DNA of 62,878 nucleotides from Paracoccaceae bacterium (GTDB lineage: Bacteria; Pseudomonadota; Alphaproteobacteria; Rhodobacterales; Rhodobacteraceae), in the NCBI GenBank assembly GCA_029243395.1, contig JAQWSE010000009.1, positions 1 to 62,878 on the forward strand. Direction: 5' to 3'. Positions within the stretch are counted from its first letter, which is position 1. Every line of letters begins with the position of its first letter. Below, piece after piece: positions 1-62,878 of this stretch. The position numbers and the translations under genes were made by a program. Under the pieces are notes generated by a model. The model searched no databases, was not told where the DNA came from, and saw only the letters and a program-made list of their open reading frames with translations.

Positions 1-276
1 CAGTGGTAGATTGAATGAAGCCTTAGAACACTATAAAATAGCCTTAAATAAAAATCCCCAATACCTAGATGCTCTAATTAATATAGGATCCATTTTCCAA
101 AAAAAGGGTATTTACCCTTCTGCTATCAGCTATTTTGAAAAAGCAATTCAGATTGAACCTGAAAACCCCATTACCTATTTTAACTTAGGGGTTACACTGC
201 AAGACAGTGGTAGATTGAATGAAGCCTTAGAACACTATAAAATAGCCTTAAATAAAAACCCCCAATACCTAGATGC
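1..276 (+). repeat. Near-identical 72-bp direct repeat, 204-bp period, inside the TPR region
   Basis: Bases 1-72 and 205-276 are the same except for one base (position 55, t versus c). The 204-bp period equals 68 codons, exactly two TPR units. The DNA between the copies is more diverged. This points to a recent duplication or gene conversion of TPR modules; more copies may lie upstream of the window. Confidence 0.9.
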
Positions 277-1825
277 CATATTCAATCTTGGGACTATCTT
301 CGAGAAGATGAAAATTATACCAACTGCTATCAGTTATTTTGAAAAGGCCTTAGCTTTAAATCCCGACCATGTGCCCACACTCATACAGCTTGGGATAATA
401 CAAAGCAGAATAGGTAAACTTCAGGCAGCCACAAATACTTTTAAAAAAGCCTGTGAATTTGATTTAGAGCTTCAGCAATCTAAGTTCAATTTAGGTTCGC
501 TACTTTGCAATCAAGGAAAATTTGGTGAAGGCCTAACCGTGCTAAACGATGCAGTAAAGATAGATATGAAATGCATAACTGGACATAGCTCTATTCTATT
601 TCACTGCAATTATTCTCCTGATTTATCTGCTGAGGAAATTTATCATTATTACAAGAGATTTGATGATCATTTTTCTGAAAAGTTTGGCCATAAATGCTTT
701 CCCCATAAAATCACCACAGGAAAAAGAAAACTCAAAATTGGGTATGTATCAAGTGATTTATCTAGAACCTCTTTGTCTCGGTTCATAGAACCTATTTTTA
801 TTAATCATGATAAGGAAAAATTTGAAGTCTATGCTTTTGCCAGAATAAGTGAGCATGATTATATGACCTCCAGTATTAAAAGTCATTGTGATGGATGGGT
901 AAATACAAATAATTTATCTCCTGAAAACCTGGCTAAGAAAATCTATGACCTAGGTATTGATATCTTAATTGATTTGGCCGGACATACCGGCACAGGTGAT
1001 ATTGATTTAGAAATGTTCATGCATAAGCCAGCACCTGTATCACTATCCTGGTGGATTGGATTTGGCTATACCACAGGACTATCTTCTATTGATTATTTTT
1101 TAGCCGACCCTACCCTGGTGCCCGAAGGATCAGAGCATCTATTTGCTGAAGAAGTTTGGAAAATGGATTATCCATGTTCTGCCGTTTTTCGTCCTGATCC
1201 AACCATGGGTCCGGTCAATCCCTTACCTGCTTTGACAAATGGTTATGTAACCTTTGGAAGCCTTACCCGTGCCATTAGACTGAATGATCGTGTCATCAAA
1301 ACTTGGGCCAATATCCTAAGAAAGGTCCCCTCCTCCAAGTTAATTATTAATAGTGGAAATTTCGAACATGACGAAGTGAGAGATATTTATATTGAGAAGT
1401 TTAAACAGAATGGTATTCCACAAGAACGTCTGGATATTGGATACTCTAGCCCCCCATGGAATATCTTAAAGAAAATTGATATTGGCTTGGATTGTTTTCC
1501 CCATAACTCTGGAACAACGCTTGTGGAACATCTCTATATGGGGAATCCCTACATCACCTTGGCTGATAGACCCAGTGTTGGAAGAATTGGCAGCCATTAT
1601 CTACATAGCATCGGTCATAGCGAATGGATAGCTCATTCAGAAGAAGAATATGTGGAAAAAGCCTGTGAACTTAGCTCCGATCTTCAAGCACTTTCTCAGA
1701 TCAGAGCTCAACTCAGATCAGATATGGAAAGCTCCCCTCTCCGTAATGAGAAAGCTTTCGTTCAAAAACTCGAATGGAATTATCAAAAAATGTGGGAACG
1801 CTATCTGCAAAAAAATAATTCATAG
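2..1825 (+). CDS. TPR / O-GlcNAc-transferase-like (SPINDLY-type) glycosyltransferase, 5' truncated
   Basis: The reading frame is open to the left edge, so the N-terminus lies outside the window; the TTG at 11 is internal to a TPR. About 190 residues of 34-residue TPR units are followed by a catalytic region of the O-GlcNAc transferase/SPINDLY class. Visible motifs are DLAGHT, the GFGYTTG loop (usually GYPGTTG), FPHNSGTT and VGRIGSHYL near the end. The family usually has a His (H-S/P-V) after the first catalytic strand; here that place reads T-S-L. Such proteins transfer a nucleotide-activated sugar to Ser/Thr, and several act on flagellins. Next to flagellar genes a flagellin or surface-protein glycosyltransferase is plausible, but the acceptor is inferred. 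Confidence 0.85.
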   Translation, partial: SGRLNEALEHYKIALNKNPQYLDALINIGSIFQKKGIYPSAISYFEKAIQIEPENPITYFNLGVTLQDSGRLNEALEHYKIALNKNPQYLDAIFNLGTIFEKMKIIPTAISYFEKALALNPDHVPTLIQLGIIQSRIGKLQAATNTFKKACEFDLELQQSKFNLGSLLCNQGKFGEGLTVLNDAVKIDMKCITGHSSILFHCNYSPDLSAEEIYHYYKRFDDHFSEKFGHKCFPHKITTGKRKLKIGYVSSDLSRTSLSRFIEPIFINHDKEKFEVYAFARISEHDYMTSSIKSHCDGWVNTNNLSPENLAKKIYDLGIDILIDLAGHTGTGDIDLEMFMHKPAPVSLSWWIGFGYTTGLSSIDYFLADPTLVPEGSEHLFAEEVWKMDYPCSAVFRPDPTMGPVNPLPALTNGYVTFGSLTRAIRLNDRVIKTWANILRKVPSSKLIINSGNFEHDEVRDIYIEKFKQNGIPQERLDIGYSSPPWNILKKIDIGLDCFPHNSGTTLVEHLYMGNPYITLADRPSVGRIGSHYLHSIGHSEWIAHSEEEYVEKACELSSDLQALSQIRAQLRSDMESSPLRNEKAFVQKLEWNYQKMWERYLQKNNS

Positions 1826-2085
1826 TACCATTCGAAAAAAGACTAAGACCTTGCATTAAGATATGGCCCATATCATTAACTCGTACTTTTCTCTGTTAGC
1901 TACTTCATCAAAATTTGATTTCTTATTGATCCATTCCCGTAATTTGGTTTTTTTACGGCAAAACACATGGGAAGAAAGTTTTGTTAACTAAAATACCTTC
2001 GCTAAAGTTAGCAATTTATCCTATTTGATTAATACTAAGCAGATCTCTTGTGCTCATTCATTGTCAATTTAGGATTTACTACTGA

Positions 2086-2859
2086 CTACCATTGTTTCCA
2101 AGGCGCCCTATCAGAACTCCATAACCCATCCAATAAATTCTTATCTCTGAGTGTGTCCATTGCAGACCAAAATCCATCATGTCTGAAGGCCATTAACTCA
2201 TCCTTTTCTACTAAATTTATCATGGGAGTACTTTCCCAGGGTGAATCTTCATTTGGTAAAAAATCAAATATGTCTTTGGATAAAACAAAAAAACCACCAT
2301 TAACATATCCACCATCGCCAGGCGGTTTTTCTTCAAAACTATTTACTTTTCCGCATGTCTGCATACTTACAGCACCATATCTGCCTGGAGGCTTAACAAC
2401 AGTCACTGAGGCTTTTTTACCATGCGCTTTATGAAATTTTGCAAGTTTGGTTAAGTTTACATCACTTAATCCGTCTCCATAAGTAAAGAAAAAATCCTCC
2501 TGATCTTCTAAATACGGATGCACTCTTTTTAAGCGTTCCCCAGTTAGTGTCGATTCTCCTGTATCTATTAATGTCACTTTCCAAGGTTCTGCTTTATGTG
2601 AGTGCAGATCTAAGGACCTAGTACTCAAGTCAATAGTTACGTCTGAATTGTGAAGGAGATAGTTTGCAAAATATTCTTTAATTACATAACCCTTATAACC
2701 ACAACAAATTATAAAGTCATTAAATCCATGTGTTGAGAAGATTTTCATGATGTGCCACAAAATCGGTTTTCCACCAATTTCAACCATTGGCTTTGGTCTT
2801 AGATGGGTTTCTTCGCTAAGCCTAGTCCCATAACCACCTGCCAAGATAACAACTTTCAT
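2086..2859 (-). CDS. rfbF: Glucose-1-phosphate cytidylyltransferase
   Basis: Catalyses CTP plus glucose-1-phosphate to CDP-glucose, the entry step to CDP-linked 3,6-dideoxyhexoses and related sugars. The 257-residue protein has the full family length. It opens with the nucleotidyltransferase signature AGGYGTRLSEET and has the KPMVEIGGKPILWH block. Start ATG at 2859 has a good Shine-Dalgarno (AGAGGTGG). CDP-glucose 4,6-dehydratase and later enzymes are not in the window, so the final sugar is unknown. A sigma-54 element lies 29 bases upstream, suggesting control with the flagellum. It converges on the TPR glycosyltransferase, with about 260 bases between them in which I see no gene. Confidence 0.93.
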   Translation of the reverse strand: MKVVILAGGYGTRLSEETHLRPKPMVEIGGKPILWHIMKIFSTHGFNDFIICCGYKGYVIKEYFANYLLHNSDVTIDLSTRSLDLHSHKAEPWKVTLIDTGESTLTGERLKRVHPYLEDQEDFFFTYGDGLSDVNLTKLAKFHKAHGKKASVTVVKPPGRYGAVSMQTCGKVNSFEEKPPGDGGYVNGGFFVLSKDIFDFLPNEDSPWESTPMINLVEKDELMAFRHDGFWSAMDTLRDKNLLDGLWSSDRAPWKQW

Positions 2860-2887
2860 AATGCACCACCTCTATTTTGAGTATTAA

Positions 2888-2903
2888 TGCAATACCTGTG
2901 CCT
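2888..2903 (-). promoter_or_regulatory. Sigma-54 -24/-12 promoter for rfbF
   Basis: Minus strand reads AGGCACAGGTATTGCA, against consensus TGGCACGNNNNTTGCW. GG and GC are separated by exactly 10 bases. Predicted transcription start is near 2877, 18 bases before the rfbF ATG. It is back to back with the plus-strand element at 2945. Confidence 0.7.
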
Positions 2904-2944
2904 CTCTAGATAATTAAAAAGGATTATATCTCTTATAAAACTGT

Positions 2945-2960
2945 TGGCCCATGATTTGCA
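2945..2960 (+). promoter_or_regulatory. Sigma-54 -24/-12 promoter for the CmcI-like methyltransferase
   Basis: Reads TGGCCCATGATTTGCA with exact GG-N10-GC spacing. Predicted start is near 2971, giving a leader of about 85 bases to the ATG at 3056. Confidence 0.72.
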
Positions 2961-3055
2961 TTAAAAAACATCCTTTCTAAAGTTGTACTATTCGATTTAT
3001 CTCCACACGTGCAAACTACATTTTGACTTTAACATTTATAGAAAATGGACAGATT

Positions 3056-3847
3056 ATGAATATGGAATTTAACCCAATAAAAACATTTGATGCCGAGTGT
3101 AAAAATGAAATTTCACAACAAGGGAGAGACGCCAAATTGGCTCAAATCAGTAAAAAGTGGCTGGTTCAATCATCCATGCATAAATACTCATATCATTTCA
3201 GTTGGATGGGTCGTCCTATTATTCAGTTACCTCAAGATATTGTAGCCCTTCAAGAAATAATTTGGACAACGACGCCAGATATAATAATTGAGACAGGCAT
3301 TGCCCATGGAGGATCACTCTGCCTAAATGCCTCAATGCTTTCTCTATTAGACTTAGCAGATTTGAAAAAACCTTCTAAACAATCTAGTAAACCTAAAATC
3401 ACCCGCAAGGTCATTGGAGTAGATATTGATATCAGGAAACACAATAAAAATGCCCTGGAGTCTCACCCTATGGCCGATAAAATCATTATGATTGAAGGGT
3501 CTAGCATTGAAAAATCTATCTTTGAGAAAATTAAAAAACTAATTCCCAGTGATTCAAAGGTACTGGTAATCCTGGATAGTAACCATACAGAAGATCATGT
3601 TCTAGAGGAATTGAGATTATACACAGAACTGGTGACTGTCGATAGCTACTGCATAGTATGCGATACGATCGTTGCACAAATGGCCGAAGGGTTTTACAAA
3701 AATCGTCCCTGGGGCATTAATAACAACCCCAAAGGTGCTGTAGAGAAATTTTTGAAAGAAAGCCCCAGTTTTATTATAGATGACGAAATTGATGCTAAAT
3801 TACTCTTAAGTATGTCCCCGAAGGGATACCTCAAGAGAATAACTTAG
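3056..3847 (+). CDS. CmcI-family (cephalosporin-hydroxylase-type) SAM methyltransferase
   Basis: Belongs to the family named after CmcI, which is really a Rossmann-fold methyltransferase family that includes rhamnosyl O-methyltransferases. Visible are the N-terminal segment with SYHFSWMGRPIIQLPQD, the IIETGIAHGGS SAM-binding motif, VIGVDIDIRKHN and a later VILDSNHTEDHV stretch, all typical. A role in O-methylating a glycan sugar fits the position beside rfbF and the glycosyltransferase, but the substrate is unknown. The start is uncertain: TTG at 3023 extends the protein by 11 residues, and ATG at 3056 or 3062 is more normal. No strong ribosome site is seen. It is driven by its own sigma-54-type promoter. 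Confidence 0.82.
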   Translation: MNMEFNPIKTFDAECKNEISQQGRDAKLAQISKKWLVQSSMHKYSYHFSWMGRPIIQLPQDIVALQEIIWTTTPDIIIETGIAHGGSLCLNASMLSLLDLADLKKPSKQSSKPKITRKVIGVDIDIRKHNKNALESHPMADKIIMIEGSSIEKSIFEKIKKLIPSDSKVLVILDSNHTEDHVLEELRLYTELVTVDSYCIVCDTIVAQMAEGFYKNRPWGINNNPKGAVEKFLKESPSFIIDDEIDAKLLLSMSPKGYLKRIT

Positions 3848-4011
3848 AATTAGGTAATCGATTAAAACCTTTTTGCTTTTTTTATAATTGACTCATAAAG
3901 AATGAAAAAATGTTATCCTAAATCTTAAAGTGTTTATCTTAAACAAGAGATAAACTAAGAGCTTGCATTGAATTAGGTTGGCATAATTCTAAAGACAAAA
4001 TTATGTCACAA

Positions 4012-4027
4012 TGGCATAATTTTTGCA
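4012..4027 (+). promoter_or_regulatory. Sigma-54 -24/-12 promoter for the pyruvate-kinase-like gene
   Basis: Reads TGGCATAATTTTTGCA with exact spacing. The transcription start would be near 4038. That excludes the longest reading-frame start (TTG at 4023, inside the -12 box) and favours ATG 4065. Confidence 0.72.
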
Positions 4028-4064
4028 GAAAATTTCATTCATATTAATCGTGATCTATGATGAA

Positions 4065-5162
4065 ATGCTACACATAAACTATTTCAAATTTGGGCTCAAA
4101 GAGGAACCAACAAAACTAGGTTCTAATCTTCCTTTACAAATTAAGGGTGATCTAGCTAATTTTCCTCTCTTTAAAGGTATTTTATCACAAAATCACCCCG
4201 GAATACTAGTAACACTGGGACCGAAATCAGCTGCCTTTCCATCAATTCAAAAAATAGGCCGCCACACGAAATTCTTTAGATTGAATGGAAGCCATAATAC
4301 GATTGATTGGCATGTAAAAGTCTCTAAGTTAATAAAAAAAGCACTCCCTGAAGCTCTAATTTTGCTAGACATCCCAGGAATAAAACCGCGAACTAATAAT
4401 GCTGAAGTTATAGACATTACAAAAAATGAGCCTGTGAATTTTTACCATGGGCCAAGGAAGCCTGATAATAATATAAAAAGCATTGGGCTAACAAAACCCC
4501 TGCCAGAAATAACTAAGGGATTTGACTCATTCAGTTTGTCAGATGGTTTATATGAGTTTGAACTTTTGGAAGCCAAACAAAATTATGTTAGAGGCAGATC
4601 AAAAAATGATTTCCGGTTACTTCCCCGGAAAGGCCTTAACCTCCCAGGCAGCATATATAATGATGAGCTGCAGCTTCAAGTCTACCTGGATTTTCTTAAT
4701 AAGGCTAGAAAAGTGAGCTTTGATGCTATTGGGTTAAGTTTCATACAAAATGATAAAACCCTAGAACATATTCGGGAGAAATTTCCAGGCAAATTACTTG
4801 TTTCCAAGATAGAAAACAAACTAGGGGTAGAGAACGTTAAACAAATTGTTGATTTCTCTGATGTAATTATGATTGATCGAGGTGACTTGTTAGCAGAGGT
4901 CGGCATTAAAAATTTCTACCCGTCTATTGTCAAGATTGGTATGAACACGACATCCGCCAAACGACCTTTAATAATGGCCACGGAAAACCTAGAAAGTATG
5001 CAATATAGATTGCAACCCTCAAAAAGTGAAATAATAGCACTTCAACATTCTATCAACTTGGGATCAGATTTCTTGATGCTTAGTGACGAAACTGCCACAT
5101 CAGATTTATACATGAATACAATAGATTGGCTAAATCAATTCTTAAAAATGCAAAATGAATAA
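4065..5162 (+). CDS. Pyruvate-kinase-like TIM-barrel protein without the C-terminal domain
   Basis: The sequence follows pyruvate kinase from the N-terminal strand (LVTLGPKS) through FRLNGSH (Arg, Asn and Ser of the active site kept), LLDIPGIKPR, LVSKIENKLGVENV (catalytic Lys and metal-binding Glu), MIDRGDLLAEVG and the SDETA loop, then stops. At about 365 residues it lacks the roughly 120-residue C-terminal regulatory domain of normal enzymes (about 470). It may be a kinase or carboxyl-phosphate enzyme for a different substrate. It is cotranscribed with the APS kinase 56 bases downstream and preceded by a sigma-54 element. I know of no assigned function for this combination. Confidence 0.8.
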   Translation: MLHINYFKFGLKEEPTKLGSNLPLQIKGDLANFPLFKGILSQNHPGILVTLGPKSAAFPSIQKIGRHTKFFRLNGSHNTIDWHVKVSKLIKKALPEALILLDIPGIKPRTNNAEVIDITKNEPVNFYHGPRKPDNNIKSIGLTKPLPEITKGFDSFSLSDGLYEFELLEAKQNYVRGRSKNDFRLLPRKGLNLPGSIYNDELQLQVYLDFLNKARKVSFDAIGLSFIQNDKTLEHIREKFPGKLLVSKIENKLGVENVKQIVDFSDVIMIDRGDLLAEVGIKNFYPSIVKIGMNTTSAKRPLIMATENLESMQYRLQPSKSEIIALQHSINLGSDFLMLSDETATSDLYMNTIDWLNQFLKMQNE

Positions 5163-5218
5163 TGAATCGCCCCCTGAGAACGTTTTAGTATATCAAATTC
5201 AAGGAATAAATTAATTAA

Positions 5219-5839
5219 ATGAATAAAATCGAGCACACACCATTCGATTTAGGAACCACATATCCAACCAAGCGTAAATATGATCTATCTTCAGGTCGAG
5301 TAATTTGGATAACAGGTTTATCTGGCTCTGGGAAAACCACTTTAGCCAAGGAACTAAACAAAATAATACTTTCCAGAGGATTTAAACCCATTCTGCTAGA
5401 CGGAGACAATATGCGTAAAACACTCTTTGAGACGATCATACCAGCAAATGACTATGGATATGATAGTAGAAAGGCGTTTGGCAAGGCTTATTCACGTTTA
5501 AGTCATTTGTTAGCATCTCAAGGCTTCATAGTAATAACATCAGTAATCGCTATGTTTGATGAAATATTTGTCTGGAATAGAAATAATCTGCCTGGATATT
5601 TTGAAGTTTACTTGAAGACACCTATAAAAGAACTGCAAAAAAGGGATAGTAAAAGTATTTACTCAGATTTTGTGAATAAAAAAATCAAGAATGTTGCTGG
5701 TCTTGACTTGGCGAAAGAAGAACCAAAATATGCAGACTTGATATTAGAGCACAAAAAAAACTTTACCCCCCGAAAGAAAGCCCTTGAAGTAATGTCAGTT
5801 TTGACAAATGAACAGTATTTTTTAAACCTAGCTTCGTGA
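5219..5839 (+). CDS. Adenylylsulfate (APS) kinase, CysC-like
   Basis: APS kinase phosphorylates APS to PAPS, the sulfate donor. The P-loop GLSGSGKTT is at residues 33-41, followed by ILLDGDNMRKTLF (family DGDNVR), an ISP-like region rewritten as SVIAMFDE, and the C-terminal NVAGLD motif seen as NFTGID in CysC. Length is 206 residues, normal. ATG at 5219 follows a weakly purine-rich stretch. It sits between the pyruvate-kinase-like and sulfurylase-like genes, in the same direction. APS-kinase homologues also occur in glycan phosphoramidate pathways (for example Campylobacter Cj1415), so PAPS synthesis is likely but not certain. Confidence 0.85.
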   Translation: MNKIEHTPFDLGTTYPTKRKYDLSSGRVIWITGLSGSGKTTLAKELNKIILSRGFKPILLDGDNMRKTLFETIIPANDYGYDSRKAFGKAYSRLSHLLASQGFIVITSVIAMFDEIFVWNRNNLPGYFEVYLKTPIKELQKRDSKSIYSDFVNKKIKNVAGLDLAKEEPKYADLILEHKKNFTPRKKALEVMSVLTNEQYFLNLAS

Positions 5840-5963
5840 ATTGGCGAACATATTCATTCCAACATCTTATCTAACAAATATATCCGAAGAAATTTCATGC
5901 GCGATTAGAATGTGGCATAATCGAAGATTGTTCAAAATTGCTATTAAGAATTTTGGACTTCCC

Positions 5964-5979
5964 TGGAATGAAAATTGCA
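5964..5979 (+). promoter_or_regulatory. Sigma-54 -24/-12 promoter for the sulfurylase-like gene
   Basis: Reads TGGAATGAAAATTGCA with exact GG-N10-GC spacing; the -24 half is slightly weaker than the others. Transcription start is expected near 5990, so the upstream TTG at 5975 cannot be the start codon. Confidence 0.6.
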
Positions 5980-6007
5980 CTATTCCAATAAAAATGGTGC
6001 TCAATTC

Positions 6008-7006
6008 ATGAATGTTCAATCAATCTATAACTCGACACCACAAAGTCGAAATTTTGTTGAAAGGACCATTATTGATCTTGCTGGAATCCAAAGTGGTATG
6101 TTAAGGAAAAATTTTGTCCCGGTTGCTAAGAATCTTTCTAAGTTTAAACAACCGGCTAATGGTTTACCAATACTGATACCCTTTATCCCGGAAATGTTTG
6201 ATTCATCTCATAAATTTGAAATCAAATCTTCTGAAATCAAAAACTTAATCTACGGCTCAGTAGATGACAACTATATCGGGTATAAATTGTCTTTCAACAA
6301 TAACACTTTCGCTACAAATTTTATACTCAAGGATGATTTTCAAGAAAAAGTTATGTCTTATGCCGAAGATCTTCTTTTTGCTCGAAGAAGAATTCAGAAT
6401 TTGGTTAAGGAATTCACTTCAGTAGGAGCGTTTCAAACAAGAAATGTACCGCACCTTGGCCATGAAAGAATAATTGATGAAATGCTTAACCATTGTAATT
6501 TAGTCGTAATAAATCCTATGGTAGGGCCCAAAAAGATAGGTGATATAGATTCTGAAAAACTCAGAGGAATATATGATTCAGTATTAAGACCTCGCTATCA
6601 AAATAAAATTACGTTTATTCCAATAAAAGCTAATATGTTTTATGCTGGCCCTCGAGAAGCTATACACCATGCAAGAATAAGGAGATGGTTAGGATTCACG
6701 CATTTCTCTGTAGGTCGCGATCATGCAGGAGCTGAAGGTATTTATAATGAATCTGCTGCAACTGATATGACTAAGCAGTGCCAGAATAATCTATCAATTA
6801 AAATCATTACTCATGGTGGTGCTTTTTTCTGCCGACTCTGTGACAAAGTTATTCTAAAAAATCATTGCAATCATTCTAAAGATATTCTCACAGAAATATC
6901 TGGAAGCGACTTCAGGCATTGCCTTAACATGAAAACAACCTATCCATTTGCAGCATTAGATGTGCAGCAATGGGCATCAAAAAATCTTAAGTCCTTACAA
7001 ACTTAG
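6008..7006 (+). CDS. ATP sulfurylase-like (sulfate adenylyltransferase) protein
   Basis: Homologous to single-subunit Sat, which makes APS from ATP and sulfate. Recognised features: QTRNVPHLGHE (family QTRNPxHxxHE), the MFYAGPREAIHHA block, GRDHAG, the zinc-type CRLC-x7-C pattern near the C-terminus, and GSDFR in place of GTxxR. It is 332 residues from ATG 6008, shorter than the usual 380-400, and its N-terminal part is more diverged. The ATG is preferred because a sigma-54 element at 5964 places the RNA start after the alternative TTG. With the APS kinase it would give PAPS, but no sulfotransferase gene is visible in the window. Confidence 0.83.
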   Translation: MNVQSIYNSTPQSRNFVERTIIDLAGIQSGMLRKNFVPVAKNLSKFKQPANGLPILIPFIPEMFDSSHKFEIKSSEIKNLIYGSVDDNYIGYKLSFNNNTFATNFILKDDFQEKVMSYAEDLLFARRRIQNLVKEFTSVGAFQTRNVPHLGHERIIDEMLNHCNLVVINPMVGPKKIGDIDSEKLRGIYDSVLRPRYQNKITFIPIKANMFYAGPREAIHHARIRRWLGFTHFSVGRDHAGAEGIYNESAATDMTKQCQNNLSIKIITHGGAFFCRLCDKVILKNHCNHSKDILTEISGSDFRHCLNMKTTYPFAALDVQQWASKNLKSLQT

Positions 7007-7051
7007 AATATGATAGCTATTGGTTTTTTTTGACCTGCAATCTAGATACTA

Positions 7052-8731
7052 CTAATCATCTGATTGATTCCAGCTCTTTATCATATTTTCTAGATACTCA
7101 CCTGTACCCTTGAGGCTGGTCACCGCACTCTCCATTGCGGAGTATTGTTGTAAATATCGTTCCCTTATTGTATCCACCTTGTTATCTATATCCAGCAAAT
7201 CCGTATTAATATCAGTTAAATCCTTATTGAGAACATTCTTGCGCCTTTCAAGCTCACCTGAGGAAGCAAGGATTTGATCCAAATAATTGTCCATGGTCTC
7301 CATCAAACTCTCCCCTACATAGACAGTGGCAGAGTTAACGGTGGTCTGAGGGATAATATTAATGCCCATGGCATCGCCCTGTGTTGCAGAATAATAGCTT
7401 AAACCAGTAGATAAATCAGTACCTCCGGTCATTGTAACCCCACCTAAAGAGCCCCTTAAATCCGGAGAACCCAAAGGCTTACCTGCATTTGCTGAGGCGT
7501 TATAGACCCATGCATAACTTCCTGCTTTGGGTGAGCTATACATATTCTTGTGCAACAATAGATTTGTATTATCGGAAGTCACAGAACTATTAAAAATTGC
7601 GTCAAAACTGGTTGTATCATTCTTAAGTGCGTCTTTAAATGATGTCTCATTTACTGACATTGTGCCATCTCTCTTTGTAATAACCCCTAATTCCGCCAAA
7701 TATTTAGAACTAGCACCAAAGCCTATTATTTGGCCTTCTGTAAACCCTCTTAGTTTCTTAGCAATGGCACTCATAACTGGGTCATGAGCCAAAGTACCAG
7801 CAGTACCGTCTTCTGCTCCCTTATCTAATATGTCAGTAAGGTAAGTTCTTGTTAAGTTCAAACGGTCAACTAATGCTTTTGTATTTGTGTATGCAGAATC
7901 TTCATCCAAAGACGCACTAACCCTAAATGCTGAGCTGGTGGTGCTCGTCAAATCCATACTATAACCCGAAAAAATATTACCTATAGTATTGCTAGTACGC
8001 TTTATTGCCACACCGTCAACCGTTAATTCTGCATCTGCTGCTGCTGATTTCTGAGCTGATCGTGTGCTATCAGTTGGGGTGGCCGTGAACTGGTTTAAAC
8101 CGGCATCTGTAGTTGAGATTTTAATTGCATTACTAACTCCCATAGACGATTTGACAACAAGAGAATAAACACCCGAAGTAGTTTGTAAAACTGATGATGT
8201 AATACCTGACAAGGCATTAATAGATGCTGCCAAGCCTTGAAGCGTATTATTATTAGCGTCAACTTTAACATTATGAGTTACTGCCGGAGATTTACTTGTG
8301 AATGAGTTGTCAGAATTCCAAGAACCTAAAGTTAAAGTTAAAGTTCCTTGACTAATAGAAGCAGTTGGCGAAGTGAACGGAGATGACCCCGCAAACTCAA
8401 GTGTTTGCTGTGATGCTAAACCCACTACCCTTACATCTGAAGCAAAACTCTTTGCCGTAGAATTGTCAGATACTGAGAGCGATACAGCTGTATTTGCACT
8501 AGTCGGAACATATTTATTAGAATTTGCTAACGTACTTAAGTCATTTTTTAAACTGCTCATTTCACTAACAACTTCGGCATAAGCAGATATTTCAGATTGC
8601 TTGGTAGTTTGATTTTCAGTCAACATATCCTTCTTAGGAATAGTGTCTGCGTCGACCAAACTATCAACGATCTGTGTAATGTTTAAACCAGATCCCTTTT
8701 TATTCAGTATGCTCAGATAATCTATTGTCAA
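7052..8731 (-). CDS. fliD: Flagellar filament cap / hook-associated protein 2
   Basis: FliD forms the cap under which flagellin polymerises. The protein is 559 residues. Near the N-terminus it has the FliD_N pattern (GSGLNITQIVDSLVDAD, then a heptad-rich stretch). The middle is Ser/Thr/Ala-rich and variable, and the C-terminal coiled coil (about residues 480-545) ends in MIKSWNQSDD. The start is TTG at 8731, supported by an AGGGGA ribosome site six bases upstream and by correct N-terminal alignment. A sigma-54 promoter lies 45-60 bases upstream. It is transcribed divergently from fliS. Confidence 0.93.
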   Translation of the reverse strand: MTIDYLSILNKKGSGLNITQIVDSLVDADTIPKKDMLTENQTTKQSEISAYAEVVSEMSSLKNDLSTLANSNKYVPTSANTAVSLSVSDNSTAKSFASDVRVVGLASQQTLEFAGSSPFTSPTASISQGTLTLTLGSWNSDNSFTSKSPAVTHNVKVDANNNTLQGLAASINALSGITSSVLQTTSGVYSLVVKSSMGVSNAIKISTTDAGLNQFTATPTDSTRSAQKSAAADAELTVDGVAIKRTSNTIGNIFSGYSMDLTSTTSSAFRVSASLDEDSAYTNTKALVDRLNLTRTYLTDILDKGAEDGTAGTLAHDPVMSAIAKKLRGFTEGQIIGFGASSKYLAELGVITKRDGTMSVNETSFKDALKNDTTSFDAIFNSSVTSDNTNLLLHKNMYSSPKAGSYAWVYNASANAGKPLGSPDLRGSLGGVTMTGGTDLSTGLSYYSATQGDAMGINIIPQTTVNSATVYVGESLMETMDNYLDQILASSGELERRKNVLNKDLTDINTDLLDIDNKVDTIRERYLQQYSAMESAVTSLKGTGEYLENMIKSWNQSDD

Positions 8732-8775
8732 AAGATTCCCCTACCATGAACTAGTTGTATTAAACGGCAAACAAG

Positions 8776-8791
8776 TGCAAGATTCATGCCA
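8776..8791 (-). promoter_or_regulatory. Sigma-54 -24/-12 promoter for fliD
   Basis: Minus strand reads TGGCATGAATCTTGCA with exact GG-N10-GC spacing. Predicted start is near 8765, 34 bases before the TTG start of fliD. Confidence 0.75.
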
Positions 8792-8897
8792 TTATTGTCT
8801 TATCAATAACGGCTTGATTATTATATTTATTACTGGAAATTAACTAAATATATTTTTTTTGTGTCGTTATTCAATGGTAACAAGTTGGAGGAAAGAC

Positions 8898-9284
8898 ATG
8901 AATGTTCAATCAGCACTAAACGCCTACAAGCAAACCAACCTCTCTGAAGTTGAGAGTGCATCGCCACACCGATTAATAGAATTAACATTTCAAGATCTGA
9001 AACGAAACTTATTAATAGTTCGTAGACACTTGAATGAAGGAAAACCAGTTGGAGGACAGGAGGCATCACAATCAATAGCTGCTCTGGAAATTCTCCGAAC
9101 TAGTCTCAATTTTGAAGATGGTGGAGAGATCGCTGCCAATCTGGATCAAATTTATGCTTATAGCTTGGACCAGTTATCAAAAATAATAAAAGATGATAAT
9201 GAATATGAACTTGACGCTGTTATCGCTATAATAAGTTCGTTGGTCGATGCTTGGGGTTCAATATCAAGCATTGAGAAACCTTAA
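8898..9284 (+). CDS. fliS: Flagellin export chaperone FliS
   Basis: 128 residues of the FliS helical-bundle family: NVQSALNAYKQT at the N-terminus, SPHRLIELTFQ, LNFEDGGEIAANLDQIYAYSL in the centre and AWGSI near the end. FliS binds the disordered C-terminus of flagellin before secretion. ATG 8898 has a strong GGAGGAAAG ribosome site; the longer reading frame starting at 8859 has none. Divergent from fliD. I see no sigma-54 element upstream. A second FliS-like gene lies at 10324. Confidence 0.92.
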   Translation: MNVQSALNAYKQTNLSEVESASPHRLIELTFQDLKRNLLIVRRHLNEGKPVGGQEASQSIAALEILRTSLNFEDGGEIAANLDQIYAYSLDQLSKIIKDDNEYELDAVIAIISSLVDAWGSISSIEKP

Positions 9285-9392
9285 ATTTTCAAAATAACTC
9301 AAAATCTTGTAGACCCGTCTTCTGTATATGCTAATATTTGCGGAAACAAATTAAGTATATAGGCTCAATAGAGGAACGGGAGTCAAAGATTT

Positions 9393-9884
9393 ATGGCAAA
9401 ATTTTGTCCAGAATGGGTATTCAGTGCCTGTATAGCAAAAGCTGCTGGAGGATTTCTAACAGGTAACATCCCGCTTTCTTCGTTATCAACGAAGTTAACA
9501 GATGGGTTGAATCAGTATTATAATGAGATCAAAGCAGAAAGTATCGAAGAAGCTGCAACAAAAATACTAGAGTTTCTTAACGAAATCGAAGCTGGCTCTA
9601 CTGCTATCGAGTACCTAAACGCATACATATATAAAAGGGTAAAATTTCATGCCAATAACAAGCCAAGAAAACTTCAAGGGCTGTTTGTTGATGAGTTTGC
9701 ACCAATGAAAACCCGGGACTATAGTGCTGAAAAAGCAGTCATACTGTTTAAGGCATTTGTATTCAGTTCCCGTTCAGGCCTTGCTACGGATGTACCCGCG
9801 GAGTGGGAGATTAATGAAGAAGAAGGTATAGGCTGGTTTGGAGATCTTATGAAATCAGAACCAACAATTTTCGACTCTTTGTGA
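9393..9884 (+). CDS. Conserved-looking hypothetical protein in the flagellar cluster
   Basis: 163 residues, no recognised family. It is a soluble, mainly helical and acidic protein without signal peptide or membrane segment, starting with MAKFCPEWVFSACIAKAAGG. A purine-rich GAGGAACGGGAG lies about a dozen bases before the ATG. It sits between two fliS-like genes, so a late flagellar or flagellin-handling role is possible by position only. Confidence 0.6.
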   Translation: MAKFCPEWVFSACIAKAAGGFLTGNIPLSSLSTKLTDGLNQYYNEIKAESIEEAATKILEFLNEIEAGSTAIEYLNAYIYKRVKFHANNKPRKLQGLFVDEFAPMKTRDYSAEKAVILFKAFVFSSRSGLATDVPAEWEINEEEGIGWFGDLMKSEPTIFDSL

Positions 9885-9889
9885 AAAAA

Positions 9890-10267
9890 CTAAGCAATTA
9901 CATCAACTTGATCTTTAAACCTTGGTGGGTTTTTAGATAGATTAGAAACGTTCTGCATTCGGGTTATCATCTCATTGTGCACGTATACTGGTCTAAGACT
10001 GATTCTGGAAGCCAAATAAGCTTCTGCTGAAACAGTACTTGGAGCTTGTCTCTTATTGGCTCTAGAACCATAAAAATTATTCCCATTAACCAAGTTCGAA
10101 GAATTTACATCATTAACAGGTGGTTTGTCAGCTAGCAAAGCATTTCTTGATGGCATTATTTTTGCAACGGGTCCTGCTATATTCACAGATCCAGGACGAG
10201 TCCCCTGTATCCTGTTAGTATTATGACTAAGATCGTTTGTATGAGAAAGCATGAGGTTATCATACAT
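9890..10267 (-). CDS. Hypothetical protein, low-complexity, between the fliS-like genes
   Basis: 125 residues, rich in Asn, Ser and Pro, with no membrane segment or recognised domain (for example VNSSNLVNGNNFYGSRANKR). ATG at 10267 lacks a clear ribosome site. It runs opposite to its neighbours and converges on the 9393 gene with a 5-base gap. Base composition matches the region. It could be a small disordered flagellar accessory protein or a chance reading frame. Confidence 0.45.
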   Translation of the reverse strand: MYDNLMLSHTNDLSHNTNRIQGTRPGSVNIAGPVAKIMPSRNALLADKPPVNDVNSSNLVNGNNFYGSRANKRQAPSTVSAEAYLASRISLRPVYVHNEMITRMQNVSNLSKNPPRFKDQVDVIA

Positions 10268-10323
10268 GAAATGGATAATTTGGCAATATATCTATCTAAG
10301 ATATCAAAAAAACTGGTTAAGAA

Positions 10324-10713
10324 ATGCAATTTGAAAAAGTAGCAAAGGCATATCGAAAGACGGATATGTTTGGGGCAGCTGAAGCCAGAGATCCTGAAAC
10401 CGTTGTTATCATGGTGATGGACGAACTCATCAAAGCAGTGAAAACATTTCACAAGAACATTTCCATTAAAACTGGTGATCTAATCAGCCGATCTAAAAGT
10501 TTTTCAAGAGCGATATCCGTAATTTACATGCTACAATCAAGTTTAGACTTAGAAAGAGGGGAGCAAATTGCTTATGACCTCTTCAGATTATATGAATTTC
10601 TAAGGATTCACCTGATCAAAGACCTAAGAACTGGATCTGTGAACAAAAGCTCAACGGCTTTGAATAGCATCGTTGACATTAAGACAGCCTGGTTGAACGT
10701 AGCAAAAGATTGA
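10324..10713 (+). CDS. Second FliS-like flagellin chaperone
   Basis: 129 residues with the FliS pattern, but diverged from the 8898 copy: VAKAYRKTDMFGAA at the start, DPETVVIMVMDELIKAV, LQSSLDLERGEQIAYDLFRLYEFL and a terminal AWLNV. Position 72 onward (SLDLERGEQIA) matches the FliS core SLDxExGGEIA. Two FliS paralogues suggest two flagellin classes or a division between flagellin and another export client. The stop is directly followed by the FliT-like gene, so the two are probably cotranscribed. Confidence 0.82.
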   Translation: MQFEKVAKAYRKTDMFGAAEARDPETVVIMVMDELIKAVKTFHKNISIKTGDLISRSKSFSRAISVIYMLQSSLDLERGEQIAYDLFRLYEFLRIHLIKDLRTGSVNKSSTALNSIVDIKTAWLNVAKD

Positions 10714-10719
10714 TTGGAT

Positions 10720-11004
10720 ATGAAAGACTTGATTGAAAATTTAAGAGATATTTCTGATCGCATTTGTGTTGCGAAAAAAATAAATGATTATGACGAAATA
10801 CTTCACTTAGATCATCATAGAAAATTAATTCTTGATGAGATTTTTTCTAGAGGACTTAAGCAATTAAGCGAGGAAAATATCACAACCATAAAGTCAATTG
10901 CTGAAGAAAATGAGAAAATGATTTCAGAGATTTCAATAGCTGGAACAAAAAAAGCGGAATCTGCTCACAAAAAAATGAAGGCACTTAACGGATACAATAA
11001 ATAA
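10720..11004 (+). CDS. FliT-like small flagellar chaperone (putative)
   Basis: About 94 residues, helical and charged. The segment INDYDEILHLDHHRKLILDEI resembles the FliT signature in which a D-W/Y-D motif is followed by an E/D-x-x-R-x-x-L-L helix. Genes for FliT normally follow fliS, as here (6 bases after the stop of the second FliS-like gene). ATG 10720 is preferred over the TTG at 10714. The assignment rests on length, helix pattern and position; the family is poorly conserved. Confidence 0.6.
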   Translation: MKDLIENLRDISDRICVAKKINDYDEILHLDHHRKLILDEIFSRGLKQLSEENITTIKSIAEENEKMISEISIAGTKKAESAHKKMKALNGYNK

Positions 11005-11011
11005 TAGTTTC

Positions 11012-12109
11012 TCAAGCAAAAGGCTTTTCTATAGCCAGTTTTTTCATTTTTTCAATTAAGGTTGTGCGTCGCAATTTTAACATTCCTGATGCCTGACTAA
11101 CCTGACCAGCAGAGTTTTCCAAAGCGGCTTCGATCAAAACTATCTCTATATCTTGCAAATGGCGTCTCAAATCAATATTATCAAAATAAGAAAACCAATC
11201 CTTATAATGATTAGGGTGAGGTAAAGGCAAATCTACCGAAGTATCATCTTGATCAGCCGGGATTCCCACTAAATCTGCAGCCGCATCCCATAGCGCAGAA
11301 CTTTCTTCACTATATTCTGGTGCTTTAATTTTCAGGAGATTATTCTTTACATGTTCCCCGTTAATGGATCTACCATTAAATAGTACACAAGCTCTCTCTA
11401 TCAGGTTTTTTAATTCTCTAACATTTCCTGGCCAGGAATATTTTTGAAGTGCCTTCAAAGCGGTATCGTCAAATGTAGGTACACTATTAGCACTATTAGC
11501 ACTATTAGATGGTTCACTGAAGTGCTCAAAATCTTCCAGAATTTTCGTTAAAATTAAAGGAATGTCTACGGCCCTATCCGATAATCTAGGAACATCTATA
11601 GGGAAAACATTTATTCGATAAAATAAATCTGCTCTAAAATCTCCCTTATCTACTTTCAAACTGAGATCTTGGTGGGTTGCACATACCAGTCTGAAGTCTA
11701 CTTTGATTGTTTTGTTACCCCCAACTCTTTGAATTGATTTATCTTCAAGAGCCCGAAGTAACTTTGATTGGAGCGAAATTGGCATGTCGCCAATCTCGTC
11801 TAAGAATAGTGTTCCTCCGGCAGCTTGCTCAAATCTTCCAGCTCTAGGTTTGTCCGCACCAGTGAATGATCCTTTTTCATGGCCAAACAATTCTGACTCT
11901 AATAATTCAGATGGAATGGCAGCACAATTAACCGAAATTAACAACCCCTTTCGACCCGACTCGTTGTGGAGTGCCTTAGCCACAAGCTCCTTACCAGTAC
12001 CAGTTTCACCAAGAACTAAAACAGTTGTATTTACCTTTGCAACCATCTTTATAAGTCGCTTAAGTTCCTTGCAAGGACTGCTAGCTCCAACAATCAACTC
12101 ATCAATCAT
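11012..12109 (-). CDS. Sigma-54-dependent activator, FleQ/FlrA-like, master flagellar regulator candidate
   Basis: 365 residues. The AAA+ domain covers about 5-235 with Walker A GETGTGKE at 34-41, the sigma-54 contact loop GSFTGA at 80-85 (usually GAFTGA), the DEIGDMP Walker B region and WPGNVREL. A Fis-type helix-turn-helix ends the protein (SQASGMLKLRRTTLIEKMKK). No receiver or GAF domain precedes the AAA+ domain. A linker at about 200-210 carries an Asn-Ser-Ala repeat. It is divergent from the FlbD-like gene, and no sigma-54 element is seen before it, so it is probably made first and drives the sigma-54 promoters listed here. Confidence 0.85.
   Translation of the reverse strand: MIDELIVGASSPCKELKRLIKMVAKVNTTVLVLGETGTGKELVAKALHNESGRKGLLISVNCAAIPSELLESELFGHEKGSFTGADKPRAGRFEQAAGGTLFLDEIGDMPISLQSKLLRALEDKSIQRVGGNKTIKVDFRLVCATHQDLSLKVDKGDFRADLFYRINVFPIDVPRLSDRAVDIPLILTKILEDFEHFSEPSNSANSANSVPTFDDTALKALQKYSWPGNVRELKNLIERACVLFNGRSINGEHVKNNLLKIKAPEYSEESSALWDAAADLVGIPADQDDTSVDLPLPHPNHYKDWFSYFDNIDLRRHLQDIEIVLIEAALENSAGQVSQASGMLKLRRTTLIEKMKKLAIEKPFA
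11482..11508 (-). repeat. Three exact 9-bp tandem repeats inside the activator gene
   Basis: The unit CACTATTAG occurs three times without change and encodes repeated Asn-Ser-Ala in the linker between the AAA+ core and the arginine-finger region. It is in frame, so copy-number change would alter linker length only. Confidence 0.85.
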
Positions 12110-12292
12110 TGTCCATTACCATTAAGATTCCGCTGCCTGTCATTTTTTTGAATAGCACTAAACCACAATCACATATTTTTGTCAAAATTTTGAATGCGTC
12201 TTCTTAATGTTCTCTCAATATCGCCGTTATGGTGGCCTTAAATACCTAGCAAATATTAGAATTTGAATAATTTTTCTATCAAATTTCACCTT

Positions 12293-12308
12293 TGGCCCAC
12301 TTCTTGCC
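12293..12308 (+). promoter_or_regulatory. Sigma-54 -24/-12 promoter for the FlbD-like gene and fliEFGHIJ
   Basis: Reads TGGCCCACTTCTTGCC with exact GG-N10-GC spacing. Transcription start is expected near 12319, 20 bases before the ATG, with a GAGAGGA ribosome site between. The 229-base intergenic region also has to hold the promoter of the divergent activator gene. Confidence 0.78.
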
Positions 12309-12338
12309 TTTTACGTAGGACGGATAGAGAGGACAGAC

Positions 12339-13547
12339 ATGACATCAATCTATATTAAGAGTACTGATTTCACCTTAGCGAAACAGATTAGAGCTTCTCT
12401 GGAAGATCGAATAATCAATTCATCCTTAGTCCCAGAAATAGAGCCTAATAAGGTAGAAAATGTCACGAGCAATTATAATACTTATGTATGCTCTTCAGCC
12501 TGGGAAAATAAATTGGGTGGGCAACCAGCTTTATTGGATGCCGCGAGAAAGGTACGCGCTAAGAATATTATAGTTGTGCATGAAGAAAGCGATAGTTACC
12601 AAATCGAAAAACACTTGGGAGGCAATCTTATCCGCTTTCACATAGGAAAAAATGATGCTTCTACCAATCTTAATCAAAGCTTTTCAGTACAACTCCTTCT
12701 AAGCTTAATTCAACCTAAAGACAGCATGACAGCTGGTGATATTAATAGCCACCAACTCCTAAAGCTATCAAAGAAAGTTTCAGAAGCTGATGTGACTGTA
12801 TTCATAAATGGTCCCACAGGAACAGGAAAAGAAGTTTTATCAAAATTCATACACAAACATTCTAATAGAAAAGATAAAGCCTTTGTGGGCATTAATTGCG
12901 CTGCAATTCCCGAAAATATGCTTGAGGCTATTCTATTCGGTCACGAAAAGGGTGCCTTTACCGGGGCATCTACTTCCAACAAAGGCATTTTTCGGGCTGC
13001 GGATGGTGGAACTCTTTTATTAGATGAGATATCTGAAATGCCCCTGTCTTTGCAGGCTAAATTACTACGCGTCCTACAAGAAAAAATAGTAACTCCACTA
13101 GGTTCTCAGCAGGAAGTCCCTGTGGATGTTAGAGTGGTAGCTACAACAAATAGATGCATGGCTCAGGAAATAAAAACAAATCGATTCAGAGAAGATTTAT
13201 TTTACCGCCTTAATGTTTTTCCATTGCTAACAAAACCACTGGTTGATCGCCAGGATGATATAATCCCCATAGTCACAAACTTATTAATAAGGCATGTCCC
13301 TGACATCACTAAGATTCCATATGTAAATCCCGATGCCATCAATGCACTTCTAAATTATAATTGGCCAGGCAATGTCAGAGAACTAGAAAACGTAGTCCAG
13401 AGAGCACTAGTACTTTGTTCAGAAGGGAAGATATCTGAACTAGACATAATAGTTGATTCTACAGCTGGGGATAACTCAGTACAAGAAAATCTACGCGATC
13501 AAATTCTTTCAAAAGCTACTCAAATAGAGGAAGTCGGAAATGTCTAA
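12339..13547 (+). CDS. FlbD-like sigma-54 activator lacking a DNA-binding domain
   Basis: 402 residues. Residues 1-125 form a degenerate, receiver-like N-terminal domain (conserved CSSAWEN, no clear phospho-acceptor set). The AAA+ domain follows, with Walker A GPTGTGKE at 158-165, GAFTGA at 205-210, DEISEMP and NWPGNVREL. After the AAA+ domain only about 50 residues remain and no Fis helix-turn-helix is visible, unlike Caulobacter FlbD. It overlaps fliE by 8 bases and heads the fliEFGHIJ operon. It probably activates from solution or with the FleQ-like protein, as reported for Helicobacter FlgR, which also lacks this domain. Confidence 0.85.
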   Translation: MTSIYIKSTDFTLAKQIRASLEDRIINSSLVPEIEPNKVENVTSNYNTYVCSSAWENKLGGQPALLDAARKVRAKNIIVVHEESDSYQIEKHLGGNLIRFHIGKNDASTNLNQSFSVQLLLSLIQPKDSMTAGDINSHQLLKLSKKVSEADVTVFINGPTGTGKEVLSKFIHKHSNRKDKAFVGINCAAIPENMLEAILFGHEKGAFTGASTSNKGIFRAADGGTLLLDEISEMPLSLQAKLLRVLQEKIVTPLGSQQEVPVDVRVVATTNRCMAQEIKTNRFREDLFYRLNVFPLLTKPLVDRQDDIIPIVTNLLIRHVPDITKIPYVNPDAINALLNYNWPGNVRELENVVQRALVLCSEGKISELDIIVDSTAGDNSVQENLRDQILSKATQIEEVGNV

Positions 13548-13860
13548 GATAAATCCAGCAAATCTAGAAAACAACGTGATGAATTTCCATCAAAAAGTCT
13601 TAAGTCCAGCGAAAGATGCTCTGGGATCTCAGATACCAGAAACACCATTCACGGATAGAATGACAAATGCAATTCGCCAGGTAGCAAAAGCTCAAGAAGA
13701 AGCCGCCATAAGTGCTAAGAATTTTGAATTAGGTGTGGAAACAGATTTAAGCAAAGTCATGATGAAACAGCAAGTCTCTTCCCTTGGTTTCCAATTAACC
13801 CTAAACGTACGAAATAAAGTTCTCTCTGCATATAAAGACATTATGAATATGCCAGTATAA
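13540..13860 (+). CDS. fliE: Flagellar hook-basal body protein FliE
   Basis: 106 residues; FliE links the MS-ring to the proximal rod and export gate. The C-terminal half has the family pattern (VETDLSKVMMKQQVSSLGFQLTL, split here by position, with terminal VLSAYKDIMNMPV). It overlaps the preceding activator gene by 8 bases, implying translational coupling. Confidence 0.9.
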   Translation: MSKINPANLENNVMNFHQKVLSPAKDALGSQIPETPFTDRMTNAIRQVAKAQEEAAISAKNFELGVETDLSKVMMKQQVSSLGFQLTLNVRNKVLSAYKDIMNMPV

Positions 13861-13896
13861 GAATGACAATTTTTCTGAATTCATCTAGGTGCTAAA

Positions 13897-15618
13897 ATGA
13901 CAGATACAACAGAATTTTCCGCAGCCGTTAATAGAACTGATAATGGATTAGTAACCCAGACTAGCCGGCTATTAGCAAATGTGCAGAATCTTACTTCTCA
14001 GCCAAGCTTCCAAAGATCATTTCCTGCCGTCATAGCTGTCATAGCTGTCGGGATAGGCCTATTAGTATATGCACTTTTACAGCAACCAGAGCGGACAACT
14101 TTATTTGCTTCACTTCCTGACTCAGAGAAATCTAAGGTAGTAGACGCCCTCAAGAACCAAGGAGTGGCTGTTACTCTCGATCCTACAACTGGAGATATTT
14201 TAGTACCTGTAGATGACTACCATAGTTCGAGAATTTCCCTCGCAGCTCAAGGATTGCCGGCTTCCGTGCCAGGAGGATATCAAAGTTTAAGTGACCTACC
14301 GCTTGGTTCAAGTCGGTCTGTTGAATTAATGCGATTAAAACAGACACAAGAAATTGAATTAGCCAGATCCATCAGAGAAATTGAAGATATTATGTCTGCA
14401 AGGGTACACTTGGCTCTGCCAGAAAAGTCAGTATTTGTGAGGAACCAGCAACCTCCTACAGCCTCTGTTTTCGTTCAACTACCTTACGGAAGAACTTTAG
14501 GTTCAAGCCAAGTTACAGCTATAATCCATTTGGTATCTTCTTCAATACCCAATATGTCTAAACAAGATGTTACTGTTATAGATCAAAATGGTGCTTTACT
14601 TTCAAAATCAGCAGATGATCCAGATAGTATTCTATCCGATAATCAATTAGAGCATCGAATGCGCTTAGAAAGCATCTATAGAAGCCGAATAATTTCATTA
14701 GTTACCCCAATTGTGGGACCAGGAAATGTAAGCGCACAAGTAAATTTGGATATTGATTTTACTCGAAATGAAACCACTGAAGAAATAGTAGATCCTAAAA
14801 GCACAGCCACAAGAAGCAAACAAACTACTTTAGACGAATCAACAGATTTACCCGCTCGTGGGATACCCGGTGCTGTTTCCAATACCCCTCCTACTCAGGC
14901 TGAATTAAACACCTCGCCCTCAGGGAATGCATCCGATGACAGAATCAGGACCCGTTCTTCAAGTGACATCGAAAATTTTGAAGTTAGCAGAACTATATCA
15001 ACCACCCAAAAACCTTCTAACACAATTGTTAAGATTACTGCTGCTGTTCTTTTGAGGGAAACCGTAGCAATAAATCCAGAAACAGGGTTAGAAGAGGCAC
15101 AACCTTTGCCAGAAAAAAAGTTGGCCGAAATTAATAAATTGCTTTCCGGTGCTATTGGTATTGATCAAGAAAGGGGCGATACATTAACTGTTAGCAGTTC
15201 GCCTTTTGTTTCTACATTGGAGGGTGTTTCCAAAGAATGGCACGAAGTTCCTCTGATCAAGAACCTCCTAAAGCAGCTCGTTACAATATTAATTCTATCG
15301 ATCGTGGCCTTAGGTGTGATAAGACCATTACTAAATAGAATTATGATACCGATAGGTTCTGGAGCTCCTGGTGAAGTATTAGTCGGCATGGAAGATGAAG
15401 TAGACGTAGACACCGTGGAAGTTCAAGAAGGAGAGTCTTTAGAAGATATCAAGGCTAAGCTTAAACCAAAGAAGCAAGCAATTTCAGCTGATATGCTAGA
15501 CACAGCGAACACCTATGACGACAAGGTAGCAGTGATTAGAATGATAGTTTCTGAAGAAGCAGGTAAAGTTTCAAATGTTTTCAAGGAAATGATTAGTAAA
15601 GATATGGGACCGAGCTAA
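13897..15618 (+). CDS. fliF: Flagellar MS-ring protein FliF
   Basis: 573 residues, normal length. A transmembrane segment lies at about residues 43-63 (AVIAVIAVGIGLLVYALLQQ). The periplasmic ring-building motifs follow (FASLPDSEKSKVVDALK, GLPASVPGGYQSL, ARVHLALPEKSVFV). A second membrane segment lies at about 460-480, and the C-terminal cytoplasmic tail binds FliG. The large Ser/Thr-rich insert around residues 300-360 is typical. It is the third gene of the operon that begins at 12339, 36 bases after fliE. Confidence 0.96.
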   Translation: MTDTTEFSAAVNRTDNGLVTQTSRLLANVQNLTSQPSFQRSFPAVIAVIAVGIGLLVYALLQQPERTTLFASLPDSEKSKVVDALKNQGVAVTLDPTTGDILVPVDDYHSSRISLAAQGLPASVPGGYQSLSDLPLGSSRSVELMRLKQTQEIELARSIREIEDIMSARVHLALPEKSVFVRNQQPPTASVFVQLPYGRTLGSSQVTAIIHLVSSSIPNMSKQDVTVIDQNGALLSKSADDPDSILSDNQLEHRMRLESIYRSRIISLVTPIVGPGNVSAQVNLDIDFTRNETTEEIVDPKSTATRSKQTTLDESTDLPARGIPGAVSNTPPTQAELNTSPSGNASDDRIRTRSSSDIENFEVSRTISTTQKPSNTIVKITAAVLLRETVAINPETGLEEAQPLPEKKLAEINKLLSGAIGIDQERGDTLTVSSSPFVSTLEGVSKEWHEVPLIKNLLKQLVTILILSIVALGVIRPLLNRIMIPIGSGAPGEVLVGMEDEVDVDTVEVQEGESLEDIKAKLKPKKQAISADMLDTANTYDDKVAVIRMIVSEEAGKVSNVFKEMISKDMGPS

Positions 15619-15687
15619 ATGAGAATGCTTTTCCCAATACAAAAAATTTGATAAATTAACAAACAAGAGAGATCATAGAGGGCTCCC

Positions 15688-16704
15688 ATGGCAGAAGAAA
15701 GCATATTTGAAGGACTAAGTGGCACCCAAAAGTCAGCAATTTTGATGATGCTTTTAGGAGAAGATGAAGCTTCAGAGATTTTGAAGAATCTTTCTCCAAA
15801 AGAAGTACAGCACTTAGGGACCGCCATGTATTCCGTACAAGGAATAGACCAAAATACAGTTAACCGAGTGTTGGATGAGTTTCTAGCCATCATCAAAGAA
15901 CAAACAAGCCTTGGTCTTGGTGCTGGTAATTACATTAGGAATGTTATGACTAAAGCATTGGGGGAGGATAGAGCTCAGTCCGTTTTGGGCCGAATTACTC
16001 CATCAAGTAGCGAGAGGCCAATAGAAATTTTGGATTGGATGGATGCCCGAGCAATATCTGAATTAATTGTTGATGAACATCCTCAAATAATAGCTCTAAT
16101 TATTTCCTATCTTGATTCAGCCATGGGAGCCGATGTTTTAAATATGTTGCCCGAGGAACTTCAACCACTCATTGTGGAAAGAATAGCAAATTTAGAAAAT
16201 GTTCAACCGGATGCTATACGAGAGCTTGAGACGGTAATGGAAAAGAAATTTCAAGCAAATACTACGCTTAGAGCTTCACAAGTGGGTGGGATAAAGGCCG
16301 CTGCAGCCATTATGAACTTTACCAGTGGGGATGTTGAACAGGCAATATTTAAAGCCGTAGCCAAGAAAGATCGTAACCTGATGCAGGCGATTCAAGAAGC
16401 TATGTTTGTTTTTGATAACTTAATTATGTCTGATAATAAGTCTCTTCAAACCCTCATGAGAAGCGTAGATACAGAAGATTTAGTCTTGGCCTTAAAGGGA
16501 ACCGATGACGTACTATCAGACAAAATCTTCAGCTGCATGTCAAGCCGTGCAGCTGCAAACATACAAGACGAAATGGAAGCTTTGGGTCCAGTGCGGTTAA
16601 CTGAGGTGCAAGAAGCTCAAAAACGTATAATTAATGTAGCAAGAAGAATGTCAGATGAAGGTACTATTGTCCTGGCTGGTAGAGGTGGCGATGATTACGT
16701 CTAA
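15688..16704 (+). CDS. fliG: Flagellar motor switch protein FliG
   Basis: 338 residues. FliG couples stator and rotor. The N-terminal region (residues 1-100) binds FliF. The middle domain has the EHPQ motif (VDEHPQIIALIISYL), followed by the C-terminal charged torque helix region and the family ending RMSDEGTIVLAGRGGDDYV. ATG at 15688 has GAGGGC upstream. It sits 69 bases after fliF in the same operon. Confidence 0.96.
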   Translation: MAEESIFEGLSGTQKSAILMMLLGEDEASEILKNLSPKEVQHLGTAMYSVQGIDQNTVNRVLDEFLAIIKEQTSLGLGAGNYIRNVMTKALGEDRAQSVLGRITPSSSERPIEILDWMDARAISELIVDEHPQIIALIISYLDSAMGADVLNMLPEELQPLIVERIANLENVQPDAIRELETVMEKKFQANTTLRASQVGGIKAAAAIMNFTSGDVEQAIFKAVAKKDRNLMQAIQEAMFVFDNLIMSDNKSLQTLMRSVDTEDLVLALKGTDDVLSDKIFSCMSSRAAANIQDEMEALGPVRLTEVQEAQKRIINVARRMSDEGTIVLAGRGGDDYV

Positions 16705-16724
16705 AATCGAAAAGAGAAATTTGA

Positions 16725-18032
16725 ATGATTGATGAATTAGATAAGACCAGTGATTCTTCCTTGGCCGATAATGAGATTGCGAGTTTAATGAAAACTCTGT
16801 CTTCTAATAAATACCAGGGAAACTCTGCATTTCCAAGGAAGGTTGTAGAACCATTCAAAGCTTTACCACTTACCCAAATTGCATCAAAAGCGGCTGGGAA
16901 AAACGATTCAGAAGTTTCTAAAACAGAAGAAACAAATAACAAATCAAGTGATCAATCAAACTCTGAAGATGAAAAGGTCGCTACTGATGTCAACGTACCT
17001 TTAAAAGATAATATCCCAGCTGATGAGCAAAAGGATTCTTATGAAGGTGAGGATTCAGGCCAATCTACGTCACCTATCTCACCTGAAGATCAGAATTTGG
17101 AATCTTCAACCGAAGGGGATGACGCACCAAACTCCAACAATTCAGAAAAACAAGAGTTACCGGATCAAGCCAATAATCATACTACTGGTGTCCCTATTAA
17201 AGAGAAATTGTACACGGAGACAGAAAAAGAAGAGGCCTATCAAAAAGGATTGGCAGAAGCCACCAAGAAATTTGAGTCTGAACAAGCCTCCCTACAAAAT
17301 AAAGCTCTTCTGACCCTTAACAATTTAATTAAAAAATTAGAAACAAAGATAGCAATTGACACGAAGCTATTGGAAAAGCAGTTGAAAGAAGAGATCCTAA
17401 AAATAGCAACCGAAAGAGTTGGAACTGCTATCAAAGAAATGCCTGAATTTTTCACCAAAAAAATTGAAAAACTTACCCAAGGCATAAAGAATAAAGGAGA
17501 TGTCTGGATCTTAAAGCTTAACTCAGATGATTTTCAAGCAATTGGCTCCTTGCTTAAAAATTCGAAAGATCTCAAAAATTTCACGATTTTCCCTGATGAT
17601 ACTTTAGGACATAGCGACATAATTATTGAACTAGGTGGCGTATCCTTAATTGATAGTATTTCTGACCGTTATGACTCAAATGGGAAAGAAGGGACAAGGC
17701 ATTTGGAATTGGATAACAGCACAGAGAATACTGGTAGTAAACCAGAATCAGAGGCCATTGAAGGTAACACAGATACCAATTTGACCCCGACACTAGAAAA
17801 TGTAGCTGACGAAACAGAAGAGAGTGGTAATCAAAGCATAGACCAAAAGAAAAGCATTGTTAAAGAAGATCCAGTGGTTTCACCTGACCCTAACCTAGAA
17901 AGTTCTATGCCATTGTCAGAACCTGGTTTTGACCAGAAAGAAAAAGCAGACAAAACAAGCCCTATTGAAGAAGATGAAAAAAATGTCGAGGACCTAGGTC
18001 CCGAAAATGAAAACCACAAAAATGATCAATAA
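16725..18032 (+). CDS. fliH: Flagellar export stator FliH, with long acidic extensions
   Basis: FliH regulates the FliI ATPase in type III flagellar export. The recognisable FliH core is about residues 165-320: YTETEKEEAYQKGL, a coiled coil, then the C-terminal domain ending in HSDIIIELGGVSLIDSIS. Flanking it are an acidic, Ser/Asn-rich N-terminal part and a further 115 acidic low-complexity residues after the core. Total length is 435 residues, against roughly 200-300 in most bacteria. Genes fliG before and fliI after fit the assignment. Confidence 0.85.
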   Translation: MIDELDKTSDSSLADNEIASLMKTLSSNKYQGNSAFPRKVVEPFKALPLTQIASKAAGKNDSEVSKTEETNNKSSDQSNSEDEKVATDVNVPLKDNIPADEQKDSYEGEDSGQSTSPISPEDQNLESSTEGDDAPNSNNSEKQELPDQANNHTTGVPIKEKLYTETEKEEAYQKGLAEATKKFESEQASLQNKALLTLNNLIKKLETKIAIDTKLLEKQLKEEILKIATERVGTAIKEMPEFFTKKIEKLTQGIKNKGDVWILKLNSDDFQAIGSLLKNSKDLKNFTIFPDDTLGHSDIIIELGGVSLIDSISDRYDSNGKEGTRHLELDNSTENTGSKPESEAIEGNTDTNLTPTLENVADETEESGNQSIDQKKSIVKEDPVVSPDPNLESSMPLSEPGFDQKEKADKTSPIEEDEKNVEDLGPENENHKNDQ

Positions 18033-18128
18033 ACCAATGATAGCCCGGACTATCAAAAACTGAAAACCTAAGAGTGATAGCTAATTACATCTCAGATAAA
18101 ACAGTTCAAACTATAGAAAATATAATTG

Positions 18129-19472
18129 ATGAACACTACAATTACACAAAACCTACTTGAAAATGTAGAAACTAACCTTAAACCGAAGGCAATCAGGCTT
18201 ACTGGCAGAGTATCTAAGTATGATGGTAATTTACTCGAGTGCGATGGCTTTCCCGCAAATATTGGAGCGATTTGTGAAGTTGAAACAGACTTAGGTACAA
18301 TGGAAAAAGCAGAAATTGTTGGTTTTAATGACGGTAATAACTGCTTGTCTCTTTTCCAGTCTGGAGCACAAATCAAATCTGGATCAAGAGTTTCTTTATT
18401 AGATGATGGTTATTCAATACCGGTTGGAACGAACTTGTTAGGTAGAGTAATAGATGCTCTTGGCAAACCTTTGGATGGAGATCCCAACCCCCTATTACGA
18501 AAGAACTGGCCACTTAATGGAGTACAACTGAATCCACTTTTAAGAAACCCTGTCTCGAAGCCATTAGATGTTGGCATTAGGGGTATTAACGGCCTACTGA
18601 CTGTAGGGCAAGGGCAGCGAATTGGGATCATTGCTGGTTCTGGTGTAGGTAAATCAGTTTTATTGGGGATGATGAGTAAGAACACTAATGCTGATGTAAT
18701 AGTAGTTGCTTTGATTGGAGAAAGAGGCAGAGAAGTTGGTAAGTTTGTAAATGATATATTGACTAGCGAAGCCAAAACAAGAACAGTAGTCGTTGCCGTT
18801 CCTGCTGACAGATCACCCCTTCTTAGAATTAGAGGAGCAAATAGGGCCACAGCTATAGCAGAGTTTTTTAGGGATTGCGGGAAAAATGTACTTCTTATAA
18901 TGGACTCTCTAACGAGGGTAGCCCACGCTAGAAGAGAAATAGGTTTGGCTTTAGGCGAACAGCCTACAGCTAAGGGATATCCCCCATCCGTAGTTTCTTT
19001 AATACCAAAGCTAGTAGAACGATCCGGAACAGGTATTGGACGCCAGGGCTCTGTTACAGCTTTTTATACAGTTTTAGCTGATGGTGATGACACCAATGAT
19101 CCAGTGGTTGATACTGCTCGAGCTATCTTAGATGGGCACATCTTATTATCTAGAGAACAAACTCAACTCGGAATTTATCCTGCCTTAGATATCCCAAATT
19201 CGGTCAGCCGAGTCATGACCGAAATTACCAGCGTGGCGCATCAAGAAGCAGCTAACAAATTTAGAAGACTGGTCTCACTATATATGGAGAACAGGGATCT
19301 AATCCTTATGGGAGGGTATTCAGTTGGTCAAGATCTCGATCTTGATGAGGCCGTAAACCTTTGGCCAAATCTAGTCTCATATCTTCGGCAAGAGCAAAAT
19401 TTGAAGGCTGATCTGAAATCTTCGACAGTTGATCTAGAAAAAGTCATTAGCGGAGATTCTAATGCGATCTAA
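18129..19472 (+). CDS. fliI: Flagellum-specific ATPase FliI
   Basis: 447 residues from ATG 18129 (a TTG directly precedes it). The F1-beta-like core has Walker A AGSGVGKSVLLGM, VVALIGERGREV, the LIMDSLTRVAHARREIGLA motif, GYPPSVVSLIPKLVERSG and the VADGDD-type region. It powers or primes export through FliPQR-FlhB. The last 11 bases overlap fliJ. Confidence 0.96.
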   Translation: MNTTITQNLLENVETNLKPKAIRLTGRVSKYDGNLLECDGFPANIGAICEVETDLGTMEKAEIVGFNDGNNCLSLFQSGAQIKSGSRVSLLDDGYSIPVGTNLLGRVIDALGKPLDGDPNPLLRKNWPLNGVQLNPLLRNPVSKPLDVGIRGINGLLTVGQGQRIGIIAGSGVGKSVLLGMMSKNTNADVIVVALIGERGREVGKFVNDILTSEAKTRTVVVAVPADRSPLLRIRGANRATAIAEFFRDCGKNVLLIMDSLTRVAHARREIGLALGEQPTAKGYPPSVVSLIPKLVERSGTGIGRQGSVTAFYTVLADGDDTNDPVVDTARAILDGHILLSREQTQLGIYPALDIPNSVSRVMTEITSVAHQEAANKFRRLVSLYMENRDLILMGGYSVGQDLDLDEAVNLWPNLVSYLRQEQNLKADLKSSTVDLEKVISGDSNAI

Positions 19473-19890
19473 AAGAAAATTGTTTGAACTCCTGGCTTTA
19501 AAAGAAAAAGTTGAAAGAAACAAATTTTTTAAGCAGGCTAAATCAATTGCCAGTGAAATGGAAAAAAATAATGCTATGAATTCTCAGCTCAAAGAAATAT
19601 CAGTAAATAAAAAAGGAAGTGCTAAAACACTCACTGCCTTACAACTAAGATCAAACAAATGGTATGATTTCCAGATTCAAGAACAAATTGTTGCCACAGA
19701 AAATAGAGCAAAGTTCTTGAAGGAAGAGAATCAACAGGTACATAGGAAAATAGCCATACGAAACCAAAAAATGCGTAAATCACTTGAAAAGGCAAATATA
19801 CAAAGAAAACTTGAGTTGGCAGATTTAGAGAAGAAATCTATTCTATCTTCGCCTGCTAATACTAATAAGCGCCAAGGATTTAACTCTTAG
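19462..19890 (+). CDS. fliJ: FliJ-like flagellar export chaperone
   Basis: 142 residues, almost entirely charged coiled coil (Lys/Glu/Asn-rich), as expected for FliJ, which escorts substrates and connects FliI to FlhA. Sequence is poorly conserved in this family; the call depends on length, coiled-coil character and the 11-base overlap with fliI. It is the last gene of the operon from 12339. Confidence 0.8.
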   Translation: MRSKRKLFELLALKEKVERNKFFKQAKSIASEMEKNNAMNSQLKEISVNKKGSAKTLTALQLRSNKWYDFQIQEQIVATENRAKFLKEENQQVHRKIAIRNQKMRKSLEKANIQRKLELADLEKKSILSSPANTNKRQGFNS

Positions 19891-19901
19891 AAAAATTAAA
19901 C

Positions 19902-19917
19902 TGGCACTCAAATTGCA
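19902..19917 (+). promoter_or_regulatory. Sigma-54 -24/-12 promoter for fliKLMN
   Basis: Reads TGGCACTCAAATTGCA, an almost perfect match to consensus with exact GG-N10-GC spacing. Predicted start is near 19928, 32 bases before fliK. Confidence 0.82.
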
Positions 19918-19959
19918 AACTTAATCCAGTAATGATAACTTGATTGTTTAGAAATTAAT

Positions 19960-21252
19960 ATGACAGAGATTTGTTCTAAGGGTGAAGCTAAATTCACTGA
20001 AGGGCTTAAGGGATTAGGCAAAAACCCAGATTCAGAGGGGGAAATGGGTATGTTTGATGCCCTTTTTGGCATGATTTCAGAGGCGGAAATAGAAATTGAC
20101 CCGGAGGCTGCTGTTCTTTCCACCGATTTAACGCTCCAGGAAAAAACCAATCAAAATCCTGAGCTATTAGCCAATATAATAACACCTATTAGCAATCCAA
20201 ATGAGAGTGAATTAAATAAAATAAGCGCCCCTAATTTACCAAAACCAAACTGGGTATTCCAAGATGCTTCCACTGACATGGAAACCTTTAAACTAACCCT
20301 AGAAATTAAAAATAATAAAGATCAAAATGGAAAAACTAGCATAGATCTGCTTAATAAATTGGCAGAAGCCTTAAACAAAGGAGTCGAGATAGTTCCTGAA
20401 AAAAACAAAAATCCCTCTGTGGAGCAGAAAGGGTTAAAACCTGTAATGATCGAAATTCCTTCAACCAAAGAAGCGAATGTCAACAGTGACAAAGAAATCA
20501 TCGATAATTTATTAAGACGACCACTACAATCTAAAAAGGTTATCTCAAAAACTTTGAATCCTAACGCTGAAAAAGAGAAAAATGTAGAACTCTCTAAGCT
20601 ATCAGAACAAATGACAGAAAAAATGCCTGAGAAAGTTTTTCAATTGACAAAAGTCCATCAATCCCCCCCTGGAAAGGAAATGTTGAAGACAGATAATGCA
20701 CAAAATGCTTCTATGACAAATTCGAATAATAATTCATCCATGTCGAATAATACAAATTCTGGTGGGAATCTTGGTTCGGGAAATTCTTCTCATTCAAATG
20801 CACCCATGGTATTAGAGCATCTTAACATGCTTGAAAGATCCTGGGGGAAAAACCTATTAAACAAGGTGCAAACAGCCTTACAAAACGGGGACCAATCAAT
20901 TGAGCTAGCCTTAAAACCCAAGAATCTTGGAAAGCTCAAAATTTTCCTTAGCTTAAACAATGAGGGCGCCAAAATTAATATTGTTACAGAGACATCAAGT
21001 GCGGCTCTGCTTCTAGCCGAAGCAGAGGGAAAGCTGTCACAGATGTTAGAAGGATCAGGCCTTAAATTGTCAAATCTAAATACAGGTACTGAGCAGGATA
21101 AAAAAGGAAACCCTGAACAAAATAATAATGAGAAAGATCAAAATGAAAACCAGTCCGGGCAAAAAGAGGCTGAAAAAAAAGAAGAACTAGAACCTTCGCT
21201 AGAACTAGGTTCTACTACCTCACTTAACCAAACCGTCAATCTCATAGCATAA
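19960..21252 (+). CDS. fliK: Flagellar hook-length control protein FliK
   Basis: 430 residues. The long N-terminal part is variable, Asn/Lys-rich and presumably disordered, as in other FliK rulers. The C-terminal Flg_hook domain at about 285-365 is recognisable (SIELALKPKNLGKLKIFLSL, INIVTETSSAALLLAEA, LEGSGLKLSNLN). FliK measures hook length and switches FlhB specificity. It starts a four-gene operon with its own sigma-54 promoter. Confidence 0.87.
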   Translation: MTEICSKGEAKFTEGLKGLGKNPDSEGEMGMFDALFGMISEAEIEIDPEAAVLSTDLTLQEKTNQNPELLANIITPISNPNESELNKISAPNLPKPNWVFQDASTDMETFKLTLEIKNNKDQNGKTSIDLLNKLAEALNKGVEIVPEKNKNPSVEQKGLKPVMIEIPSTKEANVNSDKEIIDNLLRRPLQSKKVISKTLNPNAEKEKNVELSKLSEQMTEKMPEKVFQLTKVHQSPPGKEMLKTDNAQNASMTNSNNNSSMSNNTNSGGNLGSGNSSHSNAPMVLEHLNMLERSWGKNLLNKVQTALQNGDQSIELALKPKNLGKLKIFLSLNNEGAKINIVTETSSAALLLAEAEGKLSQMLEGSGLKLSNLNTGTEQDKKGNPEQNNNEKDQNENQSGQKEAEKKEELEPSLELGSTTSLNQTVNLIA

Positions 21253-21263
21253 AGGAATCTGTC

Positions 21264-21836
21264 ATGGCTGATGAAAATACAGAAGAAAAGAAAAAGGGTG
21301 GTTTACTTAAGTTGCTAATGTTTATAGGTGGCGGAATATTATTGATAGGAATTGGTCTTGGAGTTGGTTTTTTTCTTTTTGGTAGTAAAGCAGCCGATCC
21401 TTCTGAAGAAATCGAGGAAATTATTGAAAGAAAAATGAAAGAAGCTGAGGAAGCAAAAGAAGCCCAAGAGGCTTCCGAATCTGATCCTGACAAAAAGATC
21501 GCTCCAGAAGTTGAGAATTTTGTGACTACCTATTATGAATTTTCTGGCACGTTCACAACCAATTTAAGAAATTCGACAAAGTTTCTTCAAGTTGGTATAG
21601 GTGTTTCAACACAATATGATGATACAGTTATGGCTAATGTTGAAATGCATCAGTTATCTCTCAGATCGGAGATCCTAGGCATGATGAGCGAATTTTCTGA
21701 AGAAGAAATACAAGGGAAAGCTGGTAGAGATGCTTTGTCAGCCGCTATAGCTGAAGCAATCAACAAAAAACTTACAGAGCTGGAAGATTTTGGTGGTGTT
21801 GAATCCGTTCATTTTACTTCTTTCATGTTGCAATAG
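21264..21836 (+). CDS. fliL: Flagellar basal body-associated protein FliL
   Basis: 190 residues. A single transmembrane helix lies at about 12-34 (LLMFIGGGILLIGIGLGVGF), followed by a Glu/Ala-rich linker and the periplasmic domain with TNLRNSTKFLQVGIGVSTQY, which has the FliL fold pattern. It supports stator function. Gap to fliK 11 bases and to fliM 18 bases. Confidence 0.92.
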   Translation: MADENTEEKKKGGLLKLLMFIGGGILLIGIGLGVGFFLFGSKAADPSEEIEEIIERKMKEAEEAKEAQEASESDPDKKIAPEVENFVTTYYEFSGTFTTNLRNSTKFLQVGIGVSTQYDDTVMANVEMHQLSLRSEILGMMSEFSEEEIQGKAGRDALSAAIAEAINKKLTELEDFGGVESVHFTSFMLQ

Positions 21837-21854
21837 ATAGAGGGGCAGAATCCA

Positions 21855-22829
21855 TTGGTATCATCAAGAAAATTATCGAGTGATGAGGTCGATGCTCTCA
21901 TAGAGGGTTTGCAAACAGATGGAGAATCTGCAACCAGTTCTGATGTCTCAGGTTCTGCAAATGTGCGACCTTTTAAATTTGGTTCAGATGACCTAACACT
22001 GCTAGGTGATTACTATGCACTCAGAATGATAAATGAGCGCTTTGCTAGATTCTCGAGAGCTGTCTTTTTGCCGATGTTAAGAATCCAACCCAGGATTTCT
22101 TCATTTCCACCTGAGGTAAAAACCTTTGACGAATATACATCAGGGATAGAAAGCTTTATGAGCCTTACAGCCAGTCGGCTTGAAGAATTGCGCGGTAACA
22201 TGATGACAGTAATGGATCCTACGTTTATTTCAATTCTAACAAATTCTTTTTATGGAGGGCAACTGGGGCCTGACAAAAGTAAGAAGACTGAATTCACATC
22301 GACAGAAGATAGACTCATTGAGATCATTTCGGAAGGGCTAAACCGGATGCTGGAAGCTGCTTGGAAAGATTTAATGCCAATCAATCTTAGCGTGCAAGGT
22401 AGAGAGGTAAATCCTCAATTTGTTTCTTTTGTAGATGGTGCTGAACTTGTAATAATTTGTTCTTTTGTTGTTCAATTACCGGGAATGGATGCTGCTAATT
22501 TTGATTTGATTTATCCCCTTCAAACTCTTAAACCTATCGCCTCTCTACTACGCTCTAAAGTTCAATCCGATGTCGTAGAAGACGATGTCTCCTGGAGAGA
22601 AAGGCTTGAACGAGCAATATTAGAAATCCCCTTAAAAATTAGTGCCAGACTAAGTGAACCTGTAGTATCGATGAGTAAACTTATAAATGTAAAACCAGGT
22701 GAGGTGATTCCAATTCAAATTGGAGAAGGCGTTGAAGTTAGGGTTGAAGGTAAGCCTATTTTTCTAGGTGAAATGGGGGAAGTATCTGGTCAATCTGCAA
22801 TCAACTTGAATAAACGCCTATCATCATAA
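21855..22829 (+). CDS. fliM: Flagellar motor switch protein FliM
   Basis: 324 residues starting at TTG 21855, with GAGGGGCAG about 12 bases upstream. The N-terminal segment has LSSDEVDALIEGL, the common FliM opening that precedes the CheY-binding and middle domains. The middle region has MRINERF-like LRMINERFARFSRAVFLPML. The C-terminal SPOA domain ends with GKPIFLGEMGEVSGQSAI. FliM forms the C-ring with FliG and FliN. Confidence 0.95.
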   Translation: MVSSRKLSSDEVDALIEGLQTDGESATSSDVSGSANVRPFKFGSDDLTLLGDYYALRMINERFARFSRAVFLPMLRIQPRISSFPPEVKTFDEYTSGIESFMSLTASRLEELRGNMMTVMDPTFISILTNSFYGGQLGPDKSKKTEFTSTEDRLIEIISEGLNRMLEAAWKDLMPINLSVQGREVNPQFVSFVDGAELVIICSFVVQLPGMDAANFDLIYPLQTLKPIASLLRSKVQSDVVEDDVSWRERLERAILEIPLKISARLSEPVVSMSKLINVKPGEVIPIQIGEGVEVRVEGKPIFLGEMGEVSGQSAINLNKRLSS

Positions 22830-22859
22830 GGCAATACCCAAAATAGGAAGGGATATAAA

Positions 22860-23222
22860 ATGGCTGAAGAAAATTCAGAAGAGACCAGCACTACAGAAGA
22901 TTCTACTCCTGTAGAAGAAAGTAATTCACCTGAAAACCAAACTTCTTCTCCTCAAGGCGGGGGAACAGAAAATCTAAGGGTTTTGGAAAATATTGATGTA
23001 GCTCTGACTGTTGAAGTCGGAGGAGCTGAAATAAAAATCCGGGAACTTCTAAGACTAGGAGAAGGTTCAGTTGTGGAATTAGACAGATTAGCAGGAGACC
23101 CCCTCGACATACTAGCTAATGGTACCATGATAGCCAAAGGAGAGGTTGTGATGGTTGGGGAAAGATTTGGGGTTCGCTTTACCGAAATAGTTGATCCTGA
23201 AAAACGAATGGAAAGTGTTTGA
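22860..23222 (+). CDS. fliN: Flagellar motor switch protein FliN
   Basis: 120 residues. A disordered acidic N-terminal tail (1-40) precedes the SPOA domain: NIDVALTVEVGGAEIKIREL, LGEGSVVELDRLAGDPLDI and VMVGERFGVRFTEI are standard FliN motifs. It is the last gene of the fliKLMN operon. Confidence 0.96.
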   Translation: MAEENSEETSTTEDSTPVEESNSPENQTSSPQGGGTENLRVLENIDVALTVEVGGAEIKIRELLRLGEGSVVELDRLAGDPLDILANGTMIAKGEVVMVGERFGVRFTEIVDPEKRMESV

Positions 23223-23305
23223 TCAAGTGTCATTTCTCTGACACTCCTATTGCATAAATCTACTAGAAATCCAATATATGTGAGATTTCATAGTTTTTAA
23301 GACTT

Positions 23306-23321
23306 TGGCACATTTTTTGCC
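23306..23321 (+). promoter_or_regulatory. Sigma-54 -24/-12 promoter for fliOPQR-flhB and the four genes behind it
   Basis: Reads TGGCACATTTTTTGCC with exact GG-N10-GC spacing. Predicted start is near 23332, directly before an AAGAGGAG ribosome site and the fliO ATG at 23347. Confidence 0.82.
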
Positions 23322-23346
23322 TCTTATAAAGTAAGAGGAGTAAAAA

Positions 23347-23811
23347 ATGGATATCGAAGGCATTAATTTAACTCAAATAATTACTGTTGCTATCTTTTTG
23401 TTAGGACTTGTTGCACTACAAATCTTCCTAACAAAAAATAAAGGTAGATTTTCCACTACCTGGAAATCCAACAAGAGAATCCAATTGATAGAAGAGAAAG
23501 CCATTAGCTCTTCAGAAAAATTACGGATAGTTTCTGTAGACAATAGTCAGTTTTTGATTATATCAAATAAAGGAAAAAAAAGCTCTGTAATCCCTTTAAA
23601 TCCATTAGAAAAAAGACCAGTTCCAAAATCTAATAGGAATGACATGAAGATTAAGAATGAGGGCGACTCTAATAATTTTAAAAAAGATTCAAGAGTAGCA
23701 AGCTTTACTGCGGAATCAAATCTATCGTTGGCAAGTCCTAAAGCTCATCAACTTAGCCAAGCTATTCAAACAGCTAGAGAAATGAACCCAGCAGTGAGTT
23801 ATAAAAAATGA
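23347..23811 (+). CDS. fliO: Flagellar biosynthesis protein FliO
   Basis: 154 residues. One transmembrane helix lies at about 10-28 (IITVAIFLLGLVALQIFL), then a short cytoplasmic domain with RIQLIEEKAISSSEKLRIV and FLIISNKG, the FliO core pattern. FliO helps assemble the FliPQR export gate. The stop overlaps the fliP start by 4 bases (ATGA). Confidence 0.88.
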   Translation: MDIEGINLTQIITVAIFLLGLVALQIFLTKNKGRFSTTWKSNKRIQLIEEKAISSSEKLRIVSVDNSQFLIISNKGKKSSVIPLNPLEKRPVPKSNRNDMKIKNEGDSNNFKKDSRVASFTAESNLSLASPKAHQLSQAIQTAREMNPAVSYKK

Positions 23812-24590
23812 AACAACCCATCCTTTTGATCATTGGAGTAACCACTCTAATACTATTCTTGACAATATCTACTCCAATTCAAGCAGAAAGCGTTTTGCAG
23901 AATTTTGGTGTGGGACTACCTGCCATTAATGTTTCTGATTCCGCAGCAGGTCAGACCACCTATTCCCTATCTCTTCAAATATTAGCTTTAATGACAAGCA
24001 TCACGGTTCTGCCTTCATTAATTCTTGGAATGACGTCCTTCACAAGAATAATCATTGTGTTATCTATATTGCGGCAAGCTATGGGAACTCAGCAGACGCC
24101 GCCAAATCAAGTTTTAGTTGCAATAGCATTATTCCTAACTCTTTTCATCATGTCACCTACTCTATCAGAGATTAACTCAACTGCTCTCAATCCATATTTG
24201 GAAGGTACTATGCCCGCAGAAAAAGCATTAAATGAAGCAAGCGATATTGCCAAAGATTTTCTAGTCTATAATACACGAAAAAATGACTTACAGATGTTTG
24301 CAGACATGGCTGGTGATGCTACCTATGAAAATAATTCTGAAGTGCCACTGCCAGTACTTTTACCAGCCTTTATTACTTCAGAATTGAAAACTGCTTTCCA
24401 AATCGGGTTTCTATTGTTCTTACCCTTTTTAGTCATTGACATGGTGATTGCTTCAACTTTGATGTCACTTGGAATGATGATGTTAAGCCCAATGCTAGTC
24501 TCTCTACCATTTAAATTACTATTGTTTGTTCTGGTAGACGGTTGGGCAATGACCGTGGGATCACTGGTTGCTACTTACTCAGGAAGTTAG
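23808..24590 (+). CDS. fliP: Flagellar export gate protein FliP
   Basis: 260 residues with a cleavable signal peptide (residues 1-26, ending IQAES), then the strongly conserved LQILALMTSITVLPSLILGM, RIIIVLSILRQAMGTQQTPP, PVLLPAFITSELKTAFQIGF and the MTVGSLVATY ending. It forms the core of the export gate with FliQ and FliR. Confidence 0.97.
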   Translation: MKQPILLIIGVTTLILFLTISTPIQAESVLQNFGVGLPAINVSDSAAGQTTYSLSLQILALMTSITVLPSLILGMTSFTRIIIVLSILRQAMGTQQTPPNQVLVAIALFLTLFIMSPTLSEINSTALNPYLEGTMPAEKALNEASDIAKDFLVYNTRKNDLQMFADMAGDATYENNSEVPLPVLLPAFITSELKTAFQIGFLLFLPFLVIDMVIASTLMSLGMMMLSPMLVSLPFKLLLFVLVDGWAMTVGSLVATYSGS

Positions 24591-24599
24591 GGGGAATAT

Positions 24600-24872
24600 A
24601 TGGATTTTGATTCAAATGTTGAATTCTTAAGGCTTGCCTTTTATCAAATAATCTTAACAGCTGGTCCATTGCTAGCCGTTGCACTTGGTGTTGGCCTAAT
24701 TATTGGTATCATACAGGCAGCAACAACAATCAATGAAATGACCCTAAGTTTTGTACCAAAACTTGTCATAGTAATTTTAACATTTGCTCTACTTTCAAAT
24801 TTCATGCTTGTGAGTTTGACAGACTACTTCTACTTCATTTTCGATAGAGTTGCAGGATTAGGCTTCAGCTAA
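24600..24872 (+). CDS. fliQ: Flagellar export gate protein FliQ
   Basis: 90 residues, two membrane hairpins. The conserved GLIIGIIQAATTINEMTLSF motif identifies FliQ. It has GGGGGA-type purines before the ATG (AGGGGGAAT), and its stop is immediately followed by the fliR ATG. Confidence 0.96.
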   Translation: MDFDSNVEFLRLAFYQIILTAGPLLAVALGVGLIIGIIQAATTINEMTLSFVPKLVIVILTFALLSNFMLVSLTDYFYFIFDRVAGLGFS

Positions 24873-25697
24873 ATGTTAGATATATCTCAAGCAGACATAG
24901 GCTTGTTACCAGGATTAGAGCTTCCAATCCTTTTGGATACAATACTCCTTTTCTTCTTTTGTAGCATTAGGATAGCCGCTTTTCTAATAGCCTCACCAAT
25001 TTTTGGAGCTGGATATGTAATATTGCCGATAAGGATTTTGTTTGGGATGGTATTGACTTTGTCTGTTTTTCAAAATCACAGCATCGTACTTGATACCGAA
25101 ACAATGGCCTCTGCGCTGGGTGTAATTCTAATTGTAAAGGAAATAGCTATTGGGTTAAGTGCTGGTCTTGTTCTAACTATCTGGTTTTCAGCCGCCTCTT
25201 TAGCAGGAGAAAAGATAGCTAGCACCTCTGGTCTAGCTTTTGCGGCACAGGTGGATCCTAATACAGGATCATCAACCCCAGTAATCAGTCAAATTTTTAT
25301 GCTATTCTTGTTAGTCATATTCTTAGCCATTGACGGCCATCTAATCGTACTGAGAACTTTGCTCGATAGTTATGAGTTCATACCCATAGATTCGATTCCA
25401 ACCCTAGGAATCTTGCTTAAATCTGGAATTGGTGCTGCGGGTTCAATGTTTTTGGCTGCTACCGTTATTATGTTACCAGTTTCGGTCATTCTTTTGATGG
25501 TAAATGTGTCAATAGGAATTATGACCAGGTCAGCCCCTACTCTCAACCTTTTTTCTTTTGGCTTTCCTATAACATTACTTGGGACATTTATTTTCTTATA
25601 TCTTTCTGCTTCCACCATAGGTTTTGCTATGTCTGACCTGGTAGAAGCTTCTATACAATCAATGCAAGATATGATTTGGGGCATTAGCAATGGCTGA
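24873..25697 (+). CDS. fliR: Flagellar export gate protein FliR
   Basis: 274 residues with about six membrane segments; FASPIFG-like IASPIFGAGYV, GLVLTIWFSAASLAGEKI and the APTLNLFSFGFPI motif are typical of FliR. It begins directly after the fliQ stop and overlaps flhB by 8 bases, so translation is probably coupled. Confidence 0.95.
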   Translation: MLDISQADIGLLPGLELPILLDTILLFFFCSIRIAAFLIASPIFGAGYVILPIRILFGMVLTLSVFQNHSIVLDTETMASALGVILIVKEIAIGLSAGLVLTIWFSAASLAGEKIASTSGLAFAAQVDPNTGSSTPVISQIFMLFLLVIFLAIDGHLIVLRTLLDSYEFIPIDSIPTLGILLKSGIGAAGSMFLAATVIMLPVSVILLMVNVSIGIMTRSAPTLNLFSFGFPITLLGTFIFLYLSASTIGFAMSDLVEASIQSMQDMIWGISNG

Positions 25698-26847
25698 AGA
25701 AAGTGAAGACGGTCAAGAGAAAACTGAGGAACCCTCCCAACGGAAGATAGAAAAAGCCCGGGAAGATGGTAAGGTATTAAGTTCCAAAGAATTGTTCGTA
25801 TTCAGCAATATCTCTATGGCGCTAATCGTTATGTTTGCGTTTTTCCTAGTAGCCAAGCAATACTTATTCGAATGGGCAGACCTTTTCGTCTTTGAAAACG
25901 ATGGAAGTTTAGATGATTTAGCTGCAATTAAAACAACCTATGCCCTATGGTTTTTCTTGAAAGTTAGCTTGCTTGTGGGAACTCCAGTTTTTCTAATAAC
26001 AATAGGAACACAACTCGCCGTGGGTGGCATCAATTTTGCTCCAAAAGCAATGGCCTTTAAAGGAAGTAAATTGAACCCAATTAAAGGCATGAAAAATATA
26101 ATTTCTCTCAAATCTTTAGTGGAATTGGGAAAATCCATTCTGAAAGTTGTCCTACTGATGGGAACCGCATCTTATGCTATTTATTTATCATTACCTCAAA
26201 TTCTTCAAATGCCTGCAGGCAGTATCAATTCAGCACTTGGTGAATTACAAAGTATTTTTCCCCTCTTACTAATTTCTAGTTTAATAGCCTTAGCAGCAAT
26301 AGCTGCTATAGACTATTTTTGGCAAAGACATCAACATATGGACTCACTTAAGATGTCAAGACAAGAGCAGAAGGATGAATTTAAACAAACAGAAGGTTCG
26401 CCAGAGGTAAAACAAAAGATAAGACAAAAGCAGATACAAGCAAGTATGGCCGCTTCAGAACAACGAAAGTCTGTAGAAAATGTGTCTAATGCAACTGCTA
26501 TTATTACTAACCCTACCCACTTTGCTGTGGCCCTTAGGTATATTGTAGGAGAGCCTGGTGCACCAGAGGTCATAGCTATGGGAAGAGGAAAAGTGGCTCA
26601 AGACATTATTGAGGCCGGGAAAAGTCATCGTATTACGACTTATCGTAGTCCTCTATTAGCTCGTGCTTTATTCTTTACTTCTGAAATAGGAAAAGAGATT
26701 TCGGACAAGCTTTATAATGCAGTAGCAGTTGCCTTAGCCTACATATATAGAATAGATAGAGGCGAATTAGTAGAAGAGCCAAAAATAGACCTTCCAGAAG
26801 ATATGCGGTTTAATGAAAAAGGTCAGATAATTCAAGGAGAGGAATGA
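25690..26847 (+). CDS. flhB: Flagellar export switch protein FlhB
   Basis: 385 residues. N-terminal EKTEEPSQRKIEKAREDGKV is the FlhB signature, followed by four membrane segments. The cytoplasmic domain carries the self-cleaving NPTH site (AIITNPTHFAVALRY). FlhB switches export from rod/hook to filament substrates, guided by FliK. flhA is not in the window. Four unknown genes continue in the same direction with tight spacing. Confidence 0.96.
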   Translation: MAEESEDGQEKTEEPSQRKIEKAREDGKVLSSKELFVFSNISMALIVMFAFFLVAKQYLFEWADLFVFENDGSLDDLAAIKTTYALWFFLKVSLLVGTPVFLITIGTQLAVGGINFAPKAMAFKGSKLNPIKGMKNIISLKSLVELGKSILKVVLLMGTASYAIYLSLPQILQMPAGSINSALGELQSIFPLLLISSLIALAAIAAIDYFWQRHQHMDSLKMSRQEQKDEFKQTEGSPEVKQKIRQKQIQASMAASEQRKSVENVSNATAIITNPTHFAVALRYIVGEPGAPEVIAMGRGKVAQDIIEAGKSHRITTYRSPLLARALFFTSEIGKEISDKLYNAVAVALAYIYRIDRGELVEEPKIDLPEDMRFNEKGQIIQGEE

Positions 26848-26850
26848 TCC

Positions 26851-27069
26851 ATGCCAAGAAGATATCATAAGAGCTATGGTGATTGGATAAGTACACTCTC
26901 ATTCTTTGGTGTATCAATATATGCCTGTTTAAAAGGATTTGAGTTTTGGGATGAACGTATCTTCATAAAATCAATTTTACTCTTTATTGCCTCTGTAATG
27001 TGTTTGTTAGGATCTTTGCGTTACCCTTTAGCCAGGTTTTTTGATGAAATAAATAAGAGAAGGCAATGA
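26851..27069 (+). CDS. Small two-helix membrane protein behind flhB
   Basis: 72 residues, unrecognised. Two hydrophobic segments (about 12-28 and 37-55, with FIKSILLFIASVMCLLGSL) and basic ends. It starts 3 bases after the flhB stop with GGAGAGGA before the ATG, and overlaps the next gene by 4 bases (ATGA). It is surely cotranscribed with fliOPQR-flhB; function unknown. Confidence 0.72.
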   Translation: MPRRYHKSYGDWISTLSFFGVSIYACLKGFEFWDERIFIKSILLFIASVMCLLGSLRYPLARFFDEINKRRQ

Positions 27070-27290
27070 AAATCATTCGTGACACTATAATTTGTCGTAA
27101 TTGCAGATATTTATTCATTACTCACGATAAATTCAGGCCTTGGGGTTGTTCAAACTTTGGATTCAAGTCACCAAACCTTCCAAGCCACATAGTTTTATCA
27201 ACGACTGGCATGAAATGTGCTTACTTTAAGAAAAAGGATTCATTGGTAAAAAAGAAGAGAAATAGAAACCGTGGTGGGAGATTAGCATGA
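27066..27290 (+). CDS. Small Cys-rich, probably zinc-binding protein behind flhB
   Basis: 74 residues. The layout is C-x2-C near the N-terminus (IICRNCRYLFITHD), then RPWGC, GFKS, and a last Cys (MKCAYF) before a basic Lys/Arg tail. It resembles a small conserved hypothetical family I recall from flagellar loci of other proteobacteria (sometimes mislabelled uracil-DNA glycosylase); this is recollection, not a search. Start and stop overlap both neighbours (ATGA), showing translational coupling. Confidence 0.72.
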   Translation: MKIIRDTIICRNCRYLFITHDKFRPWGCSNFGFKSPNLPSHIVLSTTGMKCAYFKKKDSLVKKKRNRNRGGRLA

Positions 27291-28036
27291 GCGCAGAGTT
27301 AGATACAATTGAAGAAAGTATAAAAATCGCGTTGGATGCAGCAGATGCTGCCACAGACATCACTTCAGAGTATAACAAGGTCAAAAGAGAACATAAAAAA
27401 TTGGAGGCGAAAGTGAAGCAAATCCATCGCTATACAACCATAATATTTGGAAGCTCAATACTGGCATCAATTGTAGCTATTGGTTTTTCATCAGTAATAT
27501 ATTTCAGATCAATGTCTGATTTGTCAGTGATGACCACGACTAACCGTGAGGCCCTTGTAATTTTTGCCGAAAACGTCGATGCGGTTAAGGAAACAACAAA
27601 TAGCCTCAGACTGGCTATGGACAATCAAGCTCTGATCCAGGACCAGAATAAACGCGTATTAAATAAAATAGCAGTCATGAGAGATGACTTCAAAAGTACA
27701 ACTGAAACCATGAAATCTCAGGTGATAAAGGCTAATGAACAATTATCCGGTGAAATAGCCAATTTCAGTGGTCAACTCTCCAGTACCGTTTCAGAGACGC
27801 TAATCTCTCAAATGAATGGTCAACTTGCGCAAATAGAAGCCTTAATAAATGGAATTCAAGATGCATATACTAGTTCCTTGGAAGGCGTAACTACTACCCT
27901 AGCAGATAATAAGACAATGCAGGGTATAGCTGATACCCAAAGCCTCCTCGCAACACAAATCAAGTTACTAGAAAAAAAGAATACGGAAATGATTAAACAA
28001 CTGCAAAGTCGTGATAATCATATTAAATTTCCTTAA
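27287..28036 (+). CDS. Membrane-anchored coiled-coil protein behind flhB
   Basis: 249 residues, unrecognised. A cytoplasmic N-terminal helix (1-45) is followed by one transmembrane segment at about 50-70 (IIFGSSILASIVAIGFSSVI). A long extra-membrane region rich in Gln/Thr/Ser with heptads (about 80-245) comes next, resembling the helical stalk of chemoreceptors or secretion-system spacers without their signalling motif. It overlaps the Cys-rich gene by 4 bases. Possible roles are a motor accessory or an export-associated scaffold. Confidence 0.7.
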   Translation: MSAELDTIEESIKIALDAADAATDITSEYNKVKREHKKLEAKVKQIHRYTTIIFGSSILASIVAIGFSSVIYFRSMSDLSVMTTTNREALVIFAENVDAVKETTNSLRLAMDNQALIQDQNKRVLNKIAVMRDDFKSTTETMKSQVIKANEQLSGEIANFSGQLSSTVSETLISQMNGQLAQIEALINGIQDAYTSSLEGVTTTLADNKTMQGIADTQSLLATQIKLLEKKNTEMIKQLQSRDNHIKFP

Positions 28037-28059
28037 GTTGTGCTATTGAGTTTAGGGTC

Positions 28060-28896
28060 ATGGTTGAAGCAGTCGACAATAATATCATAAACGAAGATGA
28101 GGATCCGGGAACAACGTCCACTCCCTTGGAAACAGATGGTACTCCATATCTCAAAATTGCAGAGCATGGCAGATCTTCAAGAACAAAAGCTTTGAAACTA
28201 AAAGTGGAAGACGTCATTGTTGCAGTTGATGGCACTGAGTTTCGATCAAATTCAGATAATCTTGTCGATCTATTATCCAGCGAAGACGATGGCAAATGGC
28301 TCTTAACTATTTGGAGAGCTGGAACATTTTTTGAAGTTTTTACAAGAGGGCCACTTGGAGGGATATTAAAGTTTACTTCTGAAGACGAAGCAAAGCTTAT
28401 TTCTACCAAGTTCAACGAAAGGCCTTTGATTGAAAAATCTGAATTTAGAACTTTCGAAGTTCTAAAAAATTTGAATAAGAAATGTGATTTATACGACACT
28501 ACATTTTCGCAAACAGCTGTTGTTCTACCTCCTATATGGTTAGCCCAAAATAGAATGTGGGAACCTTTTATAGCTGTAATGTCAGTTTACTTAATAACAT
28601 TTAACGTAAATATTGTTTTGTTTATATTATCTGCTCTATTGATTGCTGTTTATTTCAAGCAAGGCCAAATTACTATGCGAAGAAGTTACAGTATGTTTCA
28701 GGATTTTCAAATGTGGGCAATAGTGGCAGCTACCGATGAGGCAACCGTTCAACAAAAATGTCGAGCTTTTGATCCTAAATGTGATTTTGTAAAAAGCCTG
28801 GTAGGGCCTCCTCTCAAAAATGATGAAGATCAAAAGAAAAAACCTAAAAGACGAAAAAGTGGGAATGTCTCCAGTAAGGCTCCAATTACATACTAA
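28060..28896 (+). CDS. PDZ-like domain plus membrane hairpin protein behind flhB
   Basis: 278 residues, unrecognised as a whole. Residues about 35-95 look like a PDZ domain (LKIAEHGRSSRTKALKLKVE, then DVIVAVDGTEF and WLLTIWRAG). A hydrophobic stretch at about 165-200 (IAVMSVYLITFNVNIVLFIL) could span the membrane twice. The C-terminal tail is strongly basic (KKKPKRRKSG). It lies 23 bases after the coiled-coil gene and is the last gene of the long fliO operon. With its three partners it is a candidate motility-linked module. Confidence 0.68.
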   Translation: MVEAVDNNIINEDEDPGTTSTPLETDGTPYLKIAEHGRSSRTKALKLKVEDVIVAVDGTEFRSNSDNLVDLLSSEDDGKWLLTIWRAGTFFEVFTRGPLGGILKFTSEDEAKLISTKFNERPLIEKSEFRTFEVLKNLNKKCDLYDTTFSQTAVVLPPIWLAQNRMWEPFIAVMSVYLITFNVNIVLFILSALLIAVYFKQGQITMRRSYSMFQDFQMWAIVAATDEATVQQKCRAFDPKCDFVKSLVGPPLKNDEDQKKKPKRRKSGNVSSKAPITY

Positions 28897-29682
28897 CTCA
28901 TTGACAAGAATAAATCTATGAAACTATGGCATAGAATTTAGTCAGAATCCCAAATATGGATCAGAAACTTTTGGTTTTTGACACACTTAATGACTAGCTC
29001 CTGATCTCAATAATCAGTTTTTAACTACCTGTTCATGGATACTCTTATTAATATTATTACCAAAGGATAACGGCAGCTCTTAGATGTTTAACACTTTTAA
29101 TAGCAATCAAATAATCTTGCTCATTCTAACAATGGTTTTTTCAAACCGCATTTAATCAATGTTCAGGGGACTCAAGACTTTGCGGATAAAAAGTAATGGT
29201 CATGGTAGAATCAGCAAGAATGAAATAAATAAGAGCATGCCCTTGCAGCCAATTCTTAAAAGGTATTTCCTTTGATGATGATTGGCTTTCATTTACAATT
29301 CAGGCCCATTATTAGCCAAAGTCGAGGATCCAAGCCTTTAAATATTGTCCTGATAATATGAGTTGCTTTGTCAAGATCAGAGCTTAATTAAACTCAGCTT
29401 AATATTTGTAGTTAATAAATGGGGTAAAGATCCAGCCATTTGATGAGTATCAATATTACAAGAAACCTACCGAATTTAATAGATTCATCCCAAATAACAA
29501 ATAACATATTCTTTTAGCTTAGAATGGCAAACCTGGAACACACGTTGGACATGCAGAACATACCATCCTGGGCTCTTCAGATTGGGTATTCTCTAGAGAC
29601 TGTGTATCTTATTGTAGCGCTAATAAGGCTCACAATCAAAAAATTGAATATGTAACAAATACTACAAAGTGTACTTTTGTAC
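28897..29682 (+). other. 786-base stretch with no convincing gene
   Basis: AT-rich DNA with stops in all frames. The longest candidate I see is a 43-residue reading frame at 29524-29655 (plus) without a ribosome site. No tRNA, repeat or sigma-54-type element was recognised. The stretch lies between convergent ends (the 28060 gene and motB), so no promoters are needed here; it may be decayed coding DNA. Confidence 0.6.
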
Positions 29683-30876
29683 TCAGAAATCTATTTCGAT
29701 TTCTATTCTTCTATTCTTTGCCCTACCTTCAGCCGTATCATTACTCTTAATAGGCTTAGCTTCTCCAAAACTTATAGCCTGCATTTGATCAGCACTGATT
29801 ACACCTGTTTTCTCCATTTCCTGAACAACACTCGATGACCTAGCCGCAGCTAAATCCCAGTTATCTCTAAAATTTGAACCGAACTTCAAAGGCACATTAT
29901 CCGTATGACCAGAAACCGTGATCTTACTGTTTTCACCTACCCCCTTGGTAGCTATTTTTGCCATGATGGTTCGTGCTTCCTCAGTCAATTCAGCTGATCC
30001 TGAAGGAAAAGCACCCCCAGCTCCAACAGTTACATAAACTTTCCCATCTCGCCTCTCTACCTCAACTAAGCCTTGACTTATTTCTTCCTTGAGGGCCACT
30101 TGAAGGTTGTCTTCGGCTACTTGCGCCTTCTGATCACCTGCAGAACCACCACCAGTTCCATTGCCATTCTGTTGTCCATCGGAAGAGGATCCCCCCTCAG
30201 AAGAGGTATCGCCATTACTCTTGGCGGCGGCCGCTAGCTCAGCCAATTTTTCTTCAATACCTCCGAAAAGAACTTCCTGTTCAGCTTTTCCAGAAGCAGC
30301 TCTAGCTTCTTCGAGAGCCTTCAGGGTCTCTTCAATTAATTCAGCAGTACCTTTATTACTTTCAGAATCTTGATTGTCATTGAAATTAACAAACACTTTA
30401 TCACCAAGAGATTCAATTGTTACGTCACCTCTCCCGATAGCATCTTCTAATGCCTTTGCTAATTCGGCAGTCTCTATTTCTCCACCCTCAGCATCTTTAT
30501 CCTTTTCAGCATCTTTATCTTTTTGCTTTTGCTCTAACACCGGTTTTTCAATAGTAGTAGTTTGTTGTGTCATTTGTTTGGTAACAGAAGGACTGGGAGA
30601 GGGGCTGAAATTTAAGGACAACACGGTAGTGCCTTTAGGTTGTTCGACTACAGGAACAATTCTTTGAACACCAAATGCATTCTTTAATGAACCAGAAATT
30701 TGCTTGAATTTTGGAACATTAAATTCAGCAAAAGATAAAATAAGAACGAAGAAAGCCATAAGCAATGTAGCCATATCCGCAAAAGTTGCCATCCAAGCTG
30801 GTGCTCCGGTGGGCGGACACTTGGGACATTCCTGCTCTTCTTCTTCCTCTTCTGCTTCTTCGGTGGCTTCTGCCAT
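29683..30876 (-). CDS. motB: Flagellar stator protein MotB, PomB-like (probably sodium-type)
   Basis: 397 residues, longer than usual (about 250-330). N-terminal CPKCPPTGAPAWMATFADMA with the ion-binding Asp at residue 34, and the SGSLKNAFGVQ plug region, match PomB of the sodium-driven Vibrio motor. The peptidoglycan-binding OmpA-like domain is about 255-397 (VSGHTDNVPL, NRRIEIEI). Between lie an acidic linker and a segment at 139-190 that looks like a copy of 258-308. It follows motA by 57 bases in one operon. Confidence 0.93.
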   Translation of the reverse strand: MAEATEEAEEEEEEQECPKCPPTGAPAWMATFADMATLLMAFFVLILSFAEFNVPKFKQISGSLKNAFGVQRIVPVVEQPKGTTVLSLNFSPSPSPSVTKQMTQQTTTIEKPVLEQKQKDKDAEKDKDAEGGEIETAELAKALEDAIGRGDVTIESLGDKVFVNFNDNQDSESNKGTAELIEETLKALEEARAASGKAEQEVLFGGIEEKLAELAAAAKSNGDTSSEGGSSSDGQQNGNGTGGGSAGDQKAQVAEDNLQVALKEEISQGLVEVERRDGKVYVTVGAGGAFPSGSAELTEEARTIMAKIATKGVGENSKITVSGHTDNVPLKFGSNFRDNWDLAAARSSSVVQEMEKTGVISADQMQAISFGEAKPIKSNDTAEGRAKNRRIEIEIDF

Positions 30877-30933
30877 AGGGTGTATTTTTCCTAAAAAATA
30901 AAGTTTGAATTAGATTACTATTAAAGATTCAAT

Positions 30934-31695
30934 CTAAGCTGCCTCTAATTTTTCTTGCATCTTAGGTGGTAGGTTTGCAATCATCTGATCCTGAATATTT
31001 CTTGGCGACTCGCCTCTTGCAATATTTCTTAATCCCAAAACCACCATTTCACGATATACGACTTCATAAGCCGTATAACCTTCCAACTTTGTTTTCATGG
31101 GCATGAACAAAACATTTGCCACGAATGCACCATAAAGTGTAGTCAGCAAGGCCACAGCCATTGCAGGTCCAATAGCCTTTGGATCAGCCATGTTGCCTAA
31201 CATTAAAACCAATCCCACTAGAGTTCCGATCATGCCCATCGCTGGTGAAATATCAATCCAAGCACCAACAACACCTTGATTAACTTCATGGCGTGCCTTC
31301 ATTGCCTTAATTTCTTGAGTAAGTTGTGATGTGAGTTTTGCTTCATCTGCACCGTCAACGAGCATTTGCAGACCCTTAGAAAAAAATTTATCTGGAACTT
31401 CCTGCCCTTCCAAGGCCATCATTCCATCTTTTCTAGCTATCCCAGCTAACTCAACCATTCTTTCAATTAGCGCATCTTGTTTTTTTATTGGAGGTAAAAA
31501 TGCTTTAGCCATAACTCCAAAGCTTCCCAGAAAAGTTGGTAAAGGGACACTATACATGACACCAAATGCTGATCCTCCAAAAACGATTTGTATTGAAGGA
31601 ATGTCGATAAATGTGTTGATGCTGCCGCCAGAGGTCATAGCGACAACAATCAAACCTATCGCTCCACATATTCCTATTAAAGATGCTATATCCAT
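30934..31695 (-). CDS. motA: Flagellar stator protein MotA, PomA-like
   Basis: 253 residues, the length of PomA rather than of E. coli MotA (295). Four membrane segments; MGMIGTLVGLVLMLGNM and DPKAIGPAMAVALLTTLYGA are nearly the Vibrio PomA sequence as I remember it, supporting sodium coupling. It is the first gene of the motAB operon, with an AGAG-type ribosome site and a sigma-54 element upstream. Confidence 0.94.
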   Translation of the reverse strand: MDIASLIGICGAIGLIVVAMTSGGSINTFIDIPSIQIVFGGSAFGVMYSVPLPTFLGSFGVMAKAFLPPIKKQDALIERMVELAGIARKDGMMALEGQEVPDKFFSKGLQMLVDGADEAKLTSQLTQEIKAMKARHEVNQGVVGAWIDISPAMGMIGTLVGLVLMLGNMADPKAIGPAMAVALLTTLYGAFVANVLFMPMKTKLEGYTAYEVVYREMVVLGLRNIARGESPRNIQDQMIANLPPKMQEKLEAA

Positions 31696-31736
31696 TGCTC
31701 TATTTCTTACCTTGGTTTAAAATTTTGATTAGAGTT

Positions 31737-31752
31737 TGCAAGAATAGTACCA
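31737..31752 (-). promoter_or_regulatory. Sigma-54 -24/-12 promoter for motAB
   Basis: Minus strand reads TGGTACTATTCTTGCA with exact GG-N10-GC spacing. Predicted start is near 31726, 31 bases before motA. Two intergenic look-alikes elsewhere (32677, 45512) fail the spacing or the -12 GC. Confidence 0.72.
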
Positions 31753-31884
31753 ACTTATCATCCAATTACAACAATAACGGTAAAAAGCATTAAGCTTCAA
31801 AGCCGATCATATTTATGATATAAGTTCTCAATATGCTAATTCAACAAATTTCGTTTGCAAAAAATGGCTTGAAGAAAAAATCTC

Positions 31885-32373
31885 ATGAAACTCTGTCTAA
31901 AAATACTTACTCCAAAGATCTTTTTGATAGTTTTCCTTTATAATTATGGCTTTTCTGGGCAAAGCCAGCAATTTTATACCAAGGAACATTTAGTAATTGA
32001 TCTGTATACTGCTACAGAATGGATGAGATGCAGTGTAGGTCAGAGGTGGAATGGTGAGACATGTAACGGGAAAATAATAAATCTCAATCATGACCAGATG
32101 GATGAAGTAATAAAGATAGCAATAGAGCAATTGGGTAGCGGTTGGCGACTGCCAACTAGAAAGGAACTTGAGTCCTTAGTATGTAAAGATTGTGGTATTC
32201 CAAAAATTGAAAAGGATATTTTTCCTAATACGGACCCTGTACCCTATTGGACTGGAGAACAGAATAAGTATGCAAAAAGACATTACTGGTCAGTGAATTT
32301 TTATACCGGAAACACTTACGGGAGGTTCTTTCCATATCAAAACTTGGCTGTCCGTTTAGTCCGCGATAGGTAG
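31885..32373 (+). CDS. Secreted DUF1566-type protein
   Basis: 162 residues. A signal-like hydrophobic N-terminus (residues 5-25) is followed by a DUF1566/Lcl-type module: DLYTATEWMRCSVGQRWNG, SGWRLPTRKELESLV, YWTGEQNK, HYWSVNFYTG and AVRLVRDR. Such domains are found on exported proteins of uncertain, possibly adhesive or binding, function. Monocistronic; no sigma-54 element upstream. Confidence 0.75.
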   Translation: MKLCLKILTPKIFLIVFLYNYGFSGQSQQFYTKEHLVIDLYTATEWMRCSVGQRWNGETCNGKIINLNHDQMDEVIKIAIEQLGSGWRLPTRKELESLVCKDCGIPKIEKDIFPNTDPVPYWTGEQNKYAKRHYWSVNFYTGNTYGRFFPYQNLAVRLVRDR

Positions 32374-32384
32374 AGAATGTTAGT

Positions 32385-32627
32385 TCAAATCTTTCTGTGT
32401 TTCTTATCCCAATACCAAAAACAGAGTTTGACTAAAAAAATAAAAACTCCAGAAATCATGATAAAGTTTCCAATGTTTTGAGTTGTAATGTAACTTAGGT
32501 AGGCTAACTCATCTCCTCCCAAGAATCCTAAAATGATAACTACCAAAACCATCCCTAGGAAAATCCTAAGTATCATACATCGACGGCAAGGAGCTCCGGT
32601 ATCTTTTGAACTAGAAAATCGTCTCAT
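32385..32627 (-). CDS. Small two-helix membrane protein
   Basis: 80 residues, unrecognised. It has a CRRC motif (residues 14-17) before two hydrophobic helices (about 20-38 and 52-72) and a basic C-terminus. It converges on the DUF1566 gene with an 11-base gap. An upstream motif resembling a sigma-54 site has one extra base between GG and GC and was not accepted. Confidence 0.55.
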   Translation of the reverse strand: MRRFSSSKDTGAPCRRCMILRIFLGMVLVVIILGFLGGDELAYLSYITTQNIGNFIMISGVFIFLVKLCFWYWDKKHRKI

Positions 32628-32878
32628 TCTTGAAAAGCCTTATTTTATGCGTACTGCACTTAATTGAAAGACGTATGCAAATTATAGTACCAATTTGCTA
32701 AAATGACCATAAAATCTGTATATTTTTTTGACATCAAAAAAACTAATGATAATTAATTTTTTTATAAAACACTGTTTTTATTGACTTTTTTCGTCATTAT
32801 GTTGACAAAACACTTAGTCAAATAGATTTTTTGATTTGTTCTTTTTTTTCCTTAAAGTGGCAAAAAAAGGAGATTCAC

Positions 32879-34387
32879 ATGCAATTATCACCTTCTCTCA
32901 ATATAAAGCAGAGGCAGTCATTAGTTATGACCCCTCAGTTGCAGCAAGCGATAAAACTACTGCAAATGACTAATCTGGATTTAACTCAGTATCTGGAAGA
33001 ACAAACCTTTGAGAACCCTTTTCTAGAAACAGAGGATGATGCAACCACACAAAAATCTGATTCTATTGATAATAATAACGAGACTTCGCCAGAAGTTCCA
33101 AATAAAGTCGAAGTGGACACAACCTTGGAAAATGGTGGCGCAATAGCAGATGACCCTACCAAGCACGAGGATTACGATAACCGCTTTGATTGCAGCTTAG
33201 TAGAATACGATGGCAGTTCTGGGCAAAGCGGTAAAGGACCTGGGAATGATGAGCAAAAGGAAAATATTATTGAAGCCACCGTTGAAGATCGTCCTAACTC
33301 GCTCTATCAGCACGTGGAAAAACAAATTCTTCTAATATTTGACTCCACTGAAGAAATTTTTGTAGCCATGAAATTCCTGGAACATTTGGAACCTTCAGGC
33401 TGGTTAGAAAAATCTTTAGATGAAATAGCATCCGAATGCGGTATCGATTCCACCTTGGCAGAAAAAATCTTGATCAAACTTCAAGGTTGTGAGCCAGCTG
33501 GTTTATTTGCTCGAAATCTGAAAGAATGTTTACTGATACAAGCGAGGACAACTAACCATAATTGTAAGAGTCTAGAGATCTTACTCAACAATTTAGAACT
33601 ACTAGCCAAGGGTGATTTTAAAATATTGGCTAAGAAATGTGGCTGTGATCCAGTTGACATAACGCGCTATCTTAAAATCATAAGGAGCTTTAATCCAAAA
33701 CCAGGAACTATGTTCGAAAACGATCTCCCACATATAACTTCTCCTGACTTAATTGTAAAAAAAGCAAAAGATGGTTGGTCTGTAGATCTCAATAAATCTA
33801 CCTTACCAACAGTCTTTGTTAATGAGAGCTACGCAAAAGAAATAGGAACCAAAGCGACTACAGAAAAAGCAATTAACAACTTTGCTAATCAAGCATTGGC
33901 TTCCGCTAGATGGCTTAAACGTGCTTTAGAGCAACGCAATACGACAACTTTAAAAATATCAGCTGAAATTGTGCGTAGGCAGAGAGACTTTTTGGAAAAT
34001 GGTCTAGATTTTCTTAAACCACTTTCACTTAAGGACGTTGCTGAGGCCGTTGGGATGCACGAAAGTACCGTCAGCAGAGTTACGGCTGGCCTTTTAATGA
34101 ACACACCTAGGGGAACTTTCACACTAAAATCTTTTTTCAGTGTTAGCATCCAAAGTAGCTCCAACGGGGTCGGAACATCCGCGGCCGCTGTACGACATAT
34201 GATAGGCAAAATGATTTCAGAAGAGCTTCCAACTAAGCCTCTGAGCGATGACACTATTGCAAAAAATATTAGCAAGAGAGGGGTTAGACTAGCCAGGAGA
34301 ACTGTGGCTAAGTACAGAGAAATTTTGCACATCCCATCTTCGTCTGAAAGAAGAAGAAAGGCAAAAATGGAAATGTCATTAGTTTAA
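32879..34387 (+). CDS. rpoN: RNA polymerase sigma-54 factor RpoN
   Basis: 502 residues from ATG 32879, which has AAAAGGAGA upstream; the longer frame from 32831 adds 16 residues with no ribosome site. Region I is clear (LSPSLNIKQRQSLVMTPQLQ with QAIKLLQM), followed by an acidic region II, the core-binding domain, a helix-turn-helix (LKDVAEAVGMHESTVSRVT) and the RpoN box ARRTVAKYRE near the end. It reads the -24/-12 promoters found throughout this window. Encoding rpoN inside the flagellar region supports a mainly motility-directed role. The AT-rich upstream region has a possible TTGACA at 32728, but no convincing -10. Confidence 0.97.
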   Translation: MQLSPSLNIKQRQSLVMTPQLQQAIKLLQMTNLDLTQYLEEQTFENPFLETEDDATTQKSDSIDNNNETSPEVPNKVEVDTTLENGGAIADDPTKHEDYDNRFDCSLVEYDGSSGQSGKGPGNDEQKENIIEATVEDRPNSLYQHVEKQILLIFDSTEEIFVAMKFLEHLEPSGWLEKSLDEIASECGIDSTLAEKILIKLQGCEPAGLFARNLKECLLIQARTTNHNCKSLEILLNNLELLAKGDFKILAKKCGCDPVDITRYLKIIRSFNPKPGTMFENDLPHITSPDLIVKKAKDGWSVDLNKSTLPTVFVNESYAKEIGTKATTEKAINNFANQALASARWLKRALEQRNTTTLKISAEIVRRQRDFLENGLDFLKPLSLKDVAEAVGMHESTVSRVTAGLLMNTPRGTFTLKSFFSVSIQSSSNGVGTSAAAVRHMIGKMISEELPTKPLSDDTIAKNISKRGVRLARRTVAKYREILHIPSSSERRRKAKMEMSLV

Positions 34388-34519
34388 AAATTATCTTTCA
34401 GAAATAGTCCAAGCGATTATCAGAAGATATTAAGTTATGCATCAATTAAATGTCAAAAATCACTTTTGATAAAAATTTTTCATAACTAAATCCTTATTCG
34501 GAAACTATTACCATGATCG

Positions 34520-35449
34520 TTAGGATTCATTTTGATCCTTTTCATGTGATGCCTTATCTTTCAAAACATCAATTATAGCCTTAACATGTTCTTCGCTGAT
34601 ATCATATCTTTTCCGAAGTTTCTCAATTTTAGCTTCCTCCTCTAAATCAATTTCTCCATCCTCTAAGGCTGATGAAATCTCTGCCTCTACAATTGCTTTT
34701 CTCTCAGCTACCTGATACGCAAATGCATTGGCTACTATACCAGTGAGTAAGGCTACTGAGAAAACACCCATAATAGCTGTAAAGGCACCAATTATTTTAC
34801 CTAATGGGGAAATAGGAGCAACATCTCCATACCCAACAGTAGTCAATGTAATTAGAGACCACCACATCGTTTCTGGTATAGAGCTAAATTTGTCTGGTTG
34901 GACATTGTTTTCTGCTACATACATTAACGATGAAGCAAAAAACAGTGCTAGAACAAAGAGATACGACGCTGCCGCAAACGAAGATCGTTCATGATTTATG
35001 GCAGAGAACAAATCCTCCAAAGCACTTGAATAGTGTGAAATTTTCAACAAACGAAGTAACCGAAGAACTCTCAACCAGCGCAAATCAACACTGAATAATA
35101 ATGGTAATAAACTAGGCAGAATTGCTAAGAGATCGATTATACCCGTAAATCCAAAAATATATTTTAATCTTGCCTGAAATGATGCTCTTAAACTATTTTT
35201 TCCGTTTGCTCCTGTCGCCCAAATTCTTAAAAGATATTCACAAATAAATATGGATACAGAGAATAATTCAAAGGCATAAAATTGAGATCGAAACATATTT
35301 CCAAGGGAATCCACAGATTCTAGGGATACAGCAAGGAGATTCAAAATTATTAAAGTGGAGAGAAATAAATCACTGTATTGGCTAGCTTTATCTCCAGGTT
35401 TAGCTTTTTCTAAAATTTCTAAAGTTCGTTGTTGAGATAAGAGTCCCAA
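34520..35449 (-). CDS. Voltage-gated potassium channel, Kch/Kv type
   Basis: 309 residues, six membrane segments. S4 has regularly spaced Arg (RWLRVLRLLRLLK), and the pore has the potassium filter TTVGYGD. A short cytoplasmic C-terminal helix region follows (about 245-309). The start is a TTG at 35449, one base beyond the stop of the 35451 gene, so the two are probably translated together. Position behind a sigma-54-driven transglycosylase and a small unknown hints at a link with motility or membrane potential. Confidence 0.88.
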   Translation of the reverse strand: MGLLSQQRTLEILEKAKPGDKASQYSDLFLSTLIILNLLAVSLESVDSLGNMFRSQFYAFELFSVSIFICEYLLRIWATGANGKNSLRASFQARLKYIFGFTGIIDLLAILPSLLPLLFSVDLRWLRVLRLLRLLKISHYSSALEDLFSAINHERSSFAAASYLFVLALFFASSLMYVAENNVQPDKFSSIPETMWWSLITLTTVGYGDVAPISPLGKIIGAFTAIMGVFSVALLTGIVANAFAYQVAERKAIVEAEISSALEDGEIDLEEEAKIEKLRKRYDISEEHVKAIIDVLKDKASHEKDQNES

Positions 35450-35450
35450 A

Positions 35451-35675
35451 CTATACCCAAGCTTTACTTCTAGGTTTCTTTCCTAAATCACCCTTCATCA
35501 TTTCACTGAAAGCTTCAGCTACCCGCTTTTGTGCTTCCCGATTTTTCTTTAAGTGAGGGTGTAATGGAATTAGAAAGTCACCATTATCACGGACCACTGG
35601 GTCAAGATATAAGTCCTCATACTTTCCCAAAAGAGCTTTGAGTTCTTTCATGAGAAATTTTTCTAGTTCTTCCAT
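35451..35675 (-). CDS. Small charged hypothetical protein
   Basis: 74 residues, soluble, no recognised domain. The sequence LGKYEDLYLDPVVRDNGDFL suggests a compact fold. A good GAGGTGAG ribosome site precedes ATG 35675. It lies 39 bases after the transglycosylase gene and directly before the potassium channel. Confidence 0.6.
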   Translation of the reverse strand: MEELEKFLMKELKALLGKYEDLYLDPVVRDNGDFLIPLHPHLKKNREAQKRVAEAFSEMMKGDLGKKPRSKAWV

Positions 35676-35714
35676 TTTCTCACCTCATTTTTTTATCTTA
35701 ATGTATTATCATTT

Positions 35715-36560
35715 CTAATTTGTTTCAAGTTGCTCTCTCAAACTAATGACAAGAGACCAATGCTTTCGCAAATAATTTGGCACATCAGTCGGTGCGATGC
35801 GAGAACTACTATTATTTGGATCCTCAGAAGTAAAATCAATTCCCGCTATGTTCTCAGTTTGCAATTGGCTATCAGCGCCAGGGTATGATGCAGCATCGAA
35901 GACCACCAAAGGCTCTACTGAAAGGACCTTATCCTCCCCTAAGTCAATTAACGGTTCCAGTTGCTCTGCCTCTGTAAACATAAGTGGATTAGAATCCTCA
36001 GCTTCATTTTTCTTCATGTCCCAAACCTTAGCAACTTTTCGGAAATACGGGATATTAAATTTTTCCTTATTTGAATGATAATGCTTTATTACATCTTCCC
36101 AGGCATTATGACGTTGATACAACTCAGTAACAAACTGTGCTGCGTATCGGACATTTAATTCTGGATCAATCATTTCATCAATAGATGAAAATGCCATCTT
36201 GTGCCAACGATAATTTAACTGCATGCACCCCACGTCAATATTTCTTGAACCTGATTCCACTGCCTGCTTCAAATAATTCAGTGCTGCATCCTTGCTCTCA
36301 AAGAAAAGTCCCTTACCAGCATGGTTTAATGACCAAGGCCAACCCCTTACTTCTCCATTTGATAGTTTTCTGCCAGCTTCCACTCTCGATATACTGCTTA
36401 GCAAATGTTTGGGAAGATTTGCTTCCTTTTCAATAGCTGATGCTATTTCTTCACAATTGGGTTTACCAAGAAGATCTGCTCCCCAAAGCAAAGAAGAGGG
36501 GTTGCTCAAACAGAGTACTAGTGAGAAGAGCGCAAATGCTAGGTACCGTGGCCAATCCAT
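35715..36560 (-). CDS. Secreted lytic transglycosylase, SLT-type, probably flagellar
   Basis: A signal peptide (YLAFALFSLVLCLS) is followed by a lysozyme-like SLT domain at about 40-175 of the long form: LLSSISRVEAGRK holds the catalytic Glu, with NIDVGCMQLNYRWH and NVRYAAQFVTELYQRH. It cleaves peptidoglycan, as SltF/FlgJ do to let the rod through. ATG 36584 lies one base past the predicted RNA start, so the second ATG at 36560, directly before the signal peptide, is preferred. A sigma-54 promoter ties it to the flagellar genes. Confidence 0.83.
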   Translation of the reverse strand: MDWPRYLAFALFSLVLCLSNPSSLLWGADLLGKPNCEEIASAIEKEANLPKHLLSSISRVEAGRKLSNGEVRGWPWSLNHAGKGLFFESKDAALNYLKQAVESGSRNIDVGCMQLNYRWHKMAFSSIDEMIDPELNVRYAAQFVTELYQRHNAWEDVIKHYHSNKEKFNIPYFRKVAKVWDMKKNEAEDSNPLMFTEAEQLEPLIDLGEDKVLSVEPLVVFDAASYPGADSQLQTENIAGIDFTSEDPNNSSSRIAPTDVPNYLRKHWSLVISLREQLETN

Positions 36561-36595
36561 GGGTTGGTTTTTAGAAATGTTCATAGGGTTAGAAC

Positions 36596-36611
36596 TGCAA
36601 ACACCATGCCA
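36596..36611 (-). promoter_or_regulatory. Sigma-54 -24/-12 promoter for the lytic transglycosylase
   Basis: Minus strand reads TGGCATGGTGTTTGCA with exact GG-N10-GC spacing. Predicted start is near 36585. Because 35715, 35451 and 34520 are closely spaced, it may also drive the small protein and the potassium channel. Confidence 0.73.
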
Positions 36612-36636
36612 GCAACCAATAAACTGATCCCCTACC

Positions 36637-37686
36637 CTACTTTTTTGTAATCTTCTTTATCTCTTTTCCTTTTAGCATTAACTGGTTATCTTCCAGAAGC
36701 ATCTGTGCTGATATTGTTGCAAAACATCGGTCTTTAGAACTTGAACTAACGGGTAATCCACATTTTGCAACTAAATCGCCAGGAAAATCGTCTTGGATAA
36801 TGGTGAATTCGATTCCTTCTGGCGTGACGAGAATAATTTTCTTCTTATTAAGTTCATATACTAGATTACCCTCAAAAGTGGCTATTATACCATTATACAT
36901 TGAAAGTACCACTTCATCTGTTTTTATAGTCGCCAACTGCTCTTTTAGTTCCAAATTTTCAGCACGTATTTTCAAAATTTGGTTCTTTTGATCTATAAAC
37001 AGCTTGTCAGATGTTAGCTGGCTATCCTTATTAGTTTCTAATTCCTTTTGTAACTTTTTCTTCTCAACTTCAAGCTTTTCCAAACGAGTGTCCATTTCCT
37101 CCATTGACTTAAAATCGTCAGAAGTTTGGGTTCTTTTATTTTCTGAAATTTCCTGCTCCAAATTTTTAATCTTAATGTCTTGCGTCTCCAAGGTGGACTT
37201 TAAATCTTCATTTTCTTGTAATAATTGCGTTAACTCGATGGCACTCCCATATTGTAGTCTAAGCTCTGTCAATTCTTTGGTGACAGCTAGCTTCTCTTCT
37301 CGAACCTTTTGCACATTTGCAATTTCAGATTTAAATTCCGAAAGTTCTTTCCGTAAGTTTTCATTTTCCGTTCCCAAACTTTCTTTCTTAGAATTGAGCT
37401 CCTGTACTTCATTAGTTAGGTTATAAAGATTGTTTTTTTTCAAAGATATTTTGTCTTCTAAATCTTTTATGATTTCAGAAAATTCATCTGTTTTGGTTAA
37501 ACTTCCATCTGTGGGGTATGAAATAATCCTAACTTCTTTTTTCCCTTTGGTAGCAGTTGATTCAGAAACTTTTTCACTGATCAGAATGGTTTCATCTTGG
37601 TTAGATATACTATTTTTAGTGATGCCATAACTGAAAACACCTAACCCAACTAAAGTCATCAAAACAGCAATATTAATCAAGATCAT
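36637..37686 (-). CDS. Membrane-anchored coiled-coil protein
   Basis: 349 residues, unrecognised. One N-terminal membrane helix (about 3-20) is followed by a long Glu/Lys/Leu coiled coil (about 75-260) and a compact C-terminal domain of about 90 residues containing YNGIIATFEGNLVYELNKKK and two Cys. It could be a periplasmic or cytoplasmic scaffold. It is not preceded by a sigma-54 element. Upstream neighbour is guaD, in the same direction, about 100 bases away. Confidence 0.72.
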   Translation of the reverse strand: MILINIAVLMTLVGLGVFSYGITKNSISNQDETILISEKVSESTATKGKKEVRIISYPTDGSLTKTDEFSEIIKDLEDKISLKKNNLYNLTNEVQELNSKKESLGTENENLRKELSEFKSEIANVQKVREEKLAVTKELTELRLQYGSAIELTQLLQENEDLKSTLETQDIKIKNLEQEISENKRTQTSDDFKSMEEMDTRLEKLEVEKKKLQKELETNKDSQLTSDKLFIDQKNQILKIRAENLELKEQLATIKTDEVVLSMYNGIIATFEGNLVYELNKKKIILVTPEGIEFTIIQDDFPGDLVAKCGLPVSSSSKDRCFATISAQMLLEDNQLMLKGKEIKKITKK

Positions 37687-37786
37687 TCTTTTAACTATGC
37701 GCGTTTAATTTTAACTGCATTCCCAATGTAAAAATGGCAACAATTACTATATCACTATATTTAAATTAACTGGAGAGAAAAACAAA

Positions 37787-39067
37787 TTATTTTAATCGTT
37801 TGCCGGCGATATACACAGCTTTAATGGAATGATTCCCGCCTAAAGTCTGTAGTACAAATAATTCTTCAGTCAAGGATTTACAGGTTTTCATACGAATTTC
37901 GGAGCATACGTCGTTTGCAGTATCTAATACTACTATATCAGCAAAATTCCCTTTTCTAAAACTACCAATTTCTTTTTCCAGCCCTAAAGCTCTAGCATTT
38001 CCAAGTGTTGCCCAATAGAACGAATACATCGGTTGTACGCTAAACTTGAGAAACTGTTGGATCTTGTACGCTGCATCAAGATTGTTAATCATTGAGTAAG
38101 ATGTTCCTCCCCCAACATCAGATGCAATGCCTACTTTCACACCAGATTTGATCAAATTATTCAATGGGAAAAAACCACTTCCCAAAAACATATTAGATGT
38201 TGGGCAATGAACTGCAACTGCCTCCAAATCTTTCAAAGTAGCAATTTCATTTGGACTCAAATGAATTGAATGTCCCATCAGTGATTTATGACCCACTAAG
38301 CCAAATCTTCGATAAATATCCAAATAATTATTCGATCTTGGATATAGGGAAAGAGCGGATGAAATCTCCTCTTCATTTTCTGCCAAATGTGTTTGCAAAT
38401 AACAGGTAGGAAACTCAGATACCAACCTTCCAGCCTGTGATAATTGTTCCGGAGAAGAGGTAATTGCGAAACGAGGGGATATTGCATAATAATTTCTACC
38501 TTTTTCATGCCACTTAGAAATTAGTGCCTTTGTATCACGATAAGAGGATTTGGGATCGTCAATTAGATTGTCTGGTGCATTTCTATCCATCATGACCTTA
38601 CCTGCAATCATGCACATATTATGCTTGGATGCTTCCTCAAAAAGTGTGTTAGCAGAATCTTTATGGACAGAACAAAAAGATACTGAAGACGTAGTCCCAT
38701 TCCCCAACAATAATCTAACAAACCTTTCTGCTTGTACTTTGGCATAAGCCTTATTCGAAAATTTTGCCTCTTCAGGAAAAGTATACTTGTTTAACCATTC
38801 CAAAAGCTGAGTCCCATAAGAACCTATAACTTGAACTTGAGGAAAATGATTATGCAAATCAATAAAACCAGGAAATATTAAATCATTTCTGTGATCCATG
38901 ACATCAAAATTGGGGTATTTCTTTCGGATCTCTTGGTAATTACCTATTTCCCAGATTCTCCCTTCTTTTGTTAGCAAAGCGCCTTCTTCTATGTATTCAT
39001 AAGAACCTTCCGAATCGTCTGTTTTTGGTTCTTCCAAAAAATGAAGCACCCTACCTCTTATTATCAT
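37787..39067 (-). CDS. guaD: Guanine deaminase
   Basis: Amidohydrolase of 426 residues converting guanine to xanthine, the substrate of the XdhAB enzyme encoded upstream. The metal-binding LHNHFPQ (HxH), HLAENEEEI and SDVGGGTS motifs, and the GSYGTQLLEWLNKYTFPEE lid segment, match guanine deaminases. The start overlaps xdhC by 4 bases, in one xdhA-xdhB-xdhC-guaD operon. Confidence 0.92.
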   Translation of the reverse strand: MIIRGRVLHFLEEPKTDDSEGSYEYIEEGALLTKEGRIWEIGNYQEIRKKYPNFDVMDHRNDLIFPGFIDLHNHFPQVQVIGSYGTQLLEWLNKYTFPEEAKFSNKAYAKVQAERFVRLLLGNGTTSSVSFCSVHKDSANTLFEEASKHNMCMIAGKVMMDRNAPDNLIDDPKSSYRDTKALISKWHEKGRNYYAISPRFAITSSPEQLSQAGRLVSEFPTCYLQTHLAENEEEISSALSLYPRSNNYLDIYRRFGLVGHKSLMGHSIHLSPNEIATLKDLEAVAVHCPTSNMFLGSGFFPLNNLIKSGVKVGIASDVGGGTSYSMINNLDAAYKIQQFLKFSVQPMYSFYWATLGNARALGLEKEIGSFRKGNFADIVVLDTANDVCSEIRMKTCKSLTEELFVLQTLGGNHSIKAVYIAGKRLK

Positions 39068-39915
39068 TTTTGACTAAACTCCCGATTTTGGATTCTATAA
39101 TGGCTCTCATGCATCTCCAAATTAAACAACATCTCAGAAATAATATGGCCTGAGATTATTTCAGGACGCTTATCTTTGCTTTCAAAAAAAGTATTGCCTA
39201 TAGGTATTTTTACTCTGCTGACGTCCGTTATACCTTTCTTATTTAGCCAGTGCACTAACACCGCCTTTTTTGACTTAGAACCGATCATACCTAGATAAGC
39301 AATGTCATTTCTGAGTAAGGCTTCATAACAGAGCATGAAATCCAAACCATGATCATGTGTAACTATAATAAAAGCACTATTGGGACTGGCATCTCTTATT
39401 TCTTGTTCAGGAATCAAGCTAAATTTTGTTTTATAATACCTATTTAGACTTAATATATGTTTTTTTCTATTGTCTATAAGCGTGACCCTGAGCGGCAGAT
39501 GATGCAATTGATTTGCTAATGAAATACCAATATTTCCAGCACCAAAGATTAAAATCTCTGGATAGTTAGAAGCTTCCTCATCTATTCTTGATAGCAAATT
39601 AGCTTTAAGCTCTGAAGAAAACCTAGTTATGGAAACAAGAATTTTTCCTCCACAACATTGCCCAATTTCCGGGCCTAGTTTTGTTTCCATATTCAACTCA
39701 AATGTAAGCTTCCAGTCTTGTTTTTTCACCTTTTCTACGACTTTATACTCTAACTGACCGCCACCAATAGTTCCTAATATTTTTCCTGATCCCTTTATAA
39801 GCATCCAAGCACCAACTTCTCTAGGTGATGATCCTTCACTTCTTAATATTTCACAGAAAGCTATCTCTGCAGGATTAGAAGTGAAATCAAGAAATGTAGA
39901 TCTGGTAATTGTCAA
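39064..39915 (-). CDS. xdhC: Xanthine dehydrogenase accessory protein XdhC
   Basis: 283 residues. The N-terminal half has GAWMLIKGSGKILGTIGGGQ and a QCCGG motif. The C-terminal Rossmann half has ILIFGAGNIGISLANQL, FIIVTHDHGLD and YLGMIGSKSKK. XdhC inserts the molybdenum cofactor (sulfurated) into XdhB. It overlaps both neighbours by 4 bases. Confidence 0.93.
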   Translation of the reverse strand: MTITRSTFLDFTSNPAEIAFCEILRSEGSSPREVGAWMLIKGSGKILGTIGGGQLEYKVVEKVKKQDWKLTFELNMETKLGPEIGQCCGGKILVSITRFSSELKANLLSRIDEEASNYPEILIFGAGNIGISLANQLHHLPLRVTLIDNRKKHILSLNRYYKTKFSLIPEQEIRDASPNSAFIIVTHDHGLDFMLCYEALLRNDIAYLGMIGSKSKKAVLVHWLNKKGITDVSRVKIPIGNTFFESKDKRPEIISGHIISEMLFNLEMHESHYRIQNREFSQK

Positions 39916-42248
39916 ACTAAATTCTCACTTTGGATTCTACCAATAGACTCTAAAACTATTTCTGATGTGGCAGGAGTATTTAGTCTGGGATTAATCTTGT
40001 AATTGCATGTTGAAGCAACTGCCATAGTTATTGCCTCATGTACTGAAATTGCGAGCATAAAAGGGGGTTCACCTACTGCCTTTGATCTCTTGATAGTTTT
40101 TTCAGTATTTTTCGCCCAATCTGCAAGCCTTACGTTGAAATCATCAGGTCGGTCAGAAGCTAGTGGTATCTTATAGGTAGATGGAGCATGGGTCTTTAGA
40201 ATACCTAAGGAATCCCAATAAAGCTCTTCATTAGTCAACCATCCCATACCTTGTATGAATCCGCCTTCTATCTGGCCAAGATCTATGGTGGGATTAAGAG
40301 TTTGACCAACATCGTGCAGTATGTCTACCTTCTTGACACGATACTCACCCGTCAAGACATCAAGTAAAACTTCAGAAACTGCAGCACCATATGAAAAGTA
40401 ATAGAATGGTCGTCCTTTCCCTTTTTTTCTATCCCAATGTATTTTTGGTGTTCGATAAAAACCCGAATCCCAAAGTTGAACCCTTGCCATATAAGCATTT
40501 CTAACTATTTCTGAAAATGCATATTCTTGACCATCAAAAATCACACTATTACCAGTGAACAATATATCTTTTTTGTCTACTTTATATTTCTTAGAAATAA
40601 AATTTTCTAACCTCCTTCTTATTTTCTTTGCGGCAAAAAAAGCTGCCATGCCGTTCAAATCAGATCCTGATGAAGCGGCAGTCGCAGAGGTGTTGGCTAT
40701 CTTACTCGTATCTGTATCGGAAATTCCTATCTTGTCCAAGGTAACACCTAAAACCGAACTAACTATCCCTAGAACCTTGGTGTGTAATCCCTGCCCCATC
40801 TCAGTTCCCCCATGATTCACAAGGATTGAACCGTCAGTATAGACATGTACTAAGGCACCAGCCTGATTAAACCAAGTTGCTGTGAAAGATATTCCAAACT
40901 TCACCGGTGTTAGCGCTATTCCTCTTTTCAAGAATTGACTACCTGTATTAAAATTCATTATCTCTTTTTTGCGTGTATGATAATCTGAGGATCTAACCAA
41001 CTCATCGATAATTCGCTCTGAGATGTTATCGGTAACCTTTTGGTAATAAGGCGTAATAGATCTTTTTCCCTTAGCGTAGAGATTAATTTTCCTAATTTCC
41101 AAAGTATCTTTATTTAAAAAAAATGCAATTTCCTGAATAATCCTCTCTGCTAGAAGCATACCTTGAGGTCCCCCAAATCCTCGAAATGCTGTATTTGAAA
41201 CCGTGTTTGTTTTGACAGGTTTAGACACAAGCCGAACATTCGGATAATAATAGCAGTTATCTGAATGGAATAAGGCCCGATCGGTAATTGGTCCTGATAA
41301 ATCAGATGAGTACCCACATTTAGCACTGAGCTGGGCATCTAGAGCTTTTATTTGCCCATCGTCATTAAATCCAACCTTGTATTCAACAAAAAAGCTGTGC
41401 CGCTTACCAGTCATAATCATATCGTCATCTCTATCAGGTCTTATTTTGACTGTTTTTCCCGTTCGATGTGTGGAAATTGCTGCAATTACTGCAAATAGAT
41501 TTGACTGGGTTTCTTTTCCACCAAACCCACCGCCCATTCGTTTGACTCTGACTACTATCTGGTTCGATGATAAATTCAGTACTTTTGCTACCATGTGTTG
41601 AACCTCAGATGGGTGCTGAGTAGAAGAAAAAACTAACAGATCTCCTGATTCTTCTGGTTTAGCAATCGCGATATGGCCTTCTAAGTAAAAATGGTCTTGC
41701 CCACCAATATGCATATTGCCTGACACTCGGTTTTTTGATCCACTTAACCCCTCGGTAACATTTCCTCTTTCTAAAATCAGAGGTTCAGTAACCAATTTAT
41801 AATCTTTATGATGCTTATCACTTACATCTAGAAATGGTTCCTTTTCTTCTTTTCTTATTCTAGCTAAAGAAGCGGCCATTCTAGCCTGAGCTCTAGTGCT
41901 TGCTATCACAACAAACAGGGGTTGCCCAAAAAAGGAAACTTCTTTATCTACAAGAACTGGTTCATCATTCATTCCCGTTGGACTAATATCATTTATTCCT
42001 GGGATATCCTTTGCAGTAAAAACATCAATGACCCCAGGAAATGAATTGACATCCTTATAATCAATTTCTGAAATTGTTCCCCTTGCAAAATCTGATTTAC
42101 CTATATAAGCATGCAAAGTTTCAGCTTCTGTAGGCATATCATCTATATAGAGTGCTCTACCGGTAACAAACTTTTTCAGTGACTCATGTTTTTCCGATTT
42201 TAATTCTTTAGCCGAAGTAACTGCTTTTGATTTCTTCTTCACCTTCAA
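39912..42248 (-). CDS. xdhB: Xanthine dehydrogenase molybdopterin subunit XdhB
   Basis: 778 residues, standard length. Molybdenum-cofactor motifs: RMGGGFGGKETQ, RGFGGPQGM, the GGTEMGQGLHTKV region and VGEPPFML with the catalytic Glu. Binds xanthine/hypoxanthine and oxidises it to urate, passing electrons to the iron-sulfur/FAD subunit encoded directly before it (1-base gap). Confidence 0.95.
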   Translation of the reverse strand: MKVKKKSKAVTSAKELKSEKHESLKKFVTGRALYIDDMPTEAETLHAYIGKSDFARGTISEIDYKDVNSFPGVIDVFTAKDIPGINDISPTGMNDEPVLVDKEVSFFGQPLFVVIASTRAQARMAASLARIRKEEKEPFLDVSDKHHKDYKLVTEPLILERGNVTEGLSGSKNRVSGNMHIGGQDHFYLEGHIAIAKPEESGDLLVFSSTQHPSEVQHMVAKVLNLSSNQIVVRVKRMGGGFGGKETQSNLFAVIAAISTHRTGKTVKIRPDRDDDMIMTGKRHSFFVEYKVGFNDDGQIKALDAQLSAKCGYSSDLSGPITDRALFHSDNCYYYPNVRLVSKPVKTNTVSNTAFRGFGGPQGMLLAERIIQEIAFFLNKDTLEIRKINLYAKGKRSITPYYQKVTDNISERIIDELVRSSDYHTRKKEIMNFNTGSQFLKRGIALTPVKFGISFTATWFNQAGALVHVYTDGSILVNHGGTEMGQGLHTKVLGIVSSVLGVTLDKIGISDTDTSKIANTSATAASSGSDLNGMAAFFAAKKIRRRLENFISKKYKVDKKDILFTGNSVIFDGQEYAFSEIVRNAYMARVQLWDSGFYRTPKIHWDRKKGKGRPFYYFSYGAAVSEVLLDVLTGEYRVKKVDILHDVGQTLNPTIDLGQIEGGFIQGMGWLTNEELYWDSLGILKTHAPSTYKIPLASDRPDDFNVRLADWAKNTEKTIKRSKAVGEPPFMLAISVHEAITMAVASTCNYKINPRLNTPATSEIVLESIGRIQSENLV

Positions 42249-42249
42249 A

Positions 42250-43740
42250 TCAGGGTCCCTTCTCTATATCAATTTCGATCCCCTCGTTAACATACATAGC
42301 AAACTTCTTAAATAAATTTTGAGCTAGCTTTAACCGAAATTCAGAAGAACCTCGGCAATCGGTTAGAGGGCTAAAATCCATAGCTATGGCTTTACTAATA
42401 ATTAAATCCTGATCAAGAGAACTAGCTTGCTCCTTAAAAACCTTTTCCAACGTTAGTGCTCTTTTTGGTATCTCTGCCATTCCTCCAAAAGCAAATCGTA
42501 CTATTGGTTGTCTTTCTGCAAAAAATTCAAAGTAAAAAGCTGCTGATACGGTCGTTATATCCTCATATCGCCTTTTAGCAACTTTATACACCCTGAATTT
42601 AGTATCTGTCTTTTGCTTTAAAGGAATTTCAAAATAACGAATAAATTCACCTGGTTTTAGGTCCTGGCAACCATAACTCTGGAAGAATGATTCCACATTT
42701 ATCTTTCTAGATCCCACGTGGTTAACTAAAGCCATCTTTGCACCAAGTGCTATCAAGATTGGTGCCAAGTCTCCTATTGGAGAACCGTTAGCAATGTTAC
42801 CCCCAATAGTTCCCATATTCCTTATCTGATCACCTCCAATTTGATTAATGTACTGTTTCAATTCCGGGAAATATCTTGGCAGAACGGCTAAAAGATCAGT
42901 ATACGATGCCATGGCCCCTACAACGATTTTATCATTCTGAATCTTAATATGTTTTAGTTCATCAATTTGCCCAATGAAAATCATGGGTTTAACATTCTTA
43001 AAACTCTTGTTGACCCACAATCCTATATCAGTAGATCCAGCAACAATAGTGCCTTCTTTATTATGAGATAAAATTGTTTTCAGTTCCAAAATTGTTCTGG
43101 GAAGAGAAAAACTTTTCGGAATTTCAGAAACGATCGATTCTTTTCCATTCATCAATTTTGTAAGCTTATTTTTCCAATTTCTCTGTTGTAAGGTCGAGCC
43201 TTTCCTAGAAATTGAACCTGCTTTCGTGGCCTTAAAGGCAGCTTCAATGATAGGACCATAGCCTGTGCATCTGCATAAATTTCCTTGCAAAGAATCTAAG
43301 ATCTTTTGTTTGGATGGTTTAGACCCTTTCAACCATAAACCATAAAGGGACATCACAAAACCAGGCGTACAAAAACCACACTGTGCACCAGATGCTTCTA
43401 TCATTGCTTCTTGCACAGGGTGAAGCTCACCTGATTTACCAGTTAATCCCTCCACAGAAATCACATGGCAATATGCTAAGGATGGCAAAAAAATTATGCA
43501 AGAATTTGCAGTTCTATAAACAAGTTCTCCATATTCATTAATTTTTCCTATCAAAACAGTACAGGCCCCACAATCACCTTCAGCACAACCTTCTTTTGTT
43601 CCAGTAAGTTTAAGGTTGAGTCTCAAAAAATCTAACAAAGTTTCTGTTGGATTAGGATTTGAGACACTAATGAACTGTTGATTGAGATAAAATTGGATCT
43701 CAACTTCAGGAGGCTTTTTGTTATCGCATGCTTTTGCCAT
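42250..43740 (-). CDS. xdhA: Xanthine dehydrogenase iron-sulfur / FAD subunit XdhA
   Basis: 496 residues. Two [2Fe-2S] clusters: CAEGDCGACTVLIG in the plant-ferredoxin-type domain, then CGFCTPGF and LCRCTGYGPI. The FAD domain starts around residue 195, with AGSTDIGLWV and TIGGNIANGSPIGDLAP. It carries electrons from XdhB to NAD. First gene of the purine catabolic operon; the upstream region has no sigma-54 element. Confidence 0.95.
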   Translation of the reverse strand: MAKACDNKKPPEVEIQFYLNQQFISVSNPNPTETLLDFLRLNLKLTGTKEGCAEGDCGACTVLIGKINEYGELVYRTANSCIIFLPSLAYCHVISVEGLTGKSGELHPVQEAMIEASGAQCGFCTPGFVMSLYGLWLKGSKPSKQKILDSLQGNLCRCTGYGPIIEAAFKATKAGSISRKGSTLQQRNWKNKLTKLMNGKESIVSEIPKSFSLPRTILELKTILSHNKEGTIVAGSTDIGLWVNKSFKNVKPMIFIGQIDELKHIKIQNDKIVVGAMASYTDLLAVLPRYFPELKQYINQIGGDQIRNMGTIGGNIANGSPIGDLAPILIALGAKMALVNHVGSRKINVESFFQSYGCQDLKPGEFIRYFEIPLKQKTDTKFRVYKVAKRRYEDITTVSAAFYFEFFAERQPIVRFAFGGMAEIPKRALTLEKVFKEQASSLDQDLIISKAIAMDFSPLTDCRGSSEFRLKLAQNLFKKFAMYVNEGIEIDIEKGP

Positions 43741-43821
43741 GAATTATCAGAACCGATAAGCAAAAATAGTATTACAATTACGGATTTTCATTTTTCTCAC
43801 AATTTATAAGGAAAATAGGAT

Positions 43822-44214
43822 TCATTTTTTTGCACCTTGAGTCTCAGAATCTTCAAACACAGAGCTTGCAGCCCTGAAACACTCTAAGGCTTGGGGAACT
43901 CCACAGTAAATGCCGATAACATGAATAATTGCCCTAATTTGCTCTTCAGTAACACCATTTTTTAGGGCACCACGACAGTGTATTTTCCATTCGCCCATTT
44001 TTCCTAGAGCTCCCAACATAGTGAGATTCATCATCGATCTAGTTTTTCTGTCTATGCACTTATCACCCCATCCAAAACCCCAACACCAACCAGTCATCAT
44101 TTCCTGAAAAGGTTTTGAAAACTCACTCGCATTATTCAAATTTTCTTCTACATACTTTTCTCCTAGGGTAGCCTTTCTCTCCTCCAACCCAACTTCAAAT
44201 AAAGTTTTTTCCAT
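43822..44214 (-). CDS. Carboxymuconolactone decarboxylase family protein
   Basis: 130 residues. The CMD helix pattern is clear (CIDRKTRSMMNLTMLGALGK, then HCRGALKNGVTEEQIRAIIH and IYCGVPQALECFRAA), close to PcaC. The peroxidase CxxC pair of AhpD is absent. True PcaC acts in protocatechuate degradation, but no other genes of that pathway are near, so the substrate is open. Confidence 0.85.
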   Translation of the reverse strand: MEKTLFEVGLEERKATLGEKYVEENLNNASEFSKPFQEMMTGWCWGFGWGDKCIDRKTRSMMNLTMLGALGKMGEWKIHCRGALKNGVTEEQIRAIIHVIGIYCGVPQALECFRAASSVFEDSETQGAKK

Positions 44215-44332
44215 TTAAAATCTCCTTAACTTTTCAATCATTTTTCTTTATAGATGAGCTGCATAGAACATAACCAGTCATCCGTTTGTCTTAGTTTAAA
44301 TTACTGATAGTTATTGGTAAAGTAATGAAAAA

Positions 44333-45040
44333 ATGAGAAATGAAACTAACGCACTTATTTTTGACGTAGATGGCACCTTAGCTGAAACAGAGGAGCTTCA
44401 TAGAAGAGCCTTCAATGATGTGTTTAAGAAAAAGGAGTTGAACTGGTACTGGGATAAACCATTATATACAAAATTACTGCGTATAGCAGGTGGAAAGGAA
44501 AGGATTAAATTCTATCAGACCAATATTTCCAAACATAACAGGTCTTTGGGTGATCATGATGTTTCTCTAATGCACAAAGAAAAAACGCAAATATACGCAA
44601 GCTTGGTTGAAAATGGAGCTCTAACTTTAAGGCCAGGAATCCACTCCATAATTACAAATGCACTTGAAAAAAAAATCCTCCTGGCCATAGCTACATCTAC
44701 TAGCCATTCAAACGTAATCCCATTAACTCAAAGCTGTTTTGGAAAAAAACCTACCCAGATTTTTTCCTACCTTGCGACAGGAGATTTGGTGAAGAGAAAG
44801 AAACCTGCAGCAGACTTATACCATCTGGTCTTACAAAAAATGTCTTTAAAGCCAAAAGAATGTCTTGCTATAGAGGATAGCGGTATCGGATTAATGGCAG
44901 CTAAAGCAGCTAACATTCGAACCCTGGTGTCTCCCAGTTTCTACCACATGTCAGACGATTTTACTGGAGCTGACTATATATGTGCTGGCTTCGAACGAGA
45001 ACAACTGCCAAAAGAATTTTGCCAGCTGCTTTTTCAGTAA
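44333..45040 (+). CDS. HAD-superfamily phosphatase, CbbY-like
   Basis: 235 residues. Motif I is FDVDGTLAETEELH, motif II is IATSTS, motif III is the Lys in KRKKPAADLY, and motif IV is IEDSGIGLMAAKAA. The cap matches the CbbY subgroup, which removes xylulose-1,5-bisphosphate in Calvin-cycle organisms. No other Calvin genes are visible; it lies beside pseudoazurin and the photosynthesis remnants. Confidence 0.82.
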   Translation: MRNETNALIFDVDGTLAETEELHRRAFNDVFKKKELNWYWDKPLYTKLLRIAGGKERIKFYQTNISKHNRSLGDHDVSLMHKEKTQIYASLVENGALTLRPGIHSIITNALEKKILLAIATSTSHSNVIPLTQSCFGKKPTQIFSYLATGDLVKRKKPAADLYHLVLQKMSLKPKECLAIEDSGIGLMAAKAANIRTLVSPSFYHMSDDFTGADYICAGFEREQLPKEFCQLLFQ

Positions 45041-45052
45041 CCTGAAATTCTC

Positions 45053-45493
45053 TTAGTTAGCCAATTCAGCAAGCATTTCTTCCATTCTGACCTTGGCTTT
45101 CTTGGGAACCTTCTTACCGTCGAGAAACCCTTCCGCATTGACTTCGCCAACTGCTATGATAGCTACCATGCCGTTCGCAAAGTGCGGAGTACATTTAATA
45201 CCATAAAGTCCATCTTCTGAAACAACTATGCTCACTGCTTTATTTATTTTGCCTTTAAACTTCTTAATTCCCTCAGGTAGCATACCCTTCATGCTTGCAG
45301 CCATATGCCCCTTTTCTGTGGGTAGAAAAGTCACAGTGTCACCTTTTTCTGCCTTAATAAGCATAGGTTCAAATACCATCGTGTTACCGCCTGCGTCTTT
45401 ATTTAACATTTTCACTTCAATTTCAGCAGCAGACAACAAATTCACTGACAGTGCAAAAAGCACAGTCGTTATCAATAAAACAAATTTTTTCAT
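45053..45493 (-). CDS. Pseudoazurin (blue copper protein)
   Basis: 146 residues from ATG 45493, which follows GAGGAA; the longer frame uses a TTG at 45511 inside that region. Signal peptide residues 1-22. Copper ligands: His in EKGHMAAS, then Cys, His and Met in the CTPHFANGM loop. Pseudoazurins carry electrons in the periplasm, for example to nitrite or nitrous oxide reductases or from sulfur oxidation. Confidence 0.93.
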   Translation of the reverse strand: MKKFVLLITTVLFALSVNLLSAAEIEVKMLNKDAGGNTMVFEPMLIKAEKGDTVTFLPTEKGHMAASMKGMLPEGIKKFKGKINKAVSIVVSEDGLYGIKCTPHFANGMVAIIAVGEVNAEGFLDGKKVPKKAKVRMEEMLAELAN

Positions 45494-45583
45494 TTTTTCC
45501 TCACAAAGCAAGACAATAATAGTACCAATTTACTCGGTAACCAAATTTCGGTTTACTCTAATTTCATAGGAGAATCAAACCCT

Positions 45584-45703
45584 TTAAGCAACCACTCTAG
45601 AGAGAGCGCACTGCTTCCACAATTTTGCTAAGCATTCTACAAAATAATCAATATTTTCATCTGAATGTAACGGTGATGGTGTAACCAATACCTTTGAAAC
45701 CCC
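45584..45703 (-). pseudogene. hemA: 3' end of 5-aminolevulinate synthase (hemA), remnant
   Basis: The last 40 or so codons match the C-terminus of alphaproteobacterial HemA (LVTPSPLHSDENIDYF, then LAKLWKQCALSRVVA). The reading frame runs on to 45772 only because it crosses into antisense bchP sequence. The other 360 or so residues are missing, so the gene is dead. HemA sits beside the puh/acsF part of photosynthesis clusters in Rhodobacterales. Confidence 0.83.
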
Positions 45704-46107
45704 TTGAAAAATGGGATAACGGGAAAGACTTAGTGTTGGCTGGTGATGTGGCCGGGGTTGTTGCTCCTTCATCCGGAGAGGGAATTTACTACGCCATGAT
45801 AGGAGGCCAAGAAGCGGCCCTGGCTACCCATAGCTGTCTATTATCAGGAAACTCTAAGGATTTACAATTGGCTCGTAAAAGATTTATGTCAGAACACAAA
45901 ACTGTGTTTCGAGTTCTCGAAGCCATGCAAAACGCTTACTAAAAATCTGATGATAGAAGGGAGCGTTTTGTTGGTTTGTGTAAAGACGTTGACGTTCAAA
46001 GATTGACTTTTGAGTCATATATTCACAAGAAATTGGTCACTCGAAGACCTCTAGCCCATTTAAAAATTATGGTTAAGAATCTTTTACATTTATCAGGGTT
46101 AGTTTGA
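45694..46107 (+). pseudogene. bchP: 3' part of geranylgeranyl reductase (bchP), remnant
   Basis: About 135 codons of the C-terminus of BchP, the enzyme that reduces the geranylgeranyl tail of bacteriochlorophyll. Recognised: LAGDVAGVVAPSSGEGIYYA, then KSDDRRERFVGLCKDVDVQ and KKLVTRRPLAHLK. A TAA at 45940-45942 interrupts the frame where a Tyr codon is expected, and the same frame continues to TGA at 46105. The first two thirds are absent, replaced by hemA sequence of the opposite strand. Confidence 0.87.
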
Positions 46108-46115
46108 GTCACGAC

Positions 46116-46646
46116 ATGACCGAGATTATTGCGGCATGGAAAAATAATAGCTTAGTACCAGCAGAAAAACTTCAAGTACATAAACTTGGCTTGAAGCACC
46201 AGCTGTGTCTGTTTTCGTTAAACAGCAAGAGAATATACTTATCCAACAGCGCGCATCTATAAAATATCATAGTCCGGAACTGTGGGCAAACACAGCCTGC
46301 ACGCACCTACACTGGGGAGAAAATCCTGAAAACTGCGCAGATAGAAGGCTTTCAGAGGAACTGGGGATAGGCAAATTAGATTTGCAATTTCGCAGTGAAG
46401 TGGAATGCCGGGGCAGAAGTAGGAAATGGGCTTATCGAACATGAGGTGGTAAGGGTCTTTGTGTCAGATTTATCTCCTGATCTTGATTTGTATGTGAGAC
46501 CAAATTCCATGGAAGTAAAGTCGGTCAAGTGGATAAGCATTTCCGAAGTTAAAGTAGAAATGAAACTTTACCCTCAGAAATTCACTGAATGGTTTAAGAT
46601 TTACATGAAACAGCACTCCGAAAATATTTTTCATAAGGTTCTATAA
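46116..46646 (+). pseudogene. idi: Isopentenyl-diphosphate isomerase (idi), frameshifted twice
   Basis: Starts 8 bases after the bchP stop, the bchP-idi order of purple-bacterial clusters. Coding is clear in three blocks: MTEIIAAWKNNSLVPAEKL (frame 1), IQQRASIKYHSPELWANTAC (frame 2), VGNGLIEHEVVRVF (frame 1 again). The breaks fit loss of one C near 46200 and gain of one G near 46410. Translation from 46116 would stop within about 50 codons, so no functional enzyme is expected. Confidence 0.87.
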
Positions 46647-46658
46647 AAATCCAAGTAT

Positions 46659-48584
46659 TCAAGCAGATTTATTATTTTTTCGTTTAAATCTACCTACAGA
46701 TACTCCAAGTAGGTCGAGCACTTTTTCTACAATATCTTGAGAGTCTAATCCAGCTGCCTGGTACATTTCCTTCGGGGAAGCTTGATCAACAAATTTGTCC
46801 TTCAGGAACATGGCTCTAAATTTTAGATCACCATCCAATAAACCATTCTCCGTTAGAAATTGAGCCACGTGTGAACCAAAACCACCTATTGCTCCTTCTT
46901 CAATAGTTACCAATACCGAGTGATTAACCGCCAAGTCCTTTAGCATTTTTGTATCTAAGGGCTTCGCAAACCTAGCATCAGCGATCGTTAAGCTGATCCC
47001 AGATTTTTCTAACAGTGTGGATGCATCACGAACTTCCCCCAAATGTGCTCCAAAGTTGAGAATAGCTACACCACTAGTCCCTTCTTGAATCATTCTACCT
47101 TTACCAATTTCAATTGGCACTCCTGACTCAGGAAGCTCAATCCCTTCCCCTTCCCCACGTGGATATCTAAAGGCTATCGGTCCAGAATCGTATTCGGCAG
47201 CGGTAGCAACCATGTTCATGAGCTCTACCTCATCGGCAGCAGCCATTACAACAAATCCTGGTAAATTTGTTAAATATGCAACATCAAATGAGCCCGCGTG
47301 TGTGGCACCGTCAGCACCTACTAATCCCGCTCGATCTATAGCAAAACGCACTGGTAAACCTTGGAGGGCAATATCGTGAACGATCTGGTCATAGCCTCTT
47401 TGCAGAAAGGTTGAATATATTGCACAGAAAGGCCTCAACCCCCCGGCAGCCATCCCACCAGCAAAAGTTACAGCGTGTTGTTCTGCAATGCCTACATCAA
47501 AAACTCTCTCCGGAAAGGTTTCTTGCATAATATTTAAACCTGTACCCGATAGCATCGCTGCCGTTATAGCGACAATTCTGTGATCTTTTTTTGCCTGATT
47601 TACCAATTCCTTTCCAAAAACACTGGTATAAGAGAGAGCATTTGGTTTCGATTTCTTTTGCTCTCCAGAAGCTATATCAAATTTTGCTACACCATGATAC
47701 TTGTCTGAGGAAGTTTCAGCTGGCTCATAGCCTTTTCCTTTTTTTGTTACACAATGAATTAATGTAGGACCGGAAGCTCTCGCTTTTACAGCTCTGAGCA
47801 CTGGCAACAGCTGGTCAAGATCGTGACCATTTATTGGTCCCAAATAAGAAAAACCTAATTCCTCGAAAAAAGTTCCCCCAGAAGCCATACCGGTAATTAG
47901 ACTCTTAGCTCTTCGAGCTCCCTCCTGTATTGGGCTAGGCAAGCTCTTAGCTAAACCTTCTGCTAGTTTTGTGAGGCTATAGAATTCATTATTCGCATAA
48001 AGACTGGAAAGATATTTCGACATTGCACCTGCTGGTGGTGCTATAGACATCTCGTTATCATTCAAAATCACGAAAAGTCTACGACCTTCTGAACCTGCGT
48101 TGTTTAATCCTTCGTATGCCATACCAGCACTAATGGATCCATCACCAATCACGGCTATTGCATCACCAACCGATGTTCCCAGTTCCCTGGCCACTGTAAA
48201 ACCTAAAGCTGCTGAGATCGACGTTGAGGAATGCGCCGCTCCAAAAGGATCGTATTCGCTCTCGGATCTCTTAGTAAAACCAGAAAGGCCTTCTTTCTGC
48301 CTCAAGGTTCTCATTCTATTTCGTCTTCCAGTAAGTATCTTATGCGGGTAACACTGATGGCTTACGTCCCAAATTAACCGATCATGCGGAGTATTAAAAA
48401 CAGCATGCAATGCAACAGTCAGTTCGACTACCCCTAAACTGGAACCCAAATGTCCTCCCGTTTCTGAAACAATAGATATTGTCTCAGCTCGTAACTCCCT
48501 AGCTAAGCTAGCGAGTTGGTCGTCTGATAACTGTCTTAGGTCAGAAGGCAGATCAACTTGGTCTAAAATTGGAGAATTTACCAT
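46659..48584 (-). CDS. dxs: 1-deoxy-D-xylulose-5-phosphate synthase
   Basis: 641 residues, full length and free of damage; the same length as the dxs-type gene I recall at the puf end of Rhodobacter clusters. Thiamine-diphosphate enzyme joining pyruvate and glyceraldehyde-3-phosphate in the non-mevalonate isoprenoid route. Motifs: [18 protein letters not shown], the [18 protein letters not shown] ThDP-binding stretch, and [17 protein letters not shown]. It is kept intact among ruined neighbours, as expected for a gene needed for quinones and cell-wall lipid. Confidence 0.96.
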
Positions 48585-48741
48585 AATTAGTCCTTAAAGA
48601 AAAAAAACAGTACTGAAGAGCTATGTGAGAACCATCCCCTTCCACCACTGTTTAATTATGCACTCTTATACCGGAGATACTAAGCGGTCATAAGCCGCAT
48701 AGAGTTTTCCTCCAGCATAATATGCACAAATTTTCTCTTCC

Positions 48742-49005
48742 TCAAGCATTTTTTTTGGTCAAGTTGCGCATAATCAGAAAGTTCCCTGATGTTTTTTTCC
48801 CCGGACAACAAAAATTTGAATAGTTGAATAGTCTAAGTTCCACCATTGCAAGCAAAACTTGGCTATAGACGAAACCCGAAACTAAGTCATAAATTCTACG
48901 ACCGTCTTTCGCCGCCATTCTATTAAGTACGGGAAGTTTTTTGACCAAAGTGTGAAACTTAGGCTTGGCAACAAGGTTATTCATCCAACTGAAAAACCAA
49001 TCCAT
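48742..49005 (-). pseudogene. crtF: 5' part of hydroxyneurosporene methyltransferase (crtF), remnant
   Basis: The N-terminal 60 or so residues match CrtF, with IYDLVSGFVYSQVLLAMVEL. The frame then slips at a poly-A/T run near 48802-48817; the -1 frame continues with LLSGEKNIRELSDYAQLDQK, as expected of CrtF. Beyond about 48750 the match ends. CrtF is normally near 370-390 residues. It lies 17 bases behind crtE, the usual crtEF operon. bchCXYZ and puf genes, which normally follow before dxs, are missing. Confidence 0.8.
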
Positions 49006-49022
49006 TATAAAGTCACAAGGGC

Positions 49023-49904
49023 TTATAGAACTTTATCTGCAGCAAAGGAGGGCATTAATTGCTTAGCCTGATGACGAATGATTTCACATAATTGTGCTTC
49101 ACCCGGACAAGCGGGAATAGATGCAATAGCCCCACTCAAAATTCCCTGCAAACGATCTATGGCCCCCTCAACTCCTAATTCTGACACGGCACTTGGCCTG
49201 CTATTAATAGCGTCCTGCCCTTTAGGTTTACCAAGTTCATCCAATTGCCCAACCACATCCTTTAGGTCATCAGCCACCTGAAATGCTTCCCCAACCCTTG
49301 CTCCTAATTCAACCCAAGGTTCAGGATCTTCCCCAGCCGATACAGCTCCCATACAGGTAGCTGCAACAAATAAGGACCCAGTTTTAAGTTGATGGTAAGC
49401 ACTCAGATTGATTTTTTTTTCACTTTCCCAACCTTGGCCTGAACAGATCCCAAAAGGCAAGCCCGATGATTTAGTGAGCATCCTAATGAGGCTCGGTAAT
49501 CTGTCTGGACATTTCATGCAACCTTTGGCCAGATTTTCGAAAGCCAGTATAATCAACGCATCGCCAGCCAAAACAGCTACAGTCTCACCAAACGCCCGGT
49601 GTACAGTTGGTTTGCCGCGCCTCAAAGCCGCATTATCAAAACAAGGAAGATCATCGTGCACCAAACTAGCACAGTGCATTAGCTCAATGGCAGCTGCAGC
49701 AGTGTCTGTTATTTTAGGAAAATCATCTCCGCAGGCTTCTGCAACTGCTAAGCACAAACGTGGTCGGACCCTTGCTCCTCCTGGAAAAACAGCGTAATCA
49801 ATCGCTGCTGCCACTTTTGGTGGAGCTGGCAAATCTTTTGCACTCCTCAGCGTTTGAGACAAAGCTATATTTATTCTCTCTTGGATATTATTTGCTTTCG
49901 TCAT
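49023..49904 (-). CDS. crtE: Geranylgeranyl diphosphate synthase, CrtE
   Basis: 293 residues, intact. First Asp-rich motif in LVHDDLPCFDNAALRRGKPT, second in FQVADDLKDVVGQ; the ICSGQGWESEKK and SIPACPGEAQL segments are those of photosynthesis-cluster CrtE. It would make C20 (or C15) diphosphate for carotenoids or for quinone and lipid carriers; no carotenoid pathway remains here, so it may now serve as the cell's IspA-type enzyme. Confidence 0.92.
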   Translation of the reverse strand: MTKANNIQERINIALSQTLRSAKDLPAPPKVAAAIDYAVFPGGARVRPRLCLAVAEACGDDFPKITDTAAAAIELMHCASLVHDDLPCFDNAALRRGKPTVHRAFGETVAVLAGDALIILAFENLAKGCMKCPDRLPSLIRMLTKSSGLPFGICSGQGWESEKKINLSAYHQLKTGSLFVAATCMGAVSAGEDPEPWVELGARVGEAFQVADDLKDVVGQLDELGKPKGQDAINSRPSAVSELGVEGAIDRLQGILSGAIASIPACPGEAQLCEIIRHQAKQLMPSFAADKVL

Positions 49905-49970
49905 AGTTGCTCCTTAACGAATGCGGTCTAGCATATGGAGTAAAAATTGTCTAATTTTTCGGCACTTAAA

Positions 49971-49988
49971 TGTAAGTGCCTTAATACA
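49971..49988. promoter_or_regulatory. TGT-N12-ACA site between crtE and crtD, PpsR/CrtJ-like
   Basis: TGT at 49971 and ACA at 49986 are separated by exactly 12 bases, the PpsR/CrtJ operator pattern found at divergent crt promoters. A second, degenerate TGT-N12-CAC begins at 49948. A perfect 8-base inverted repeat (GGCACTTA, 4-base loop) covers 49961-49980. A chance match is possible. Confidence 0.4.
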
Positions 49989-50020
49989 CAGAAGTTCTGA
50001 ATCAATTTGGTTTTAAGATT

Positions 50021-50896
50021 TTGAAAGATAAGAAAGTGATCATTGTAGGTAGTGGCATACATGGCCTGGCAGCTGCTATGAGACTTTCGACCTGTGGGAT
50101 TAATGTTCAAATATTTGAGAAACAATCCTATCCTGGTGGTAAGATTAGAACCAAAAATAACGTTACCGGATTAATCGATTCTGGCCCAACAGTTTTAATA
50201 ATGCATGAAATATTTGCCGATATAGTCCTGTTCAACGGAGATCCTAGGGCTCTAACAATGGGTTTATTGGGTATTCAAGTTAAAAAAAGTATCGCTCAAA
50301 AGAAGATACAGCCTAGATCCCTCTCTGCTTATGTGTGGAGTTTTGCGGCTAAACCAGCTAACCACAAATTGGTTCATCACAATGTCTTCTTCAATATTAA
50401 CTACAAAAAGGAGTTTCAAGACATCAATGAGGGAATCATCCCTACAGATCCAACTTTTTATGTTTGCGCCCAAGGCAACAATAAGGATCCAACGCCAAGT
50501 TCCACTGCCATTGGTGGTTTCGAAATAATAATCAACGCCACCCCTATTCCTAACCCAAAGAGTCAGGATAAACATGAGGAATTCCAAAGATGCAAAAATA
50601 TAACATTTCCAATCCTAGAATCGATGAGACTGAAACTGGAATTAAGCCCAAAAAAAGAAATGTTGACCACACCCTTCGAATTCGACAAATTATTTCCGGG
50701 CTCATCCGGATCTTTATACGGAAGAAGCCCTCATGGAATCAATTCTACATTCAAAAAGCCTCTATCCCAAAGCCAGATAAAGGGTTTGTTGGTCGCCGGA
50801 GGAGGAACCCATCCAGGAGCAGGAGTACCAATGGCATGCCAATCCGGCAAGCATGCGGTAGAAACGATCTTACGCGACCTAAATTTGATATCATAG
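50021..50896 (+). pseudogene. crtD: Carotenoid 3,4-desaturase (crtD) with a large in-frame internal deletion
   Basis: 291 residues against roughly 490-500 for CrtD. N-terminal FAD fold (VGSGIHGLAAAMRL, PGGKIRT, DSGPTVLIMHEIF) runs at residues 67-70 straight into the late VLFNGDPRALTMGLLG motif; about 190 family residues are missing in between. The rest follows CrtD (RSLSAYVWSFAAK, HHNVFF, PTDPTFYVCAQG, GAGVPMACQSGKHA). The deletion kept the frame, so automated annotation would call a normal gene. Start is TTG 50021. Divergent from crtE, as in purple bacteria. Confidence 0.85.
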
Positions 50897-50931
50897 TAGA
50901 GAAGATTGGCTATGCCCTGGTGGTACGTTGA

Positions 50932-51165
50932 TGGAATCTCAATAAGTTAGCCCGAGAATGGCAAAACTTAAGCATACCGATTTCTTTTATTCTGGGAGAG
51001 AAAGATAATATAGTTCAAAATTCAGATAGTATAAAAGCATCAAAGCAAATGATGTTCTCGGAGGTACAAATTAATAAAAATCACGGGCACCTTATGCATG
51101 AAGAAGATCTAGATTTGATTTCTGGACAAATTAAATGTTTTTACAAAAAACTAGTGTCTTTTTAA
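50932..51165 (+). pseudogene. bchO: 3' end of bchO (alpha/beta hydrolase), remnant
   Basis: An open stretch without a start codon encodes LAREWQNLSIPISFILGEKD and, later, NHGHLMHEEDLDLI, the C-terminal lid and catalytic-His region of BchO, the protein linked to magnesium chelatase (bchIDO). An upstream stop (TGA at 50929) precedes it. crtC and the crtA-bchD side of the cluster are missing between crtD and this fragment. Confidence 0.65.
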
Positions 51166-51223
51166 GTAATTTCAATAAATATAGGACCTTGAGGAAAAAA
51201 CTGCGGTTTATATAATCATACTT

Positions 51224-51916
51224 ATGAGATTGTTCACGGTACTTTTCGCATTAATGCTAGTTGCTTCAATTTTTTTGAATGTCGGACTGCATAACGTTTC
51301 AGCAACTGAAATAGTGGGCGGAGAAAAAATTTTTAAGAAATGCAAAACCTGCCACCAAATTGGTGCTGGGGCTAAGAATCGTGTTGGCCCCCACCTTAAC
51401 GAAATTGGAGGCAGAGTGGTTGGATCTGTTGAAAATTTTAAATATTCAAATTCTCTGCTAGAATTGAAGGAACAAGCCATTCGCTGGGAAAAACCAATGT
51501 TGGACAAATACTTGAAAGAACCAAGAAAGTTCATTCAGGGGACTAACATGAATTTTTCAGGAATAACGGACGAATTGGAAAGAAAGAAAATTATTGAATT
51601 TATATGGCAAGTATCCGAATCGACTCAAGGATCTTCGGTTCAAGAAAATTCGCTCCCAGAAGAAATTTTGTCCATTGCAGGAGATCGTGATTATGGGGAG
51701 TATTTATCAAGTGAATGTGCTACATGTCATCAAGCTTCAGGAAAAGATGAAGGCATCCCATCTATAACAAATTGGCCAGTAAAATCCTTTATTATAGCCC
51801 TGCATGCTTATAAAAATGGAAATAGAAAACATCCCATTATGGAGATGATCACAAAACGACTTTCTAATGAGGAAATTGCATCACTTGCTATTTTTTTCAA
51901 TTCGATAAATAATTAA
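51224..51916 (+). CDS. fccA: Periplasmic diheme cytochrome c, FccA/SoxE-like
   Basis: 230 residues. A signal peptide (1-27, ending VSA) and two heme-binding motifs, CKTCH at 40-44 and CATCH at 165-169. The first domain is of the cytochrome c2 type (VGPHLNEIGGRVVG, with a Met ligand in NMNF), the second of the short SoxE/FccA type. It is followed by fccB after 19 bases; together they form the sulfide-oxidising flavocytochrome c. Confidence 0.88.
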   Translation: MRLFTVLFALMLVASIFLNVGLHNVSATEIVGGEKIFKKCKTCHQIGAGAKNRVGPHLNEIGGRVVGSVENFKYSNSLLELKEQAIRWEKPMLDKYLKEPRKFIQGTNMNFSGITDELERKKIIEFIWQVSESTQGSSVQENSLPEEILSIAGDRDYGEYLSSECATCHQASGKDEGIPSITNWPVKSFIIALHAYKNGNRKHPIMEMITKRLSNEEIASLAIFFNSINN

Positions 51917-51935
51917 TTCATAAGGAGGATGAAAT

Positions 51936-53198
51936 ATGAAACTCAATAGAAGACATTTTATTTCAGCTTCGGCCGGCATTACTGCTGCAATGTCAGCACC
52001 TGTGGTTTTTGGAGCTTCCAGACCTAAGGTAGTTGTAATTGGGGGAGGAGCTGGAGGAGCGACAGCAGCAAGGTATATCGCCAAAGACTCAAAAGGTGCC
52101 ATAGATGTGACTCTGGTGGAGCCTACGAGAAGCTATTATACATGTTTTTTCTCAAATCTTTATTTGGGTGGCTTTAGAGATTTTGATTCCATAGGTCACA
52201 CCTATGGAAAATTAGCGAATGATTACGAAATTAATGTTGTTCATGACTGGGCTGTAGATGTAGATTCAAATAATAGGAACGTTTCTTTGGCAGGTGGAGG
52301 ATCTTTGAGTTATGATAAACTGATCCTATCTCCTGGGATTGATTTTGTAGATGGCTCAGTTCCTGGTTGGGATTTATCTTCACAGAATAAAATGCCGCAC
52401 TCCTATAAAGCTGGATCTCAAACTCAACTTTTGAGTGCCCAAATTGACAATATGAAATCTGGGGGCACTTATTGTATGGTAGCCCCGCCAAATCCATTCA
52501 GATGTCCTCCAGGTCCCTATGAAAGGGTATCCATGGTTGCTCACAAACTAAAGAAGAGCAATCCAAGCGCAAAAATTCTAATTCTTGATCCTAAACCAAA
52601 ATTCTCTAAGCAAGGTCTTTTCGAAGAAGGTTGGAACAAACATTATTCAGGAATGATTGAGCGCATAGGACCTGACATGGGCGGTAAGAGTGTTGAAGTT
52701 AAACCTGATAGCATGGAAGTTGTCATAGATGGAAGTTCTGAAAAAGTGGATGTTTGTAATGTCATTCCTGCCATGAAAGCTGGAAAAATTGCTGAGATTG
52801 CTGGAGTGACTGATGGCAATTGGGCTCCTGTAATTCCGCATAGTATGCAAAGCAGGAAAAATGATCATATTCATGTACTTGGTGATGCTTCGTCTCAAGG
52901 TGATATGCCAAAATCCGGTTTTTCAGCAAACTCTCAAGCTAAGGTATGCGCCATGGCCGTTAGGGCAGCTTTAACTGACTCAAAGTTGTTCCCAGCAAAG
53001 TTTTCCAATACTTGCTGGTCGTTGGTTGATACGAACGATGGTATCAAAGTAGGTGCAAGTTATGAAGCAACAGACGAAAAAATAGCTAAAGTCTCTGGTT
53101 TTGTGTCAAAAACTGGCGAAGATGCCGCGTTAAGAAAAGCTACGTATGAAGAAAGTCTAGGTTGGTATTCTGGAATTACTTCAGACATGTTTGGTTAA
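51936..53198 (+). CDS. fccB: Flavocytochrome c sulfide dehydrogenase flavoprotein
   Basis: 420 residues. A Tat signal (NRRHFISASAGI) leads into FAD-binding VVVIGGGAGGATAARYI. Redox Cys residues are in YYTCFFSNLYLGG and FRCPPGPYERVSM, and the C-terminal FCSD domain follows (GYSGI-type WYSGITSDMFG). It oxidises sulfide in the periplasm and passes electrons to FccA. AAGGAGG precedes the ATG. Confidence 0.94.
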   Translation: MKLNRRHFISASAGITAAMSAPVVFGASRPKVVVIGGGAGGATAARYIAKDSKGAIDVTLVEPTRSYYTCFFSNLYLGGFRDFDSIGHTYGKLANDYEINVVHDWAVDVDSNNRNVSLAGGGSLSYDKLILSPGIDFVDGSVPGWDLSSQNKMPHSYKAGSQTQLLSAQIDNMKSGGTYCMVAPPNPFRCPPGPYERVSMVAHKLKKSNPSAKILILDPKPKFSKQGLFEEGWNKHYSGMIERIGPDMGGKSVEVKPDSMEVVIDGSSEKVDVCNVIPAMKAGKIAEIAGVTDGNWAPVIPHSMQSRKNDHIHVLGDASSQGDMPKSGFSANSQAKVCAMAVRAALTDSKLFPAKFSNTCWSLVDTNDGIKVGASYEATDEKIAKVSGFVSKTGEDAALRKATYEESLGWYSGITSDMFG

Positions 53199-53215
53199 GC
53201 ATTTTTAATATATTT

Positions 53216-53242
53216 CCGAGGGAGAACAAAATTCTCCCTCGG
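53216..53242. terminator. Bidirectional terminator between fccB and the EamA gene
   Basis: An 11-base-pair perfect inverted repeat (CCGAGGGAGAA, loop CAAAA) sits between two convergent genes, 18 bases after the fccB stop. A strong GC-rich stem in AT-rich surroundings. Confidence 0.85.
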
Positions 53243-53255
53243 GTGAAGCACATTA

Positions 53256-54149
53256 TCAACCATGTGTTTGCTTTTCCGAATAAGCTATTTGCGTAATAGC
53301 TAAAACAATAAAGCCTCCACCAATAATTATTAGAAGATCTATTGGCTCTCCAAAGATAAGCAGTCCTATGAGGGTAGACCATATCAACTGTAAAAAGATA
53401 ACGGGTTGTGTCACCGATAAAGGAGCTAAAGCCACCGCTTTAGTGACAAAATAGTGGCCGAATGAAGCTAAAATGGCAATAGTTAACAATAAGACCAAAT
53501 CATGAATAGAAGGACTAATCCAAATCAGTAAGGCAAATGGCAGTAAAGTTAGGGTTGCAAATAAATTTAACATCAAAACGATGAGGAACGTTCCTTCTGT
53601 CTTAGTCAAATTCTTGGTGATTAAATATGAAGCTGCTAATAGTAGGGTACTAAATAATTGAGCCGACTTTCCTGCTGAGATGACTTCAAGACCTGGTCTT
53701 AAGATCAATATAGCTCCAATAATGGCAGTAAGAATAGCCAAAAACCTCTGTTTAGTCAACCTTTCCTTAAATACAATAATTGCTCCAATAGTGGTAAAAA
53801 TTGGAGTAAGATAACTAATAGCAGTTACCTGTGACAATGGTATTTGAGAAACAGAATAGAACCATAAAACCACACCAAAGCCATGAAGAGTTCCTCTTAT
53901 ACCATGTTTAATGATGGGTATCTTAAGATTTCTTAACTTGAGCTCCTGGATAGCAAATGGGAAAATAATTGCCAGGCCAAATAAGTACCTAATGAAAGCA
54001 ACTTGAACAGATGGCAGACTTTCATCTAAATAGCGGAGATTAACCATTACTGCCACCATGCAAGCACCAGTGAGAACCATAAAAAATATAGCTAGTAGAT
54101 TATTCTGCTGTGTAGCAGGCGTGCCATCACTCATTCTAGGGTTCCACAT
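53256..54149 (-). CDS. EamA/DMT-family transporter
   Basis: 297 residues with ten membrane segments in two EamA repeats. The first repeat has FIRYLFGLAIIFPFA and SYLTPIFTTIGAIIVFKE; the second has PVIFLQLIWSTLIGLLIFGE. Such proteins export amino acids or other metabolites; the substrate cannot be read from the sequence. Start could be ATG 54149 or the internal ATG at 54134. Confidence 0.88.
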   Translation of the reverse strand: MWNPRMSDGTPATQQNNLLAIFFMVLTGACMVAVMVNLRYLDESLPSVQVAFIRYLFGLAIIFPFAIQELKLRNLKIPIIKHGIRGTLHGFGVVLWFYSVSQIPLSQVTAISYLTPIFTTIGAIIVFKERLTKQRFLAILTAIIGAILILRPGLEVISAGKSAQLFSTLLLAASYLITKNLTKTEGTFLIVLMLNLFATLTLLPFALLIWISPSIHDLVLLLTIAILASFGHYFVTKAVALAPLSVTQPVIFLQLIWSTLIGLLIFGEPIDLLIIIGGGFIVLAITQIAYSEKQTHG

Positions 54150-54193
54150 ATTGCTTAGGCGAAATCTATTTTCTTAATATTACCTTGTTAGAT

Positions 54194-54970
54194 TTACTTT
54201 CCAAAAAAAACAGGTTTCTCTTTATTGAAAAATGCCTGTACAGCATTGTGGAAGTCCTCCGTTTTGGCTAACCTGCCTTGAGCTTCGGCTTCTGCATTAA
54301 AGATATCCCAATACGTATTATTTTGGCACAACCTCAGAAGTCTTTTAGCTTCAATCATAGCCAGTGGAGACCGTTTTACTAGCTCCCGAGCCCAAGCAGT
54401 GGATTCCTCCTGAAACGTCTCTTCCTGAAAAATTTTATTTACTAGTCCATATTTTTCACAATCTTCAGAATTAATATGCTCACCCTGGACTACAATCTCT
54501 AAGGCTTTCCCATAACCCAACTTTTTACACAATGACCAATTAGCTCCACCGTCAGGAATTAAACCTATATTGGAGAATACTAATGATAGGCGCGATTTCT
54601 CTGACATAACCAAAAAATCACATGCTAAGGCTAAAGCCGCCCCTATCCCTGCAGCAGATCCATGAACTGCTGCTATATATAATTTCTTTCCATCAACTAT
54701 TTGTTGGAAAATTGGTTTATACTCTTTTTCTAACTGATCAGGAATTGAACTTCCTGGGGTCTCTGCTAGATCAGCACCCGCACAGAAACCAGGGCCATCT
54801 CCTCGAATTATAGCAACCCTAATGTTCGGATCATCTTCTACCTGTTTAAGAGTTTGAGTTAATTTGATCCGGAGATTTTTTGAAAATGAATTATACTGAG
54901 CTGGCCTTCTTAACATGACCTCAGCTAATCCACTATTGACATCAAAGCTAATAATATTTTCTTGAGACAT
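54194..54970 (-). CDS. Enoyl-CoA hydratase/isomerase, PaaG-like
   Basis: 258 residues from ATG 54970, which has AGAAAGAG before it; the longer frame to 55027 adds an unlikely basic leader. Crotonase fold with both oxyanion-hole segments (GPGFCAGADLAE and AVHGSAAGIGAALALACDF). The Asp in LIPDGGANW is the place of PaaG-type isomerases. Likely acts on an acyl-CoA in fatty-acid or aromatic breakdown. Confidence 0.88.
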   Translation of the reverse strand: MSQENIISFDVNSGLAEVMLRRPAQYNSFSKNLRIKLTQTLKQVEDDPNIRVAIIRGDGPGFCAGADLAETPGSSIPDQLEKEYKPIFQQIVDGKKLYIAAVHGSAAGIGAALALACDFLVMSEKSRLSLVFSNIGLIPDGGANWSLCKKLGYGKALEIVVQGEHINSEDCEKYGLVNKIFQEETFQEESTAWARELVKRSPLAMIEAKRLLRLCQNNTYWDIFNAEAEAQGRLAKTEDFHNAVQAFFNKEKPVFFGK

Positions 54971-55092
54971 TGAACTCTTTCTTACTGAATTAATAACATA
55001 TTTGTTAAATCGAATATAATAATTCAATTAGTATGGTTATTGTGTTACCAACGATACGATATATTATGCACAACATAACTTAATGTTTCGTA

Positions 55093-55431
55093 ATGGAAAA
55101 CAGTAAATATATTGATTTAAAAGAAATGATTTTGAAGGAGCTTAGCGTCTTAGAGGATAGTTTAGACGGTAGCAAAGATACTTCAAAGATAGTGGAGCTA
55201 GATCAACAATTAATTGGTCGGTTGAGCAGAATGGATAGCATACGAGATAAAGAAATGACCAAAGCCAATATTGGTCGTCGCATCCAGAAGAAATCACAAT
55301 TAATTGAAGCCCTCGCAAGGCTTAAAGAAGCAGACTTTGGATTTTGCATTGATTGTGGTGAGGAAATAGATATAAGACGGATAAGAATAAATCCGATAGT
55401 ACGAAAATGCTTTTCCTGCATGCAAGATTAG
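55093..55431 (+). CDS. DksA/TraR-type zinc-finger protein
   Basis: 112 residues. The C-terminal C4 zinc finger is CIDCGEEI with KCFSCMQD. A shorter coiled-coil N-terminus than DksA (151 residues) places it with the alphaproteobacterial short DksA-like group, which modulate RNA polymerase. ATG 55093 follows an AT-rich region without a strong ribosome site. Confidence 0.85.
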   Translation: MENSKYIDLKEMILKELSVLEDSLDGSKDTSKIVELDQQLIGRLSRMDSIRDKEMTKANIGRRIQKKSQLIEALARLKEADFGFCIDCGEEIDIRRIRINPIVRKCFSCMQD

Positions 55432-55476
55432 AACCCGCTTTTCGTAAATATCCCACCTAAGAACTGTAATCTGGGC

Positions 55477-56700
55477 ATGAGCCATAACAACTTTTATTTT
55501 CAGAATTCCAGATGGCTGGCTATAACTACACTGTTATATTTCTCTTCCTCCTTTGGACAAACCTTCTTTATCGCCATTTTTGCTGGAGCTATAAGGGAAG
55601 AGTTCGGTATAAGCCATACCATTTGGGGTACTATTTACGCTGTAGGCACTCTATCTTCTGCGGTTTTGATGTTCAAGTTTGGAGGTTTTGCAGACAAGAG
55701 GGAACCTCGCAGGCTCGGTAGTATTATAATTATTTCTTTAGCCCTTTCTTGCTTTGGAATGATGCTAGTTCAGCATGCTTGGGCTCTCCCAATACTTATC
55801 TTTGGCTTGAGGTTCTTTGGCCAAGGGTTTGCCAGCCATTTATCGATGGTGTTATGTGGACGATGGTTTCATAAAAATCGAGGCCGGACAGTTGCCGTGA
55901 CAAGCCTAGGCTTTGCTTTTGGGGAAGCCTTACTACCACTAATTTTTGTTTCAATCATGGGATGGATAGGTTGGAGATTCTCTTGGGGAATAGCTGCTCT
56001 AATATTACTCTTAGTAGCTTTATTCTTCAAGATATTGCTAAATAACGAAAGAACTCCAAAAAGTGTAGTAGATAATGTTAGCTTAAATAATATCCGTGGA
56101 CTTTATGGCAAACATTGGACCAAGAGTGAAGTTTTGAAGAGTTGGGTTTCATGGCCAATGTTAATAGCAATAATGGCACAATCTATGTTTGGAACAATTT
56201 TCTTTTTCCAGCAAGTGACTTTAGGAATTGAAAAGGGTTGGGAAATTAACCAATTTGCGATTCTAGTTCCTGTGTATACTGTAGTAAGTATTCTCTCCAC
56301 TTTCATCGCTGGATCTCTCATCGATAAATTTGGTGTAAGACGGTTGATCCCTTTCTATTTAATCCCTGGTATGCTTGGGTTTTTAATTGGTAGTTTCTTA
56401 AACGATCCCATAGCCAGTAGTTTAACATTTGCCCTTTTAGGTATGACAACAGGTCTGAGTAATTCTTTTAGTGGGACCTTTTGGCCTGAGTTTTTTGGAA
56501 CAAAACACCTAGGAGATGTAAGAGCAATTGCCACTTCATCAATGGTTATAGCGTCAGCTCTTGGACCACTCTTTAGTGGATTTTTTCTAGATTTAAATAT
56601 TTCGCTTTCAGTTCAATTTCAACTTATGGCCTTGATAATGAGCATTTGCACTATAGGCCTCGCTATTATTAGCCTAAAGACAAAATCAGACATGAGCTAG
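55477..56700 (+). CDS. Major facilitator superfamily transporter
   Basis: 407 residues, twelve membrane segments. The cytoplasmic MFS loop 2-3 motif GGFADKREPRRLG is present, and GSLIDKFGVRRLI repeats it in the second half. Substrate unknown. It converges on scoB with a 3-base gap. Confidence 0.87.
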   Translation: MSHNNFYFQNSRWLAITTLLYFSSSFGQTFFIAIFAGAIREEFGISHTIWGTIYAVGTLSSAVLMFKFGGFADKREPRRLGSIIIISLALSCFGMMLVQHAWALPILIFGLRFFGQGFASHLSMVLCGRWFHKNRGRTVAVTSLGFAFGEALLPLIFVSIMGWIGWRFSWGIAALILLLVALFFKILLNNERTPKSVVDNVSLNNIRGLYGKHWTKSEVLKSWVSWPMLIAIMAQSMFGTIFFFQQVTLGIEKGWEINQFAILVPVYTVVSILSTFIAGSLIDKFGVRRLIPFYLIPGMLGFLIGSFLNDPIASSLTFALLGMTTGLSNSFSGTFWPEFFGTKHLGDVRAIATSSMVIASALGPLFSGFFLDLNISLSVQFQLMALIMSICTIGLAIISLKTKSDMS

Positions 56701-56703
56701 GAT

Positions 56704-57330
56704 TCAAATAACTAGATTTCCTTCTGTGACAGCTTTGATTTGTTCAAGGTTTGCTCCATCAGCTATTTCTATTATCTTTATGCCCTCACTAACAATATCA
56801 AACATACCATAATTTGTAATAAGGGAATCTACAACACCCTTACCTGTCAACGGCAATGTACATTCCTTGAGCAACTTACTTTCTCCTTTTTTATTAGTGT
56901 GATCCATAATAACAATTACACGCCTTACTCCAGAAACTAAATCCATAGCGCCACCCATGCCCTTAACAAGCTTCCCAGGAATCATCCAGTTGGCTAAATC
57001 ACCTGAGTCAGAAACTTCCATAGCGCCGAGTATAGCCATATCAATATGCCCTCCACGGATCATAGCAAAACTGTCAGCACTCGAAAAATAACTTGTTTTA
57101 TCAAGCTCGGTAATAGTTTGCTTACCAGCATTTATGAGATCTGGATCAACCTCATTTTCCTTTGGAAATGGTCCCATTCCGAGCATTCCATTCTCTGACT
57201 GCAGAGTGACATTCAAATTTTTTGGGATAAAATTTGAAACTAGGGTGGGTATGCCTATTCCCAAATTTACATACATACCATCCTTGATTTCCTTAGCTGC
57301 CCTGGCTGCCATCTCATTCCTATCCCACAT
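56704..57330 (-). CDS. scoB: 3-oxoacid CoA-transferase subunit B
   Basis: 208 residues. The catalytic Glu lies in SENGMLGMGP; YVNLGIGIPTLV and GGHIDMAILGAMEV are standard. With ScoA it moves CoA from succinyl-CoA to acetoacetate or a related 3-oxoacid. It follows scoA by 10 bases. Confidence 0.93.
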   Translation of the reverse strand: MWDRNEMAARAAKEIKDGMYVNLGIGIPTLVSNFIPKNLNVTLQSENGMLGMGPFPKENEVDPDLINAGKQTITELDKTSYFSSADSFAMIRGGHIDMAILGAMEVSDSGDLANWMIPGKLVKGMGGAMDLVSGVRRVIVIMDHTNKKGESKLLKECTLPLTGKGVVDSLITNYGMFDIVSEGIKIIEIADGANLEQIKAVTEGNLVI

Positions 57331-57340
57331 CTGTCACTCC

Positions 57341-58033
57341 TTATTCGGTCAAAGTCCTATTTTCTATGCGCTTTTCATGCTCACCTAGTATGAGCCTATT
57401 TACAAAAATTCCAGGAGTATGAATATGATCTGGATCTAAACTCCCTACTGGCACAATTTCCTCCACCTCAGCTATACATGTTTTACCACAAGTTGCTGCA
57501 TTAGGGTTAAAATTGCGCGCTGTTTTCCGGTAAACTAGATTACCTTCTGGATCACCTTTCCATGCCTTAACTATGGCTAAATCTGCCACAAAAGATTCTT
57601 CCAATATATATGTCTTTCCCTTAAAGTCTTTATGCTCTTTTCCTTCAGCAATGACAGTTCCTACACCGGTTTTGGTATAAAAACCCGGAATTCCTGCACC
57701 GCCAGCTCTCATCCTCTCAGCTAGAGTACCCTGTGGGTTGAATTCCAACTCTAATTCCCCACTAAGGTATTGTCGCATGAATTCTGCATTTTCTCCCACA
57801 TATGAGGCTATCATTTTTTTGACTTGCTTCGTTTGAAGTAAAATACCAATGCCAAAGTTATCTACTCCGGCATTATTAGAAGCTATTACCAAATCCTTTA
57901 CTTTTAATGCTCTGATTGCTTCTATTAATTCTTCAGGAATCCCACAAAGCCCAAAACCGCCAGCGGCTATCTTCATTCCGTCAAATACCAGACCATCTAG
58001 AGCTTCCCGAGCAGACGGAAAAACTTTACTCAT
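57341..58033 (-). CDS. scoA: 3-oxoacid CoA-transferase subunit A
   Basis: 230 residues from ATG 58033, preceded by GGAGGAAAAG; the frame start at 58045 lies before this ribosome site and is unlikely. CoA-transferase motif GGFGLCGIPEELIEAI, with NNAGVDNFGIGILL and LAERMRAGGAGIPGFYT. Operon scoA-scoB. Confidence 0.94.
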   Translation of the reverse strand: MSKVFPSAREALDGLVFDGMKIAAGGFGLCGIPEELIEAIRALKVKDLVIASNNAGVDNFGIGILLQTKQVKKMIASYVGENAEFMRQYLSGELELEFNPQGTLAERMRAGGAGIPGFYTKTGVGTVIAEGKEHKDFKGKTYILEESFVADLAIVKAWKGDPEGNLVYRKTARNFNPNAATCGKTCIAEVEEIVPVGSLDPDHIHTPGIFVNRLILGEHEKRIENRTLTE

Positions 58034-58071
58034 CTTTTCCTCCAAACATTAAAAATTATATAAAACTGTCC

Positions 58072-59520
58072 TTAATCTCTCCACAAAATGGGTAGGAATA
58101 GCGCCATGACCACTAACAGCTCAAGTCTTCCTAAAATCATAGCAATAATCAAGACCCCTTTTTCTGGATCGTCTAACGTACTATAGCTTCCTGTTGGTCC
58201 AATAATATCTCCTATACCTGGACCGACATTTGCCAGAGCACTAGCAGCACCAGAAAGGGCTGTAATAAAATCTAATCCCATAGCCCCTAAAATGATCGTA
58301 AATAAAGCCAAGAAACTTAAGAAAGTTGTTATCATAATTATTGCAGATCGAAATACAGCTTGATCAACTACTTGCCGACCATACCTCATTAGAAAAACTC
58401 CACGTGAATATATCAACTCATTCAGGGACGATCTGATCAATTGTGCTAAGATTACAAATCGATATATTTTGATGCCCCCAGAAGTTGATCCCGCACAGCC
58501 CCCGACAAAGATTAAAAAGAAAAATAACACAGGTCCTACCCCAGAATACGACATAAAATCTCCTGAAGCATAACCTGTAGTTGTGATTATAGCGACAACA
58601 TTAAAAATATATTGAGAAATCTTGAATGTACTTAACTCTGTCATTTCTAAATCAAGCATTATCACTATGAGACTAGATACTACAATAAGGATAAGAAAAA
58701 AATAGATTTGAGGATCCGGTTTTGGGAGATTTCTAGTAAAGAACAAGGCGATAAAAAAGCTGAAAGGCAAGCCTCCAAAAAACATAAATATTATAGCAAC
58801 CCATAGAACTGCGGGATCCTGATAATAACCTATGGACTCATCATGTGTTGAGAACCCCCCTGTTGCGACCGTCGTCATTGCATGAGCTATAGAGTCAAAA
58901 GGAGCGACACCGGTGGCTACATATGCCAAGGTGCAAGCGCCAGATAACCCAAGATATATCAAAATAATTGATTTCGATATTTCTATTAATCTCGGCAGTG
59001 GTTTCTCAGCTCGATCTGAGTTTTCCATTCTAAACAGCTGCATACCTCCTACTCTCAAGAAAGGTAAAAGAATTAAGCCTAGAGATAAAATTCCTAATCC
59101 TCCAATCCATTGCATGATAGCTCTCCACAGCAAAATGGGTCTTGGTTGCTCTACCAAATTAGTCAAAACAGTAGCCCCTGTAGTGGTCAAACCTGAGGTA
59201 GCCTCAAATATAGCATCCATAGTAGTTAATTCTGGGAGAGCTAAAATAAATGGTAATGCACATATTAGTGGGATGATCCACCATAGAAAATTCACAACCA
59301 AAATCCCGAAGCGGGCAGAAATCCTAGGTGTTTCTCCTCTCGTTGCTAGCAAGATTAGGATACATCCAAATCCCGCTGTTAATCCTGACCATAAGAATGG
59401 CTCACCACCGTACCAACCAATTGCCACAGAAGCTAACCATGGTATGAACATTAAAAAAGAAAAAATTAACCCAACAAGCGCCACTATTTGACTGGCTGCT
59501 CTTAATTCCTTGGAAAGCAT
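58072..59520 (-). CDS. trkH: Potassium uptake protein TrkH
   Basis: 482 residues, about ten membrane segments in four pore repeats. The filters contain TSGLTTTGATVL, TTVATGGFSTHD, TTTGYASGDF and the ANVGPG site. It needs TrkA, which is not in the window, for gating. Confidence 0.93.
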   Translation of the reverse strand: MLSKELRAASQIVALVGLIFSFLMFIPWLASVAIGWYGGEPFLWSGLTAGFGCILILLATRGETPRISARFGILVVNFLWWIIPLICALPFILALPELTTMDAIFEATSGLTTTGATVLTNLVEQPRPILLWRAIMQWIGGLGILSLGLILLPFLRVGGMQLFRMENSDRAEKPLPRLIEISKSIILIYLGLSGACTLAYVATGVAPFDSIAHAMTTVATGGFSTHDESIGYYQDPAVLWVAIIFMFFGGLPFSFFIALFFTRNLPKPDPQIYFFLILIVVSSLIVIMLDLEMTELSTFKISQYIFNVVAIITTTGYASGDFMSYSGVGPVLFFFLIFVGGCAGSTSGGIKIYRFVILAQLIRSSLNELIYSRGVFLMRYGRQVVDQAVFRSAIIMITTFLSFLALFTIILGAMGLDFITALSGAASALANVGPGIGDIIGPTGSYSTLDDPEKGVLIIAMILGRLELLVVMALFLPILWRD

Positions 59521-59578
59521 TAAATCCCCTAGATTACTGTTATATTTCTTATAGGCATAAAATCCCTTAGTGAGTTTA

Positions 59579-60772
59579 TCATATAGCGGTTTGAGTTACT
59601 AATTTTTCCTTTATAGGCAAATGAATTATTGCTGCAAAAAGAGCTAAAGCTATATCAATGAGCCATACGATAGTGTATTCACCCGTAATATCGAAAAAAT
59701 AACCTCCTAAGTAAGCTCCTAAGAATCCTCCTACTTGATGAGAAAATAAGGCAATACCAAAAAGGGTTGCCATGCAGTTTGCTCCAAACATCTTAGCAAC
59801 CAAAGCAGCAGTTGGCGGAACAGTAGACAAATAAGTGGCGCCTAATGCAGCAGAAAAAACAAGGAAAGTAACTTCACTTTTGGGCGACACCAGAAACACG
59901 ACAACAATTATGGCTCTAGACAAATAAACCAATGATAAAAAAAGTTTCTTGCTCCATCTGCTAATCCACCATCCTGCAACTAAACTTCCGATAACGTTGA
60001 ACAAGCCGATCAAAGCCAGAGACCACCCTGATAATGTGGGAGGCAACCCACAGTAGGCTATCACACCAGGCATATGTACAGCGATGAAAGCCACATGAAA
60101 CCCACAAGTGAAAAATCCTAATGCCAAAAAATTATAGCTGGGGGTAGCGAATGCAATCTTAACCATACGGCTAATGTTTACGGTTCCATTTTTACCACTG
60201 GATTCCACTCTTGAACCACTATCTTTTAACATATAGGCGAATGGTAATGTACAAATTAACAGAACAGTTAATGAATTAAGAGCAATAGTCCAACCATAAT
60301 TTACAATCAAAATAACCCCTATTGGAGCTAAGAAGGTTTGACCTAGAGATCCACCAGCGTTAAGTATCCCAAACGCCATTCCAGACTTTTCCGGAGGAAC
60401 TTTTTTGTTCACCGCCGACATAGCGACAGCCAGACCAGCTATTCCAGATCCACCAGCAGAAAGTAATCCAACTGCCAATATAATTTCAATTGGACTCTCG
60501 CAATAAGGAATGACAGAACATCCAAAGGCAGAAAGTAAAATTCCCAAAATCAAAGCTTTCTCATTTCCAAATTTATCTGCAATTATTCCACCAATATAAT
60601 TTGCAAATCCCCACATTACCTGTCCAATTGCGAAAGCAAAGCTCAAGGTCAAATAGTCTAAAGAAGTACTAGTAATAATGTCATCAATTGTTAGAGGAAG
60701 GATTTGACGGCCGCCAAAGCTTACAGCAACTATCACACTGGCACTAATAATTGGAAACAAATATATATACAT
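59579..60772 (-). CDS. Major facilitator superfamily transporter
   Basis: 397 residues, twelve membrane segments; the loop motif is GGIIADKFGNEKAL, and ISRWSKKLFLS replaces the second-half copy. It resembles oxalate/formate or monocarboxylate-type MFS proteins; substrate not assignable. It is the last gene before the tRNA fragment at 60803. Confidence 0.85.
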   Translation of the reverse strand: MYIYLFPIISASVIVAVSFGGRQILPLTIDDIITSTSLDYLTLSFAFAIGQVMWGFANYIGGIIADKFGNEKALILGILLSAFGCSVIPYCESPIEIILAVGLLSAGGSGIAGLAVAMSAVNKKVPPEKSGMAFGILNAGGSLGQTFLAPIGVILIVNYGWTIALNSLTVLLICTLPFAYMLKDSGSRVESSGKNGTVNISRMVKIAFATPSYNFLALGFFTCGFHVAFIAVHMPGVIAYCGLPPTLSGWSLALIGLFNVIGSLVAGWWISRWSKKLFLSLVYLSRAIIVVVFLVSPKSEVTFLVFSAALGATYLSTVPPTAALVAKMFGANCMATLFGIALFSHQVGGFLGAYLGGYFFDITGEYTIVWLIDIALALFAAIIHLPIKEKLVTQTAI

Positions 60773-60802
60773 AGGTTAAACCTAATAACCAAAAGGGGTT
60801 CA

Positions 60803-60825
60803 TGGCGGAGAGACAGGGATTCGAA
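60803..60825 (-). other. 3' fragment of a tRNA-Ser gene, possible integration (att) site
   Basis: On the minus strand this 23-base piece reads as T-loop, 3' T-stem, acceptor stem and CCA of a tRNA-Ser (TTCGAATCCCTG...CCGCCA). The 5' T-stem half does not pair and the rest of the tRNA is absent. Integrases often target this part of a tRNA, leaving such a copy at one island edge. The following 225 bases hold no gene. Confidence 0.65.
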
Positions 60826-61050
60826 GACGATGCTAACTTATTGATTTATAGTTCTTATTTTTAAGACTTTCGTCTTTTCCCTCACTTTTTCCCCTTTTTT
60901 TCTCATGCTATTACGATGAAAACTAACTAAGCGCCTTACATACATCAAGAAAGACGTCAGGGAAAGTAAAAGTAGTTTATTGTGAGAATTAATTTCTTTC
61001 ATCTTAATTGTTAAGTTTTATCATGGGGTTTTCATAGGGTTTTATTAAAT

Positions 61051-61644
61051 TTATATTGTAGTTGTATCGACTTCAGTCATGCTACCAAATGCAAAATTCT
61101 CTACAATAGCTAAATACTCTGAGCCTTTTGATATGATGGTATTATTTGCATTGTCAGCTGTACCTTGTGCGATCGTTAAATCACTGTATTGAAGTCCATC
61201 AGCAAGACCAAATGAATCCAAGCCATCCGTAAAATCTTTGATAATATCTGCACCTGATAATGATGACCCACCATCACCTGCTCTTAAAATAATTACATCG
61301 TTACCTGATCCAGTAGTAATAATGTCAGCCCCTGTCCCACCATCAAGCTGGTCATCTCCTCCATTGCCTTCAAGCGTGTCATTCCCTCCTAAGCCTTTTA
61401 CAATGTCATCGCCTTCACCATAATTATGCTCTCGGTTATCTCCTGTAATCACATTGGCACTACTATTCCCCGTAAGATTATCACTATAATTACTACCAAT
61501 AATGTTCTCAAAATTACTACTATGTGTATCAAGGTTAAATGTAACACCGGTATCCTTCACCGCTTCCCACGACTGGCGAAAGGAAACCGTGTCATTACCA
61601 TCTCCACCATTCAATGTATCAATGGCAAAGTTAGGATTGAGCAA
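61051..61644 (-). pseudogene. C-terminal part of an RTX (calcium-binding repeat) protein, 5' truncated
   Basis: 197 residues of glycine-rich nonapeptide repeats (DTLNGGDGNDTVSF, GLGGNDTLEGNGGDDQLDGG) and the usual RTX end with FTDGLDSFGLADGLQYSDL. The frame is closed by TAA at 61651-61653 and has only a TTG for a start. The N-terminal enzymatic or adhesive part is absent, and the DNA immediately upstream is of different composition. It would have been secreted by a type I system. Confidence 0.75.
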
Positions 61645-61676
61645 GATAGTTTAATCTGACAGTGCATTTCCGGCGT
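61645..61676. other. Composition boundary: AT-rich DNA to GC-rich DNA
   Basis: Hand count: bases 61501-61560 are 33% GC, and bases 62161-62220 are 60% GC. The change falls between the truncated RTX frame and the ABC ATPase stop. No repeat marks the junction. Confidence 0.75.
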
Positions 61677-62762
61677 TCAAATCCTGATCCCAGTTTCCAG
61701 ATCGAAATAATGCAACCTGTCTGTTCGAATGTGAAAATAGACGCTCTCACCCGGCCGGAAATGTTTCTCGCCTTCATATTTGCCTACGATTTCGCCAAAT
61801 CCTCCATCGCAGGTCAGCACGGTTTCATGCCCCATGGGTTCAACAACTGTGATATCCCCACTTATAGAAATGTGACCTTTGGGCGGCTTGGCAACATCTG
61901 CAAGCTGCATATGTTCAGGCCGAAAACCGAGAAAAACTCGCCGATCCTGCGCAACATGAGAGCTAGCAAGCCCAATGGCCACGCCACTGTGAGTCTCAAG
62001 GGTAGTCTTTCTACTGGAGTTGTTGATCACGCCAGTGGCGAAATTCATTGCCGGTGATCCGATAAAGCTTGCGACAAACTGGCTGGCAGGTTGCTTGTAG
62101 ACCTCGTCGGGTGTGCCCACCTGCTCGATCCGCCCCTCGTTCATAATGACAATCCGATCGGCGAGCGTCATCGCCTCCACCTGATCGTGTGTGACATAGA
62201 CGGTTGTTGTCTGCACGCGCTGATGCAACAGCTTCATCTCGGCGCGCATCTTGTGACGCAGTTTGGCATCGAGGTTGGATAAAGGCTCATCAAACAGAAA
62301 CACCTTGGGTTGCCTGACAATCGCCCGCCCCATGGCGACACGCTGTTTCTGACCACCAGACAATTCCCCTGGGCGGCGTTTTAGCAAGTCCCCAAGACCC
62401 AGTATCTCGGCTGCATCATGGGTGCGTGACTCAATTTCTGGACGCGGCAGCCGTTTCGCGCGCAACCCGAATGACATATTGTCAAAAACGTTCAGGTGTG
62501 GGTAGAGCGCGTAATTCTGAAAAACCATCGCGATGTCGCGATCCTTCGGATGGATATTGTTGACGGCCCGGCCATCAATCGAGATTGATCCCGACGAGAC
62601 ATCTTCCAGGCCCGCCAGCATTCTCAGAGTCGTTGATTTGCCACACCCAGACGGCCCAACAAAAACGACAAACTCGCCATTGCTGATAGACAAGGTGAAA
62701 TCTTCAACCGCCGTAACCGATCCAAATAGCTTGCGCACTCCGTCAAGCGTGACTTCTGCCAT
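61677..62762 (-). CDS. Sugar ABC transporter ATPase, UgpC/MalK/SmoK family
   Basis: 361 residues. Walker A GPSGCGKST, Q-loop in FQNYALYPH, signature LSGGQKQRVAMGRA, Walker B VFLFDEPLSNLD, and a C-terminal regulatory OB-type domain (about 240-361). It energises import of a sugar, polyol or glycerol-3-phosphate. Codons are GC-rich, unlike all other genes here. ATG 62762 lies 3 bases after the preceding gene's stop. Permease and binding-protein genes must lie outside the window. Confidence 0.93.
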   Translation of the reverse strand: MAEVTLDGVRKLFGSVTAVEDFTLSISNGEFVVFVGPSGCGKSTTLRMLAGLEDVSSGSISIDGRAVNNIHPKDRDIAMVFQNYALYPHLNVFDNMSFGLRAKRLPRPEIESRTHDAAEILGLGDLLKRRPGELSGGQKQRVAMGRAIVRQPKVFLFDEPLSNLDAKLRHKMRAEMKLLHQRVQTTTVYVTHDQVEAMTLADRIVIMNEGRIEQVGTPDEVYKQPASQFVASFIGSPAMNFATGVINNSSRKTTLETHSGVAIGLASSHVAQDRRVFLGFRPEHMQLADVAKPPKGHISISGDITVVEPMGHETVLTCDGGFGEIVGKYEGEKHFRPGESVYFHIRTDRLHYFDLETGIRI

Positions 62763-62765
62763 CTC

Positions 62766-62878
62766 CTACGCCTCCCCAGCAATAACATTTGATACTAGCC
62801 GGTTGCGCAGCGCGTCAGCCTGCGCAATCCGTTTCCGAACTTCCTCTGCCCCGGCTTTCAGACCCGCAAGCCTGTCCG
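62766..62878 (-). CDS. C-terminal end of an unknown gene upstream of the ABC ATPase, partial
   Basis: An open frame running off the right edge encodes 36 residues, charged and helical (LKAGAEEVRKRIAQADALRN and on to VIAGEA). It stops 3 bases before the ATPase ATG, so the two form an operon. Too short to identify; GC-rich like the ATPase. Confidence 0.55.
   Translation of the reverse strand, partial: DRLAGLKAGAEEVRKRIAQADALRNRLVSNVIAGEA

Follow-up and report, generated by a model that had tools for sequence, protein, structure and literature searches.

Comparison with the intact clusters of the same genus identifies positions 45,584–51,153 of the window (the whole stretch of 62,878 nucleotides analysed here, from a marine bacterium of the Paracoccaceae) as the collapsed remnant of a photosynthesis gene cluster (PGC) of about 44 kb. 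We hold with considerable confidence that the locus is what remains of a chromosomal PGC of the type native to the genus, that at least two of its three large deletions are shared with the related genome G149, and that the distribution of the allele is due to homologous recombination. An earlier note, made from the sequence alone, had recognised a relic of an anoxygenic photosynthesis cluster, and all the genes it named were found, far above chance. The order and strands of the remnants, which it had taken for those of a PGC, agree in tblastn and blastn with an intact, colinear cluster of the same genus, and the intact clusters share the flanks of the relic, a pseudoazurin gene on one side and fccAB on the other. 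What the fragments matched were PGC genes from within the genus, which answers the refuting case of best hits in non-photosynthetic families. Relative to the intact clusters, 20.1 kb is gone from bchP to hemA, 9.3 kb from crtF to puhA, 8.3 kb from crtC to bchO and 0.6 kb within crtD; only dxs and crtE are intact, as the note had stated, and everything else is fragmentary. The pieces are mostly 91%–95% identical at the DNA level to the intact genes of the phototrophic relative G090, falling to 88% along one part of crtD, in keeping with the fairly recent loss that had been suggested. Beyond what the note had seen, the relic is common to a second species and has partly its own history, and the lost hemA encodes the sole 5-aminolevulinate (ALA) synthase, the enzyme that begins haem synthesis, to turn up in the genus. 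The genome of the window (G000) is 97.94% complete, and G149 and G090 are draft genomes of 73% and 89% completeness.

The left flank is formed by the intact pseudoazurin gene (45,053–45,511, minus strand), detected by tblastn with its positional counterpart in G154 as the query (E 2e-79), which itself scores 140 bits against TIGR02375. The relic begins with approximately the last 33 codons of hemA, encoding ALA synthase (45,584–45,684, minus strand; TIGR01821 E 6.9e-5, tblastn E 1.3e-11), and the alignment to G090 places the junction with bchP at 45,684/45,685. The bchP fragment (45,685–46,116, plus strand; TIGR02023 E 5.7e-26, tblastn identity 80.6%) covers the gene from approximately codon 250 onwards and contains two in-frame TAA stops. 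It is followed by idi, encoding type I isopentenyl-diphosphate isomerase (46,116–46,646, plus strand), a frameshifted pseudogene matched by NF002995 in two frames (E 1e-14 and 6e-8); its frame is open in G149. The next gene, dxs (46,659–48,584, minus strand), is intact, scores 775.6 bits against TIGR00204 (cut-off 465.95) and is the only dxs over the cut-off in its genome. Among the 12 genomes of the genus, nine have a dxs over the cut-off, in one copy each and always on the contig with the PGC or the relic. This is probably the gene that the bacterium cannot spare: the deletions would halt before dxs because its sole copy sits in the cluster and isoprenoids are essential.

To the right of dxs lie the last 27 codons of puhA (48,669–48,749, minus strand; tblastn E 1.8e-10, 85% identity, with an intact gene identified by TIGR01150 as the query), a remnant that, like the first codons of crtC, adds to those listed in the earlier note. 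It is joined through a 5-bp overlap, AGCAT, to approximately the first 85 codons of crtF (48,745–49,005, minus strand). For crtF the PF08100 match (E 8e-4) stays below its cut-off, and the tblastn match (E 2.9e-21) was obtained with the gene that occupies the place of crtF in G154, an O-methyltransferase by PF00891. The intact crtE (49,023–49,904, minus strand; PF00348 E 2.5e-47) owes its name to position, since among the NCBIfam models farnesyl diphosphate synthase ranks first (193.8 bits, cut-off 275) and CrtE second (149.3 bits, cut-off 460), both below their cut-offs. The crtD gene (50,021–50,896, plus strand; NF045637 E 1.5e-101) carries an in-frame internal deletion of 624 bp that is not present in G149. 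The crtC remnant comprises the first codons only (50,897–50,941, plus strand), as the nucleotide match to G090 and G156 ends at 50,940/50,941; a tblastn match starting at 50,590 is mostly the end of crtD in another frame, and crtC was counted only to 50,941. The last piece is approximately the final 63–74 codons of bchO (50,966–51,153, plus strand), with a blastn match to G156 from 50,966 and a tblastn match over 50,932–51,153 (E 7.7e-22) whose query protein scores 293 bits against TIGR03056 (cut-off 172.55). An intact cytochrome c gene and fccB, encoding flavocytochrome c sulfide dehydrogenase (51,224–53,198, plus strand; PF00034 E 2.5e-11 and PF21706 E 7.9e-45), form the right flank, which is absent from the assembly of G090. 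In the cluster of G154, the small ORF after bchZ, at first considered as pufB, is PufQ, and the next ORF encodes an antenna protein.

No intact PGC was found elsewhere in the genome of the window: the search for pufLM (PF00124), which the earlier note had called for, gave no match (the control matched in 1 of 14), and the whole-genome profile search for bchP returned the relic itself (45,682–46,092, 176.7 bits) and nothing over the cut-off at any other place. Reaction-centre genes (PF00124) are present in 8 of the 12 genomes of the genus, which bears out the claim of a phototrophic ancestor. The four negative genomes are the relic carriers G000 and G149 together with G153 and G158; the last two also lack any dxs over the cut-off, and the cluster region is thus probably unassembled in both. 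A rhodopsin search gave no match in the 12 genomes and likewise none in the control genomes, and does not show absence from the genus.

G149 carries the same wreck. The crtF/puhA and crtC/bchO junctions are identical in both genomes, and the latter contains some 24 bp for which G156 offers no alignment on either side and which differ little between the two relics. The bchP/hemA junctions differ. Three large deletions, ending inside bchP/hemA, crtF/puhA and crtC/bchO, would have taken out the genes for the reaction centre and bacteriochlorophyll and most of those for carotenoids. At least two of them would have arisen once and be common to both genomes, while the third, which took hemA and has different ends in each species, may have a separate origin or have been re-cut in each. 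The leftovers appear to have been decaying since, with crtD cut and idi frameshifted in G000, and crtE (an in-frame stop at codon 74) and crtD broken in G149. That short repeats led two independent losses to the same junctions seems very improbable to us; the 5-bp overlap at crtF/puhA and the truly different bchP/hemA junctions would fit such a course, but it has to account for two identical junctions, for the shared unalignable bases at crtC/bchO and for how unusually little the surrounding DNA has diverged. We give equally little credit to the horizontal gain of a partial cluster, or an assembly artefact, in place of a loss. The GC content of dxs (0.435) and crtE (0.463) does exceed that of the window (0.384), but the same order, flanks and two junctions recur in two separately assembled genomes, reaction-centre genes are widespread in the genus as noted above, in six genomes a single contig bears both hemA and bchP intact, and G090 has DNA 91%–94.5% identical to the remaining pieces.

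The shared wreck could also be a purely vertical relic, the outcome of a single loss in an ancestor that G000 and G149 share to the exclusion of G090, with no recombination involved. The two identical junctions agree with this history, as do the trees of bchP-idi-dxs (G000+G149 100/99.8; other grouping rejected, p 0.0019) and crtD-crtC (G000+G149 98/97, p 0.014). However, the left flank tree groups G000 with G090 (100/100) and rejects G000+G149 (p 7.8e-5). Site patterns, counted with G156 as the outgroup, give 356 for G000+G090, 124 for G000+G149 and 97 for G149+G090 in the left flank and ispB locus (228 to 71 for G000+G090 over G000+G149 in the ispB locus), and 22, 99 and 11, respectively, in the relic; the Fisher p value is only descriptive, as linked sites are not independent. 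Of 19 one-kb steps across the ispA locus, 2 lie closer to G149 than to G090. In the tract 45,685–52,750, G000 and G149 are unusually alike. This likeness sets in abruptly at the hemA/bchP junction and breaks off just as sharply within fccB, and the identity per 250-bp step is 97%–99% in most of dxs and the cytochrome/fccB part and 92%–97% over crtF-crtC. Synonymous divergence (dS) is 0.036 in dxs, 0.056 in the cytochrome c gene and 0.035 in fccB up to 52,700, against 0.16–0.30 in seven ORFs left of the relic, at least 0.16 in ORFs right of the tract, and, for 58 other ORFs drawn from four stretches of genome, a median of 0.222 and a minimum of 0.110. We therefore regard the vertical history as unlikely. 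The conflicting genealogy and the low synonymous divergence are observed; the event and its route we infer from the sequences, and the loss allele probably moved by homologous recombination, which would have brought it to its present distribution between lineages already diverged.

The tract is not uniform. Between the two shared junctions, the crtF-crtE tree (48.76–49.9 kb) weakly favours G000+G090 (78/82; other grouping p 0.167), and crtE has a dS of 0.146, within the background range. This suggests that the tract is a mosaic or that crtE was exchanged again. Only three changes in crtE are unique to G000 (two nonsynonymous, one synonymous), too few for an analysis of selection, which was dropped. 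The G090 branch in dxs is itself long (65 unique synonymous changes), so that donor and recipient are indistinguishable, and an initial proposal of transfer from a G149-like genome to G000 was withdrawn; a third donor of the loss allele is possible.

The deletion that took hemA may have had a metabolic price. An ALA synthase over the cut-off is present in 6 of the 12 genomes of the genus, always as the PGC hemA on the contig bearing bchP, and in 148 of 150 genomes of the family. Only the fragment lies in the window, and the genome search, in which the incomplete assembly leaves room for a gap, found no ALA synthase in the genome. The second hemA that the earlier note had suggested looking for came down to a gene at C2:172,257–173,348, which encodes glycine C-acetyltransferase (620 bits, cut-off 460) and was rejected as a replacement. 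Glutamyl-tRNA reductase of the C5 route (PF05201) had no match in the 12 genomes of the genus (the control matched in 10 of 14), and the genome of the window keeps hemB. With neither enzyme found and hemB retained, the bacterium may depend on external 5-aminolevulinate.

In the table of Brinkmann et al. 2018 (PMC6052148), hemA adjoins puhE in Dinoroseobacter shibae and is marked as not PGC-specific. The relic resembles the chromosomal PGC of Rhodobacteraceae presented there in the gene content of its fragments and in hemA next to puhE, but it consists of fragments, and no ALA synthase other than the cluster hemA was found in this genus. That study reconstructed the patchy phototrophy of the family through tree comparison, with at least seven transfers and eight losses by reconciliation. 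Phototrophy was likewise lost within the family here, but those losses were inferred from trees, and the main text of the study contains none of the words remnant, relic, pseudogen- and partial; in the present case the wreck itself can be seen, breakpoints included. Deletions imported by homologous recombination, the transformation asymmetry, are reported for genomic islands of pneumococci (Apagyi et al. 2017, PMC5850275). The two cases have in common that a long island can give way to a short allele that carries the deletion between homologous arms; the pneumococcal islands are a demonstrated case, whereas ours would be a natural one in a core energy-metabolism cluster. We recognised no paper on a wrecked PGC or on a loss allele that had been transferred in the literature searched, as judged by titles and abstract openings and with subscription journals mostly uncovered.

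We tentatively propose, as an idea that may well prove wrong, that loss of phototrophy can be a transmissible allele: a deleted locus, kept together by the indispensable dxs, would have recombined into another species and replaced its intact cluster, and the collapse would then have taken the sole ALA synthase in each lineage, making the non-phototrophic members rely on 5-aminolevulinate or haem from outside. Because not only the wreck with its breakpoints but also another genome with the same wreck and phototrophic relatives are at hand, the steps of the loss can be put in order. If the loss allele did move by recombination, loss of phototrophy would be more than an accident private to single lineages, and species trees would give wrong counts of such losses. 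A cluster tied to the only ALA synthase gives the loss a testable cost, the need for a haem precursor from others.

The relic of a photosynthesis gene cluster (PGC) at 45,584-51,153 of the window, claimed by the earlier note from the sequence alone, proved to be just that, and all the genes it had named were recovered by profile search or tblastn; the relic is, moreover, more informative than was claimed. The intact cluster of the congener G154 runs fccB, cytochrome c, bchO, bchD, bchI, crtA, crtI, crtB, tspO, crtC, crtD, crtE and crtF, then bchC, X, Y, Z, pufQ, an antenna gene (pufB), pufL, pufM, puhA, dxs, idi and bchP, followed by pucC, bchG, ppsR, ppaA, bchF, N, B, H, L, M, lhaA and puhB, and closes with two small ORFs, acsF, puhE, hemA and pseudoazurin. 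Names were taken from NCBIfam matches (bchD, crtB and idi under the curated cut-off), from Pfam (O-methyltransferase for crtF, PUCC for pucC and lhaA, CobN/Mg-chelatase for bchH, polyprenyl synthetase for crtE, amine-oxidase-type for the first third of crtI, as well as TspO, PufQ and antenna) and from genus-wide searches (dxs and, through ALA synthase, hemA); the remaining genes were named by position, including ppaA, which no model matched. By tblastn, the window keeps this order with four gaps: 20,106 bp between hemA and bchP (measured against the phototrophic relative G090), 9.3 kb between crtF and puhA and 8.3 kb between crtC and bchO (both against the congener G156), and an in-frame 624 bp inside crtD (against G149, a related genome with the same wreck). 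The crtF/puhA junction shows a 5-bp overlap, AGCAT, and the crtD cut a 6-bp repeat, TATTTG. Approximately 38 of the 44 kb of the cluster are missing.

The survival of dxs within the relic is understandable, since deletions through this gene should, from the biology of the DXP pathway, be lethal: dxs passed the cut-off as a single copy in 9 of the 12 genus genomes searched (the window's included), each time on the contig carrying the PGC or relic. No such reason to persist applies to crtE, as the window's genome encodes two other polyprenyl synthases and crtE is already broken in G149.

The loss also reached the haem precursor pathway. ALA synthase passed the cut-off in six of the 12 genus genomes, one each and always on the bchP contig, glutamyl-tRNA reductase was found in none of the 12, and hemB was present in seven, including the window's genome and G149. 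In the window's genome (2.49 Mb, 97.94% complete, with the window as the entire 62,878-base contig C13), the search returned a glycine C-acetyltransferase and no ALA synthase; one could still lie in the 2% that the assembly lacks. The acetyltransferase gene (L156, 7167-8354; match on contig C2 at 172,257-173,348) lies beside ORFs that by eye are TRAP-transporter-like and catabolic-enzyme-like, and the ALA synthase family search gave no comparable match outside ALA synthase in the other 11 genus genomes. Among 150 family genomes at least 95% complete, 148 had ALA synthase over the cut-off; by best E values among the matches listed, the two exceptions were the window's genome and G048. The latter (99% complete; best E value among the matches listed 5.6e-55) may also lack the enzyme. 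Aquatic phages are reported to carry ALA synthase genes, with which the gene from a Rhodobacter-like bin of a sponge symbiont is said to cluster (PMC11480375, 2024), so that such genes may be mobile; none was seen in our analysis.

The same wreck lies on a 173-kb contig of G149 (73% complete). Over 45.72-53.3 kb the two sequences differ by only two indels of at least 4 bases, one of 8 bp (crtF) and one of 624 bp (crtD), and therefore share the crtF/puhA and crtC/bchO junctions. The ends of the hemA/bchP deletion differ: G149 retains approximately 156 bp more of hemA (G090 position 9195 versus 9039), and its bchP is approximately 35 bp shorter (29,181 versus 29,146). In G149, idi is open, crtE carries a stop, and crtD is frameshifted and uncut. 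The G149 counterpart of window 44,333-45,040 (contig C20, beside pseudoazurin; HAD-phosphatase-like by eye) is frameshifted; the window's genome and G090 both have an open frame there. BchP passed the cut-off in 58 of the 149 family genomes searched (148 genera). Of 80 loci in named genomes that contain a crtE relative, a single one, G149's own record, was flagged for missing bchC, bchX or crtD, and the other 79 were not; loci with too short a flank could not be flagged.

At the loci used for comparison outside the relic, the window's genome resembles G090 more than G149 (ispB locus, 95.3% versus 92.5%; hemB, 94.1% versus 90.9%; ispA, 95.6% versus 94.0%), whereas in the relic this affinity is reversed (bchP-idi, 90.5% versus 97.0%; dxs, 92.5% versus 98.7%). 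With G156 as outgroup, informative sites at the ispB locus and left flank numbered 356 for the window's genome with G090, 124 for it with G149 and 97 for G149 with G090; the relic gave 22, 99 and 11. The stretch of likeness to G149 (45,685-52,750) ends steeply at the hemA/bchP junction and near 52.75 kb, within fccB. For dxs, the cytochrome gene and the crtD remnant, synonymous divergence from G149 was 0.036, 0.056 and 0.08, respectively, and fccB gave 0.035 up to 52,700 (0.161 over the entire gene, which straddles the edge), all against a background median of 0.222 and minimum of 0.110. This background comprised 58 ORFs, drawn from the window's own contig and from three further loci; ORFs lying within 45.5-53.3 kb were excluded, as were those that start at 54.9-57.5 kb, in the latter case because part of the stretch resembles another exchange. 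There, 55,501-56,750, which covers most of the ORF at 55,477-56,697, is 93-96% identical to G156 and just 69-79% to G149, the opposite of its surroundings, which probably reflects a further exchange between species.

Trees and AU tests agreed with the site counts except at crtF-crtE, where the window's genome grouped only weakly with G090 (support 78/82). This grouping and the crtE synonymous divergence of 0.146 from G149 count against a plain transfer. Judged from these comparisons, the simplest reading would be that the deleted allele was transferred between the lineages and a patch over crtE was exchanged again; it is equally possible that both species received it from a third donor. With 65 unique synonymous changes, dxs of G090 is divergent in its own right, and donor and recipient are thus indistinguishable. 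Transfers as well as losses of PGCs have been inferred from trees (Brinkmann et al. 2018, PMC6052148), and islands are reported to be more easily removed than added by transformation (Apagyi et al. 2017, PMC5850275). By analogy, we propose such easier removal as the mechanism by which the loss allele may have spread here.
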